Source: Nitrospirota bacterium
Lineage (GTDB): Bacteria > Nitrospirota > Nitrospiria > Nitrospirales > Nitrospiraceae
Direction of reading: 5' to 3'
Assembly: GCA_020027965.1 (NCBI GenBank)
Contig: JAHRHE010000009.1
Span: forward strand, 1-41,681
DNA: 41,681 nucleotides
In this document: piece after piece, positions 1 to 41,681 of the stretch
How the letters are laid out: each line of letters starts with the position of its first letter
Numbering within the stretch: the stretch's first letter is position 1
Translations under genes and position numbers: made by a program
Notes under the pieces: model-generated
The model's input: the letters and a program-made list of their open reading frames with translations, nothing else
Database searches by the model: none
What the model was told of the DNA's origin: nothing

Positions 1-461
1 TTCCCCAACGTATCCAGTCTCCAGGGCTTCTCCACATCGAACTCGATGCCGGTCAGCTCGGATTGAGGCTGCACGTGGAGCAGGATCTCGTCGAACTCCT
101 CACTCCCTGTCAGCCGGCCTCGAACCACCTCCCCGACTGCCAGGAGCCGCATGTTCCCAATGGCCTCGGTCGGCACCGTGAGCGTGCCGCCGTAGGGTGG
201 AGAAGACGACGAGGTGGCCACAAGAGCGGGCTTGGCGAGCTGCGCCGGTAACGGCTCCTCGAACTGGCGGTACCAGTAGTACCGAACGCGAAGCATTCCG
301 ATCTCGGTCCCGAGCTCCACCGTGACCGAGACCTGCTGGCCGGGACGCACCAGCGAGTCGGTGGCCGGAGCCGTGATCACGAAGGCCTCGGCAGGCAACG
401 AAAACGCACAGAAGGCGGCCGTGAGGTAGGACAAGACATGAAAGCGAGGACGCTGCGACAT
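1..461 (-). CDS. Secreted protein of unknown function, N-terminal part (cut by window edge)
   Basis: The frame is open from an ATG at 461 to the left edge, giving 153 residues and no stop. It begins with a typical Sec signal peptide: basic residues (SQRPR), a hydrophobic core (LSYLTAAFCAFSL) and a likely cleavage site after PAEA near residue 26. The mature part reads like a beta-rich extracellular module (RPGQQVSVTVEL; GGTLTVPTEAIG; LLAVGEVV), and an Ig-like or invasin-like fold is possible; this is an inference from composition only. A GGAG lies about 10 bases before the ATG. A REP-like repeat region lies just upstream. I do not recognise the family, and the missing C-terminus limits what can be said. 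The real-gene call is firm because the signal peptide, codon use and open frame agree. Confidence 0.7.
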   Translation of the reverse strand, partial: MSQRPRFHVLSYLTAAFCAFSLPAEAFVITAPATDSLVRPGQQVSVTVELGTEIGMLRVRYYWYRQFEEPLPAQLAKPALVATSSSSPPYGGTLTVPTEAIGNMRLLAVGEVVRGRLTGSEEFDEILLHVQPQSELTGIEFDVEKPWRLDTLG

Positions 462-500
462 GACCGGATCTCCGCGAAGTCACTCCAACCCGGACGAAGG

Positions 501-631
501 GCCCTGCCCTGAGTTCGTGGTTCGACGGTTCGACCAGCTCACCGTGGCGAGTAGAGTCGAGCCACAGGCTCACCACCCTGAGCCTCGTCGAAGGGTCGAA
601 GGGGCCTGCCCTGAGCTGGTCGAAGGGGCTC
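501..631. repeat. REP-like inverted repeat cluster
   Basis: Within the 425-base gene-free stretch 462-886 there are several copies of a palindromic unit built on CCCTGAGC-n3-GTCGAAGGG, for example around 576-600 and 607-627, with a related GTTCGAC motif near 520-535. The same unit occurs at 21434-21497, 24018-24081 and 27141-27270. The rest of 462-886 shows no convincing gene. The last ~60 bases should hold the leader of the 887 gene, but I could not identify a clear promoter. Confidence 0.75.
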
Positions 632-886
632 GCCAGTATAGCAATCCGGCACCCGGAGTTCTATCAAGGCGGTGACCCGGTGCGCGAGCCGGTCGTCCGG
701 AAGGCTTCCGTGGAGGGTCGCTCCCGGACATCCGTCAGCCCTGTGGGCGAGAGAGCCTTGCGCCCATTGACCCAGTCCTTTACTGTCTCTGTCGCTTTGA
801 GCTCCGCTTGCCTCATCTGATGGCCTTGGTGTAGGCTTCCCGCACGGAGGCCCTTGGCCAAAGTCAGGGGCGAGGAGGCATCCCCC

Positions 887-1600
887 ATGGAAGCCGCGCC
901 TGCTCCCTTTCTCGCCTCGTTGGTGAATGAACTGGAACGCCATCCCGTCAATTCCAATGCGTTCTTCGAGACCTTTCACGTCAGGGTGCTGACGCGAGCG
1001 CAGCTCAGGACCTTTGTTCGGCAGTATCACTATTTCTGCAAGCATTTTGTCAAGCTGCTGGAAGGGCTCCTGTACCGAACGCCGGTGGAGCAGGTAGACA
1101 TGCGCAGCGAGCTCATCAAGACCCTGCATTCAGAGCTGGGCAGCGGAAATCCGCAGCGAGCTCACATCAGACTCCTGAACAAGTTTGCGAAGTCGCTGGA
1201 TCTGGATGAAGTGGATTTGGACCGCACGGTGCCGATCCCCGAGGTGGTCGCGTACCTCGGGCTGCTCCACCGTCTGTTCATCGAATCGGACCATCTGACC
1301 GCGCTGGGGGCCGAAATGGCCGTGGAGGTCACCGCTGGGTCGGAGTTCCGCTATCTCTACCCTGGGCTGAGGCAATACTCAGCTTTTAATGAAGATGAGC
1401 TACTATTCTTCAAGTTACACTTGAATGAAGAGCAATGCCACAGCGCCTGGCTCATCGATGCTGTGCAGCGGACTGCGAGGACCCGGGACGAGTATGACAG
1501 GGTGGCAGCCGGAGCACGAGAGACCGCCGACGGCTGGCAGCAGTTCTGGAGTGGCTTGTACCGCGAAGTCTTCGAGTCCGCCGGGCTGAGAAGAGAATGA
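887..1600 (+). CDS. Heme-oxygenase-fold diiron oxidase/oxygenase (PqqC/CADD-like, HDO family)
   Basis: This 237-residue protein has the size and helix pattern of the TenA/PqqC/heme-oxygenase-like fold and carries the ligand pattern of heme-oxygenase-like diiron enzymes. The pattern is Glu83 (HSELGSG), His93 (RAHIRLL), Glu147 (AVEV), then His178-x3-Glu182-x2-His185 in HLNEEQCH. In CADD-type enzymes the middle position of that last motif is Asp; here it is Glu. Family members use a nonheme diiron centre and O2 for oxidative decarboxylation, N-oxygenation or C-C cleavage; the substrate here cannot be read from the sequence. An upstream TTG at 854 is in frame, but the ATG at 887 is preferred because GAGGAGG lies 8 bases before it. 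The stop overlaps the start of the RRE-methyltransferase gene (ATGA), implying the two act together. Fold and metal class are fairly sure; function is unknown. Confidence 0.85.
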   Translation: MEAAPAPFLASLVNELERHPVNSNAFFETFHVRVLTRAQLRTFVRQYHYFCKHFVKLLEGLLYRTPVEQVDMRSELIKTLHSELGSGNPQRAHIRLLNKFAKSLDLDEVDLDRTVPIPEVVAYLGLLHRLFIESDHLTALGAEMAVEVTAGSEFRYLYPGLRQYSAFNEDELLFFKLHLNEEQCHSAWLIDAVQRTARTRDEYDRVAAGARETADGWQQFWSGLYREVFESAGLRRE

Positions 1601-3096
1601 TCGGGGGAAACATGAAGCCGACTGCGGCACTCCATGAGCCGCTTCAGTTGACCGAGGAAGTTCTTACGCTACGCGCCTGGCGGATGCCGGACATGGTCGT
1701 GTACCAGCACGCGCCTGACGAGTGGTGGCTGACGCCCTTGGATGATGACCTGCCCATCATTCGGCTCAACCAGGTGGGAGTAGAGCTCCTGGCCGCCCTC
1801 GACGGCCATGTCACCGTGGCAGCGTTGCTGGAACGCTTTGGCAACCGGGTGTGCGGCCCCGATGGCCAGTCCGGCCGCTGGCATCTGGAACGCTGGCCCC
1901 AACCGAGGTATTCCCTCTGTTACTTCGGCGCCCAACCGCCGACGACCAACCAGCATGGCGCTAAGTGGGACCTCCTGCTCCAGCAAGTGCGAGAGGGATG
2001 GTCCGGGAACCAGGGCTTCGAAGGCGAGAAACACCTGTCGGAATTCCACCTGAGGGAGATCACCAAACGCGAGAGCCACTTTGATACGATCGAGACGACG
2101 GTCTCACATCTCTTCCGCGAACCGAGCGAAGTTTTGCAGGGCCTGACTTATGGGCGCCTGCTGGCCAGACGAATGCGCCAACTCGGGTGGTGGGGCTCCA
2201 GAACGCAACAGATCCTTGAGGTCGGAGGCGGCCTGGGGTACGTGGCCCGTGAGATCGCCAGTGAGCTATCTCCGGCCGAACGACAGGGCCTCCGGTACCT
2301 CTGCCTCGACATCACCAAGCCCTTCCTCCACTCCCAGTTGGGGCTCGCCCGGGAAGCCGGTTGGAACAGCGGTGGAATGCAGGCGAACGCGGAATGGCTA
2401 CCCCTGCGCGATGCAAGCATTGACCTCGTCATCGACAATGAGAACCTGGCGGATATGACGCCCGTGCAGTTGCAACGGGACGAAGTGAAGTCCAACAGGG
2501 GTCACAACCCGCTGCATCAGGAAGCAGTGGATTGGATTCGTCGCATGCGGTTGCCACTGGGGAATGACCTGCCGGCGGAGTTCATTTTCAACCTCGGGCC
2601 GATCCGCTTTCTCTCGGAATTGTGGCGGGTGCTGAGACCGGGCGGGCGGGCGATCCTGGTCGAATTCGGAATCGAGGACGGCTGGTCGGCCCCGGTCAAG
2701 TTGCCGGGACATACCGAATACGAGGTCCAGTACACGCACCTCCGGCATGCGGCTCGTTGGCTCGGCTTCAAGGACGAGTACTACCCGTTGCCGAAGTTCC
2801 TGGTGATCCGGCCCGATACCCGCGTGCTTTGCACCGGAGCGGCCTATACGATCCAGCGCATTTGCGCCGGGCTGGGCAGGTCTTTCCCGATCCGGGCGTA
2901 CACGGAGGCAGAGTTACATCACACCTTAGGGGACCTCGTTCCGAAGCTCCTGGGTTGTCACTATCATGAGGTGAGTGATCCGGCTTGGTTCGGGCTTTGG
3001 GATTTCAAGGTGTTGCTGCTGGAGAAGCCGGGAGGCGTCTCGCGGCCTGCCTTCAGTGAGACCAAGGGATTCCGCTGGTACGCGCACGGACGATGA
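1597..3096 (+). CDS. PqqD-like (RRE) domain fused to class I SAM methyltransferase
   Basis: The protein has 499 residues. Residues ~40-85 resemble the PqqD winged-helix fold, the RiPP recognition element that binds peptide leaders: a beta hairpin, then RLNQVGVELLAALDG and VAALLERFG. A linker of ~100 residues follows, then a Rossmann methyltransferase with motif I ILEVGGGLGY at 206-215, the acidic ribose-binding strand LCLDIT, and a post-motif region LRPGGRAILVEFG. The last ~100 residues look like a substrate-specific cap. The ATG at 1597 overlaps the preceding stop; a second ATG at 1612 has GGGGGA just upstream and is an equally fair start. Pairing with an oxidase of the PqqC fold recalls PqqC-PqqD, so a peptide or peptide-derived substrate is possible. 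No precursor peptide gene is visible next to it. The methyltransferase call is sure; the RRE call is good but rests on pattern only. Confidence 0.8.
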   Translation: MIGGNMKPTAALHEPLQLTEEVLTLRAWRMPDMVVYQHAPDEWWLTPLDDDLPIIRLNQVGVELLAALDGHVTVAALLERFGNRVCGPDGQSGRWHLERWPQPRYSLCYFGAQPPTTNQHGAKWDLLLQQVREGWSGNQGFEGEKHLSEFHLREITKRESHFDTIETTVSHLFREPSEVLQGLTYGRLLARRMRQLGWWGSRTQQILEVGGGLGYVAREIASELSPAERQGLRYLCLDITKPFLHSQLGLAREAGWNSGGMQANAEWLPLRDASIDLVIDNENLADMTPVQLQRDEVKSNRGHNPLHQEAVDWIRRMRLPLGNDLPAEFIFNLGPIRFLSELWRVLRPGGRAILVEFGIEDGWSAPVKLPGHTEYEVQYTHLRHAARWLGFKDEYYPLPKFLVIRPDTRVLCTGAAYTIQRICAGLGRSFPIRAYTEAELHHTLGDLVPKLLGCHYHEVSDPAWFGLWDFKVLLLEKPGGVSRPAFSETKGFRWYAHGR

Positions 3097-3149
3097 GGAG
3101 AGCGGGCCGGGCTGCAGAGGTCTGAGGACCGAAAGCTGTGAACTGCCGA

Positions 3150-3184
3150 CTGAGCGCTGAGAGCTAAGGGCTGAGAGTCAGAGA
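3150..3184. repeat. Heptanucleotide tandem repeat (CTGAGNG-type)
   Basis: Between the converging 1597 and 3194 genes the sequence has a clear 7-base period: CTGAGCG, CTGAGAG, CTAAGGG, CTGAGAG, TCAGAGA. Looser units extend on both sides. No stem with a T-run terminator is visible between these convergent genes. Confidence 0.75.
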
Positions 3185-3193
3185 GATCAAGAT

Positions 3194-4129
3194 TTAAGCC
3201 TGAGGACTGAGGCGTGCAGCCAAATCGAGCAGGATGCCTTCCCGGAGACCGTAGTCGCTGACCAGACACTCGGAGAACCCCAAACCTTCCATCACACCGC
3301 GAAGGATGATGGTCCCGGCGACAATTACATCCTCGCGTCCCGCTTCAAGGCCCGGCCATCCCCGACGTTGCTCCCTGGCACAGCCGAGAATCCGTCCTTC
3401 CAGTTCGGCGATCGTGGTAAGAGCCATCCGATAATTGTGGATGCGCGCGGGCTCGTAGGTCGGAAGTTGCAAAGCCATTGCAGCCAGAGTGGTGATCGTC
3501 CCTGCTGTTCCCACAAGGGCCGTGCCGGTGACAGTGCCAAGATGTGAGCGCGCTTCCAGAACCGCCTGCTTCACCAGATTCCTCGCGGTCTGGATCTCCT
3601 GGGGAGTCGGTGGGTCATGGGTCAGAGGTCCCTCGGTCAGGCGGACCACTCCCAGCTTGACGGACTTGACGACCGGAGGGCTTCCGGGACGGTCCAACAT
3701 AAACTCCGTGCTGCCGCCACCGATATCGAGCCCCAACACGCACGAGACGCCAGCAGGCAGCCCGGATCGGATGCCCAGCATGGTTCGGCGGGCCTCCTCC
3801 TCCCCGCTGATCACCTCCACTTCAAACCAGGTCTCGCGCTTCACCGCGGCAACGAAGTCCTCGCGATTGGCGGCCTCTCGCACGGCGCTCGTCGCCACCA
3901 CGACCTCCGCGTCCAGGCGGTAGGAATCGATCAGCTTCCGCCAGATCCGCAGGACTTCGAGCACACGCGCCATCGCCGCGGGCCGCAATCCGCGATCTCG
4001 TTCGAGCCCTTCGCCCAGCCGCACAATCTTCCGCTCCGCATGGAGCTCAGACAGGCGCCCGTCGGGCGCCACCCTGGCGATCATGAGCCGGCAGGTGAGG
4101 GTCCCGATGTCGACACCGGCCAGCCGCAT
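3194..4129 (-). CDS. Ppx/GppA-family phosphatase (exopolyphosphatase or pppGpp phosphohydrolase type)
   Basis: At 311 residues this matches the short two-domain Ppx/GppA form of the ASKHA fold, without the C-terminal HD domain of the long E. coli Ppx. Visible motifs are the first phosphate loop (GVDIGTLTCRLMIA, residues 5-18), the ATSAVREAANREDF segment (80-92), the catalytic-Glu region ISGEEEA (107-113) and the second phosphate loop LDIGGGSTEFML (134-145). Family members release phosphate from polyphosphate or convert pppGpp to ppGpp; sequence alone does not choose between them. The first loop is unusual: the family usually has DIGSNS/TxR, and here it is DIGTLTCR. A small coiled-coil gene and recG lie upstream on the same strand, spaced 19 and 6 bases, so a shared transcript is likely. 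Confidence 0.9.
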   Translation of the reverse strand: MRLAGVDIGTLTCRLMIARVAPDGRLSELHAERKIVRLGEGLERDRGLRPAAMARVLEVLRIWRKLIDSYRLDAEVVVATSAVREAANREDFVAAVKRETWFEVEVISGEEEARRTMLGIRSGLPAGVSCVLGLDIGGGSTEFMLDRPGSPPVVKSVKLGVVRLTEGPLTHDPPTPQEIQTARNLVKQAVLEARSHLGTVTGTALVGTAGTITTLAAMALQLPTYEPARIHNYRMALTTIAELEGRILGCAREQRRGWPGLEAGREDVIVAGTIILRGVMEGLGFSECLVSDYGLREGILLDLAARLSPQA

Positions 4130-4148
4130 GTGCCACGTCTCCGGCTAC

Positions 4149-4472
4149 TCACTCGCCGCCCCGCACTTCATCCATTTCTCGCTGCAATCTGGCCCGGTCG
4201 GCCTTCAGCACGCGGAGCAGTTCCGCTCCTCGAACGATCTCCGCGTCCGCCAGGACTCGGTCACCCGGCTCACCCCGCTCATGCAGCTCGACAGCGCGCT
4301 CGCCGATGTCTCGGTGCAAATCCTTAATCCGTTCATCGAGTTTCCGCACAGCCAACCGAAGGCGCAACAACTCAGCCTCTTCCATCGCACGGGTCGCAGC
4401 CTGTGCGGTTCCGTAGCGGACCCTCGCCCACCCGGCTCTGAGGTCATGCTTGATCCGTTGGAGGAGACGCAT
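4149..4472 (-). CDS. Small coiled-coil protein of unknown function
   Basis: This is a 107-residue, highly charged protein rich in Arg, Glu and Leu. A heptad-like pattern from about residue 28 to the end (AMEEAELLRLRLAVRKLDERIKDL and onwards) predicts a long helical coiled coil. There is no signal peptide, membrane segment or known catalytic motif. It starts 7 bases after the recG stop and ends 19 bases before the Ppx/GppA start, so all three are probably cotranscribed. I do not recognise the family. Support for it being real comes from tight packing and a sensible protein composition compared with other frames. Confidence 0.7.
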   Translation of the reverse strand: MRLLQRIKHDLRAGWARVRYGTAQAATRAMEEAELLRLRLAVRKLDERIKDLHRDIGERAVELHERGEPGDRVLADAEIVRGAELLRVLKADRARLQREMDEVRGGE

Positions 4473-4478
4473 GCAGAT

Positions 4479-7043
4479 TCAACTCACCGAGCCCAAGTTC
4501 AGCTTGGCCTGCCATCGCCGCAACAGAGCGGCCCGCAGCAGGCGGTGTGAGGGCTGCGTGAGGCCGGGGTCGGATGCAAGCAGCCTAAAGGCATCCTTCC
4601 TGGCCTGGTCCAAAATCTCCCCGTCGCGCTGCAGACTGGCTACGCGAAACTCCGGTAGCCCCCATTGCCGCACGCCGAAGAACTCGCCGGGCCCTCGTAA
4701 CCGCAAGTCTTCCTCGGCGATGACAAAGCCGTCCGTCGACTTCACCAGCGCCTCCAGTCGTTGCCGTGCGGCGGACGACGGGCCAGCGAGATCTCCGAGC
4801 CAGCCGCCGCCCCGGCCCTGTTCCCGCTGCCCCCTGACTAGGGTATCACTGCCCCCGGACATCAGGAGCAGGCAGTAAGACTGCTGGGCGCCGCGCCCTA
4901 CCCGGCCCCTCAACTGATGCAACTGAGCCAGCCCGAATCGCTCCGCGTGTTCCACCAGCATGACAGTGGAATTCGGAATATCTACGCCCACTTCGACCAC
5001 GGTGGTGGCGGCCAGGACCTGGATCTCTCCCGCCTTGAACGCAGCCATGGTCCGCTCTTTTTCCTCCGTCTTGAGACGGCCGTGAAGCAGACCCATGCGC
5101 ACGGTCAGAAATTCGGAGGCCTGCAACCGTTCCACCGCCTGCATGGCCGCCCGGAGGTCGACTTTTTCGGATTCTTCCACCAGCGGGTAGACGATGTAGC
5201 CCTGCCGGCCGGCCCGCACCTCGTCGAGCAGCAGCCGGTAGGCCCGGCGTCGTTCAGACTCACGGAACAGCAGCGTGCGCACCGGCTTGCGGCCCGGCGG
5301 AAGGGCATCGATCACGGACACATCCAGATCACCATAGACCGTCATGGCTAGCGTGCGAGGAATGGGCGTCGCCGTGAGCACCAGCACGTCCGGATGGTAT
5401 CCTTTCTCGAGAAAGGTCTTGCGCTGGAGGACGCCGAACTTATGCTGTTCATCAATGACTGCAAGCCCAAGGTGCGCAAAACGTACGCCCTTTTGAATCA
5501 GCGCGTGCGTGCCGATCACCATGTGGGCCTCGCCCACCTCGATGGCCCGGAGGACAGCCGCGCGCGTCTTGGCGACTCCACCGCTCTTCAGCCAGACCAC
5601 CTCCAGCCCGAGCGCCTGCATGAGCCTCCGAAGAGTGACATAGTGCTGCTCCGCCAGGATTTCGGTCGGCACCATCAAGGCGGACTGATAGCCGGATGCG
5701 CACGCGATGAGCATCGCGCACAGCGCCACGACGGTTTTCCCACAGCCCACATCTCCCTGAATCAGGCGATTCATCGGGCGCGGCGCCGCCATGTCGTGCT
5801 GGATTTCGGAGAGCACGCGCTCCTGCGCAAGGGTCAGCCGGAACGGCAAAAGCTCGCGCAAGCGCTGGACGAGCGGGGTCTGGGTATCGAACTGGATGCC
5901 TTTGGTCTCCACTTTGACCGACCGATGACGGGCTGCCAACGCCAATTCCAATAGAAAGAACTCTTCATAGGCGAGCCGCCGGTGCCACGCGGTGGTACCG
6001 CCATTCAGCGCTTCCAGGTTCTCCGCGGGAGGAGGAAAATGCGCCGCAGCCGCCGCGGCCTCAAAGGAGGGAAAACGATGGGCGTCACGCAACGAGACGG
6101 GCAGAATGTCTTCCAAGCTTCCGCGGTACTGATCCAGCAGACCCTTCTGCAACACCCGAAGCTGGCGGGAGGTCAACCCCTTGGTCTCATGATAGATTGG
6201 CACGATACGTCCGACGTGCAGGGGTAGCTCGGCTTCTTCGCCCAGAATCTCATAGTGAGGGGCTTCCATGCGGAGATCAGCCCATCCCCGCCGCCCGACC
6301 GACACCAGGCCGCTCATCATCACGCGCAACTCCGGCTTGAGTAGCTTTTCCAGATACGGTTGATTGTAGAACACTGCACGCAGGCCCCCCGTGGAGTCCT
6401 CTACGATGACGTCGAAGATCGTGAGGCCTCGCCGCGCGGTACGCTTGAGCTCGGTCTTCCCCACGGCGCCACAGATCGTGGCCCGTGCGCCCGGCACAAG
6501 TTGGCCGATTGGCGTAACCACAGATCGGTCTTCATAGCGCCAGGGCAGGTACCAGAGCGCATCCTCCACCGTGCGCACCCCGACTTTTTCCAGCAACATC
6601 GCTCGCTTTGGTCCAACCCCCCTCGCGAAGCGAATCGGAACCGTCCATGGCGCGGCCGGCTGGGGGGAGGTTCGAGGTTCGGGGGTCAAGGTTTTCAGAT
6701 CGTCGGAAGCTCCCTCCACATCGAAAGTCGAAGGTCGAACATCCTTTGTTATGCCTGCCGCGTCCGTCGAACTGAGCCGTTTCAGGATCGCTCGGGCACC
6801 AGCCAAGCGCCGTTTGCGCTCCGCCAGCTTCAGATGATCATCGAAGTCCGTGAAGAGCTGGCGAAGCGCGAGCAGGTCCGTCTCAATGGCCGCTGGATAG
6901 ATATCCTCCGCCAAGGCACGCACAATCTGGCCGGACACGAACGATCCGAGGTTCTTGACGGCTGACAGGTGTGTGTAGGCATCCCGACTAGCGAAGTGAA
7001 TCGGGCGGGAGAGGCGTTGCACGATGAGCTGAAGGCGCTCCAT
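4479..7043 (-). CDS. recG: ATP-dependent DNA helicase RecG
   Basis: RecG is a monomeric superfamily 2 helicase that reverses stalled forks and branch-migrates Holliday junctions. This form has 854 residues: an N-terminal extension (1-130), the wedge/OB domain (from RFARGVGPKRAMLLEKVG at 138), then the helicase core with Walker A GDVGCGKT (430-437), the DEAD-box variant DEQH in VIDEQHKFG, motif III TATPIPRTLAM and motif VI QLRGRVGRG. The start at 7043 (MERLQL) is chosen because an upstream in-frame ATG at 7181 would extend the gene over the divergent rpmB start. Residues ~103-126, between the extension and the wedge, are encoded by heptamer tandem repeats and look like an inserted, low-complexity linker. 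The other domains appear intact, so the protein should be active. Confidence 0.97.
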   Translation of the reverse strand: MERLQLIVQRLSRPIHFASRDAYTHLSAVKNLGSFVSGQIVRALAEDIYPAAIETDLLALRQLFTDFDDHLKLAERKRRLAGARAILKRLSSTDAAGITKDVRPSTFDVEGASDDLKTLTPEPRTSPQPAAPWTVPIRFARGVGPKRAMLLEKVGVRTVEDALWYLPWRYEDRSVVTPIGQLVPGARATICGAVGKTELKRTARRGLTIFDVIVEDSTGGLRAVFYNQPYLEKLLKPELRVMMSGLVSVGRRGWADLRMEAPHYEILGEEAELPLHVGRIVPIYHETKGLTSRQLRVLQKGLLDQYRGSLEDILPVSLRDAHRFPSFEAAAAAAHFPPPAENLEALNGGTTAWHRRLAYEEFFLLELALAARHRSVKVETKGIQFDTQTPLVQRLRELLPFRLTLAQERVLSEIQHDMAAPRPMNRLIQGDVGCGKTVVALCAMLIACASGYQSALMVPTEILAEQHYVTLRRLMQALGLEVVWLKSGGVAKTRAAVLRAIEVGEAHMVIGTHALIQKGVRFAHLGLAVIDEQHKFGVLQRKTFLEKGYHPDVLVLTATPIPRTLAMTVYGDLDVSVIDALPPGRKPVRTLLFRESERRRAYRLLLDEVRAGRQGYIVYPLVEESEKVDLRAAMQAVERLQASEFLTVRMGLLHGRLKTEEKERTMAAFKAGEIQVLAATTVVEVGVDIPNSTVMLVEHAERFGLAQLHQLRGRVGRGAQQSYCLLLMSGGSDTLVRGQREQGRGGGWLGDLAGPSSAARQRLEALVKSTDGFVIAEEDLRLRGPGEFFGVRQWGLPEFRVASLQRDGEILDQARKDAFRLLASDPGLTQPSHRLLRAALLRRWQAKLNLGSVS
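6667..6741. repeat. Heptamer tandem repeats inside the recG reading frame
   Basis: Two period-7 arrays lie in the recG coding sequence. The first (6667-6694) reads GAGGTTC, GAGGTTC, GGGGGTC, AAGGTTT. The second (6721-6741) reads TCGAAAG, TCGAAGG, TCGAACA. They encode residues ~103-126 of RecG (RPSTFDVEG ... TPEPRTS), between the N-terminal extension and the wedge domain. The same kind of repeat is intergenic elsewhere in the window. Confidence 0.75.
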
Positions 7044-7170
7044 TGAATAGATGAAAACTCGCTGCCGCTCGCTACCGCCGGTCAGGCTTGTTTGGTTGGG
7101 CGCGGGTATGGTAGCATACGGTCCGTTCGTAGACAACGAGTGCAGACGGCAGAGGGAAGGAGTCACCATC

Positions 7171-7362
7171 GTGGCGTACACATGCGATCTTTGCGGGAAG
7201 CGGCATCAGTCCGGGCATAACGTCAGCCATGCGAACAACAAGACGAAGCGCATTTTTGCTCCCAACCTCCAAACCGTCCGCGCGCTGGTGAACGGCGCTA
7301 CCAAGCGCATCCGAGTCTGCACCCGCTGCCTCCGCTCCGGGCTCGTCAAGAAGGCGGTGTAG
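7171..7362 (+). CDS. rpmB: 50S ribosomal protein L28 (bL28), four-cysteine form
   Basis: This is a 63-residue ribosomal protein of the large subunit. Two CxxC pairs, Cys5/Cys8 (CDLC) and Cys50/Cys53 (CTRC), mark the zinc-binding C+ version of bL28. The core [18 protein letters not shown] is characteristic. An in-frame upstream ATG at 7051 would add 40 unrelated residues; the GTG at 7171 is chosen because AGAGGGAAGGA lies ~9 bases before it and the protein then starts with the family's usual MAYTCDLCG-like end. It is divergent from recG, so both promoters should lie within 7044-7170. Confidence 0.96.
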
Positions 7363-7561
7363 CGCGCGCCGCAGATCCTCCGAAGACTCTCCACCTAATT
7401 CCCTACCATCCTCTCCGGCGCGGCCGTACGCCGCGAAAAACCCGCTCTGTCCCAGGCCTGGCTGGTCATAGATGCGGTCGATTGGACCGGGTCACAACAC
7501 GCGGTCGGTTGCCGAAAGAGTGGTCGGATCGAGAGGAGGCCTGGAAAGGCAAGGAAGATCT
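7363..7561. other. Non-coding stretch downstream of rpmB
   Basis: No gene is supported here. A 6-bp stem with a 5-base loop lies at 7419-7435 (CGCGGC/GCCGCG). It is followed on the plus strand by AAAAA rather than a T-run, so it is not a convincing intrinsic terminator for rpmB; read on the minus strand, the T-run precedes the stem. With the tRNA-related repeats that follow, the gene-free region reaches 7750. Confidence 0.5.
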
Positions 7562-7613
7562 TGTCGCGTGTTCAAATAGGATCGATTTTGGAGCGGGCGA
7601 CGGGATTTGAACC
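7562..7613 (-). repeat. Displaced copy of the 3' end of tRNA-Gly (direct repeat, copy 1)
   Basis: These 52 bases match 7724-7775 at about 49 positions; the last 35 (7579-7613) are identical to 7741-7775. The shared part covers the CCA end, the 3' acceptor strand and part of the T arm of the tRNA-Gly gene plus ~28 bases of its downstream flank. Beyond 7613 the likeness stops, so there is no D arm or anticodon arm and this is not a working tRNA. The pattern looks like an old att-site duplication or a tandem-duplication remnant. Confidence 0.8.
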
Positions 7614-7723
7614 GCGCTCCGTCGCCGAGTCGGCCCTGAAGCCTGCCTCCCCGGCTCTCGCAAGGGGGCCAGCCCCCTCGCGCGCGCTCCACGAAGGGGG
7701 ACACACCCCCCTTCGACCCCCCC

Positions 7724-7775
7724 TGTCGCGGGTTCAACTGGGATCGATTTTGGAGCGGGCGACGGGATTTGAACC
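7724..7775 (-). repeat. Direct repeat copy 2, overlapping the 3' end of tRNA-Gly
   Basis: This is the partner of 7562-7613, 162 bases away. It includes ~27 bases downstream of the tRNA and the tRNA's CCA, acceptor and T-arm bases. The ~110 bases between the copies are GC-rich with short inverted repeats (AGGGGGCCAGCCCCCT near 7663 and GAAGGGGG/CCCCCTTC near 7693-7714) and hold no gene. Confidence 0.8.
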
Positions 7776-7825
7776 CGCGACAACTAGCTTGGGAAGCTAG
7801 GACTCTACCACTGAGCTACGCCCGC
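7751..7825 (-). tRNA. tRNA-Gly (anticodon CCC)
   Basis: The reverse complement folds as a standard 75-base tRNA. The acceptor stem pairs GCGGGCG with CGCCCGC, the D arm has AGCTCAGTGGTAGAG, the anticodon stem CTAGC/GCTAG encloses the loop TTCCCAA (anticodon CCC), and the T arm has GGTTCAAATCC. The discriminator base is U and CCA is encoded (7751-7753). CCC reads GGG glycine codons. Its 3' end is duplicated upstream at 7562-7613. Confidence 0.95.
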
Positions 7826-7905
7826 TCTCTCCACAACATTTTAGATGAGGACGCTTCGAATCCTACCCTCTGCCTCCCACCAAGTCAAGGATGACAATTT
7901 CTCCG

Positions 7906-7981
7906 GGCAGGATGGCCGAAATGAGAGGTTTAGTGCGATCGAGCCGAAGCGCCTGAGCAGGACAGCTCCGGCCATCCTGCC
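7906..7981. other. 13-bp inverted repeat next to the tyrS stop
   Basis: GGCAGGATGGCCG at 7906-7918 pairs perfectly with CGGCCATCCTGCC at 7969-7981, ending one base before the tyrS stop codon. The loop is 50 bases and contains a third match to the outer part (GCAGGA; AGCAGGACAG near 7956), allowing alternative, smaller stems. No T-run follows on either strand, so it may be an RNA-stabilising or Rho-linked 3' structure rather than an intrinsic terminator. Confidence 0.5.
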
Positions 7982-9202
7982 TCAGTTTTTCTGAAACTCG
8001 ATGATCGCAAATTTCCGCCGGCCAATTCGTAACCGGTATTGACGCCCAGGAACGAGCGAGAGCGTGGCGTTGGGGTCGGTCTTCTTCTCTTCATCCACCT
8101 CCACCCCACCCTGTACGATCAGACGCCGGGCTTCGCTCTTGCTCGGCACCAGTCCCGTCCGGGCCACCAGCTCGACAAGTGGCATGGCAGGGGCTGCCGG
8201 GTTGGGTATATCGGCTGGTGTCACCCTGACGCGGGCATCCGGTTCATCAGGGAATTCTCTTGCACTAAACCTCTTGCGAAACTCAACCCGGGCGTCTCCG
8301 GCCGCACCGGTTCCGTGGTAGGTCGCGACGACTTTCCAGGCTAGGTTTAGCTTCGCCTCCATCGGATGCATCGCTTCTACCTGGCCGAGATCCTGGGTGG
8401 TGAGCAGCTCGTAATACCTGAGCATCAGCGTATCACTGATCGACATGAGCTTGCCGAACATGTCCTCCGGGCGGTCCTCGAGCGCGATATAGTTCCCGAA
8501 GCTCTTGCTCATCTTCCGGACCCCATCGGTCCCTTCCAAGAGCGGCGTGGTCAGCACCACTTGAGGTTCCTGGCCGTAGGCTCGCTGCAGGTCGCGGCCG
8601 ACCAGCAGGTTGAATTTCTGGTCGGTGCCCCCGAGCTCGACGTCCGCCTTAAGCGCCACCGAATCATAGCCCTGAATCAAGGGATAGAGAAACTCGTGGA
8701 TGCTGATCGGCTTCTGTTCGTGATAGCGTTTATGGAAGTCCTCCCGCTCCAGCATGCGCGCGACGTTATAGTGCATACACAGATGCACGAATTGCTCGGC
8801 CTTCAGGGCATTCATCCACTTGCTGTTGAAGACCACCGTTGTCTTCTTCGGATCGAGGATCTTGAAGATCTGTTTTTTGTAGGTCTTGGCGTTCTTTTGA
8901 ACTTCGGCCTTAGTCAGCGCCACACGCGTTTCGGAGACACCGGTGGGATCGCCGATCAAGCCGGTGAAATCGCCGATAAGGAAGATGACCTTATGCCCGA
9001 GGTCTTGAAAATGTTTGAGCTTGTGGATCAGGACCGTATGGCCGAGATGGAGGTCGGGCGCGGTCGGATCGAATCCGGCCTTGACGCGTAGCGGACGTTT
9101 CTCTTTGAGAGACCTGGACACCTTGGCCTCCAGTTCGCGTTGTTGGATGACCTCCATGGTCCCGCGAAGGATCAATTCGATCTGGGCAGCCAAGTTCGTC
9201 AC
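7982..9202 (-). CDS. tyrS: Tyrosyl-tRNA synthetase
   Basis: This 406-residue class I aminoacyl-tRNA synthetase attaches tyrosine to tRNA-Tyr. The HIGH-type signature is HLGH (52-55) after the substrate-pocket segment [15 protein letters not shown]; the KMSKS loop is at 230-234 (RKMSKSFG). The tyrosine-binding region includes [14 protein letters not shown] and [19 protein letters not shown]. The C-terminus ([30 protein letters not shown]) is the S4-like RNA-binding domain. The ATG overlaps the stop of the HhH protein gene (ATGA at 9199-9202), implying coupled translation. Confidence 0.97.
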
Positions 9203-9732
9203 AGTTTTCTCTTCTCCGGCAGACCGCCGCGGCCACTCTGCCGCGCAGGGCCGGCGTTGGGAGATTCCTTGCCAGCGGTCAGAAACGGACGCAGCCGGTT
9301 CAGCCGTTTTACCCCGATGCCTTTTACTTCAAGGAGATCTTCAACTGTATGAAATGAACCGCGCGCCGACCTTCGTTCGATCACTCGCTTGGCGAGTCGC
9401 TCGCCGATCCCGGGCAGGGTCTGCAATTCCTCCAGTGATGCCCGATTAATATCCAGCCGTTCGCGTGACGGAAGTGCGAGCGAGCCTACCGCGGCGGTGG
9501 GTCCCGAGCGGCCGTCGCGGGCGGGACGGCTAGCCTGTGTCTGTTCGGATACGGGCGCGCCCCCCGGTGACTCTGCCGGAGAGCCCTGGGTCACCTCCTG
9601 TGCGACCGGGGGTCCCGGATCGGACGGCGCTGGGCTCGGCATTGGCCAGCCGATCCACAGCACCACAGCGACCGTGGCCCCCAACAGGACGACCTTGAGC
9701 AGGAGTGACTTGAACATAGCCCGTCGATCCAT
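9199..9732 (-). CDS. ComEA-type helix-hairpin-helix DNA-binding protein, membrane anchored
   Basis: The protein is ~177 residues from the ATG at 9732. It has one N-terminal membrane segment (residues ~8-29, [20 protein letters not shown]), a Pro/Ser/Gly-rich linker (30-90) and a ComEA-type double HhH domain (94-152: [27 protein letters not shown] ... [22 protein letters not shown]). In competent bacteria ComEA binds incoming DNA outside the inner membrane; no other competence gene is seen here, so the role is inferred. An in-frame ATG at 9756 lies within an octamer repeat and would add 8 residues; a third at 9717 is also possible. Cotranscribed with tyrS through a four-base overlap. Confidence 0.85.
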
Positions 9733-9734
9733 GG

Positions 9735-9758
9735 AGTCATTGCCCCATTGGGTCATTG
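9735..9758 (-). repeat. Octamer tandem repeat (CAATGANN) at the start of the HhH gene
   Basis: On the minus strand three direct 8-base units are seen: CAATGACC, CAATGGGG, CAATGACT. A further short pair of related units (CAATGATT, CAATCAAG) lies on the plus strand near 9790-9806. The array supplies an alternative ATG for the HhH gene at 9756. Confidence 0.6.
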
Positions 9759-9808
9759 TGTCAGATCATCGGACCGATGCTCCGTTGACTCAATGATTCA
9801 ATCAAGTC

Positions 9809-11248
9809 TTAGGTCGCTCGTTTTCGCGCAATATGGATCGCCAGACCGTCGACGTCCTCAGCCGCTTCCATGAGCCCTTCGGACAGCGTCGGATGGGCAT
9901 GGATCATCTCAGCAACCTTGGATGCGGTGGCTCCGAGCTGCATCGCCATGGCTGCCTCATGCACCAGATCGGCCGCGTGCGCGCCGATAATGTGAACACC
10001 CATGATGCGGCCGGTCTGGCTTTCGGTGATGATCTTGTACAGGCCGGTCGTCTCCCCGACGGCCTGCGCTTTGCCGAGCCCTAGGTACCGGAACCGTCCG
10101 ACCTTGACGGCTGTATCAGGATCTTGCCCCAGCGTCTGGCTCCTCTCGCGGGCCTGTTCCTCGGTCAGCCCGACGCGACCGATTTCCGGAAGCGTGAAGA
10201 TGCCCGCAGGCACCACGTGGTAGTTGATTTCGCGCGTATGGCCCACGGCGTTGTCCACCGCAACCTTGCCCTGCGCAGAGGCCACGTGCGCGAGCATCGC
10301 CTTGCCGACCACGTCGCCGATGGCAAAGATGCCGGGCACATTGGTCTCCATCCGCTCGTTGACGAGGATCTCTCCTCTGCCGCCCAACCGGATCCCGACC
10401 CGTTCCAAACCAAGACCCTTGGAATTGAAGCCGCGCCCGACCGAGACTAGCACTTTCTCGGCCTCCAGCGAGGCGCCGTTCTTGAGCGTCGCTTTGAGCG
10501 TGCCGTTTCCACGCTCCAGCTTCTCAACGGTGGTCCCGGTGTGCACCGCCACGCCGCGTTTTTTGAGCTCCCGATCCGTGACGGCCGCAATCTCCTCATC
10601 TTCGAGCGGGAGGATGCGCGGCATCATTTCGACCATCATGACCTTCGTGCCGATCCCGCCGTAGAGCGAGGCGAACTCGCAGCCTTCCACGCCGGCACCG
10701 ATGATCAACAGGCTGGCCGGAATTTCCGTGAGATCCAGCGCCTCCTTGCTCGTGATGATCCGCTGGCCATCAATGGGAAAGAGCGGGAGATTGGGCCAGG
10801 AGGAACCGGTGGCCAGGACCAGGGCATCGGCCTGCACCCGAGTCTCGGTGCCGTCACGCTTGGCCACGCGCACGGTCCGCTCGTCCAGCAGCTCGCCGGT
10901 CCCGTCGAGGTGTTCGATGCCCCAGGTCTTGAAGAGTGTTGCGATTCCCTTGACGAGGTTCTCGACAACCTTGTTCTTGCGGCTCACCATTCGCGCCAGG
11001 TCGTAGCCGACCGGGCCATCCAGCTTCAGTCCGAGCTCACTCGCTTTCTTGGCCTTCTCGCCTAGCTCGACGACCGCCAACAGCGCCTTACTCGGAATGC
11101 AGCCCCAGTTGAGGCAGACCCCGCCCAACGCCTGGTTCTCTACGACCGTCACACGCGCGCCCAGTTGAGCCGCCCGGATCGCCGCGACGTAGCCACCGGG
11201 GCCAGCTCCAAGGATCGCGATTCTCGGGGAACTTGATGATTTATTCAT
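9809..11248 (-). CDS. lpdA: Dihydrolipoyl dehydrogenase (E3 / glycine cleavage L protein)
   Basis: This 479-residue flavoprotein reoxidises dihydrolipoyl groups of 2-oxoacid dehydrogenases and of the glycine cleavage H protein, passing electrons through FAD to NAD+. It has the FAD-binding GAGPGGY (14-20), the redox disulfide Cys45/Cys50 in GGVCLNWGCIPSK, the NAD-binding GAGVEG, the second FAD motif (GIFAIGDVVG) and the C-terminal active-site base segment HAHPTLSEGLMEAAED. The start at 11248 (MNKSSSS) is preferred to one nine residues upstream at 11275, which lies in AT-rich repeat sequence. gcvH is immediately upstream on the same strand, so reoxidation of the H protein is a likely job. Confidence 0.97.
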   Translation of the reverse strand: MNKSSSSPRIAILGAGPGGYVAAIRAAQLGARVTVVENQALGGVCLNWGCIPSKALLAVVELGEKAKKASELGLKLDGPVGYDLARMVSRKNKVVENLVKGIATLFKTWGIEHLDGTGELLDERTVRVAKRDGTETRVQADALVLATGSSWPNLPLFPIDGQRIITSKEALDLTEIPASLLIIGAGVEGCEFASLYGGIGTKVMMVEMMPRILPLEDEEIAAVTDRELKKRGVAVHTGTTVEKLERGNGTLKATLKNGASLEAEKVLVSVGRGFNSKGLGLERVGIRLGGRGEILVNERMETNVPGIFAIGDVVGKAMLAHVASAQGKVAVDNAVGHTREINYHVVPAGIFTLPEIGRVGLTEEQARERSQTLGQDPDTAVKVGRFRYLGLGKAQAVGETTGLYKIITESQTGRIMGVHIIGAHAADLVHEAAMAMQLGATASKVAEMIHAHPTLSEGLMEAAEDVDGLAIHIARKRAT

Positions 11249-11315
11249 GTGTTGATTTACTGATTGTTCGGTCAATCAACAGATCATCAAATTGCCAAAT
11301 CGACCAATTCTCGCG
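11249..11315. repeat. AT-rich degenerate octamer repeat between gcvH and lpdA
   Basis: The 67-base gap is much more AT-rich than its neighbours and shows a loose 8-base period, for example AAATTGCC, AAATCGAC, CAATTCTC toward its right end. It resembles the octamer arrays near 9735 and 22768. Confidence 0.45.
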
Positions 11316-11702
11316 TCATTTCTTCTGCGACGCGAGAAAGGCTTCGTACTGGGCGGCCGTCATCAGCGCATTCGCCTGGGAGGGATCGGACAGCTCGACG
11401 ACCGCCAACCAGCCCTTCCCGTAGGGATCCTGATTCACGACCTCAGGGTGGTCTTTCAACTCCGTGTTGATCTTCACGATCGTGCCGCTCACGGGCGTGT
11501 AGAGCATGGACGTCGTCTTGGTGGATTCGATCTCTCCGATTTCCTGCCCGGCCGTGACCGTGGTGCCCACTTTAGGCAGCTCAATGTAGACAATGTCACC
11601 GAGCGCGTCCTGTGCAAACTGGCTGATGCCGAGGGTTGCCTGCTTTCCTTGCACTCGAACCCACTCATGTTCCTTATGATACCGAAGATCTGCCGGCTCC
11701 AT
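11316..11702 (-). CDS. gcvH: Glycine cleavage system H protein
   Basis: A 128-residue lipoyl carrier that shuttles the aminomethyl group of glycine between the P, T and L proteins. The lipoylated lysine is Lys62 in GEIESTKTTSM; many GcvH proteins have ESVKA here, so ESTKTTS is a mild variant. The opening YHKEHEWVRV and the LGDIVYIELPKVG segment are typical. AGGAGG lies just before the ATG (GAGGAGGAACATG), a strong ribosome site. It sits directly upstream of lpdA; genes for the P and T proteins are not in the window. Confidence 0.96.
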   Translation of the reverse strand: MEPADLRYHKEHEWVRVQGKQATLGISQFAQDALGDIVYIELPKVGTTVTAGQEIGEIESTKTTSMLYTPVSGTIVKINTELKDHPEVVNQDPYGKGWLAVVELSDPSQANALMTAAQYEAFLASQKK

Positions 11703-11797
11703 GTTCCTCCTCTTTTGCGTGGCTCAACCTTAATCTCAGCCTTGACCTGACTGCTGAGAAAGAATTGCGCGATCCTATGGGCCGGGCCGTCTGTTTG

Positions 11798-13339
11798 TCA
11801 AGGAACCGACCGACTGGTCGTCAAATACACCAGCCCGATCCCCTGACCCAGCCGCACCCGATCCACCGCCAGGTGCAACCGGTCACCCAGGCCCAGGAGA
11901 TCCTCTTCTGGAGCGGGCGCCGTGACCCAGATCCGCTCGGGGCTCCCGATCAGTTCTACCATGCGGCTGATCACAAGCTTGTGGCCATTCTGCCCGACCG
12001 ACCGCATGCTGGATGGATCGAGGGAGAGGCCCAGCACGGTGAAGAAGTAATCAAACCGGATTCGTTTGGCCTCCAGCAGATCTTCCCCGTATTGGACCAG
12101 CCCCTCGAGGGGGTTCGTGACAGTCTGCTGATGGACCTCCAGGACAAATTGCAGCCTGGGAGCGCGCGCACGCAGCGCGCGCATGAGTCGGTCCGTAACT
12201 CCGAGGGACGCTCTGGCCTTCCAGCCTGCCCACCGCCAGAATTCTGGCGCATACGAAGGTGCTCGCGCCGGCGCCACCGACTCGGACGCCGGGGCTCTCA
12301 GCGGAGCCGGCCCCGACGATGAGAAGAGCGACCCAGGCACCAATTTGATGTCAAACTCGCGTTCGAAGACGCGGGTCCCATATGGACTGAATCCGTCTGC
12401 CGGCCCTAGTGGCGCGTCGTTTCTGAATAGCACCCCGTCCACTCCTGTCTCCGCCAGATCGGACAGAAAGCCGGTGAGGTAGTCCTGGAAGGCCGGATGA
12501 AAGATATCCAGATACACGGACGGCCGCAGTTGGAGCCTCGTCCGGTCATAGGTCCAATCGTGCCACCCCAGTTGGGGGGCCACCCAGTCCATGCACCGCA
12601 GCGTGACGGCTGCAAAGACGGCAAGACCATGCCGGTGCGCGACCGGCACCAGTTGGCCGAACGCGTCATGGAGCATGACGGCTGAGCCGGTTTGAAAAAA
12701 GACCCCGGCCGGCTCATGACCCCGTGGTGTCCCGGCATCCAGCAGTAAGGTGGTCGCCCCCGATGCGACCAAGGCAGCTATCCACTGGTCCGGCTCGGGA
12801 ATCGCACGCAGGGCCTGGGGCGCCACGGCGATGACGGCGAGCGGGCCCGGCCTGGTCGCGACTCCCCTCACCAGCGGCTCCAGACTGGAGATCCGACTCT
12901 GCGCCTCGGCCCCGTAGCGTGTCTGGGGACCTCCCTCCGCCAGCACACGGTATTCAGCAAGAGCTGAGTTGAGGTCCCCCGCCTGCTCATAGGACCGCGC
13001 GAGCCACCAATGGGCTTCCATCAGATAGGGCGAGTCGGGATAGGTGGTAATCAGTCTTCGGAGCAGTCCAACGGCGGCCTCATAATGTTCCTGATCGCGC
13101 TCGAGACGGGCCAGTTCCAACAGCCTGCCCTGGGCCTGAATCGTCGCCGGAACAGGCGGGCTGGGGCTCCACCACTGCGGCAGCGTGCAGCCGGCGCCGA
13201 GCAGCACCACAATGCCCAGGCATGCCGCCAGATAAGAGGGATTGTGAAGGGCCTGCACCGGCGTGGGAGGAGATGGTAGAGGCACCCTCGTGTTGTGGGA
13301 CACTGATGACCCAACCCGGCGAGTGACCTCACTGGTCAC
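11798..13339 (-). CDS. Lipoprotein with tetratricopeptide repeats and PgaB-type glycoside hydrolase domain
   Basis: This 513-residue protein has a signal region with lipobox LGAG-Cys51, so it is probably an outer-membrane lipoprotein. Residues ~68-155 look like TPR/YbgF-type repeats ([38 protein letters not shown]). Residues ~165-505 match the C-terminal hydrolase domain of PgaB-like proteins (family called GHL13/GH153), with the signature [13 protein letters not shown] and the segments [12 protein letters not shown] and [11 protein letters not shown]. PgaB cleaves partly deacetylated poly-N-acetylglucosamine; here the deacetylase domain is replaced by TPR repeats. The frame opens at a GTG overlapping the ndk stop (GTGA); in-frame GTG codons further in would give a signal peptide of more usual length. 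Exact substrate is unknown. Confidence 0.8.
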
Positions 13340-13758
13340 TGCACCCCCAAGTCCATCTCGGGGAAGAAATAGCTGATTTCAAATCGAGCGGTGTCAGGAG
13401 AGTCGGAACCGTGGACCGCGTTGTATTCGATATTCGTGCCGTGGACTGCCCGGATAGTCCCGGGATCGGCCTTTTTGGGATCGGTCGTGCCCATGAGGTC
13501 CCGATGGCGTTTGATCGCATCGTCACCCGCCAGCACCAGGACCACCACCGGGCCGGACGACATGAACGTCGTCAAGCTCCCGAAGAACGGGCGCTGCCGA
13601 TGCACCGCATAAAACCCCTCCGCGACGTCCTTCGAAAGCCGTATCATCCGCATCGCGATGGGCCGCAGCCCGGCTTTCTCATAGCGTCCAATGATGTCGC
13701 CGATCACGTCCTTCTTGACCGCATCCGGCTTGATAATCGCCAAGGTCCGTTCGACCAT
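13336..13758 (-). CDS. ndk: Nucleoside diphosphate kinase
   Basis: About 140 residues from the ATG at 13758 ([14 protein letters not shown]). The enzyme passes the terminal phosphate from one nucleoside triphosphate to another nucleoside diphosphate through a phospho-histidine. The catalytic His lies in NAVHGSDS (His116 from this start), and [16 protein letters not shown] and the C-terminal end EISYFFPE are typical. An ATG four codons upstream (13770) touches GGGAGG with no spacer, so 13758 with a 12-base spacer is preferred. The stop overlaps the GTG of the lipoprotein hydrolase gene. Confidence 0.97.
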
Positions 13759-13898
13759 GCTGTAGGACATCCTCCCGATGGCAAGGTACTGCCTTCACAC
13801 TTCCCGCAGGCATTGTAGTGAAAGGTAACGGTGAGTTGCAAGGGCGGTCGAGGCGAGAGAACTACCTAATCTGAGGTTGTGCGCCGCACAGTCCCGAC

Positions 13899-14930
13899 TC
13901 AGGAGCGAAAGCGGGTGGCGAGTTCGTGTGGTTTGAACACGCCGCGCTCGGTGATGATCGCGGTGACATACTCCGCCGGCGTCACGTCAAAGGCCGGGTT
14001 CAGGACGTCCACGCCCAGCGGGGCGACCGGCGCGCCCCCGCACACTGAGGTGACTTCCTGCGGCGCGCGCTGCTCGATCGGAATCTCCTCCCCGGACCGC
14101 GTGGCGAGATCGATGGTGGAATGCGGGGCGGCCACGTAAAACGGGATGCCATGGGCTTTGGCCAGCACTGCGACGGAGTAGGTGCCGATCTTGTTGGCGA
14201 CATCCCCATTGGCGGCAATCCGGTCGGCGCCCACGAGGCACAAATGGATTCGCCCCTGCCGCATCAATGCCCCGGCCATACTGTCCGTGATCAAGGTGAC
14301 CGGGATCTTGTCCTGCATCAGTTCCCAGGCCGTGAGGCGCGCGCCTTGGAGGACGGGCCGGGTCTCGTCCGCCAGCACCCGGATCTTCTTCCCCTGCTCC
14401 CAGGCCGCACGGACCACGCCCAGTGCGGTCCCATACCCGGCCGTGGCTAACGCGCCGGCATTACAATGCGTGAGGATCGTCTGCCCGTCACGGATGAGCT
14501 CGGCCCCGTGCCGGCCCATCGCCTTGTTCATCGCAATGTCCTCCTCCAGGATTCGCTGCGCCTCGTCCAGGAGCCGGCGCTTAATCACCGCGACCGGCTC
14601 GCCGCGCAAGCCCGCCAGCGCCCGCTTCATCCGTTCGATGGCCCAGAAGAGGTTCACGGCGGTTGGCCGCGTCGCCGCCAGATGGTCGCAGATCCCCATC
14701 ATCGCCTTGGCGAACTCTTCATAGCGAGCCTCGGCCAAGGACTGAGCGCCCAGCGCAACTCCCAGGGCAGCCGTCACCCCGATCGCGGGCGCGCCGCGCA
14801 CCTTCATTTCCCGAATCGCCCGAGCTACCGTCTCGTAATCCCGACACACCAGGACCTCAACCTGCTCCGGCAGCCGGCTTTGGTCAAGCAGCCGAACGGT
14901 CCCATCTCGCCATTCGACAGTCGGTATCAT
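13899..14930 (-). CDS. mtnA: S-methyl-5-thioribose-1-phosphate isomerase
   Basis: This 343-residue enzyme of the methionine salvage pathway converts 5-methylthioribose 1-phosphate to the ribulose form. It belongs to the eIF2B-alpha/MtnA family. The catalytic pair is visible as Cys156 ([14 protein letters not shown]) and Asp236 ([19 protein letters not shown]), matching Cys160 and Asp240 of the B. subtilis enzyme. The opening [15 protein letters not shown] is also conserved. AGAGGA lies ahead of the ATG. It follows the polysaccharide locus with a 58-base gap and precedes ndk by ~140 bases; no other salvage gene is nearby. Confidence 0.96.
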
Positions 14931-14988
14931 CCGCGGTCCTCTGAGATCATCGACCGGACTTGACTCGACCTGATTCTTGGATCACTAC

Positions 14989-16155
14989 CTAGCGTGCCTC
15001 TTCTTTCTCTCGATGGGCCGGCCGCCCCCGGAACTCCATAATCGTGACTATTATCACGATCAAGGCCGCTTGGGCCAGCAGCATGATGGCTTCAGCGGTC
15101 TCCGCCTTGCGCACCACCATCGCCGCAAGACCCAGACAGACGGTCAAGGCGAAGATCATGGCCACGCTGGCCTGCTGGCTGGACAGAGCCCGCTCCAGTC
15201 GGTGGTGCAGATGGTCTTTGCCGACATAGTCGAGCCAACCCTTTAGGCTCGTCACTTTTCCGGTGGCGATTCGCTCCACGGTAATATGAATCATGTCATA
15301 GACCAGTACGCCGAAGATCAGGAGCGGATTACTGAACGATACAATGGGATTATTATTGGCCCAATTGCCTTTGACCGCCAGACAAGCCAGGGTAAATCCC
15401 ATGAAGGTCGAGCCGCCATCGCCCAGGAAGACCAGCGCGTGCCCCTTCAGTCTGAAATTATAGGGGAAGAATCCCATGCCGGCTCCGATCATCGCAACTG
15501 CCAGCCAGCCCAACCCCGGCTGTTCGGTCTGGAAGGCCACCATTCCCATGAACAGAGACAGCAGAATCGCCAAACCGGTCGCCAGCCCGTCCATGCCGTC
15601 GAAGAAGTTGAACGCGTTGGTGATCCCTACGATCCAGAGCAGGGTCAAGAGGGTATTGAGGGTCTCGCCGAGTGGGCCTGAAGGAAAGAGCGTGAGCACT
15701 TTTCCCGTGTGGATCACCAGACCGGCGCCGACGATCTGAGCCGACAACTTGAACCAGGCGGGCAACTCCAGGACATCGTCCGCTATGCCGACGATCAACA
15801 ACAACGACCCCGCGATCAGGATCGCCACCATCCAGTCGGCCAGGATCGAGTTGATCAAGACCGACCCGATGAATCCGAGGTAGACCGCCAGCCCGCCGAT
15901 GCGCGGGGTCGGTTCCCGGTGAATCTTCCGTTCAGCCGGATGGTCCACAAAGCCTAGCCGTTGTCCAAGCCAGATCATGAGTGGAGTGAGTGCGAACGAG
16001 GTGCAGAACGACAACAGGAGAACGTAAAGCCAGCGGTCGCCCTGATGGATGAAGAACTCCCGGACCCCCGGCACCAGCAACACCATGACCCCGATCAACC
16101 CGGCCACGGCGCCCGGTGTGATCCAGCGCACTTCCTCACGATCAGAGGGCTTCAT
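14989..16155 (-). CDS. Undecaprenyl-phosphate sugar-1-phosphate transferase (WecA/MraY family)
   Basis: This 388-residue polytopic inner-membrane enzyme starts glycan assembly by moving a HexNAc-1-phosphate from UDP-sugar to undecaprenyl phosphate. It has about ten hydrophobic segments and the family motifs: substrate loop HREPTPRIGG (79-88), Asp126-Asp127 (GIADDVLEL), NAFNFFDGMDGLA (180-192), the FLGDGGSTFMGF loop and the late HLHHR motif, which is typical of WecA/TagO rather than MraY. The exact sugar cannot be read off. Its ATG overlaps the stop of the DegT aminotransferase gene by four bases. As the last gene of the glycan locus in transcription order, it supplies the lipid primer. Confidence 0.93.
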   Translation of the reverse strand: MKPSDREEVRWITPGAVAGLIGVMVLLVPGVREFFIHQGDRWLYVLLLSFCTSFALTPLMIWLGQRLGFVDHPAERKIHREPTPRIGGLAVYLGFIGSVLINSILADWMVAILIAGSLLLIVGIADDVLELPAWFKLSAQIVGAGLVIHTGKVLTLFPSGPLGETLNTLLTLLWIVGITNAFNFFDGMDGLATGLAILLSLFMGMVAFQTEQPGLGWLAVAMIGAGMGFFPYNFRLKGHALVFLGDGGSTFMGFTLACLAVKGNWANNNPIVSFSNPLLIFGVLVYDMIHITVERIATGKVTSLKGWLDYVGKDHLHHRLERALSSQQASVAMIFALTVCLGLAAMVVRKAETAEAIMLLAQAALIVIIVTIMEFRGRPAHREKEEAR

Positions 16156-17219
16156 TGCAGCTCCTCACACACGGTGTGGATGGTGCGCGTCACTTCCTCA
16201 TCGGTCATCGATGGATAGAGGGGCACGGACAGCGCCGACGCGCTTGCCTGCTCGCTCTCCGGAAAACCATCCAGATCAAGGTAACGATGGAGCGGACGGA
16301 ACACCGGGCGGCGGCACTGCACGCCTCGACGCTCCAGCCGCGCCAACACGTCATCCAGCGAGCGCCCGGAGGGTACCACCCTCACCACGTATCGATAAAA
16401 GACATGAGTGCGGCCCTCCGGGATGCACGGCAGGACGAGGCCGGTCGTGGCGAAGGCGGCCTGGTAACGCACTGCCATTCGGGCGCGCCGATCCAAAAAG
16501 AACTGGAATTGGGCGAGTTGCTGCAGACCCATGGCGGCCTGGAGGTCCGTCATCTTGCGGTTGTACGCCGCCGCTTCCAGCGTTGGCTGCTCATCGTACT
16601 CTCGTAGCGCCCGGCCTTTTTCGAGGATCTCCGAATCGTTCGACAGGAGCATCCCCCCCTCCCCCGTGCACAGTAGCTTCGTCGCATAGAATGAACAGAT
16701 CGCGACGTGTCCGACACTGCCGACCTGGCGGCCCTGCTCGGTCGCGCCCAAGGTCTGGGCACAATCCTCAATGAGCGGCACGCCGAGTCCCTGCAGCCGG
16801 GACAGGTCGGCCGGTAGTCCGAACAGGTGCGGGACGATGACGGCGCGAGTCCGGGGTGACAGCGCTTTCTCGGCTCCCGCCGGATCGATCGCATACGTAT
16901 CCGGCTCGATGTCCACGATGCGCGGACGCGCGCCCACCCGGACAGTCGCCAGCCAAGGTGCGGTGCAGACATAGCTGGGCAGGATCACCTCATCGCCGGG
17001 ACACACTCCTAAGGCCAATAGCGCCAGCTCCAGAGCGACGGTCCCCGAACCCACCGCCACACCGCCCTGCACTTCCAGCAGAGCAGCCATCCCGCGCTCG
17101 AATGCCTCGACACGGGGGCCTTGCGCCACCTGTCCCGATCGGAGGACGTCGGTCAGCGCAGAGATTTCTTTGTCTCCGATCGTCGGTCTCGAATGCGGGA
17201 TGACGTGCGAAGCCATCAT
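16152..17219 (-). CDS. DegT/DnrJ/EryC1/StrS-family sugar aminotransferase
   Basis: This 355-residue PLP enzyme belongs to the fold type I family that aminates keto sugars bound to nucleotides. The PLP lysine is in SFYATKLLCTGEGGM (Lys181), with the upstream DCAQTLGA segment holding the PLP-nitrogen-contacting Asp and the phosphate-binding VGSGTVAL. The C-terminus has the family's substrate loop (RRPVFRPLHRYLD; SVPLYPSMTDEEV). The ATG at 17219 overlaps the PIG-L stop by one base (TGATG) with GGAG 4 bases before it; a TTG three bases upstream and an ATG at 17216 are alternatives. Between a PIG-L deacetylase and a WecA-type transferase, it probably makes an amino sugar for the surface glycan. 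Confidence 0.93.
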   Translation of the reverse strand: MMASHVIPHSRPTIGDKEISALTDVLRSGQVAQGPRVEAFERGMAALLEVQGGVAVGSGTVALELALLALGVCPGDEVILPSYVCTAPWLATVRVGARPRIVDIEPDTYAIDPAGAEKALSPRTRAVIVPHLFGLPADLSRLQGLGVPLIEDCAQTLGATEQGRQVGSVGHVAICSFYATKLLCTGEGGMLLSNDSEILEKGRALREYDEQPTLEAAAYNRKMTDLQAAMGLQQLAQFQFFLDRRARMAVRYQAAFATTGLVLPCIPEGRTHVFYRYVVRVVPSGRSLDDVLARLERRGVQCRRPVFRPLHRYLDLDGFPESEQASASALSVPLYPSMTDEEVTRTIHTVCEELQ

Positions 17220-17863
17220 CAAGCTCCAATATTAATGAACAGCCGCAAGGGTACGAATCCTTCCGCGTTCCGGACCCTGCCCTGGATCCCACGGAAGTGT
17301 GCCGAGGATCGAATGATATCCACGATGGTCAACCCTTCGATATTGGTCTTCCTCACCTGGGACTCGTGCGCGCAGAGCGCCTGCACTTTGTCATTTAACA
17401 CGGCGTCGATGTCCACGAAGACCGTCGGGGAGAAGCTCTGGGTGGTGGGCCCCTCGTAGAACAGCACATTCTTGGTGTAGCGAGTGGCGGTCACGGTGCT
17501 GAGGGCCAGATGCCGGTGATCCTGGTGGGTGTCGTCATGAAAATTGACGAAGATGAAATGCGGATCCACCTCGCGCACCACCCGCTCAATCTTCTGGATC
17601 AGAGCCCGATCGACCGGCAATCTCGTATCGGGATAGTTTCCCCAGTAGATCCGCTCCACGCCGAGAATCTTGGCAGCCTTCTCCTGCTCCACCCTGCGGC
17701 CACCACGCCCGGCCCCGCGCTCCCCCTCCGTCATCACCATCAAGAAGATGCGGTGGCCGTTCCTCGCGTACTTCGTCAGGGTCCCCCCACATCCGGCCTC
17801 GATGTCATCGGGATGCGCCCCCAGCGCCAGGATCCGCATCCCTGTCGTGTCGCCTTTCTTCAC
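17219..17863 (-). CDS. PIG-L family (LmbE-like) deacetylase
   Basis: A 214-residue zinc-dependent N-deacetylase of the PIG-L/MshB/BshB type. The zinc site shows as AHPDD (16-20) and the later HQDHRHL, with Asp19 as likely general base; YWGNYPDTRLP and FHDDTHQDH are typical. Members remove acetyl groups from GlcNAc-linked molecules or other amides; the position before a sugar aminotransferase suggests a nucleotide- or lipid-linked amino sugar. The GTG at 17863 has GGGGAGG 5 bases upstream and is preferred to an ATG at 17839. The stop overlaps the DegT start. Confidence 0.93.
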   Translation of the reverse strand: MKKGDTTGMRILALGAHPDDIEAGCGGTLTKYARNGHRIFLMVMTEGERGAGRGGRRVEQEKAAKILGVERIYWGNYPDTRLPVDRALIQKIERVVREVDPHFIFVNFHDDTHQDHRHLALSTVTATRYTKNVLFYEGPTTQSFSPTVFVDIDAVLNDKVQALCAHESQVRKTNIEGLTIVDIIRSSAHFRGIQGRVRNAEGFVPLRLFINIGA

Positions 17864-17905
17864 GGGTACCTCCCCATTCGGAACCAGCCTCTTTCCGATA
17901 CATAC

Positions 17906-17920
17906 TCAAGTAAAACTTGA
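17906..17920. other. Small perfect inverted repeat in the WbqC/PIG-L gap
   Basis: TCAAGT-AAA-ACTTGA forms a 6-bp palindrome with a 3-base loop in the most AT-rich part of the 91-base gap between the WbqC-like gene and the PIG-L gene. No T-run follows, so a terminator is doubtful; an operator or promoter-linked site is possible but untested. Confidence 0.3.
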
Positions 17921-17954
17921 ATGATCCATCTACTCCGGAACCTAACCCTTCACC

Positions 17955-18653
17955 TCAACTTGGGTCTGCCTCGATTCTCGTACTCCGCAAGCGATCAAGG
18001 GCTTCATTACCGCAGGTGAACAGGAGATCAATTGCCGCCATGCCGGGCACGAATGGCTCATAACACTGCTGGTAGACCGGATGCCGGAAGTCCTGCACCT
18101 CGATCCGCAGTCCGGAGGTCTCAAACCGGGGCATGTCCATATAGCCTGCCGCCCCAGCCCCGGCCAGATAGTGCGTGGCCCCAACCGTCCGGCAGATGTC
18201 GATCAACCGGTCGGTGGCTTCCTCCCGGAGCATCATCTCCGACGCCAACCGGATGGGGGTCTTGATGCCGAAGGCATCCAGTAGCCACCGAATAACGGCC
18301 AGATTGAGATCAGCCAATTGCTCCCAGGGCTGCCGATAGAGGGCACGCAATCCTTCGAAGAACCGAGTGCGATGCCTCGCTCGTTCATAGTGCATTTCGA
18401 TCGCGCGAAGATGTTTGGCCGGCCAGTCCACGGTCGGGTTGATGCGGACGTCGTTCAGTTTCTGACCGAACTTCTGAAGAATCGGGACTGTGACCCATTG
18501 CCAGCCCTGCGCCGTCCGGATGCGATTCCGGTTCTGCCACTCCTGCTTCTTGAACTGCACTGTGTCCAGGACCACAAACAGGTCCGCCTGGTCAATCTTG
18601 TCCAGATAGCCGAGCCACGGTAAAAACTGCGGTTGATGAATGGCAACTCTCAT
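17955..18653 (-). CDS. WbqC-like protein
   Basis: A 232-residue protein of the WbqC family. The start MRVAIHQPQFLPWLGYLDKI and the following VVLDTVQFKKQEWQNRNRIRT are family hallmarks, as is the LGATHYLAG-like segment (VGATHYLAGAGAAGYM). WbqC genes occur in O-antigen and related loci; a role in making or joining an unusual amino sugar has been proposed, but the reaction is not settled to my knowledge. The ATG at 18653 overlaps the stop of the PHP-protein gene by four bases; the longer frame upstream is a shadow of that gene. It lies next to the PIG-L and DegT genes, which fits a combined role in sugar modification. Confidence 0.9.
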   Translation of the reverse strand: MRVAIHQPQFLPWLGYLDKIDQADLFVVLDTVQFKKQEWQNRNRIRTAQGWQWVTVPILQKFGQKLNDVRINPTVDWPAKHLRAIEMHYERARHRTRFFEGLRALYRQPWEQLADLNLAVIRWLLDAFGIKTPIRLASEMMLREEATDRLIDICRTVGATHYLAGAGAAGYMDMPRFETSGLRIEVQDFRHPVYQQCYEPFVPGMAAIDLLFTCGNEALDRLRSTRIEADPS

Positions 18654-20236
18654 CCAGGGCCCACGAAGACCGGGTTGCTGAGGAGCTCCGCCTCCCCCTT
18701 GATCTCCAGCCGGTAAGCCACCCACTCTCCCGGCGGGACCCCGGAGTCAGCCACCTCGTTCACAAAGGGCGTGTGGCTTTCGAATCGAGCGACAACCTGC
18801 CCGGACCGGATCAGGGTTACCTTGATCGGATGCCTGCCCTGGTCGGTCGCGGAGATGGCCATCCGGACAACGAGATCCCGCGATCCTTGGGGGTACAGCA
18901 CCTCACCACTCTCCGCGCCACGCGCTCCACCTTGGCACTCGACCCGGAACCGGTCCAGTCTCAGCCCGTACTCCCTGCGGTACTGATGGAGTGCATAGTA
19001 GCGACCGGCCCGCAGGGCCTGGAGCAGCCCCCGCTGCGTGCGCTCAGGCGCCCACAAGATCGTCAAGACCTGGTCGAGTTCCTTGCGATCATGCCCGGGC
19101 CCGTGGAAGGCCAGTTCCCCGACCGCAAACGGCAGCGTGGCTCGCTCCCCCATCAGGAACCGGGCAATGGCCTGGTCCCAGACTCCCCCCGGTGTGGTTG
19201 CCGTTCGATTATCCTGGTAGATACCGCCGAACCCTGTGTAGCCGGTCGTCAACAGCAGGGCTTCGGGGTAGGGTTCGGTCGTGACCGTCACAGTTCCCAG
19301 CGGAGCGAAGGAGAACCGGTTGAAATCTCTCGCCTCCGGCATGGACCAGACCACCACCCCTCCGCGGGCAGTGACGGCATCAATCAAGGCTTGGTACGGA
19401 CGATAGCCTAGTCCCTCCTCATACAGACTGAAGGCCGACTGGCTGAACGGCCAGGCATTCAGCAGGAGGAGCGCCGCAATGCCGGCTATCATCACCGCCG
19501 GTCCGCGGTAGCGAGCGGTCGCCCCATAGGTCAGGATGCCTACCCGCGCGTTCCCAACACGGCGACAGGTCCAGAGCCATGCAGCCGGGACAAACAGGAG
19601 GCCCGGCAGGACATTCGGCAGGCTCTCCCATCCGTACTGACGCGCTGCCGGATTGCCGGCAACCGGTAGCGCAAGATAGTCCTCGGCGCGGGCGAGTCCC
19701 ACCACCAGCACATTCCTTTGAGAGTTGTGCATCGTGAGCGTCCCGTCCAGCAGCGAGCCGGTCCAGTAGTAGTGCGGGGCCACCTCCACGCCGGGAATCA
19801 ACAGCACACGAGGATGGCGCGACTGTGCTTCCCGGATCTCGGCAAGGAACCGCTCCACGCCGTATTCCAGCACGGACGGCACGCGAACCGTATAGCGGAT
19901 CACTCCCCGCAGCGGGGGCAGACCATACTCATAGCGGAGGACCAGATTGTCGGAGAGGACCACGGCCTCCACCCCAAGCCGCTCCGCCTGCTCGGCCAAC
20001 TCGTCAATGCTCAACGCGCCCGTGCTGGCCTTGCTATGGATGTGGAGCGCGGCGATCAGCGGCTGGAGAGTGGTCTCCGCACCCGCCGCAGCGAGAACCG
20101 GTCCGACCACGGCTACCGTGCCCAGCAGGAAGAGACCCAACGCCGCGCCGTGCACCGCCCTGGCCGGTGGGGAGGCGGCAAGCAACCACCACGTCGACCG
20201 GGTGGCCTCAGGCTGATTCACGGAGGGCTGCGTCAT
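18650..20236 (-). CDS. Membrane protein with PHP-type phosphoesterase domain split by membrane helices
   Basis: This 528-residue protein starts with an N-terminal hydrophobic helix (~32-52). A PHP domain follows: His65-x-His67 in LHIHSKASTGALSIDEL, VVLSDN at 92-97 and the PGVEV strand with Glu151. Two further hydrophobic segments (~208-224 and ~246-262) interrupt it before the fold seems to resume (LIDAVTARGGVVVWSMPEA, about 284-302; GELAFHGPGHDRKEL, about 373-387). The C-terminal ~110 residues look like a beta-sandwich. PHP domains are metal-dependent phosphoesterases; some in capsule loci are tyrosine phosphatases, but this protein does not look like CpsB. The expected His of the later metal motif is Trp (VVWSMPE), so activity is uncertain. 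GGAAGG precedes the ATG at 20236. Confidence 0.8.
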   Translation of the reverse strand: MTQPSVNQPEATRSTWWLLAASPPARAVHGAALGLFLLGTVAVVGPVLAAAGAETTLQPLIAALHIHSKASTGALSIDELAEQAERLGVEAVVLSDNLVLRYEYGLPPLRGVIRYTVRVPSVLEYGVERFLAEIREAQSRHPRVLLIPGVEVAPHYYWTGSLLDGTLTMHNSQRNVLVVGLARAEDYLALPVAGNPAARQYGWESLPNVLPGLLFVPAAWLWTCRRVGNARVGILTYGATARYRGPAVMIAGIAALLLLNAWPFSQSAFSLYEEGLGYRPYQALIDAVTARGGVVVWSMPEARDFNRFSFAPLGTVTVTTEPYPEALLLTTGYTGFGGIYQDNRTATTPGGVWDQAIARFLMGERATLPFAVGELAFHGPGHDRKELDQVLTILWAPERTQRGLLQALRAGRYYALHQYRREYGLRLDRFRVECQGGARGAESGEVLYPQGSRDLVVRMAISATDQGRHPIKVTLIRSGQVVARFESHTPFVNEVADSGVPPGEWVAYRLEIKGEAELLSNPVFVGPG

Positions 20237-21419
20237 AGACACCTTCCACCGCACGTACCATCGCGGTGACCCCAAACCGGGCGCCGATGCTCTCACTGGC
20301 GGCCGCACCCAGCCCCTTGGCCCACGCCGGCCGCTGAATCAACTCGGCGATCGCCGCCGCCAGCGAAGACGCATCCCCAGGGGGCACCAGCAACCCGTTT
20401 CGCCGATCCTTCACGATCGCAGGGATCCCACCGACCCGTGTGGCGATCACAGGGCGTCCCGCCGCCATGGCCTCGATGAGCGCGCGCCCCATGCCCTCAT
20501 TCAGCGAAGGCAACACGAATAGGTCCATGGCGGCCAGGCACTCCAGCACATCGGTCCGCTCGCCCAGCAAGCGGACCGAGTCTCCGACGCCGAGCGCGGA
20601 CGCCAGGGTGGCGAGGTCCTCGCACAGCTCGCCGCCACCCACAACAACGACGTACAGCCTCGGGTGGCTGGGTTTCAGCCTGCTGAGGGCCTCGATCAAG
20701 TAGCGGTGCCCCTTTACCGGAGTGAGCCAACCGACCGACCCGATGACAAGTGCATCCGGCGGACAGGCAAACCCATCAGGACGCTGACCGACCGCCCCGG
20801 CTGCGCTCTTGAACCGCTTCACGTCGATCCCGCTGGGGATTACCGTAAAGCGGCCCGCCCGGCCAACGCGTCGCTCGAGATAGTCGTCCCGCTCCGCCTC
20901 GGTGAGCGCAATCAACCTGATCGTCACCTTCGCCAGCAGCCGCTCGACCTGTAAAAAGAACCATGACCTCAGCCGCCCAAAATGCCCGTAGAAGACATGC
21001 CCGTGCGGGGTGTGGATGATCACCGGCACTCTGGTCAGCCAGGCGGCCAGCCGGCCCAGCACGCCGGCCTTGGAGGTGTGCGTATGCACAATAACCGGCC
21101 GCTCCCGACGGAACAACGCGATGAGCTGGCCCAGCGCCCTGAGATCCTTGATCACGTTCAATTCTCTCGTGAGGGCCATCACACGGTGCACTCGTACGCC
21201 CGCCGCTTCCAGTCGGCGAGCATTCTCTTCGCTTGCTTTCGCACCTCCCTGAGCGATCCAGCGGCCCGGCGGGCCGTCGGCGACCAGCGGGTCATAGCGC
21301 GAGCGATCGTGCCCCAAGGCGGTAAGGAGCGTATTCTGCGCCGAGCCGCCCCAATCCAGCCGCGTGATCACATGGATCACCTTCCGCGGCATCATGGTCG
21401 GCTGAAGCTTCTTCCTCAC
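20208..21419 (-). CDS. GT4-family glycosyltransferase
   Basis: This 403-residue retaining glycosyltransferase has the GT-B fold. The N-terminal domain shows the GG loop (TRLDWGGSAQNT) and VHTHTSKAGVLGRLAA; the C-terminal donor domain shows GSVGWLTPVKGHRYLIEAL and the E-x7-E motif in SLNEGMGRALIEAMAAGRPVIAT. It is cytoplasmic or loosely membrane-bound and adds a sugar from a nucleotide donor to a lipid-linked glycan. The GTG at 21419 has GGGAGGAG upstream; ATGs at 21395 and 21392 are alternatives. The gene overlaps the PHP-protein gene by 29 bases. Sugar specificity cannot be inferred. Confidence 0.93.
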   Translation of the reverse strand: MRKKLQPTMMPRKVIHVITRLDWGGSAQNTLLTALGHDRSRYDPLVADGPPGRWIAQGGAKASEENARRLEAAGVRVHRVMALTRELNVIKDLRALGQLIALFRRERPVIVHTHTSKAGVLGRLAAWLTRVPVIIHTPHGHVFYGHFGRLRSWFFLQVERLLAKVTIRLIALTEAERDDYLERRVGRAGRFTVIPSGIDVKRFKSAAGAVGQRPDGFACPPDALVIGSVGWLTPVKGHRYLIEALSRLKPSHPRLYVVVVGGGELCEDLATLASALGVGDSVRLLGERTDVLECLAAMDLFVLPSLNEGMGRALIEAMAAGRPVIATRVGGIPAIVKDRRNGLLVPPGDASSLAAAIAELIQRPAWAKGLGAAASESIGARFGVTAMVRAVEGVYDAALRESA

Positions 21420-21433
21420 TCCTTACTCCTCCC

Positions 21434-21497
21434 GCCTGCCCTGAGCCCTGTGGTTCGACGGGCTCACCACCCTGAGCTTCGTCGAAGGGTCGAAGGG
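21434..21497. repeat. REP-like doublet between two GT4 genes
   Basis: Two adjacent stems fill the 79-base gap: GAGCCC/GGGCTC (21444-21466 region) and CCCT-GAGCTTCGTCGA-AGGG. The unit matches 24018-24081 at roughly 57 of 64 positions. It could act as an mRNA-stabilising or attenuating structure between the cotranscribed genes. Confidence 0.75.
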
Positions 21498-21498
21498 C

Positions 21499-22710
21499 CT
21501 ACTCGACCGCTTCGCGCAGGATCACTTCCAGCCGATCCGTGTGCCGAACCCAGTTGTACTCTTCCTCGACTAGCGCGCGGCACTTGATCGAGAGTCGTTC
21601 CTGCTCTCCTGGCTGGTCACGGAACCGGCGCAATATCCGGCGGAGGGCCGAGGCCAAAGCCGCCCCGTCGGTGCCGTCCGCGATCAAACCAGGATCTACA
21701 CGGGCCAGCACCTCTGGGATCGCCCCAACCGGCGTCCCGAGTACCGGCGTGCCGCACGCCATTGCTTCCACCGTCACCAGTCCGAACCCTTCCAGCTCCT
21801 GCGTGGGCATCAGCACCAGATCGGCCGCTTGATAGTAGAGCGGCAGCTCCTGCTCGGCGACATACCCCAACAACCGGACGCGATCGGTGAGCTTTAGGTC
21901 ACGGATTCGTTGCTCGAGCGACGACCGCAGCACGCCGTCGCCTCCGACCAGCACCTGGAGGTCTTGCCCTTCCTCACCCAGCCGCGCAATGGCCTGAACC
22001 AGGTTCTCAAGACCCATGCGTGGCACCAGGTTCCGGACCGTGAACAAAACCACCTTGTTCAACGGCAACTTGAGTCGCCGCCGGACTTCGGACGGATCGG
22101 CCGGCGGATGAAAGCGGACCGGATCGGCGGCCCCGGGCACAATTCGGAGCCGGCTCTCCGGCAGGCGGTGCGACTCCATGACGCGTTGTCGCATAAACTC
22201 GCTGAGCACCACGATTCGCCTGCAGCGGCGCATGACGACACGCTCGCTCCACTGGCGCACCCATGTGTTGAGCGCGTGGCGCGCTCGTTCCAGACTCGTC
22301 GTACCGGGGGATGTCCGCGAACGGTACTCCTCATGGGCCAGCGAGTGACAGACATATATCCACCCGCCGACCTGCCTGGTGCGGCATAGGATCGGGCCGA
22401 GCCCGCCCAGGGATTGATGGATCACGGCCACGTCCCACCGGTGACCTGCCCGGGCCTGGTCCAGGGCCGCGATCGATCGCAAAACCGAGGACAAGACAAA
22501 CGCCGCCTCGTTCCGCCTCGAGACGTCGTAGCGAGACTCCACGACAGAGCCGATGGTGACCTGCGGGAGACGATCGCCGGCCGGAGCACGCGCGACCACC
22601 CGGACCCGGTGGCCGCGCTGCTGCAGCCCCAGCGCTTGCTCGCGCAAGACCCGTTCGGCACCTCCGATCACCACCACCGCCGACACCTCCGCCAGCATGA
22701 GAACGTTCAT
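21499..22710 (-). CDS. GT4-family glycosyltransferase
   Basis: About 403 residues from the ATG at 22710 (MNVLMLAEVSA). The GT-B fold is shown by the N-terminal VVIGGAERVLREQALGLQQRGH and the C-terminal VRNLVPRMGLENLVQAI plus the E-x7-E motif in TQELEGFGLVTVEAMACGTPVLGT. It should extend a lipid-linked oligosaccharide with a sugar of unknown type. The longer frame (start 22770) runs into octamer repeat and is rejected. REP-like and octamer repeats flank the gene on its downstream and upstream sides. Confidence 0.93.
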   Translation of the reverse strand: MNVLMLAEVSAVVVIGGAERVLREQALGLQQRGHRVRVVARAPAGDRLPQVTIGSVVESRYDVSRRNEAAFVLSSVLRSIAALDQARAGHRWDVAVIHQSLGGLGPILCRTRQVGGWIYVCHSLAHEEYRSRTSPGTTSLERARHALNTWVRQWSERVVMRRCRRIVVLSEFMRQRVMESHRLPESRLRIVPGAADPVRFHPPADPSEVRRRLKLPLNKVVLFTVRNLVPRMGLENLVQAIARLGEEGQDLQVLVGGDGVLRSSLEQRIRDLKLTDRVRLLGYVAEQELPLYYQAADLVLMPTQELEGFGLVTVEAMACGTPVLGTPVGAIPEVLARVDPGLIADGTDGAALASALRRILRRFRDQPGEQERLSIKCRALVEEEYNWVRHTDRLEVILREAVE

Positions 22711-22807
22711 GGCAGAATTGTCGATTATTGATTTGCCGATTGATTCATTGTCCTGCCCGGTCACTTTCAATGATTCAATGACTCAATGAAACAATGATTC
22801 AATGCTT
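22711..22807. repeat. Octamer tandem repeat between asnB and a GT4 gene
   Basis: Five direct 8-base units run from 22768 to 22807: CAATGATT, CAATGACT, CAATGAAA, CAATGATT, CAATGCTT. The last units overlap the asnB stop codon (22799-22801), so the array supplies the end of the gene. The rest of the gap (22711-22767) is AT-rich and shows a weaker 8-base period on the minus strand. Confidence 0.75.
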
Positions 22808-24763
22808 CTCTAGCCAGAGCTCCAAGACGAGCAGGGCATAGAGCTGATCGGCCAAATTACGGCGACCGGCTTCGTGCGTCTCGATCACCCAGCGGACATA
22901 CTCCGGTTTCAGGTAGCCGCGCCGTTTGACCCTACCCTCCGACAAGAGATCACGGACCATCTCCCTCAGATCCTCCCGGAGCCAGCGCGCGATCGGCACC
23001 TGGAATCCGAACTTCGGACGGGCGAGAATTTCCGCGGGCAGGGCCCGGGTCAGCGCACGTCGCATAAACGACTTCAACCGGAATCCCTTGAGCCGCTTGG
23101 ACGCGGGAAGCCCACACGCGAAGGAGAGCAGCACATGGTCGCAGAATGGCACCCGCAGCTCGAGTGAATGCGCCATACTCAGGCGGTCACCCATGCGGAG
23201 AAGATCGTCGGGAAGGTAGGTCTGCAGATCTAACCCCATCGCCCGATCGGCGGGCTCCTCCGACGGCCAGTTGGTGAAGGCCAGCGGATACTCGTCCGTG
23301 AGCGATGCCGGGCCGACCTGATCGATCTGATCCTGGAACTCCGGAGTGAAGAGAGACGAGTCCCATTCCGGCGGCCGAAAGGTCACCCACCGGACGTACT
23401 GCTCCGCAATCGGGCGATACCCATCGCGCAAAAATCGCTTGAGGCGACTCCCTTGATCTCTATTGGTGTTCCCCTCCGGAATGTGTGGGGCGAGGTGTGT
23501 GGCCACCCACTGGCGCACCGCCTGCGGTACCTTGGCATAGCGCCCCGCCGCGCGCATGCCCAGGTAGCGCGGATAGCCCCCGAACAGCTCATCGCCCCCG
23601 ATCCCGGACAAGGCCACCGTCACGGACCGCCGAGCCAATTCCGATACCAGATAGGTCGGGATCGCCGAGGAGTCTGCGAACGGTTCGCCCATGGCTGTCA
23701 CGATCCGCGGCAGCAGTTTCACAGCATCCGGGCGAAGCCGCTCTTCGGTGTGTTCGGCGCCGAAGTGGGCCGCCAGACCGCGCGCGGCTTCCAGTTCGTT
23801 GTACGGCTGGTCCGCCTGGTCGGCGTATCCGATGGAGAAACTGCGGATCCGTCCGCTGTGGACGGCCCGCATCATTGCCAGGATCGCGCCGGAATCCAGA
23901 CCGCCTGAAAGAAACAGCCCGAGGGGAACGTCGCTGACCAAGTGGGCCCGTACGGTCTCCCGCAGCACGTCGAGAAAATCCTGCTCGAGACTAGAAACCG
24001 CGCGCCCTTTCCCAGGCGCCTGCCCTGAGCTCTGTGGTTCGACAGGCTCACCACCCCGAGCTAAGTCGAGGGGTCGAAGAGCACCGTGCCACGACGATGT
24101 CGGATGGAAGTACCGCCGCGTCTGGACTCGGCCTCTCACCACCCTCAGCAGTTCTCCCGGGCGGAGTTGCTGGATGCCCTCGAAAATTGTCCCGGGACCT
24201 GGCACGTAGAGCAGGGTCAGGTACTGGGCCAGCGCCCGAGGAGACACCGAGCGCGGTGACAGGGCTGGCAGCAACGCCGGCACCTCGGACGCAAACGCGA
24301 GCCCGCCACCCACTTCGTCCGGCTGAACCGCATAATAAAGCGGTTTGATCCCCAACCGGTCGCGAACCAACAACAAGGTCTGACGTCCACGGTCCCAAAG
24401 CGCGTAGGCAAACATCCCGCGGAGCCGGTGGACGCCCTCCTCGCCCTCCTGCTCATACAGATGTACCAGCACTTCGGTGTCGCAGTTCGAGGTAAAGCGG
24501 TGTCCTTTGCCAACCAGTTCCTCGCGGAGCTCCCGGTAATTATAGATTTCTCCGTTCAGCACGACCCAGATCGTGCCCGTCTCATTGGTCATCGGCTGAT
24601 GCCCGCCCGCCGGGTCGATGACACACAACCGTCGCACGCCCAGCGTCACACCCGGCTCGTGATGCTGCCCCTCTTCATCTGGTCCGCGGTGCTCGAGCCG
24701 ACTCAGCATCCGCTTCAGCACCGCTTGATCGCGCTCTCCGAGATAGCCGCCGATTCCGCACAT
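22799..24763 (-). CDS. asnB: Asparagine synthase-type amidotransferase (glutamine-hydrolysing)
   Basis: This 654-residue protein has two domains. The N-terminal class II glutaminase begins at Cys2 after Met removal (MCGIGGYLG), with HRGPDEEG and LNGEIYNYREL. The synthetase domain has the PP-loop LSGGLDSGAILAM, then SFSIGYADQ and SGIGGDELFGGYPRY. Homologs in polysaccharide loci often amidate or modify glycan components instead of making free asparagine. The start at 24763 is chosen so that Cys follows the initiator Met; the ATG at 24778 would block the nucleophile. Residues ~228-249 (ALRPLDLARGGEPVEPQSSGQA) are encoded by a REP-like repeat inserted in frame between the two domains. Core motifs are intact. 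The stop overlaps an octamer repeat. Confidence 0.95.
   Translation of the reverse strand: MCGIGGYLGERDQAVLKRMLSRLEHRGPDEEGQHHEPGVTLGVRRLCVIDPAGGHQPMTNETGTIWVVLNGEIYNYRELREELVGKGHRFTSNCDTEVLVHLYEQEGEEGVHRLRGMFAYALWDRGRQTLLLVRDRLGIKPLYYAVQPDEVGGGLAFASEVPALLPALSPRSVSPRALAQYLTLLYVPGPGTIFEGIQQLRPGELLRVVRGRVQTRRYFHPTSSWHGALRPLDLARGGEPVEPQSSGQAPGKGRAVSSLEQDFLDVLRETVRAHLVSDVPLGLFLSGGLDSGAILAMMRAVHSGRIRSFSIGYADQADQPYNELEAARGLAAHFGAEHTEERLRPDAVKLLPRIVTAMGEPFADSSAIPTYLVSELARRSVTVALSGIGGDELFGGYPRYLGMRAAGRYAKVPQAVRQWVATHLAPHIPEGNTNRDQGSRLKRFLRDGYRPIAEQYVRWVTFRPPEWDSSLFTPEFQDQIDQVGPASLTDEYPLAFTNWPSEEPADRAMGLDLQTYLPDDLLRMGDRLSMAHSLELRVPFCDHVLLSFACGLPASKRLKGFRLKSFMRRALTRALPAEILARPKFGFQVPIARWLREDLREMVRDLLSEGRVKRRGYLKPEYVRWVIETHEAGRRNLADQLYALLVLELWLEKH
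24018..24081. repeat. REP-like repeat inserted in frame within asnB
   Basis: The 64 bases match the intergenic copy at 21434-21497 with about seven differences, including the GTGGTTCGAC and GTCGA-GGGTCGA cores. It lies within the asnB coding sequence in the linker between the glutaminase and synthetase domains, and the frame stays open across it. Confidence 0.8.
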
Positions 24764-24805
24764 CAGTCGTGTCACCATTCGCCTACCGTCAAGGCACGGT
24801 GGCGA

Positions 24806-25060
24806 TTACTCGGTCTTCTCCCCGCCCGCCCGCCCCCGTCCCTCCAGCTCCTGACGCTCCCGCTCATGAGCCGGCGAGACGTTCTTGGGCGGAACGTCCA
24901 CTGGTTCATAACGCGTCTGCTTGGAAGTACTTACCGAATCGAACATGAACTTGATGCCCAGCACCGCCAGCGCCGCGATGAAGCAGAGCGTGATGGCCAG
25001 AGCCCAGAACCGAATGGAGTCTCTCCACCGGGTTCTCCGGAACTGATGAATCGGTCTCAT
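24806..25060 (-). CDS. Small single-helix membrane protein of unknown function
   Basis: An 84-residue protein with a basic N-terminus (MRPIHQFRRTRWRDS), one membrane helix (~17-41, IRFWALAITLCFIAALAVLGIKF) and a charged, Pro/Glu-rich tail, which predicts N-in topology with the tail outside. AGGAG lies ~7 bases before the ATG. It starts 9 bases after the 25070 methyltransferase stop and is followed 42 bases later by asnB. It is not recognised; its place in a long operon suggests a helper role in glycan assembly. Confidence 0.7.
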   Translation of the reverse strand: MRPIHQFRRTRWRDSIRFWALAITLCFIAALAVLGIKFMFDSVSTSKQTRYEPVDVPPKNVSPAHERERQELEGRGRAGGEKTE

Positions 25061-25069
25061 CCCACGCTC

Positions 25070-25987
25070 CTAGGATTCCTGCGGCCGCGCCGCAGCTTCG
25101 AATGAAGGCGCAAGGACCACCCGCCGACCGGTCAACCCATAGAGGGCCTGAGCGCCTATCCAGAGTCCCATGCCCGCCGCCCTCCATACCAGCCTCCTGG
25201 CCGGACGCTCTGACAAATGGATGGGGGCCAGGCTGGTCCTCGAATTCCTCAGTGAGAGGGGCTCCAACCCGACCGAGCGGAGGAGCGTGCGAACCGCTCT
25301 CGGGGTATACACGAACAAGTGAAAGGCCTGCTGGAATTGCAGGCCCAGCCGCTGGGCCGTCCGACGGAGGGGGACATGAAATGCGCCGTTCGAAACACGA
25401 ATGAGCACCACCCCACGCGGTGCCAAGGCCTGCTTGACCCGACGGAGCACGGCGACAGGGTCGGAGACGGTCTCGAGGACATTGACCAAGGTGATGGCGT
25501 CATAGCGGTCGCCTGCGTCCTTAGGACGGGGCGAAAGGTTGAGCCAATCATCGGGAAGCATGGTGATTCCGCGACGAGCTGCCTGTTCAGCCGCTTGGCG
25601 GGACAACTCCAGGCCATAGCAGGTCCAACCGGCCTTGCGACACAGGGCCAGGAACCTGCCATCCCCGCATCCGATGTCCAGCAGGCGGCCCGGCGGGACG
25701 CGATGCCACGACAAATGCCCTAGCACGCTGGAGTAGACCGGGCTGCGGTCCGAACTGCTCTCGACCTTCCCATAGGCCGCGGTGTAGGAATCCCGATAAA
25801 ACTCCCTGACCGCATGAGCGGTCGGTCTCGGGCTGAGAAACATCAAGTCGCAGGACGGACAGCGCCAGTACTGTCGCGTGGGCGTCCGGAATACTTCCCG
25901 CGCCGGGAGCGCGCTCCCACAGGGGCAGGAGATGGTTTCCGAACGATCCTCGAACACCAAATGCCGCGACCGCCCTGACTTCGTCAT
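25070..25987 (-). CDS. Class I SAM methyltransferase with N-terminal zinc ribbon
   Basis: This 305-residue protein has an N-terminal zinc-ribbon-like part (Cys21, Cys23, Cys43, Cys46; CPC ... CPSC) followed by FLSPRPTAHAVREFY, then a Rossmann methyltransferase with motif I LDIGCGDG (103-110) and post-motif VNVLETVSDPVAVLRRVKQALAPRG. Two other proteins in this window (30480-31391 and 34823-35932) share the plan C-x2-C, CPxCGL, (N/S)PRP, methyltransferase. The first Cys pair here is spaced CxC instead of CxxC. Such proteins are common in glycan loci and may O-methylate sugars. Starts with an ATGA overlap on the preceding GT4 gene. Confidence 0.9.
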   Translation of the reverse strand: MTKSGRSRHLVFEDRSETISCPCGSALPAREVFRTPTRQYWRCPSCDLMFLSPRPTAHAVREFYRDSYTAAYGKVESSSDRSPVYSSVLGHLSWHRVPPGRLLDIGCGDGRFLALCRKAGWTCYGLELSRQAAEQAARRGITMLPDDWLNLSPRPKDAGDRYDAITLVNVLETVSDPVAVLRRVKQALAPRGVVLIRVSNGAFHVPLRRTAQRLGLQFQQAFHLFVYTPRAVRTLLRSVGLEPLSLRNSRTSLAPIHLSERPARRLVWRAAGMGLWIGAQALYGLTGRRVVLAPSFEAAARPQES

Positions 25988-27276
25988 CCGTGCACTCCTT
26001 GCGGTGCCGCGGTCGTAGCCCGCCGTTCGCGTCGTGTCTCTTCAAACAGCGTCACGGTTTGAGCCGCCATTCGATCCGCTGTGAATCGGTCCCGGACCAC
26101 CTGAGCGCCTCGCCGGCCCATCTCTGCGGCTCGAGCCGGATCCCGCAGGATTTCCCGAATCTCCCGTGCCAGTGCGTTCGAGTCGCGGGGCGGCACGAGC
26201 CGCCCGGTGCTGGCATGCTCGACCAATTCCGGCACACCGTTGACCCGTGAGGCCACGACCGGACAGCCGACCGCCAGCGCCTCCAACAGCACGAACGGGA
26301 ACCCCTCCGACACCGACGGAAGCACAAGCAGATCAGCCCCCGCAAGAATGGCCGGGATATCCCGGCGTACTCCCGCAAAGAGACAGCAGGCTCCGATCCC
26401 CAGGCGAGTCGCCTCTGCCACGATCGTCTGCTCGAGCTCGCCTTGCCCGACAATCAGGCACTTGAGGTGCGGCCACTCCGCCAGCAGTTGGGGCAGCGCG
26501 TGCACCAGATACCGGTGCCCCTTTTGTTCGGTCAGCCGGCCAATGACCACCAGCAGAGGGCCAGGTCCCACCCGGAACTCGGTCCGGATGGCCAATCGAT
26601 CGGAGGGTGGCTTCAGTGTCGTGAGGTCAATGCCGTTGTAAATAGTCACGGTTTGGTCGGGGTTGCACGCGGCCCTGGCGATCATGTCCTGGCGCAAGTC
26701 CTCGGACACGCAAATGATGCGATTCGCCAGTCGGATCACCTGGCGCAGGATCGCTCGGTACATCCAGCGTTTGGCTGCGCTAATCGGGTAGTCCTGCAGC
26801 GAATTATGAATGGTCGCGATGATCACGGGAACGCCGGCCAGCCGCCCGGCGAGGCAGCCGTACGCACTCGAGCGGAGGCCGTGGGTTTGAAGAATGCCCA
26901 CACGCTCGCGCGCCAACAGTCCCGCGAGTCGGACCAGTGCCACAGGATTCACCAGAGGGGACAGATGCACGAGTCTGGCTGACACACCCTGCTGTTCCAT
27001 AGATTCCTTGAACGGGCCGGGCTCCGGACAGATCAACAAGGGGCAAAACTGCGCTCGATCGAGCCGACTCATCAGCAGTTCGAGATAGCGCTCGCCGCCC
27101 CCATAGGCGGCCGATCCCGCCAGCTCCGCGAGCACGACAGGGCCCTGCCCTGAGTCATTCGACAGGCTCATGACAGGCCTGGTCGAGGGAGCTTGCCCTG
27201 AGCTTGTCCCTCGACCCTGCTCGGGACGGGTCGATCGGGTCTGCCCTGAGCCTCCCGAACGGGTCGAACGGGTCAC
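25984..27276 (-). CDS. GT4-family glycosyltransferase with repeat-encoded N-terminal tail
   Basis: This 430-residue GT-B enzyme has the GGG loop (LAELAGSAAYGGGERYLE), QTHGLRSSAYGCLAGRLA and IGRLTEQKGHRYLVHAL, with the E-x7-E motif in SVSEGFPFVLLEALAVGCPVVAS. The GTG at 27276 is supported by a GTGA overlap with the upstream methyltransferase stop and by GGGAGG 8 bases before it. The first ~45 residues (rich in Arg, Ser, Thr, Gly and Gln) come from the REP-like block 27141-27270 and have no counterpart in ordinary GT4 proteins; the fold starts near residue 46 (VVLAELAG). An internal ATG at 27171 would shorten the tail but has no clear ribosome site. Confidence 0.92.
   Translation of the reverse strand: MTRSTRSGGSGQTRSTRPEQGRGTSSGQAPSTRPVMSLSNDSGQGPVVLAELAGSAAYGGGERYLELLMSRLDRAQFCPLLICPEPGPFKESMEQQGVSARLVHLSPLVNPVALVRLAGLLARERVGILQTHGLRSSAYGCLAGRLAGVPVIIATIHNSLQDYPISAAKRWMYRAILRQVIRLANRIICVSEDLRQDMIARAACNPDQTVTIYNGIDLTTLKPPSDRLAIRTEFRVGPGPLLVVIGRLTEQKGHRYLVHALPQLLAEWPHLKCLIVGQGELEQTIVAEATRLGIGACCLFAGVRRDIPAILAGADLLVLPSVSEGFPFVLLEALAVGCPVVASRVNGVPELVEHASTGRLVPPRDSNALAREIREILRDPARAAEMGRRGAQVVRDRFTADRMAAQTVTLFEETRRERRATTAAPQGVHG
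27141..27270. repeat. REP-like repeat cluster at the 5' end of a GT4 gene
   Basis: About three tandem, partly inverted units with GCCCTGAG and GGTCGA cores follow each other (near 27144, 27193 and 27243). The block lies between the GTG start codon and the first residues of the catalytic fold and is translated as residues ~2-45 of the glycosyltransferase. Confidence 0.8.
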
Positions 27277-28115
27277 GAGGGTTTCCTCCCGACAATCAGC
27301 AGGCTGCCCCTCAGATGGGGCACTGCGAAGAAGGGGACCTTGGCGAGATCAATGAGCCGCTGCTTGGCCTGCTGTACACAGTCCTGTGTATCCTCCCCGA
27401 GAAAGAACCGCTGCTCCACCACCCCAAAACCTGTCTGGGCGAGCATCTGGGCCAGCTCGCCCATGGCGTACTCCCGCACGTGGGGTTGCCACTCATCATC
27501 CGGATTGTCGTATCCCGGCGGCGCCAGACGATCGTGCGGCGTCCGGCCGATCAGTAACTTGAAGACATTCCCGATGCGCGTCACATTGGGCGTCGTGATC
27601 ACCAGGTGGCCTCCGGGAGCCAGGATCCTGAAGGCCTCGCCCAGCAGGTGAAACGGCGAGGCGAGATGCTCGATGATCTCCAGCGCGAACACCAGGTTAG
27701 CGGCGCCGTCATCCATTGGAACTGCGAGGGGGTAGGGTTTGGCCGAAAATTGGCGATTCGATGGATCCAGATTCACCGTCAGGATTTCGGCACCGCAATC
27801 CTCGCGCATGAAGGTGACAAACGCCGGCTTCGTCATCAGGCCCGCTCCGACCAGCCTGATCTCTTTGGACGGATGAAGCGCTCGGAGGAGGCGGAGCAGG
27901 CTCCCTGGGTAGGGACCGAGATCCACCACGGTGCCGGAGGCAGGCAAGCGGCAGAGACCGGCCCGCAGCGCCAGGTAAAAACGGTCCCGACACTTGAGGG
28001 CATGGTGCATCGGGCGCGCAAACCTGGCATCCGCGTCGCCGAAGAGCTCGTACCGGGACGGCCGATAGGCATCCATCACGTCGCGGAAGGCCCGTTGAGT
28101 CAACCGGTGCAGCAT
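27273..28115 (-). CDS. Class I SAM methyltransferase
   Basis: A 280-residue protein without a zinc ribbon. Motif I is divergent (VVDLGPYPGSLLRLL, 63-77, instead of xDxGxGxG), but the ALEIIEHLASPFHLLGEAFRILAPGGHLVITTPN core is a clear methyltransferase signature. The C-terminus WQPHVREYAMGELAQMLAQTGF is usual for glycan- or lipid-locus enzymes. It overlaps the GT-C gene upstream by 16 bases and the GT4 gene downstream by four (GTGA). Substrate unknown; O-methylation of a sugar in the growing polymer is a reasonable guess. Confidence 0.87.
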   Translation of the reverse strand: MLHRLTQRAFRDVMDAYRPSRYELFGDADARFARPMHHALKCRDRFYLALRAGLCRLPASGTVVDLGPYPGSLLRLLRALHPSKEIRLVGAGLMTKPAFVTFMREDCGAEILTVNLDPSNRQFSAKPYPLAVPMDDGAANLVFALEIIEHLASPFHLLGEAFRILAPGGHLVITTPNVTRIGNVFKLLIGRTPHDRLAPPGYDNPDDEWQPHVREYAMGELAQMLAQTGFGVVEQRFFLGEDTQDCVQQAKQRLIDLAKVPFFAVPHLRGSLLIVGRKPS

Positions 28116-29680
28116 GGTGTCCTCGCCACGTCGGCAGTCCCGTCCGTTTCGTACAGCGCGAACGAGTTATATGCGGGCTCGGCACGATCTCGCACCACGA
28201 GTCGCCACGTGGGCGGCGGGTTGAAAACATAGTCCGGGAGTAGTGCGCTTCGTCCGACGGGTCTCCCGATCGTGTCGTAGAACAGATAGCGATCGTGGAG
28301 CACCACATAGGCAGCCGGCAACACGGTCGGGTCCGGCGCCTCCCAGAGATACCGCAGGCGGCCCGAGCCGACACCGTTGGGTCGGCTGTAATAGTTAAAG
28401 CCGGTCTGGAATCGGAGGTGATAGTTCAAAAACATGGCCCACCGAAAGTGCGGCACATAGATCGGCCGTTCAGGGTGCCCTTGAACGGCCGCGGCGACCA
28501 GCACATAGGGTCGCGCGTCGTCCTGGAGGTTCTGCCGGACCCGAACGGCCCCATAGAGCGAAGTGAGCGCAAGCCCGACGATCACCGCAGCCACTGCGGC
28601 TCGCCGCCACACCGGCCGGTTCACTGATGCGGCTACTGACCCCAGCAGCGACGAAAGACCATACGCGCTCAGCAGCACGAGCGGCGGGGAGATGAGCGAC
28701 ATATAATGGTAGCTCTTGACGATCGGCACATACCGCAAGAGCGTCATGCTGCCGAATTCCAGATACAACAGCGGGGGGATGGCCCAGAGCAGCAGCGGCG
28801 CGAGGCGACCGAGGTCTTTGCTCCATGCCGCCATGGCCACCCCCCCGAGCGCCGCGTACACGAAAAACCCGAATCGGGCCAGGCCGCCCAGGTCCAGCCC
28901 AAACATGGCCCGCGGGTAATAGGCCCAGGAGGTGGGCCCCTCGGGAGCCGGTCCGACGTAGAGCTCGTTGAGCCTCTGAATCACCGTAGCCCGGTACATG
29001 GGATCCCCGGTCTGCGCCCAGTAGTAGATCGCTTCGACCGCCAAGGGGGCCAGACAGCCCAGCAGGACAGCCAGCAGGCCGGCAGCCCACCGGCGCCGGT
29101 AAAGGGCCAGACAGGAGAGCGAGACCAGGAGCAGGACGCAGGATTCGCGCGCCTGAACCGCAAGGCCCACGCAGACTCCACTCACGGCGAAGAAAGCCAT
29201 TCGCTTTGGGGTCGCCAAGCCTTCATCCCCGGCCACCCAGAAGGCTAAGACCGAGCCCGCAGACAGCATCGGAATGAAGCTGTCAGGTCCGACCAGTGTG
29301 GCTTCCGGGAGGTCCAGTGGAAAGAACACATACAACAGCCCGGCCAGGAGCGCGGTCCGTTCATCGAGCAGCCGGGACCCGAGTCGAATGATCAGCCAGA
29401 GGGTCACCAGAGAACAGACGATCGGAAACAGGGCCGACGACCAATCGCTCACGCCGACCACCTTGTAGGCCAGCGCAGTCGGCAACAACACCGTGTAACG
29501 AAACCCGTAGAACATGGTTTCTGCCTGGACGTCATACTGACCGGTGGCGATGTTGTAAGCTTGATGGGCATAGGCATAGGCATCGGACCCGCGAACCCCT
29601 CCAAAGAACAGTCCGACCCGCACCGCAAGCGCGGCGGCAATCAGCACCAGCGTCCATCCCCTCCCTCGCAAACGCGTCAT
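28100..29680 (-). CDS. GT-C type membrane glycosyltransferase (GT39/ArnT-like)
   Basis: This 526-residue protein has about 10-12 hydrophobic helices and a soluble C-terminal part. An acidic residue after the first helix (Asp33 in GGVRGSDAYAYA) is where GT-C enzymes carry their catalytic Asp, and SFIPMLSAGSVLAFWVAG is typical of the PMT/ArnT superfamily. Members use polyprenyl-phosphate sugars to glycosylate a target on the outer face of the inner membrane. The stop overlaps the following methyltransferase by 16 bases. A paralog lies at 32369-33736. The sugar and acceptor are unknown. Confidence 0.87.
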   Translation of the reverse strand: MTRLRGRGWTLVLIAAALAVRVGLFFGGVRGSDAYAYAHQAYNIATGQYDVQAETMFYGFRYTVLLPTALAYKVVGVSDWSSALFPIVCSLVTLWLIIRLGSRLLDERTALLAGLLYVFFPLDLPEATLVGPDSFIPMLSAGSVLAFWVAGDEGLATPKRMAFFAVSGVCVGLAVQARESCVLLLVSLSCLALYRRRWAAGLLAVLLGCLAPLAVEAIYYWAQTGDPMYRATVIQRLNELYVGPAPEGPTSWAYYPRAMFGLDLGGLARFGFFVYAALGGVAMAAWSKDLGRLAPLLLWAIPPLLYLEFGSMTLLRYVPIVKSYHYMSLISPPLVLLSAYGLSSLLGSVAASVNRPVWRRAAVAAVIVGLALTSLYGAVRVRQNLQDDARPYVLVAAAVQGHPERPIYVPHFRWAMFLNYHLRFQTGFNYYSRPNGVGSGRLRYLWEAPDPTVLPAAYVVLHDRYLFYDTIGRPVGRSALLPDYVFNPPPTWRLVVRDRAEPAYNSFALYETDGTADVARTPCCTG

Positions 29681-29796
29681 CAGGTTCCGTCCTTAGTACC
29701 GTTCCAACTGGCTTCGTCACAATAACAAGAATAGTCCCTGAGAAACCGGCCGGCCATCTCGTTGGCCCGATTGAGGGCCAACCAATCGGCACGGCA

Positions 29797-30483
29797 CTAG
29801 AAGCCCAGCATATCCAGCACCAGACGACCCAAGAACAGGTATCCCTTGCGGTAGGTGGGCAGCTTGGACCGGCCCCACTTCCGCAGACATTCATGGCTCG
29901 CTACCTCCGTGACGCGATACCTCTTCCTGAGGCAGCGCGTGACCATTTGCTGCTCGATGTCGAAGTCGTCGGCAGTCAGGTCCAAGCTGGTGGCCGTGGA
30001 TCGCCTGATGGCGCGGAATCCGTTGAGTGCATCGGTGATCCTGACGTTCCATCGGTAATTGATCGCGAGCGTGATGATGCCGCCGCCGACGCTGCGTAGG
30101 TAATTATCCAAATCGCCACGCCATTCGTCGCTTCCGCCTCGATGCCGAGAGGCGACCACCAGATCAGCCTCATCGCTGAGAATCGGTGCCAAGAGGGCCG
30201 GGATTGAGGTGGGATCGTGGGATCCATCCGCGTCCATAAAGACCAGGATGTCCCCATGCGCTTCCGCGATTCCCAGCTTGAGGGCAGCGCCCTTGCCCCG
30301 GCCATTGTCCTGGATGACACGCACGCCGGCCTGTTGCGCGAGATCGGCTGTCCCGTCCGTCGAATGGCCATCCACCACCAGAATCTCATCAACATAGGGC
30401 TTCACCCACTGCAGCACCTGCCCGATACCCGCCGCCTCATCTCTCGTCGGAATGATGATGGTCACGCGCTGGGGAATCGTCAT
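29797..30483 (-). CDS. GT2-family glycosyltransferase (polyprenyl-phosphate hexose synthase-like)
   Basis: A 228-residue GT-A enzyme. It shows VTIIIPTRDEAAGI at the N-terminus, the VVDGHSTDGTADLA strand, and the metal-binding motif MDADGSHDP (83-91), followed by VVASRHRGGS. It lacks the C-terminal membrane pair of some GT2s and resembles DPM1-type enzymes that make polyprenyl-phosphate sugars, which would feed the GT-C proteins in this locus. The ATG at 30483 overlaps the methyltransferase stop; the longer frame (to 30690) is its shadow. A 116-base gap follows before the GT-C gene. Confidence 0.92.
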   Translation of the reverse strand: MTIPQRVTIIIPTRDEAAGIGQVLQWVKPYVDEILVVDGHSTDGTADLAQQAGVRVIQDNGRGKGAALKLGIAEAHGDILVFMDADGSHDPTSIPALLAPILSDEADLVVASRHRGGSDEWRGDLDNYLRSVGGGIITLAINYRWNVRITDALNGFRAIRRSTATSLDLTADDFDIEQQMVTRCLRKRYRVTEVASHECLRKWGRSKLPTYRKGYLFLGRLVLDMLGF

Positions 30484-31391
30484 CTCGTGCTTTCCTCCGG
30501 CCTGTTGCTCGCCGCCACGGCGACGAGCATGTCCAGCGGGAGCTTGAACGGAGCGCGACCCAGTCCACGCCACCACCCAACCGCCCCCTGGGCCACTGCG
30601 GTCAGGACCGGATTCGTGCTGCCCGTGAGCGACAGCACGTAGTCCAGCGTCAAGACCTTGGAGGTGCGTGTGAGGAGACGCAGCAAGCAAAACCCCGCTC
30701 GCTCAAGTAAGACACGCAGCGTCGCCGGGGTGAAATAGGTCAGGTGCTCCGGAGGACGGACCCACGGGTGCCGCGCCCCCATCAGTCGCGGGAGCCACCC
30801 GGCCATGTTCGGAGTCTCGACAAGCAGGATGCCGCCTGGACCGAGCAGTCTCCGGGCCTGGGTGAGACACTTGCCCGGGCAAGTCACATGTTCCAGCACG
30901 TCGAGCATCGTCACCACATTGAACCGACCGGACGAGAACGGGGCCTCTTCCAAGCGGCCGCTCACCATATGGACCTGCCGCTCGCGAGCCGCATGACGCG
31001 CCGCGGTCGTCGAGGGCTCCAGTCCCACGGCGTGCCAGCCCGCCGCCTGGGCGGCTTCGACCATGAAGCCGCCGCCAGCTCCCACATCCACCAGCCAGCC
31101 CGTTGCACAGAAGGGCCGGATGAGGTCAAGCCGTAAGCGCGCCGTGGCGATCTTCATCTCGGGAAAGTGCAGATGCTGTGCCCCGGCCGCGTTCGCTCGC
31201 TCGCCTTGGTAATACTGCGTTCCATACCAGGCCGCAAGCCAGTCTGCGGTGGGCCTCGGGTTCACGTAACGGAGCCCGCAGTTCGGACACCCCACCACCG
31301 TGAAGCCCTGTTTGTCGAAGAGTGCTCGCGCCCTTCCCTCTTCGCAGACCGGACAGACGACCCATTCGAGCTGTGCGGACGCGGTTGCCAT
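30480..31391 (-). CDS. Class I SAM methyltransferase with N-terminal zinc ribbon
   Basis: This 303-residue protein has a four-Cys zinc ribbon (Cys13, Cys16, Cys35, Cys38: CPVC ... CPNCGLRYVNPRP), then a Rossmann methyltransferase with motif I VDVGAGGG (101-108) and motif-like VTMLDVLEHVTCPGKCLTQARRLLGPGGILLVETPN. The C-terminal ~100 residues hold hydrophobic stretches that may touch the membrane. It is one of three similar proteins in the window. The ATG at 31391 has GGGGGA 8 bases upstream and is preferred to a GTG at 31397. The four-base overlap with the GT2 gene suggests joint work. Confidence 0.9.
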   Translation of the reverse strand: MATASAQLEWVVCPVCEEGRARALFDKQGFTVVGCPNCGLRYVNPRPTADWLAAWYGTQYYQGERANAAGAQHLHFPEMKIATARLRLDLIRPFCATGWLVDVGAGGGFMVEAAQAAGWHAVGLEPSTTAARHAARERQVHMVSGRLEEAPFSSGRFNVVTMLDVLEHVTCPGKCLTQARRLLGPGGILLVETPNMAGWLPRLMGARHPWVRPPEHLTYFTPATLRVLLERAGFCLLRLLTRTSKVLTLDYVLSLTGSTNPVLTAVAQGAVGWWRGLGRAPFKLPLDMLVAVAASNRPEESTR

Positions 31392-31401
31392 GACCACTGT
31401 C

Positions 31402-31418
31402 CCCCACCCCCGGTGGGG
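31402..31418 (-). promoter_or_regulatory. Hairpin overlapping the ribosome site of the 30480-31391 methyltransferase
   Basis: On the minus strand CCCCACC-GGG-GGTGGGG forms a 7-bp GC stem with a 3-base loop, ending just before the ribosome site GGGGGA. Part of that site (the G-run) is inside the 3' arm. If it folds in the mRNA it would limit initiation on the methyltransferase gene unless ribosomes arrive from the gene upstream. Confidence 0.35.
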
Positions 31419-31436
31419 ACCCGTCGTGTCTACCCT

Positions 31437-32372
31437 TCATCTACCCGTCGTGGCCGGTCTACGCGGTGACTTCTGGAACAGGAGCGCAAACCGAAGATAG
31501 GAGTCCGGATGGATGTCCCGCGCATTCGTGATCTCATACAGGGTCATGCCGAGAGACGTCCGGTTCGCCGCGACGCGGGACATCAAATGCGTCACGTCGT
31601 AGTAGCGCGCGTGCTCAACGAAGACATCCTGCCCGCAGTAGACGGCCGCTTCGGCGTCAAAGTGCACGGCGCTGAGATTCAGCAACGGGTTGGTGAGAAT
31701 ATGATAGGTGTCGGCCAGATAGAGCGGCAGGATGCACAGCCGTCCGCCCGGTTGCAGGATACGCGCTGCTTCACGCAAGAATCGCGCATCGCGGTCCCCT
31801 TCGAAATGTTCGAACGAGCAATGCAACGTCAGGCGGGTCGCAAAGCCGTCCGGCAGCGGCAATTTGCACGCATCCCCCCCGATAGAGTTTCCACGCACTC
31901 CGGGGGGATACGTGACATCTTGCCGGAACGACTGGATGCCGTACAAGTCGGCGACGATCTCCGTCATCGGGGAATCGTCGGCAGCAATATCAATGTAGAC
32001 ATCCGATCGGCCCTTCTGTAACGCCAGTAGTTGCGTCGAGACATAATGTTCGAGGTACTTCTCCATCGCATTGGCCTGTAGCCCAAACTCGTAATAGGAC
32101 CGAAGCCCGTATCGGGCCGCTGTCCGAAACGCCTCAAAGTGGGCGCGGTCCACCACGAAGGGCACCGGGGGCAATCCGACTTCCTTCAAGCGGGCTCTGA
32201 GACGGGCGAGATCCGGAGGGCCTGGCTTGTCCGTGAGCCTGGCACGCGCGGCCACCTGCGACACGCGATGTTTCCAGTGCTGCGCGGCAAGTCTCTTGCG
32301 AACCACCTCCGGGATCAGCGGCCGAACCAGCCGCGCCAGCCAGGCCAGTCGTTGTTCGAGTTGTGCCCTCAT
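31437..32372 (-). CDS. Divergent class I methyltransferase-like protein
   Basis: A 311-residue protein from the ATG at 32372. Residues 1-120 are an Arg-rich helical region with no zinc ribbon. A Rossmann core follows, with a degenerate motif I VYIDIAADDSPM (125-136) in place of a glycine loop, and LHCSFEHFEGDRDARFLREAARILQPGGRLCILPL resembles methyltransferase motifs. Loss of the glycine loop leaves SAM binding uncertain. The longer frame to 32606 is a shadow of the GT-C gene. Translation starts in an ATGA overlap with that gene. The order GT-C, this protein, zinc-ribbon methyltransferase points to a glycan role. Confidence 0.8.
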   Translation of the reverse strand: MRAQLEQRLAWLARLVRPLIPEVVRKRLAAQHWKHRVSQVAARARLTDKPGPPDLARLRARLKEVGLPPVPFVVDRAHFEAFRTAARYGLRSYYEFGLQANAMEKYLEHYVSTQLLALQKGRSDVYIDIAADDSPMTEIVADLYGIQSFRQDVTYPPGVRGNSIGGDACKLPLPDGFATRLTLHCSFEHFEGDRDARFLREAARILQPGGRLCILPLYLADTYHILTNPLLNLSAVHFDAEAAVYCGQDVFVEHARYYDVTHLMSRVAANRTSLGMTLYEITNARDIHPDSYLRFALLFQKSPRRPATTGR

Positions 32373-33736
32373 GCATGAACCTTCGTCCGTTCCACCTCTA
32401 GTCCGAACCTGGTGAGACCAGGCCACAGTCGTGGGCTGAGATGCATGATTGCCACCACGCTCAAAAGAAACACGCAGGGCAGGATCGGCAGCACATAGCG
32501 TCCCGCCTCCACACAGAAGGGGATATAGCCGAGTGTCAGCCCTGCGGGCAGCACATACACCGGGTACAAAACCCGCCAGGCTGCACGATGACGCCACCCA
32601 GCCCACACAGCCAGGAGCAACGCGCCCGGCACCAGCAGCAGACGTTTGGCCAAACTGTAGGCGGCGATGAGAGGGCCGCGGTCGGCCGCATCGCTCAGAA
32701 ACCCGTCCCGCAAGGTCGAATCCCCGTTGAAGAGGTAGAAGCGGTTTCCGATCCAGAGATCGACGGCGCGGGCAGCCGTCAGACGAAGGTAGCCCACGGG
32801 GTCGGCTCCAATACGGGCCAGTGCCTTCTGTTTTAACTCACGGTCCTGTGGCACCTCGTACATCACGTACGGATAGCGCAAGGGCGTGATGCCGGCCGTC
32901 TCCCAAATCTGCGCCTCCACCGGAAACGGCATGGGCCAGCTCCCCCCTGAGACTGGGTCGGTGCCCATCCAGAGCCCGGCCCCCACCCCCGCCGAGACCG
33001 GAATGAAGGATCCGAACGTTTGGAGATTACGTACCGTCCAGGGCAGGATCACGAGCGCGAGGCATCCCACATACCAGGCCACGTGCGTGAAGAGACCCCG
33101 ACCGGCTCCTCGTGAGATCACCGGCTGGGCCGCCAGCAGCACCGCCGCGGGGAACAAGATGGGTTTGCACAGCATCGCGAGCCCGCCCACGAGGCCAGAG
33201 AGCGTGTACATCCATCCCTTCCCGGACCTGGCGCACGCGATCGCCGCCCAGAGCCAGGCGGTCGCCAGCAGCGTGAGCAGGCTTTCGGTTCGGATACGCA
33301 GGTCGTAGGTCCAGTAGGCCGGATAGAGATAGACCGCGGTCGCGGCCACCGCCGCGACCCCGGGGCCAAACAAGGACCGAGCACCGAAAAAGACACACGC
33401 AGCCGTGGCCGTGTCGAACAAGAGGTGGAGATACGGGACCCATTCCGGCCGGTGACCGAGCAACGAGTACCAGCCCGCGAGAATCGCCGGATACAGCGGA
33501 CCCATATGGGCAGACGGGGTCTCCCCGTCCAGCGTGAACCCGAGGCCGCGCGCGAGATTCCAGCCGAGCCTGTCAAACAGTTCGTCCACCGCGAAGCTTT
33601 CCCGTTGATAGTGCGCGATCATCCACAGACGTACCCCCGTTCCGATCAGTATCGCCACCAGCAGCAGGATGGCTGGCCCCGTTACCATCGCACTGCTCCG
33701 CACCCCTGAGTCGAGGTCTTGAAGCCGAGCCTTCAT
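32369..33736 (-). CDS. GT-C type membrane glycosyltransferase (GT39/ArnT-like)
   Basis: A 455-residue polytopic protein with about ten hydrophobic helices. An acidic pair in the first outer loop (AVDELFDRLG, Asp51-Glu52) matches the catalytic position of the PMT/ArnT superfamily, and SAHMGPLYPAILAGWY and KPILFPAAVLLA are usual. It should use a polyprenyl-linked sugar outside the inner membrane. It is a distant relative of the protein at 28100-29680, which shares the plan but not close sequence. The ATG at 33736 overlaps the preceding GT4 stop; an alternative start at 33757 is 7 codons upstream. Confidence 0.87.
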   Translation of the reverse strand: MKARLQDLDSGVRSSAMVTGPAILLLVAILIGTGVRLWMIAHYQRESFAVDELFDRLGWNLARGLGFTLDGETPSAHMGPLYPAILAGWYSLLGHRPEWVPYLHLLFDTATAACVFFGARSLFGPGVAAVAATAVYLYPAYWTYDLRIRTESLLTLLATAWLWAAIACARSGKGWMYTLSGLVGGLAMLCKPILFPAAVLLAAQPVISRGAGRGLFTHVAWYVGCLALVILPWTVRNLQTFGSFIPVSAGVGAGLWMGTDPVSGGSWPMPFPVEAQIWETAGITPLRYPYVMYEVPQDRELKQKALARIGADPVGYLRLTAARAVDLWIGNRFYLFNGDSTLRDGFLSDAADRGPLIAAYSLAKRLLLVPGALLLAVWAGWRHRAAWRVLYPVYVLPAGLTLGYIPFCVEAGRYVLPILPCVFLLSVVAIMHLSPRLWPGLTRFGLEVERTKVHA

Positions 33737-34848
33737 CCCTTCCCCTTGCCGCTCCACGCCTGCTCCAGACAGCGGCGGTACACCGCCATCGTCTGGTCAG
33801 CGGCCCGCTCCCAACTGAATTCGACTGCCCGACGACCCCCTCGTTCGATCAGACCGGCCCGGAACGGCATGTCCTCGAGCACGCGCACCATCGCGCATGC
33901 CAGGGCCTCCTCCGCAAACGGAGGGTCTATCAGCACGGCGGCATCCCCGACCACCTCCGGCAAGGAGGAGACGCGATACGTGATGACCGGCACCCCGAGC
34001 GCCATGGCTTCCAGTGGCGGCAATCCGAATCCCTCCCACCGCGACGGATAGACGAACAGACTGGCGCCAGCGTAGAGCAGCGGCAGCTCCTCGTCCGGGA
34101 TATACCCTGGCAGCACGACCTCATCGCCCAAGCCCAGCGCACGGATGTCGCTCGGCAGATCTGACCGTCCGGGAATGATATGCCCGGCGATCACCAGACG
34201 CACGTCCTTCTGGTTCGCCCGCATCACCGCATAGGCCCGCAGCAGGCTTCCAAGATCCTTCCTCCTGTCAATGATGCCGACGTAGAGGATGTAGGACGAG
34301 ATGAGCCCCTTCCGGATGCGATAGGCCTGGATCTCCGCGCTGCTCGGTCTCTTCAGAAAATGCGCGTCCACGGCCTCCGGGATCACATGGACCCGGTCGG
34401 GATCCACACCGGCCAAGGACACCAGGTCCGCCTTGGTCGCCTGGGACGGCGCGATCACGGCCGAGGCCCAGCGGGCCGTGAAGGGAATCCACCGCCCCCA
34501 ATACCACTGCGCGCGTCGTGTCGAGAGCCACCCGGGATACCTCCGATACAAGAGATCATGGACAGTCAGCACCAGCGGGCATGGCCTCATAATCGGCCCG
34601 GAGAAGGCCGGAGTATGCAGGACCGCGACATGCTCCCGAAAGGCTCGCCAAGGCACCTGCGCCTGATCCCACCAGAGCTGATTGGGAATTCTCCAGCCTG
34701 GACCTTGCTCGCACGACCATTCGATGAACTCGTGCTCCGGGTAGCGAGACCGAAGCGCGTCCAGCAGATTACCCAAATAGGTGGAGAAGCCGCGCCGCTT
34801 CCCGCCACTCCTTGCCTGCCCATCAATGCCGATACGCATCGTTTTCAT
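33733..34848 (-). CDS. GT4-family glycosyltransferase
   Basis: A 371-residue GT-B enzyme starting MRIGIDGQARSGGKRRGFSTYLGNLLDAL. The Rossmann-like halves show VHDLLYRRYPG, PSQATKADLV and VGIIDRRKDLGSLLRAY, plus the E-x7-E motif in SRWEGFGLPPLEAMALGVPVITY, typical of mannosyl- or rhamnosyl-like GT4 enzymes in O-antigen loci. It overlaps the zinc-ribbon methyltransferase gene by 26 bases and the GT-C gene by four. An ATG three codons downstream (34839) is also possible. Sugar unknown. Confidence 0.93.
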   Translation of the reverse strand: MKTMRIGIDGQARSGGKRRGFSTYLGNLLDALRSRYPEHEFIEWSCEQGPGWRIPNQLWWDQAQVPWRAFREHVAVLHTPAFSGPIMRPCPLVLTVHDLLYRRYPGWLSTRRAQWYWGRWIPFTARWASAVIAPSQATKADLVSLAGVDPDRVHVIPEAVDAHFLKRPSSAEIQAYRIRKGLISSYILYVGIIDRRKDLGSLLRAYAVMRANQKDVRLVIAGHIIPGRSDLPSDIRALGLGDEVVLPGYIPDEELPLLYAGASLFVYPSRWEGFGLPPLEAMALGVPVITYRVSSLPEVVGDAAVLIDPPFAEEALACAMVRVLEDMPFRAGLIERGGRRAVEFSWERAADQTMAVYRRCLEQAWSGKGKG

Positions 34849-35932
34849 ACGATCCAGGCTGATTCGAGGCTCGGTCCGGCCGCTTCACCGCACAGAGCAT
34901 CAGCTCATTACCCGCCCCTCGCCAGAGCGGTAGAAGCCCGCGTTCCACGGTGGCAAGGGTCCTGGCGAGCCGTCCTGCCGATGGGACACGCATCAGTTCT
35001 CGGATATGCCCAATCCGGCGGATACCGAGACTCCACTCGAAATGAAGAGGCCCGTGCCAGGAGCGGCTGCGCTGCCGCGCAACAAGAAAGCCAGCTAGCT
35101 CCGTGCATCGTCGCAACGTAGAGGGAGTAAATAGCGAGAGATGACGTGGGGGCTCAAGTCCGAACCAGTCTTGTCCAAACAGCCGGCTCGCCATACCCGA
35201 GAAATTCGGGGTTGTCACGATGAGCCGTCCGCCGGGTTGGAGAATTCGATAACACTCCCTCAGCAATGCCAGGGGATCAGGCACGTGTTCGATCAGATGG
35301 GTCATCGTCACCACCGCAAAGGACCCGTCAGGAAATTTCGCCTCCTCGAGCGTCCCCACGTGCACAGCAATACCATACGCCTCCCTCGCAGTCTGTGCGG
35401 CTTGCGGCGACAGGTCCACACCCACGACCTCCCAGCCGAGCTCCCTGACTCGGCTCAGATAGGTTCCCGCTCCGCAGCCGATGTCCAACAGCGTGCCCCC
35501 TGGCTGGTACGGAGGACAGAGTTCCTGCCACCCGAACGTGGCTCGAGTCCGCATGGATGGCACCCTAGCCAGCAAATGGCCCAGGATCGGCGCCCACCAG
35601 GACTCTCGACGGAACTTTGTGTACCCGAGGACCTCACTCAGAATGAGAGCCCGCATCGCGTCGCGAGCGCCGCCGGCCGGCCGCCAACACGGAACGGCAG
35701 CCGGCGGCTGATGATAGGCCGCGTAGTCGCGGGGGTAACACCGCCTCAGCTCGTCCGGCCGGGGCCGCGGGCTGAGCCAGACCAGTCCGCATCGAGGACA
35801 ACGGAGCATTCCATACCGTCCCGGCACGTCGTGGCGTTGGTCGCACAGATTGTGGTAGAGCACCTCTCCGATCGCTCCACACAACAGGCAGTCCCTGCGA
35901 GTCTCCATGCGGAAATCCGACCGTCGGCTCAT
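34823..35932 (-). CDS. Class I SAM methyltransferase with N-terminal zinc ribbon
   Basis: This 369-residue protein starts with a four-Cys ribbon (Cys15, Cys18, Cys45, Cys48: CLLC ... CPRCGLVWLSPRP), has a ~90-residue helical insert, then a Rossmann domain with motif I LDIGCGAG (149-156) and VTMTHLIEHVPDPLALLRECYRILQPGGRLIVTTPN. It closely shares its plan with the 30480-31391 protein. Translation begins in an ATGA overlap with the GT2 gene and its end overlaps the GT4 gene by 26 bases. A role in methylating a sugar of the glycan is inferred from context only. Confidence 0.9.
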   Translation of the reverse strand: MSRRSDFRMETRRDCLLCGAIGEVLYHNLCDQRHDVPGRYGMLRCPRCGLVWLSPRPRPDELRRCYPRDYAAYHQPPAAVPCWRPAGGARDAMRALILSEVLGYTKFRRESWWAPILGHLLARVPSMRTRATFGWQELCPPYQPGGTLLDIGCGAGTYLSRVRELGWEVVGVDLSPQAAQTAREAYGIAVHVGTLEEAKFPDGSFAVVTMTHLIEHVPDPLALLRECYRILQPGGRLIVTTPNFSGMASRLFGQDWFGLEPPRHLSLFTPSTLRRCTELAGFLVARQRSRSWHGPLHFEWSLGIRRIGHIRELMRVPSAGRLARTLATVERGLLPLWRGAGNELMLCAVKRPDRASNQPGSYENDAYRH

Positions 35933-36912
35933 GCCGTCTCCATAATATGAGGGATTTCGGTTCGAAAGCCTGGCGGATACCGAAAGACCTCCGGTCCGAT
36001 CGCCAGCCGGATCCGCCGCCGCAGTTCATGTCGGAACCACCCTGGGTCCCGTCGCCCAACGGCCACCTTGCCAAACCCCACCAGTAGCACGAACAGCGAA
36101 TTAATGGTCAACAGGGTCCAGAGCGCCACGGCGACGACCGGACCGTCATGTTTCCGGTAGTACCGGATCAGGCCGATCATGTAGTCCACGATGGCCTCGT
36201 CACCCATCTGGCCGACTCCGCCTCCGGAGCCATAATGCACGACCTCCGCGTTGGGGAGGAACCACAACGTGTGCCCGCGATCCTTCAACGTGCGGCACAG
36301 ATCAATGTCGTTGAACAAAATCGGAAACCGCTCGTCCAATACGGTTGATCCGGAAAAGAGGGTCCGCCGGAGCATCAGACAGGTCGCGGGAGGTTGCTCC
36401 ACCGGAACATCACGGTCGAACGCCTCGCCTTCCATATAGAAGGCCTGTGACCAGCGGTTTTCGGGAAAGAGGTTCTTGCACACGGTGAAGGTCCCGAGGA
36501 CGGCCGGCCAACTTGGCAGCCGTTTGTAGTAGCGTTGAAAGGAACCGTCGAGATTCAACAGCCGGCAGGTCACGCCGGCCGCCTCCGTGTGCGCATCCAG
36601 AAATTCCGCCATGGTCCCGACCGCGCCAGGACGCACGATCGTGTCGGGGTTCAGCAACAGAAAGTACCGCCCGCGGGCCAGCGCACAGGCCTGGTTGTTG
36701 CCTCGGGCGAATCCAAGGTTCTCCTCGTTTGCGATCAGCGTCATGTCCGGAAAGCGCCGACGGACCATCTCTGCGCTGCCGTCTCGAGAGCCGTTGTCCA
36801 CCACGATCACCTGTGCGTGGAGGCCGGCCGTACCCGCCGGGAGCGACTTGAGGCAATCCTCCAAGAGCTTCCGCGTGTTCCAGTTCACGATCGCAATCGT
36901 CACATCGGTCAT
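35929..36912 (-). CDS. GT2-family glycosyltransferase (rhamnosyltransferase-like)
   Basis: A 327-residue GT-A enzyme beginning VTIAIVNWNTRKLLEDCLKSL, with VVDNGSRDGSAEMV, ENLGFARGNNQA and the NPDT metal/donor motif (88-91) in LLLNPDTIV. These match WbbL-type inverting enzymes that often transfer rhamnose. A hydrophobic stretch at ~260-285 (VVAVALWTLLTINSLFVLLVGFG) probably rests on the membrane. The ATG at 36912 has no strong ribosome site; heptamer repeats lie 30-60 bases upstream. The four-base overlap with the zinc-ribbon methyltransferase suggests the two modify the same sugar. Confidence 0.93.
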   Translation of the reverse strand: MTDVTIAIVNWNTRKLLEDCLKSLPAGTAGLHAQVIVVDNGSRDGSAEMVRRRFPDMTLIANEENLGFARGNNQACALARGRYFLLLNPDTIVRPGAVGTMAEFLDAHTEAAGVTCRLLNLDGSFQRYYKRLPSWPAVLGTFTVCKNLFPENRWSQAFYMEGEAFDRDVPVEQPPATCLMLRRTLFSGSTVLDERFPILFNDIDLCRTLKDRGHTLWFLPNAEVVHYGSGGGVGQMGDEAIVDYMIGLIRYYRKHDGPVVAVALWTLLTINSLFVLLVGFGKVAVGRRDPGWFRHELRRRIRLAIGPEVFRYPPGFRTEIPHIMETA

Positions 36913-36942
36913 AGGTCAATCCGCACCACTGGGAGAGGAAGC

Positions 36943-36970
36943 GTCATTCGTCACTCGTTATTCGTCAAAC
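36943..36970. repeat. Heptanucleotide tandem repeat between the flippase and GT2 genes
   Basis: Four 7-base units: GTCATTC, GTCACTC, GTTATTC, GTCAAAC. They lie in the only gap of more than 120 bases in this part of the locus (36913-37037), where a promoter for the downstream genes could sit, but I see no clear -35/-10 pair. Confidence 0.75.
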
Positions 36971-37037
36971 GCGAAAACACTCCAAATAGGCCTGCTGAAC
37001 AGAACTCCTTCAGCACGAATGACCATTGACGTTTCTG

Positions 37038-38504
37038 CTATCCCCTCCAAAGTTCGGCCAGCCGTGGATACTCCACCCGCCACAAGTACAACAGGTACAG
37101 GCCGGCGCCTGCACCGAACCACCCCGCGGCATCCCAGAGGGTCCTAGGCCGGGCTTGAAGCCCCAAGGCGAGCAGCCCCACCCCAGCGAGGGCTGCGACA
37201 GGCACGGCGGCACGCGCGAGCGTGCCGAATGCGGTCCAGGCCTCCGAGCCCAGCAGGCGCCGGGTATAGAGCAGGTGCAAGGCAAACCCCACCGCAGAGC
37301 TGATACTCAAGGCCCAGGCGGCGCCGGTCAGACCCTGCGCCCTTGTCAGCGGCACCAGCAGCACCGCATAGATCAAGAACTGCACCATCCAGATGCGGGT
37401 CTGGAATTCCGGATGATTCAACCCGTAATGGAGGGCCCCCATCACCACGGAAAGACCGCAACAGAGCGTGAACAGGGCGAGCACGCGCAGCGGTTCTGCA
37501 GCCTCGCGCCATTGCTCGCCCGCCAGGAGCCCCACCACGTCCGGTGCGCTGAGGGCGAGCACCGCACTGAGAGGCAAGAGAAGGAGCCCCATGACGCCGA
37601 ACTGCAGCCCAAAGGCGCGCACCGTGGCGCGGCGATCGCGTTCCAGCAGCATATAGGCCGGGAAGCTGACCCGGTTCATCATGAGGGGAAGGCGCGTGCC
37701 AATGAGAGTGGGGAGCGCGAGCGCTATTTGATAGAGCCCCAATGCCGCAGTGCCCAACATACGTCCGATCACGTATTCGCCCCCGCTCGTTACGCCAAAG
37801 ATCAAGATGGTGGTCAGATTCAGGTGTTTGGCATACTGCAGGAAGGGCCGGAGGAGCTCTCGGTCCAGTGAGAGCCGAGGCCTGAACGGGGCAACTCGGT
37901 AGGAAAGCGCACTGTTCAAGGCGAAGCCAATCAGTTGTCCTCCAATGACCGCCCAGGCATTGTGCAACCACAGCGCCAGCCCGATCGTGGCCACCGCCTC
38001 GATTCCCCGTCGGACGAGATCGAGGCGAACCCGCTGCCTCAAGTCAAGAGTTCGGAGTAAGAGCGCCAGCGCCGGACTTTGCAAGCCTTGGAGCAGCAAC
38101 GCCAGCGAGTGTAGGCGCAGCAGTCCCTCCAGTTCAGGCGCCCGAAAGAACACCGCGATCGGTCCCGCCAGGACCCAGACCCCGCAACCGAGCACGAGGG
38201 CGCGGCCCAGCGCCAGCGTCCAGGCGACTGCTAGGTCCCCCTCGCCCACTTCCCGCTTCGCCACCAAGGCCGATTCTAAGCCCACTTCGCTAAGCGTGAG
38301 CGCCGTCAGCAGCACCACCGCCGAGGCAGCCACCTGGCCGAGGTCGGCTGGGGTCAGCAGCCGAGCCAGAATGATCAGCTGGCCGGTCGCAATGATCTTG
38401 TCGAGCACGAAGCCGGCTGTGACCCATCCGCCCGCCTCGACAATTCGTTGGCGCAGCCGTCGCGGGGCATCTACGGCGCTCTGCTCCTGAACTGCGTGAC
38501 TCAT
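37038..38504 (-). CDS. Polysaccharide flippase (Wzx-like, PST/MATE-type)
   Basis: About 488 residues with 12-14 hydrophobic helices, matching the polysaccharide transporter superfamily that moves lipid-linked oligosaccharides across the inner membrane. The opening GWVTAGFVLDKIIATGQLIILARLLTPADLGQVA is the signature region of PST proteins, and GRMLGTAALGLYQIALALP is the repeated half motif. The ATG at 38504 is chosen for GAGGG ~8 bases upstream; an ATG at 38531 would overlap the preceding GT4 stop by one base and add nine residues. It should export the units built by the cytoplasmic glycosyltransferases here for polymerisation or ligation. Confidence 0.9.
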   Translation of the reverse strand: MSHAVQEQSAVDAPRRLRQRIVEAGGWVTAGFVLDKIIATGQLIILARLLTPADLGQVAASAVVLLTALTLSEVGLESALVAKREVGEGDLAVAWTLALGRALVLGCGVWVLAGPIAVFFRAPELEGLLRLHSLALLLQGLQSPALALLLRTLDLRQRVRLDLVRRGIEAVATIGLALWLHNAWAVIGGQLIGFALNSALSYRVAPFRPRLSLDRELLRPFLQYAKHLNLTTILIFGVTSGGEYVIGRMLGTAALGLYQIALALPTLIGTRLPLMMNRVSFPAYMLLERDRRATVRAFGLQFGVMGLLLLPLSAVLALSAPDVVGLLAGEQWREAAEPLRVLALFTLCCGLSVVMGALHYGLNHPEFQTRIWMVQFLIYAVLLVPLTRAQGLTGAAWALSISSAVGFALHLLYTRRLLGSEAWTAFGTLARAAVPVAALAGVGLLALGLQARPRTLWDAAGWFGAGAGLYLLYLWRVEYPRLAELWRG

Positions 38505-38530
38505 CCCAGATCCCTCATCACTTCCACTCA

Positions 38531-39706
38531 TCACGTGCGCCCGGCAGCCTCTCTCAACACGGCATCCAATTGCGCCGCACGCGCACTCCATGTGTGCCCG
38601 GCCACGACCGCGTCCCGGCCACGCTTCCCCATCCTGGCACGCTGTTCAGGGTCCTTCAGGAGGCCCACGAGGCCGCGCGCAAGGTCCCTTGGGTCCTCCA
38701 GCCTGACCGAGACACCGCTGCCGATCTTCTCAACGGTCTCGCCGTAACCGGGACCGGCGCTGGCGACGACCGGCCGCGCGCAGGCCAGATATTCCCAAAG
38801 CTTCATGGAATCTCCCGGATAGAGCCGGGTTGGCCGATGCAGCACGACGCAGACGTCGCTGGCCGCAATCCACCGCGGCACCTCATCGAATCTGACACGC
38901 CCCGGAAATCGTATCACTTCCTGTAATCCCATCTGTCGGGCCCTGGCCTCCAGCTCTGCACGCGTCTGGCCTTCTCCCACCAGGAGAAACCGGGTGTCGG
39001 GGATTTCGCGCAGCACCGCCGGGACCGATTCGATCAACATTTCCAGCCCATGCCAAGGGAAGAAGCCTCCAACGAACCCGACATAGTGGGCGCGCTCCTC
39101 CAGCCCCAGTCCCCGGCGTGCCTCCCGGGCCTCCTGGGGCCCAAATCGAACGGCGTCCACGCCGTTGCGAATGGTGTGGCAGCGGTCGGCTGAAATCCCC
39201 CAGGCGGATTGCATCCAGTCCGTGATCTCTGGGCAGATGCTCACCACAGCGGCGGCACGACGAGCGGCGGTCTTCACGGCCGAGGTCAGCAGCCTCTTCA
39301 GCGGCCCCCACTGCCACACTCCCCGGACCTCCTCCGCCGGGAGCCCGTTCGCAAAGAGCACGATCGGGCAGCCTGCAAGCCCGGCGCACAGCAGAGGCCC
39401 GATCTGTCCGGGAGAATCAAACCAGAGCAGGACCTCGGGCCGCCATTCGACCATCTGGCGAGCCAGGGCGACCGTTGAGCTCAACAGATAGGACAGCGGG
39501 CGCACCCCTGCATGGCGAAGGACCGGGGCATAACGGAACACAACGTGCGGGATGGGTTCGGTCGCCTGCGGCCCGCCGCTCGGAACGGGAGCGACGAGCC
39601 GGACCTCATGGTCACGGAGCGCCAATTCCCGGACCAGTTCCAGCACCTGGCGTGCCCCTCCTGCCGCGACATCGAGCTCTTCATCACAAAAGACCAGGAT
39701 TCGCAT
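38531..39706 (-). CDS. GT4-family glycosyltransferase
   Basis: A 391-residue GT-B enzyme starting MRILVFCDEELDVAAGGARQVLELVREL. The donor domain has VGFVGGFFPWHGLEMLIESV and the C-terminal PGDSMKLWEYLACARPVVAS, where the E-x7-E motif is replaced by an S-x-KLWEYLA type. It is a paralog of the adjacent gene (39684-40871), with the same FVG(G/S)F, KL-(W/F)-(E/D)YLAC and RPxVAS pattern, and probably arose by tandem duplication. The two genes overlap by 23 bases. The longer frame upstream of 39706 is a shadow. Confidence 0.92.
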   Translation of the reverse strand: MRILVFCDEELDVAAGGARQVLELVRELALRDHEVRLVAPVPSGGPQATEPIPHVVFRYAPVLRHAGVRPLSYLLSSTVALARQMVEWRPEVLLWFDSPGQIGPLLCAGLAGCPIVLFANGLPAEEVRGVWQWGPLKRLLTSAVKTAARRAAAVVSICPEITDWMQSAWGISADRCHTIRNGVDAVRFGPQEAREARRGLGLEERAHYVGFVGGFFPWHGLEMLIESVPAVLREIPDTRFLLVGEGQTRAELEARARQMGLQEVIRFPGRVRFDEVPRWIAASDVCVVLHRPTRLYPGDSMKLWEYLACARPVVASAGPGYGETVEKIGSGVSVRLEDPRDLARGLVGLLKDPEQRARMGKRGRDAVVAGHTWSARAAQLDAVLREAAGRT

Positions 39707-40871
39707 GGGCAGCCGGAGTGGGCTCGCGCTGTAGCCAGTCCCTGAGCTCCCGAGCCAGTCGGGACCAGCTATACCGGTGTTCCACGAACTCCCGGCCTCG
39801 TCGGCCGAGTTCGGCCGCCGACTCTGGATTCTCCAGCAGAGACAGAAGTGACGCCGCAAGCGCGTCGGCATCGTCGGGAGGGACCAGGACCACGCCTCGC
39901 CGACCGCTAAAGACCGCTGAGACCGAGGGGATCGAGCTGGCCACAGCTGGACGGCCGCACGCGAGGTAATCGAATAGTTTGACCGGAGAGGTCTCTCCCC
40001 GATCTCCACAGAACGGCGCCACGCACACATCCATTGCCCCGATCAGGCTCGGGACCTTCGCATAAGATACACGGCCGGTCCAGATGACTGCCTCCCCCAG
40101 CCCAAGCCGCGCAGCCTGGTCCCGCAAGGACTGGGCTCTTTCTCCATCCCCGACGAGCAGCAGTTTCACCGACGGACGTCGTCGCCGGATGCTCACGAAC
40201 GCCTCCAGCAAACAGTCCAGGCCCTGGTACTCGTAGAAACTGCCGACAAATCCCACGTATTCAGCCTGGGAATCCAACCCGGCCAACAGGCGACACTCCA
40301 GGCGGTCACGTGGTGAAAAGAGCTGCGTATCGGTTCCGCTGGGGAGCACGGCCACGCGTTCTGCCGACACCCCATAGCGCGTGACCACGAGATTTCGGAG
40401 ACCCTCGGTGAGCACAACCAGCCGGTCACACCGTCGCAATGCCTGACCAGCCATCCAGTGCCGTAGACGTCCACCGATTCCGGTCCTGCCGCCGCTCCAG
40501 TCAGGAACCGGCTCCCCGTTGACCTCACACACGCAGAGGCTACCGAGCAACCGGGCGATCAGGAGCGGGTGCGGGCTTGTCATCCAGCGGTAATACACCA
40601 CCGCCGGCTTGCGCCGCAGCGCGATCACAAGCCCAGCAAAAAAGGAGCCGGCTGCGTAAGAGAGTGGACGCAGGACCGGCCAGGAAAGCACTGGAATCCC
40701 GACGGTCTCGAACGCAGTCTGGTTCCTGGCTGAAGCGTAGCGTGGTGGAAAGACGGTCACCGGATCCCCAAGGTGCGCGAGCTGCCTGGCCAAGGTCCAC
40801 ATGCGGACAAGACCCACCGGATCGCGCGGCGCATCCGGCTCATACCAGTAGCAAAACAGAAACCAGGTCAT
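39684..40871 (-). CDS. GT4-family glycosyltransferase
   Basis: A 395-residue GT-B enzyme starting MTWFLFCYWYEPDAPRDPVGLVRMWTLARQLAHLG. It shows VVYYRWMTSPHPLLIARLLG, VLPSGTDTQLFSPRD, YVGFVGSFYEYQGLDCLLEAF and PVKLFDYLACGRPAVAS. It is the tandem partner of the 38531-39706 protein. The ATG overlaps the stop of the O-antigen-ligase-like gene by four bases; the longer frame to 41099 is a shadow of that gene. The likely role is to add one or two sugars to the lipid-linked glycan. Confidence 0.92.
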   Translation of the reverse strand: MTWFLFCYWYEPDAPRDPVGLVRMWTLARQLAHLGDPVTVFPPRYASARNQTAFETVGIPVLSWPVLRPLSYAAGSFFAGLVIALRRKPAVVYYRWMTSPHPLLIARLLGSLCVCEVNGEPVPDWSGGRTGIGGRLRHWMAGQALRRCDRLVVLTEGLRNLVVTRYGVSAERVAVLPSGTDTQLFSPRDRLECRLLAGLDSQAEYVGFVGSFYEYQGLDCLLEAFVSIRRRRPSVKLLLVGDGERAQSLRDQAARLGLGEAVIWTGRVSYAKVPSLIGAMDVCVAPFCGDRGETSPVKLFDYLACGRPAVASSIPSVSAVFSGRRGVVLVPPDDADALAASLLSLLENPESAAELGRRGREFVEHRYSWSRLARELRDWLQREPTPAAHANPGLL

Positions 40872-41681
40872 GCCGGCACCTGCGCGTCGGCATCGCTCTC
40901 CGCTTTGCCTTCCAGCGTTGGAAGGAGCATCACCAGCCCGGCGCACAGCCAGAACGGCTCCATGATTCGGATGATAATGAACGTGTTGGCACCGATGGCA
41001 TGGACCAGCGCCGTGACGATACCGAGCAGAAACCCATGCGCCAACCCTTTGCAGAAGCGATCCTGCTCCGTCAGGAAAGATTCCCGCGCCCGCTTCCACA
41101 GCCGAAAGATCATGAACCAGAACGTCACGATCCCGGCCAACCCGGTTTCACCTAGGGTCTTCACGTACTGCGCATCCGTCCATGCGTACCCCGTCACCCC
41201 GTACCCCAGCAGCGGTTGGCGCGTCCAGTCCTTGAACACGTGTTGCCAAGACCGAATCCGCTCGGACGTAGACAGGTCCAAGGCCACGCCGGCGACCTTG
41301 ACCTCTCCTCCATACTCCCGTCCGAAGAAGGTGTCACTGATCCGCTGCTTGACATTGGCGGGGGCTACCAGTGGAACCGCGATCATCGCCACCAGCAGCA
41401 GCATCACCACACCGCGCCTCTGCCATTGGGTCAAGAAGACGGCCAGGAACAACCCGGTGACGGCCAGGTAGGAAGACCGGGATAAGGTCGCCATGAGGGC
41501 CAGCGAGATCAATCCCAGCAGGATTGCCAGCAAGGTCCGCACGCGGATGGACTTGAGGTGCAACACCAACCCAGTGACGACGGCCATCATGACCGCAAGG
41601 TAGCCGCCTAGGGTGTTCGGCTCTCCACTCTCTCCCTCAAACGGAGCGGTCGCGCGCTGGCCGGACGGAATCTGATAAATC
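40868..41681 (-). CDS. O-antigen ligase / Wzy-type membrane protein, C-terminal part (cut by window edge)
   Basis: The frame is open from the right edge through an internal Met at 41590 to the stop at 40868: 270 residues of a polytopic protein of unknown full length. It shows the SGEPNTLGGYLAV segment, ATLSRSSYLAVTGLFLAV and QPLLGYGVTGYAWTDAQYVKTLGETGLAG, the pattern of the WaaL/Wzy_C superfamily, which joins polymer to lipid A-core or links repeat units. The periplasmic loop carries the usual Arg residues and an H-x-Y-free variant (GYAWTDAQYVKTL). Ligase and polymerase cannot be told apart here. As the first visible gene of the locus, its start and promoter lie outside the window. Confidence 0.88.
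   Translation of the reverse strand, partial: IYQIPSGQRATAPFEGESGEPNTLGGYLAVMMAVVTGLVLHLKSIRVRTLLAILLGLISLALMATLSRSSYLAVTGLFLAVFLTQWQRRGVVMLLLVAMIAVPLVAPANVKQRISDTFFGREYGGEVKVAGVALDLSTSERIRSWQHVFKDWTRQPLLGYGVTGYAWTDAQYVKTLGETGLAGIVTFWFMIFRLWKRARESFLTEQDRFCKGLAHGFLLGIVTALVHAIGANTFIIIRIMEPFWLCAGLVMLLPTLEGKAESDADAQVPA

Follow-up and report, generated by a model that had tools for sequence, protein, structure and literature searches.

What joins an HDO-type enzyme to a methyltransferase encoded directly behind it in a Nitrospirota bacterium, and do the two act on the same molecule? The window, the whole stretch of DNA that was analysed, comprises 41,681 nucleotides and belongs to an assembly of 3.6 Mb in 263 contigs with a completeness of 97%. 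The first gene, referred to here as HDO, lies at 887..1600 on the + strand and encodes 237 aa from the ATG at 887. The second, MT, lies at 1597..3096 on the + strand and encodes a class I SAM-dependent methyltransferase, extended at its N-terminus, of 499 or 494 aa. Both open reading frames, of 237 and 499 aa, are as the first-pass annotation had given them, together with a four-base overlap between the genes. This overlap needs the ATG at 1597 and is probably not real, since the reading frames of almost all the family orthologues examined begin at the codon matching Met6. Judging from these orthologues, the conserved start is probably ATG 1612, which encodes Met6 in the window and has GGGGGA ahead of it; the product would be 494 aa rather than 499 aa, with a gap of 11 bp between HDO and MT. 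As first noted, no PQQ, radical-SAM or precursor gene adjoins the pair in the list of open reading frames or in the neighbourhood checks, in which visual inspection supplied the functions of neighbouring genes that had no profile search. The intergenic region at 497-640 contains repeated CCTGAGC..GTCGAAGGG-type units, resembling REP-like elements. A literature search found no paper on the HDO-MT pair in Nitrospira.

The assignment of the first protein to the HDO enzymes was borne out by a match to Pfam Haem_oxygenas_2 (PF14518) with E=5.7e-27. Its AlphaFold model (pLDDT 93.2) showed a heme-oxygenase-like, seven-helix predicted fold with a Foldseek probability of 1.00 to CADD, BesC, HrmI and UndA, the closest PDB folds being CADD 1rcw and BesC 7twa (E about 1e-8). 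The candidate metal ligands are E83 (position 1133, + strand), H93 (1163), E147 (1325), H178 (1418), E182 (1430) and H185 (1439). All six were invariant in 18 orthologues and again in a second set of 17, which included two unlinked copies, and they aligned with E81, H88, E142, H174, D178 and H181 of CADD (CADD numbering as read off the printed HDO-CADD alignment), so that the ligands named at first do correspond to those of HDO enzymes. By sequence, HDO carries the complete 3H/3C dimetal ligand set described for the superfamily (PMC13108848). In CADD, the self-sacrificed residues are Tyr27 and Lys152 (PMC11965152). Their counterparts are Phe27 and Leu/Phe157 in HDO and 17 orthologues; with the sacrificial Tyr and Lys missing from all HDO orthologues checked, HDO is therefore not a self-sacrificing pABA synthase. 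With the paired HDO, the superfamily gains an uncharacterised subfamily; a reaction is known for only about a dozen of the superfamily's members (PMC13108848).

The same genome encodes a further HDO with about 30% identity to the first (L090:5469-6194, contig C251). It sits with acyl-CoA ligase, thiolase and hydroxyacyl-CoA dehydrogenase genes, divergent from 4-hydroxyphenylpyruvate dioxygenase-like and homogentisate dioxygenase-like genes (all by eye). Where CADD has its sacrificial Tyr27 it likewise carries a Tyr, but a counterpart of Lys152 is apparently missing.

The second protein scored 36.9 bits against Pfam Methyltransf_11 (cut-off 21.2), in agreement with its first description as a SAM methyltransferase. 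Pfam, the alignment and fold matches place the SAM-binding core at 2200..2670 on the + strand (residues 202-358). A Rossmann core and the glycine-rich ExGxGxG motif are present, as in class I SAM methyltransferases, and E208, G210, G212, G214, D238 and the motif DNENxADMTP are invariant. Over 34 orthologues, the mean column identity of MT was 74%.

Methyl-plastoquinone synthesis needs ring hydroxylation and methylation, the two kinds of reaction which such a pair might supply. Nitrospira does use methyl-plastoquinones (PMC12324825). A role for MT and HDO in this biosynthesis is nevertheless very improbable, as a separate, true MpqE is encoded elsewhere in the same genome (contig C50) and, being more widely distributed, in many families of the phylum without MT; against the MpqE model (NCBIfam NF052510) MT reached 15 bits, with a cut-off of 335.

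Ahead of the core, a candidate PqqD/winged-helix-like segment was located at 1699..1839 on the + strand (residues 35-81) by sub-threshold profile matches and hhalign. The PqqD profile gave 13.7 bits with the whole protein and 16.6 bits with a 66-aa slice, its cut-off being 23.4, and the NCBIfam ScmD, PqqD and ApyI models matched residues 35-81 at E 0.02-0.05. Altogether, four PqqD/RRE-type models met one common segment of 28-51 residues at E 0.01-0.05, below their curated cut-offs; as all fall on one segment, these matches are not independent. PKMT_2nd, the winged helix of protein-lysine methyltransferases, matched the segment about equally (E 0.024). When the MT N-terminus was compared by hhalign with the true PqqDs of the class, the probability was low (12-35% over 27 columns), and the score exceeded those of 30 column-shuffled controls. 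A search of the PDB with the N-terminal profile gave nothing beyond ankyrin-type chance matches. The structural model shows a beta-beta-beta-alpha-alpha order with no confident third helix; its confidence is low (pLDDT mostly 25-76) because the AlphaFold alignment was shallow, with 34 rows, none of them below 57% identity to the window. The PqqD-like domain proposed at first thus keeps several PqqD-type matches at residues 35-81, all of them under curated cut-offs, and the balance of this sequence evidence leans towards a putative PqqD-type winged helix.

The same PKMT match, together with MidA structures among the best fold matches of MT, raises the alternative that MT methylates proteins, as a MidA/NDUFAF7-like or PKMT-like enzyme whose target could for example be a respiratory complex, and that HDO is a modifier in its own right. 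In hhalign, the comparison of MT with MidA gave 66% over 167 columns and brought the NE..L...P motif into register, whereas MidA against three other methyltransferase sets stayed below 1%. Pfam Methyltransf_28 (MidA/NDUFAF7) matched 5 of the 34 MT members (best E=0.0018). However, UbiE-like and other generic methyltransferase profiles outscored MidA against MT, and canonical MidA is encoded elsewhere in the MT-carrying genomes. We did not retain MT as a MidA, since the likeness is distant and the canonical enzyme is also present, and the protein methyltransferase alternative as a whole is improbable.

MT was found in 163 of the 175 genomes of the family, and in 113 of the 114 good ones. In a sample of 396 genomes from the phylum, all strong matches fell in three families (f1, f2 and f3) of one order. 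In a collection spanning about 85,000 species there were 185 relatives, and the best 80 of these were almost all labelled Nitrospira or Nitrospirota, with one labelled Nitrosospira. Close orthologues of HDO (E below 1e-75) were present in 24 genomes of the phylum sample, all with MT. In 22 of them, from three families, HDO stands immediately upstream of MT on the same strand, and the pair is indeed kept together in related genomes, as the first-pass annotation had supposed; in the other two (G008 and G010) it is unlinked to MT. Within the family MT mostly occurs without HDO, Nitrospira moscoviensis and N. defluvii being among these cases, and in the second family MT without a close HDO was found in four genera. 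HDO is absent or moved in several lineages; as the genomes are mostly metagenome-assembled, the absence of a gene from any one of them may be a gap.

On the MT tree, rows with a linked HDO appear in each of the three families. Explaining where HDO is present and where it is absent takes 7 changes on this tree, of which well-supported branches force at least 5; the tree cannot separate gain from loss. HDO and MT distances are correlated (r=0.74, Mantel 0 of 2000). MT of the window shares 58-62% identity with its orthologues in the second family, compared with 48-56% for the neighbouring RecG and Ppx.

In the lineages without HDO, the gene upstream of MT encodes a cupredoxin, a TehB-like methyltransferase or a double zinc-finger-like protein, none of which is a plausible oxygenase substitute. 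A secreted cupredoxin-like protein precedes MT in eight loci of HDO-less family members (L074, L075, L076, L077, L078, L079, L080 and L081). Upstream of HDO, three loci of the second family (L035, L038 and L046) have HigBA-like toxin-antitoxin genes (by eye).

The 3′ end of MT is repeated in Nitrospira genomes G127, G130, G120, G128, G075 and G059 (L256, L257, L258, L259, L261 and L262, respectively). There, one to three further copies of the last 110-400 bp of the gene follow downstream, most of them at 82-95% identity, and the genes that separate the copies are toxin-antitoxin-like (HigBA, PIN/VapBC), nucleotidyltransferase or SNF2/SWIM-like (by eye). The MT 3′ end is apparently an insertion hot spot which copies the 3′ end of the gene; no recombinase was seen at these repeats in the stretches read.

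Upstream of the pair, a promoter-like element was identified at 808..837 on the + strand, TTGCCT-N16-TG-TAGGCT (TTGC-N18-TGTAGGCT), which by its sequence resembles an extended -10 promoter. Looser or related forms precede HDO in 19 of 26 HDO loci, where shuffles expect 0.01, and of 127 HDO-free loci, a set in which the same genome may count more than once, 105 have related elements upstream of MT; in all, the element was found at 90 distinct loci, with either the whole operon or MT alone behind it. It stands before HDO in the lineages that have HDO and directly before MT elsewhere. The exact pattern matched 8 times in 12 whole genomes, 6 of them at the HDO-MT operon; as the reversed control pattern gave 9 matches, the number of matches is at the background level and the information lies in their position alone. 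An Rfam search found no riboswitch upstream of HDO-MT, and we set the riboswitch reading aside, taking the conserved upstream stretch as the promoter-like element.

Since HDO is found in three families, its distances follow those of MT and the promoter-like element is arranged in this way, the simplest reading of these sequence data is that HDO-MT is an ancestral Nitrospirales pair from which HDO may have been lost repeatedly. Operon linkage of HDO and MT is not proof of a common pathway, and it is possible, if on the doubtful side, that the two are only co-transcribed, MT having a core role of its own and HDO an unrelated one, with the common promoter keeping them together. MT is far commoner than HDO, HDO persists unlinked in two genomes and other, unrelated genes lie upstream of MT in other lineages, all of which would fit; against this, a close HDO was never seen without MT in the sample, and the adjacency extends over three families.

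We favour, with a probability of roughly 0.45, an ancestral operon of the Nitrospirales: MT, its core member, would act on a conserved target and HDO, as an optional partner, would oxidise the same molecule. One conserved promoter-like element would drive both genes, which run in the same direction. The conserved Nitrospirales target that MT would methylate could be a small molecule; it could also be a peptide or protein, which the winged-helix-like N-terminal domain of MT may hold. HDO would oxidise the molecule of MT using O2 and a two-metal site. Because MT persists without HDO, methylation cannot strictly need it; HDO would thus be an alternative source of the molecule of MT, a later step on it, or unrelated. 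Within the favoured operon reading, HDO might offer an alternative O2-dependent route to the methyl acceptor, or perhaps modify the molecule of MT later on. A more specific version, in which the product would be a Nitrospirales-specific cofactor or modified peptide or protein of importance to the order, made by an MT with a built-in PqqD-like binding domain and finished in several lineages by HDO in an O2-dependent step, is unlikely. As a core gene better conserved than RecG, MT marks an order-specific process, and the lineages without HDO are a built-in comparison for product analysis.

The first interpretation of the locus had been the tailoring of a leader-bound peptide or a small acid; in its peptide form, the RRE of MT would bind the leader of a RiPP precursor while HDO oxidises and MT methylates the peptide. 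Two of the three checks proposed for it came out in its favour, as the ligands align with those of HDO enzymes and the pair is conserved. For the RiPP part, there are the matches of PqqD/RRE-type models under their cut-offs at residues 35-81 and a weak profile match of MT to the RiPP methyltransferase LahSB (E=2e-4). However, the neighbourhood check found no conserved short peptide or precursor-like ORF by the pair, and MT is distributed as a core gene, near-universal in the order and usually without the oxygenase, which is not how tailoring enzymes of natural-product clusters are spread; this weakens the RiPP reading and leaves it quite unlikely. Precursor candidates near the operon were rejected as antisense shadows of cupredoxin or Ppx genes, or noise; the search covered the surroundings of the operon, and a distant precursor is possible. 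True PqqD/radical-SAM clusters are found on other contigs, and they are missing from nearly all second-family genomes listed, though the pair or MT is present there. In many Nitrospira genomes a distance of 9-30 kb separates MT from true PqqD genes. We did not accept a linkage between them and took this proximity as shared synteny, because many unrelated genes intervene and nearly none is found in the second family. Another contig of the window's own genome (C260, locus L205) carries a RiPP-like cluster with several methyltransferases, two UPF0489-like/TPR proteins, true PqqD domains and two radical-SAM proteins.

Compared with known systems, MT shares the SAM-binding core of UbiE/BioC-type small-molecule methyltransferases, but it has about 190 extra N-terminal residues and scored 15-21 bits against their models (cut-offs about 160-380). 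With the MidA/NDUFAF7 protein arginine methyltransferases (PMC3829151) it shares a fold match and a similar NE..L...P motif, whereas by profile most MT rows are not members of that family. The likeness of residues 35-81 to PqqD stays below cut-off in every match. PqqC has its fold in common with HDO and ranked lower among the fold matches; unlike PqqC/PqqD, the pair has no adjoining PQQ genes and, by sequence, HDO has a dimetal ligand set. BesC, a 4-chloro-allylglycine synthase, shares the HDO fold at ~20% identity (TM-score about 0.82), whereas HDO reached 46 bits against its NCBIfam model (cut-off 500), lacks bes-type neighbours and, unlike BesC, is partnered by a methyltransferase. The best fold and profile matches of HDO are the pABA synthases CADD (C. 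trachomatis) and NePabS (N. europaea); HDO scored 48 bits against the CADD family cut-off of 200 (NCBIfam) and has Glu in place of CADD D178, and it has the six-ligand plan in common with both.

Follow-up and report, generated by a model that had tools for sequence, protein, structure and literature searches.

How a dispersed palindromic repeat comes to be translated within a conserved enzyme, and by what process it arrives and grows there, is the question raised by an asparagine-synthase-like gene (asnB) in the window analysed here, a stretch of 41,681 nucleotides of contig JAHRHE010000009.1. The source, referred to as G000, is a Nitrospirota metagenome-assembled genome (MAG) of 3.6 Mb in 263 contigs, with 97% completeness and 3.7% contamination. 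An earlier note on this DNA had described a 64-base REP-like palindrome in the asnB frame, related to an intergenic sister copy, and had proposed that a process similar to that of the Rickettsia palindromic elements (RPEs) operates in this lineage. The explanation that we consider probable as a whole is that the asnB insert is a translated, in-frame repeat insertion, produced by hairpins that are mobilised in trans and favour the loops of existing units, that grow in frame-keeping steps and that encode a neutral peptide. The features of the window are collected in Table 1.

Table 1. Repeat units and associated genes in the window
Feature	Position	Strand	Remarks
Asparagine-synthase-like amidotransferase gene with insert	22799..24778	-	asn_synth_AEB; XrtA/EPS amidotransferases nearest
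Composite repeat, in-frame part of interdomain linker, codons 233-254	24017..24082	-	sequence identity, homolog alignment
asnB peptides over the insert junctions			..HPTSSWHGALRP.. and ..SSGQAPGKGR..
Inner unit, core TTCGACAGGCTCA, stem GTGG/CCAC	24038..24050	+	
Second inner unit, core CTCGACTTAGCTCG	24057..24070	-	inverted relative to the first; 4-bp complementary flanking stem
Outer unit, TTCGAC half (GTCGAA on the plus strand)	24073..24078	-	
Outer unit, GCTCA half (TGAGC on the plus strand)	24026..24030	-	inner pair enclosed between the outer halves
Intergenic composite copy	21433..21498	.	between glycosyltransferase-like ORFs 20208-21419 and 21499-22770
Three-unit cluster between called ORFs	529..624	.	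one nested composite, outer stem TGG/CCA
Two units, N-terminal part of glycosyltransferase ORF 25984-27276	27142..27223	-	read RPEQGRG and MSLSND

The enzyme itself is whole: the asnB ORF covers the TIGR01536 (asn_synth_AEB) profile in full (positions 1-517 of 517; 436 bits, with the cut-off at 267), while its score of 541 bits against TIGR03108 (XrtA/PEP-CTERM amidotransferase) is below that profile's cut-off of 817, and the named homologs nearest to it are from Nitrospirota MAGs. When the ORF is aligned with solved structures, the match breaks off at residue 231 and is taken up again at residue 271, which places the insert between the glutaminase and the synthetase domains, as the earlier note had stated. 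The minus strand of the insert has the predicted translation ALRPLDLARGGEPVEPQSSGQA in the asnB frame, and the insert is 89% identical, ungapped over 66 nt, to the intergenic copy, so that the claimed relationship between the two is upheld. Among 13 chosen homologs (L003 and L095 being almost identical in the linker), 11 have a short linker of 21 residues and no insert, and the two others (L004 of G011 and L005 of G018) carry unrelated extensions at the same place that do not contain the repeat core. The insert is thus seen as an indel, and the opposite case, an equivalent linker unrelated to the repeat in all homologs, does not hold. The contig of L095 is filed as Actinobacteria MAG AC_48, and its 70%-identical asnB is of the Nitrospirota type; this contig is possibly misbinned. 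An AlphaFold model of the asnB product, based on a nine-row alignment, had a mean pLDDT of 44.8 and was set aside.

The insert belongs to a family with about 130 units across G000. A unit consists of a variable stem, YTCGAC, two or three nucleotides, GCTCR and the matching stem, often followed by an NCAGGC tail. In the whole genome, the exact pattern TTCGACN{1,4}GCTCA occurs 105 times versus 14 times for the reversed pattern, and a BLAST search with a 71-bp query around the intergenic copy gave 63 matches at E values up to 1. Within 427 kb (66 stretches plus the window), the wider pattern YTCGACN{1,4}GCTCR had 188 matches, 131 of them with a complementary flanking stem of at least 3 bp, as compared to 0 of 11 matches to the reversed control. 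Stem positions 1, 2, 3, and 4 pair in 88, 84, 82, and 59 of 97 TTCGAC-type units, whereas shuffling gave at most 54, 57, 52, and 51, respectively, and as many as four pair types were seen; 72 CTCGAC-type units show similar stem pairing. As the stems differ in sequence yet keep their pairing, the family is one of hairpins with a conserved, mostly unpaired core. Single-strand RNA folding of the composite indicated a stability not above that of shuffles (z from -0.28 to -1.70).

Being short, palindromic, present in many similar copies and mostly extragenic, the units qualify as REPs in the broad sense. Only 7 of the 76 clusters with a stem of at least 3 bp in G000 lie inside accepted host genes, even though the coding share of the fetched DNA, by ORF calling, is 76%; this paucity of internal copies fits selection against most insertions. 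An Rfam search yielded no relevant match, searches of plasmids, phages, and viral contigs (one query or pattern each, and hence weak negatives) yielded no match, and no parent insertion sequence or target duplication was identified among the units examined. With regard to other repeats in the window, two 52-nt direct repeats that are 94% identical, lie 162 bp apart and have a tRNA-like GGGATTTGAACC end were found at 7562-7613 and 7724-7775.

While the description of the asnB element as a REP-like repeat stands, its description as a single 64-base palindrome or simple REP does not; the element is a 66-bp composite, in which an inverted pair of units is placed within the loop of a third unit. 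Across the family, YTCGAC is located exactly 8 bp upstream in 20 of 139 units (0.15 expected), and 15 of these 20 nested cases are closed by GCTCR and a stem that matches the outer one, with a gap of 26 nt after the inner core in most of the 15. The enclosed loop hence measures 41-42 nt instead of the usual 2-3 nt, equivalent to a net gain of 39 bp (13 codons), and an inverted pair within another unit's loop, directly after YTCGAC, typically adds this length. A monomer lengthens the empty site by 24 bp (8 codons), and uvrC of G002, for example, exceeds the empty site by this amount. Both steps are multiples of three, so growth inside genes keeps the reading frame, and both are also present in intergenic copies. 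Moreover, a 24-bp head-to-tail spacing of units occurs outside called coding frames (C151 and C221 in G000 as well as loci of G118 and G011), so the step is intrinsic to the element and not solely a result of selection in genes. On this reading, the asnB element represents a gain of 24 + 39 = 63 bp; its net length relative to homologs comes to 23 codons instead of the 21 that this implies, and the extra two would be ordinary linker drift.

The largest in-gene arrays are found in an ArnT-like glycosyltransferase, where 96 bp (32 amino acids) in G000, G004, and G019 correspond to four units that are differently arranged in each genome. A remnant is present in G002, and 13 of the 16 relatives aligned have no insert at this site (from 19 fetched loci; L373, L378, and L381 were excluded). 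In the G000 gene, a 24-bp unit directly follows the TTCGAC of another unit, and its mental removal leaves a unit resembling its neighbour. Unit order and nesting in this linker (L247:2990-3100, L352, and L364-L366) vary at a constant gain of 96 bp, which suggests that the array is fixed while its units turn over.

At least nine conserved genes hold in-frame units, namely asnB and eight others in G000, which encode UvrA, UvrC, an acetyl-CoA-synthetase-like protein (Acs), a dCTP deaminase (DCD), an ABC-F ATPase, a calcium-type P-ATPase, the ArnT-like glycosyltransferase, and a NuoG/formate-dehydrogenase-like protein; the expectation that similar peptides would be found elsewhere in the proteome was thus borne out. 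An indel relative to homologs was seen for asnB and six of the others (UvrA, UvrC, Acs, DCD, P-ATPase, and ArnT), and the evidence for the ABC-F and NuoG copies is their position. For UvrC, DCD, and UvrA, the comparison comprised the best 11, 11, and 10 relatives with loci, respectively, out of 20 searched for each; a further UvrA locus (L321), cut by a contig end, was excluded. DCD of G000 is 16 amino acids (48 bp) longer, with 10 of 11 relatives having no insert at all and one having a different insert. The UvrC insert of 7 or 8 amino acids is common to G000 and G002 but has diverged in G002 (GEPSRT versus GEQGRT), and must thus be older than the split between these two genomes; it is missing from 10 of the 11 relatives aligned. 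The Acs insert was seen against an 87/76%-identical ortholog (L279, the only close relative among the seven aligned), with a gap that deviates from whole steps. For the P-ATPase, the alignment is interrupted between 372 and 420, corresponding to 375 and 387 in the structure.

Thirteen clusters scored above 0 as internal, and seven of these were accepted (ArnT, UvrC, DCD, ABC-F, UvrA, Acs, and asnB), while the P-ATPase and NuoG units, with stems of 2 bp and 1 bp, respectively, were found outside the set with stems of at least 3 bp. C34:48509, a MDRSTMAHGLEGR stretch of an asnB paralog, was dropped as a probable native match, as were C104:1706 and C104:2999, judged from the appearance of their flanks alone; C115:28032, C171:4670, and C205:3994 were excluded as terminal or ambiguous.

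In-frame units also occur near the ends of further genes. In L203:3001-4300, a methyltransferase and an adjacent SBF-family (ACR3-like) transporter end in repeat-encoded tails, LRQGSGQA in the former and ALRPLDKARGGEPVEPRGSGQA in the latter; this second tail is read in the asnB frame and closely resembles the asnB peptide. The two units in the glycosyltransferase ORF (Table 1) may precede its true start, and an in-unit ATG AGC CTG TCG AAT (27157-27171, minus strand) could provide its start codon. The UvrA linker (codons ~562-606; L204, L311, and L313) carries different repeats in different genomes, with two family units in G000, two unrelated palindromes in G008, and a tandem CACGCGT array in G002, while five further relatives have nothing there; the linker resembles a hot spot where insertions are tolerated. 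A unit lies approximately 100 bp from the dcd match in L325 (G004) and in G011:C4:122349-122370, whereas the G000 units are inside dcd. In G008 (C14:15158-16958), the UvrC match is split into three parts that do not all share a frame, which may reflect a frameshift or an assembly error.

Among the 15 in-gene units, each of the five stop-free frames is represented, and the sixth, which is closed by a TGA in TTCGAC-type units, never occurs. This use of every open frame suggests that the translated peptide is probably not itself the target of selection. We therefore regard it as very improbable that the linker peptide is a functional, selected module encoded by DNA that merely resembles the repeat; the near-identical transporter tail, in the same frame, is what speaks for such a module, but the diversity of frames, the occurrence of the sequence between genes and the lack of the peptide in most homologs speak against it. 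Under the explanation we prefer, the peptide would be neutral ballast, and in-gene insertions would persist when located in a flexible linker and an open frame.

Beyond G000, the excess of the core pattern over the control was highest in G004, G008, G022, and five genomes of genus g24 (along with G000 itself), and a 22-nt pattern that includes the CAGGC tail was found in 27 out of 198 Nitrospirota genomes, none of the 198 having a control match. Further genomes of the order have in-frame units as well. G004 carries an in-frame ArnT copy, confirmed by alignment, and additional in-frame candidates (L330, L342, and L350:1501); L350:1791 and L355 were judged native-looking rather than repeat copies. 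The in-frame scan beyond G004 covered 20 of the 40 loci or regions taken from other genomes. In G029, a single contig, 13 units were found, with one of 13 loci in frame in what looks, by eye, like the linker of a LytTR-type response regulator; in G040, the single locus examined has a tandem in-frame pair. Copies of a dispersed palindromic repeat have been inserted in frame, and are translated, in at least eight G000 genes other than asnB as well as in genes of G004, G029, and G040; a process like that of the RPEs is therefore at work in this lineage, as the earlier note had proposed. The spread across genomes also bears on the possibility of a metagenome assembly or binning artefact. G000 is fragmented and includes some contamination, and some repeats are close to contig ends; however, the UvrC insert recurs, diverged, in G002, and units, one of them in frame, are present in single-contig G029. 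An artefact is scarcely credible for the insert and is already refuted for the repeat family.

Hairpins with covarying stems, their dispersal, the inverted pairs and the fixed nesting point suggest a protein that recognises and inserts the hairpin. We propose that units would be recognised and moved by a protein acting in trans, and that the loop of an existing unit would be a preferred target, with YTCGAC favoured. In a specific and tentative form of this proposal, an enzyme places 24-bp units or 39-bp inverted pairs after YTCGAC of a unit that is already present, such that arrays expand from within. If this were correct, such an element would be nearly harmless in genes, given that five or six of its frames are open and all steps are multiples of three, and proteins would lengthen by 8 or 13 residues, providing for frame-neutral diversification of linkers (e.g., in ArnT, UvrA, Acs, and AsnB) throughout the order.

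The main rival, which we likewise hold to be possible without favouring it, is that slippage, template switching, and gene conversion between hairpins spread and nest the units with no dedicated enzyme. Tandem 24-bp arrays and the rearranged, equal-length ArnT arrays in three genomes resemble recombinational turnover, and the repeats show no association with Y1 (RAYT) genes; on the other hand, lone units at unrelated sites (UvrC, DCD, and UvrA) require dispersal, and nesting takes place at one exact position despite differing stem sequences. The constant nesting gap may partly result from copying of ready-made composites.

If there is a dedicated protein, it is unlikely to be a Y1/HUH transposase of the RAYT type, which is thought to mobilise GTAG REPs. 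The units display what would be expected of Y1 enzymes, with a hairpin form, dimers, stems that covary, and an insertion point immediately 3' of a short, constant motif, and two Y1_Tnp genes are present in G000. Neither of these genes shares a contig with any unit, however, and no Y1_Tnp match was found in G004, G008, G026, G040, G056, and G059 despite 53-108 pattern matches in these genomes. Repeat counts and Y1_Tnp are uncorrelated among 61 genomes (Spearman 0.13, p 0.32), Y1_Tnp is found in 3 of 9 repeat-rich versus 30 of 52 other genomes (Fisher p 0.28), and aligned units have no GTAG terminus.

The in-frame units described here extend protein-coding palindromes to the Nitrospirota, with an unrelated repeat family and with dated empty and filled sites, and the modular, frame-keeping lengths suggest a simple reason why repeats survive in genes. 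The enzyme and target rule of a self-nesting repeat and the neutrality of the added peptides can now be tested.

In-frame insertion of repeats is already known, and it is the family, the lineage, and the modular nesting that appear new within the literature covered. None of the four core forms of the motif is printed in the text of the open-access papers searched (figures, supplements, and subscription papers being outside this scope), and no description of the family emerged from literature searches on Nitrospira palindromic repeats or intragenic REPs. The earlier note had cited Rickettsia as the best-known example, which is appropriate, but the phenomenon is wider, and the passages on these elements in PMC2229807 and PMC3733652 include Wolbachia repeats, ERIC, NEMIS, and GTAG and CGTC REPs from many species. 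Wolbachia palindromic repeats are small and fused in frame with proteins, and in-frame protein fusions have also arisen from ERIC and NEMIS (PMC2229807); the present units are similarly small repeats in frame in proteins, while those three types are longer, MITE-like elements that end in inverted repeats and in some cases show target duplications. GTAG and CGTC REPs are found within ORFs of several species, including uvrA, and intragenic REP dimers or groups encode 20-30 amino acids (Di Nocera 2013, PMC3733652). The units described here share with them the short hairpins, the inverted dimers, the location inside ORFs, and uvrA as a target; by contrast, their core forms no simple stem-loop, and same-family nesting after YTCGAC is regular. 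With regard to GTAG REPs specifically, the aligned unit flanks contain no GTAG consensus and there is no RAYT (Y1) association, and while CGTC REPs have a terminal CGTC tag, an 8-9 bp stem, and a 4-5 nt loop (PMC3733652, Table 1), the present units have no CGTC end and a stem of mostly 3-8 bp around a core of 13-14 nt. RPEs (Ogata 2000/2002, as treated in PMC2229807 and PMC3733652) measure 105-146 bp and occur in 19 reading frames, with a Gmk product that is still active (PMC2229807), and RPE-4 and RPE-6 are CGTC elements (PMC3733652). Like RPEs, the units in G000 are palindromic, occur both between genes and in frame in unrelated conserved proteins, and are tolerated there; unlike RPEs as these are described, they are 24-bp units with a YTCGAC/GCTCR core that belong to the Nitrospirota and grow by nesting.
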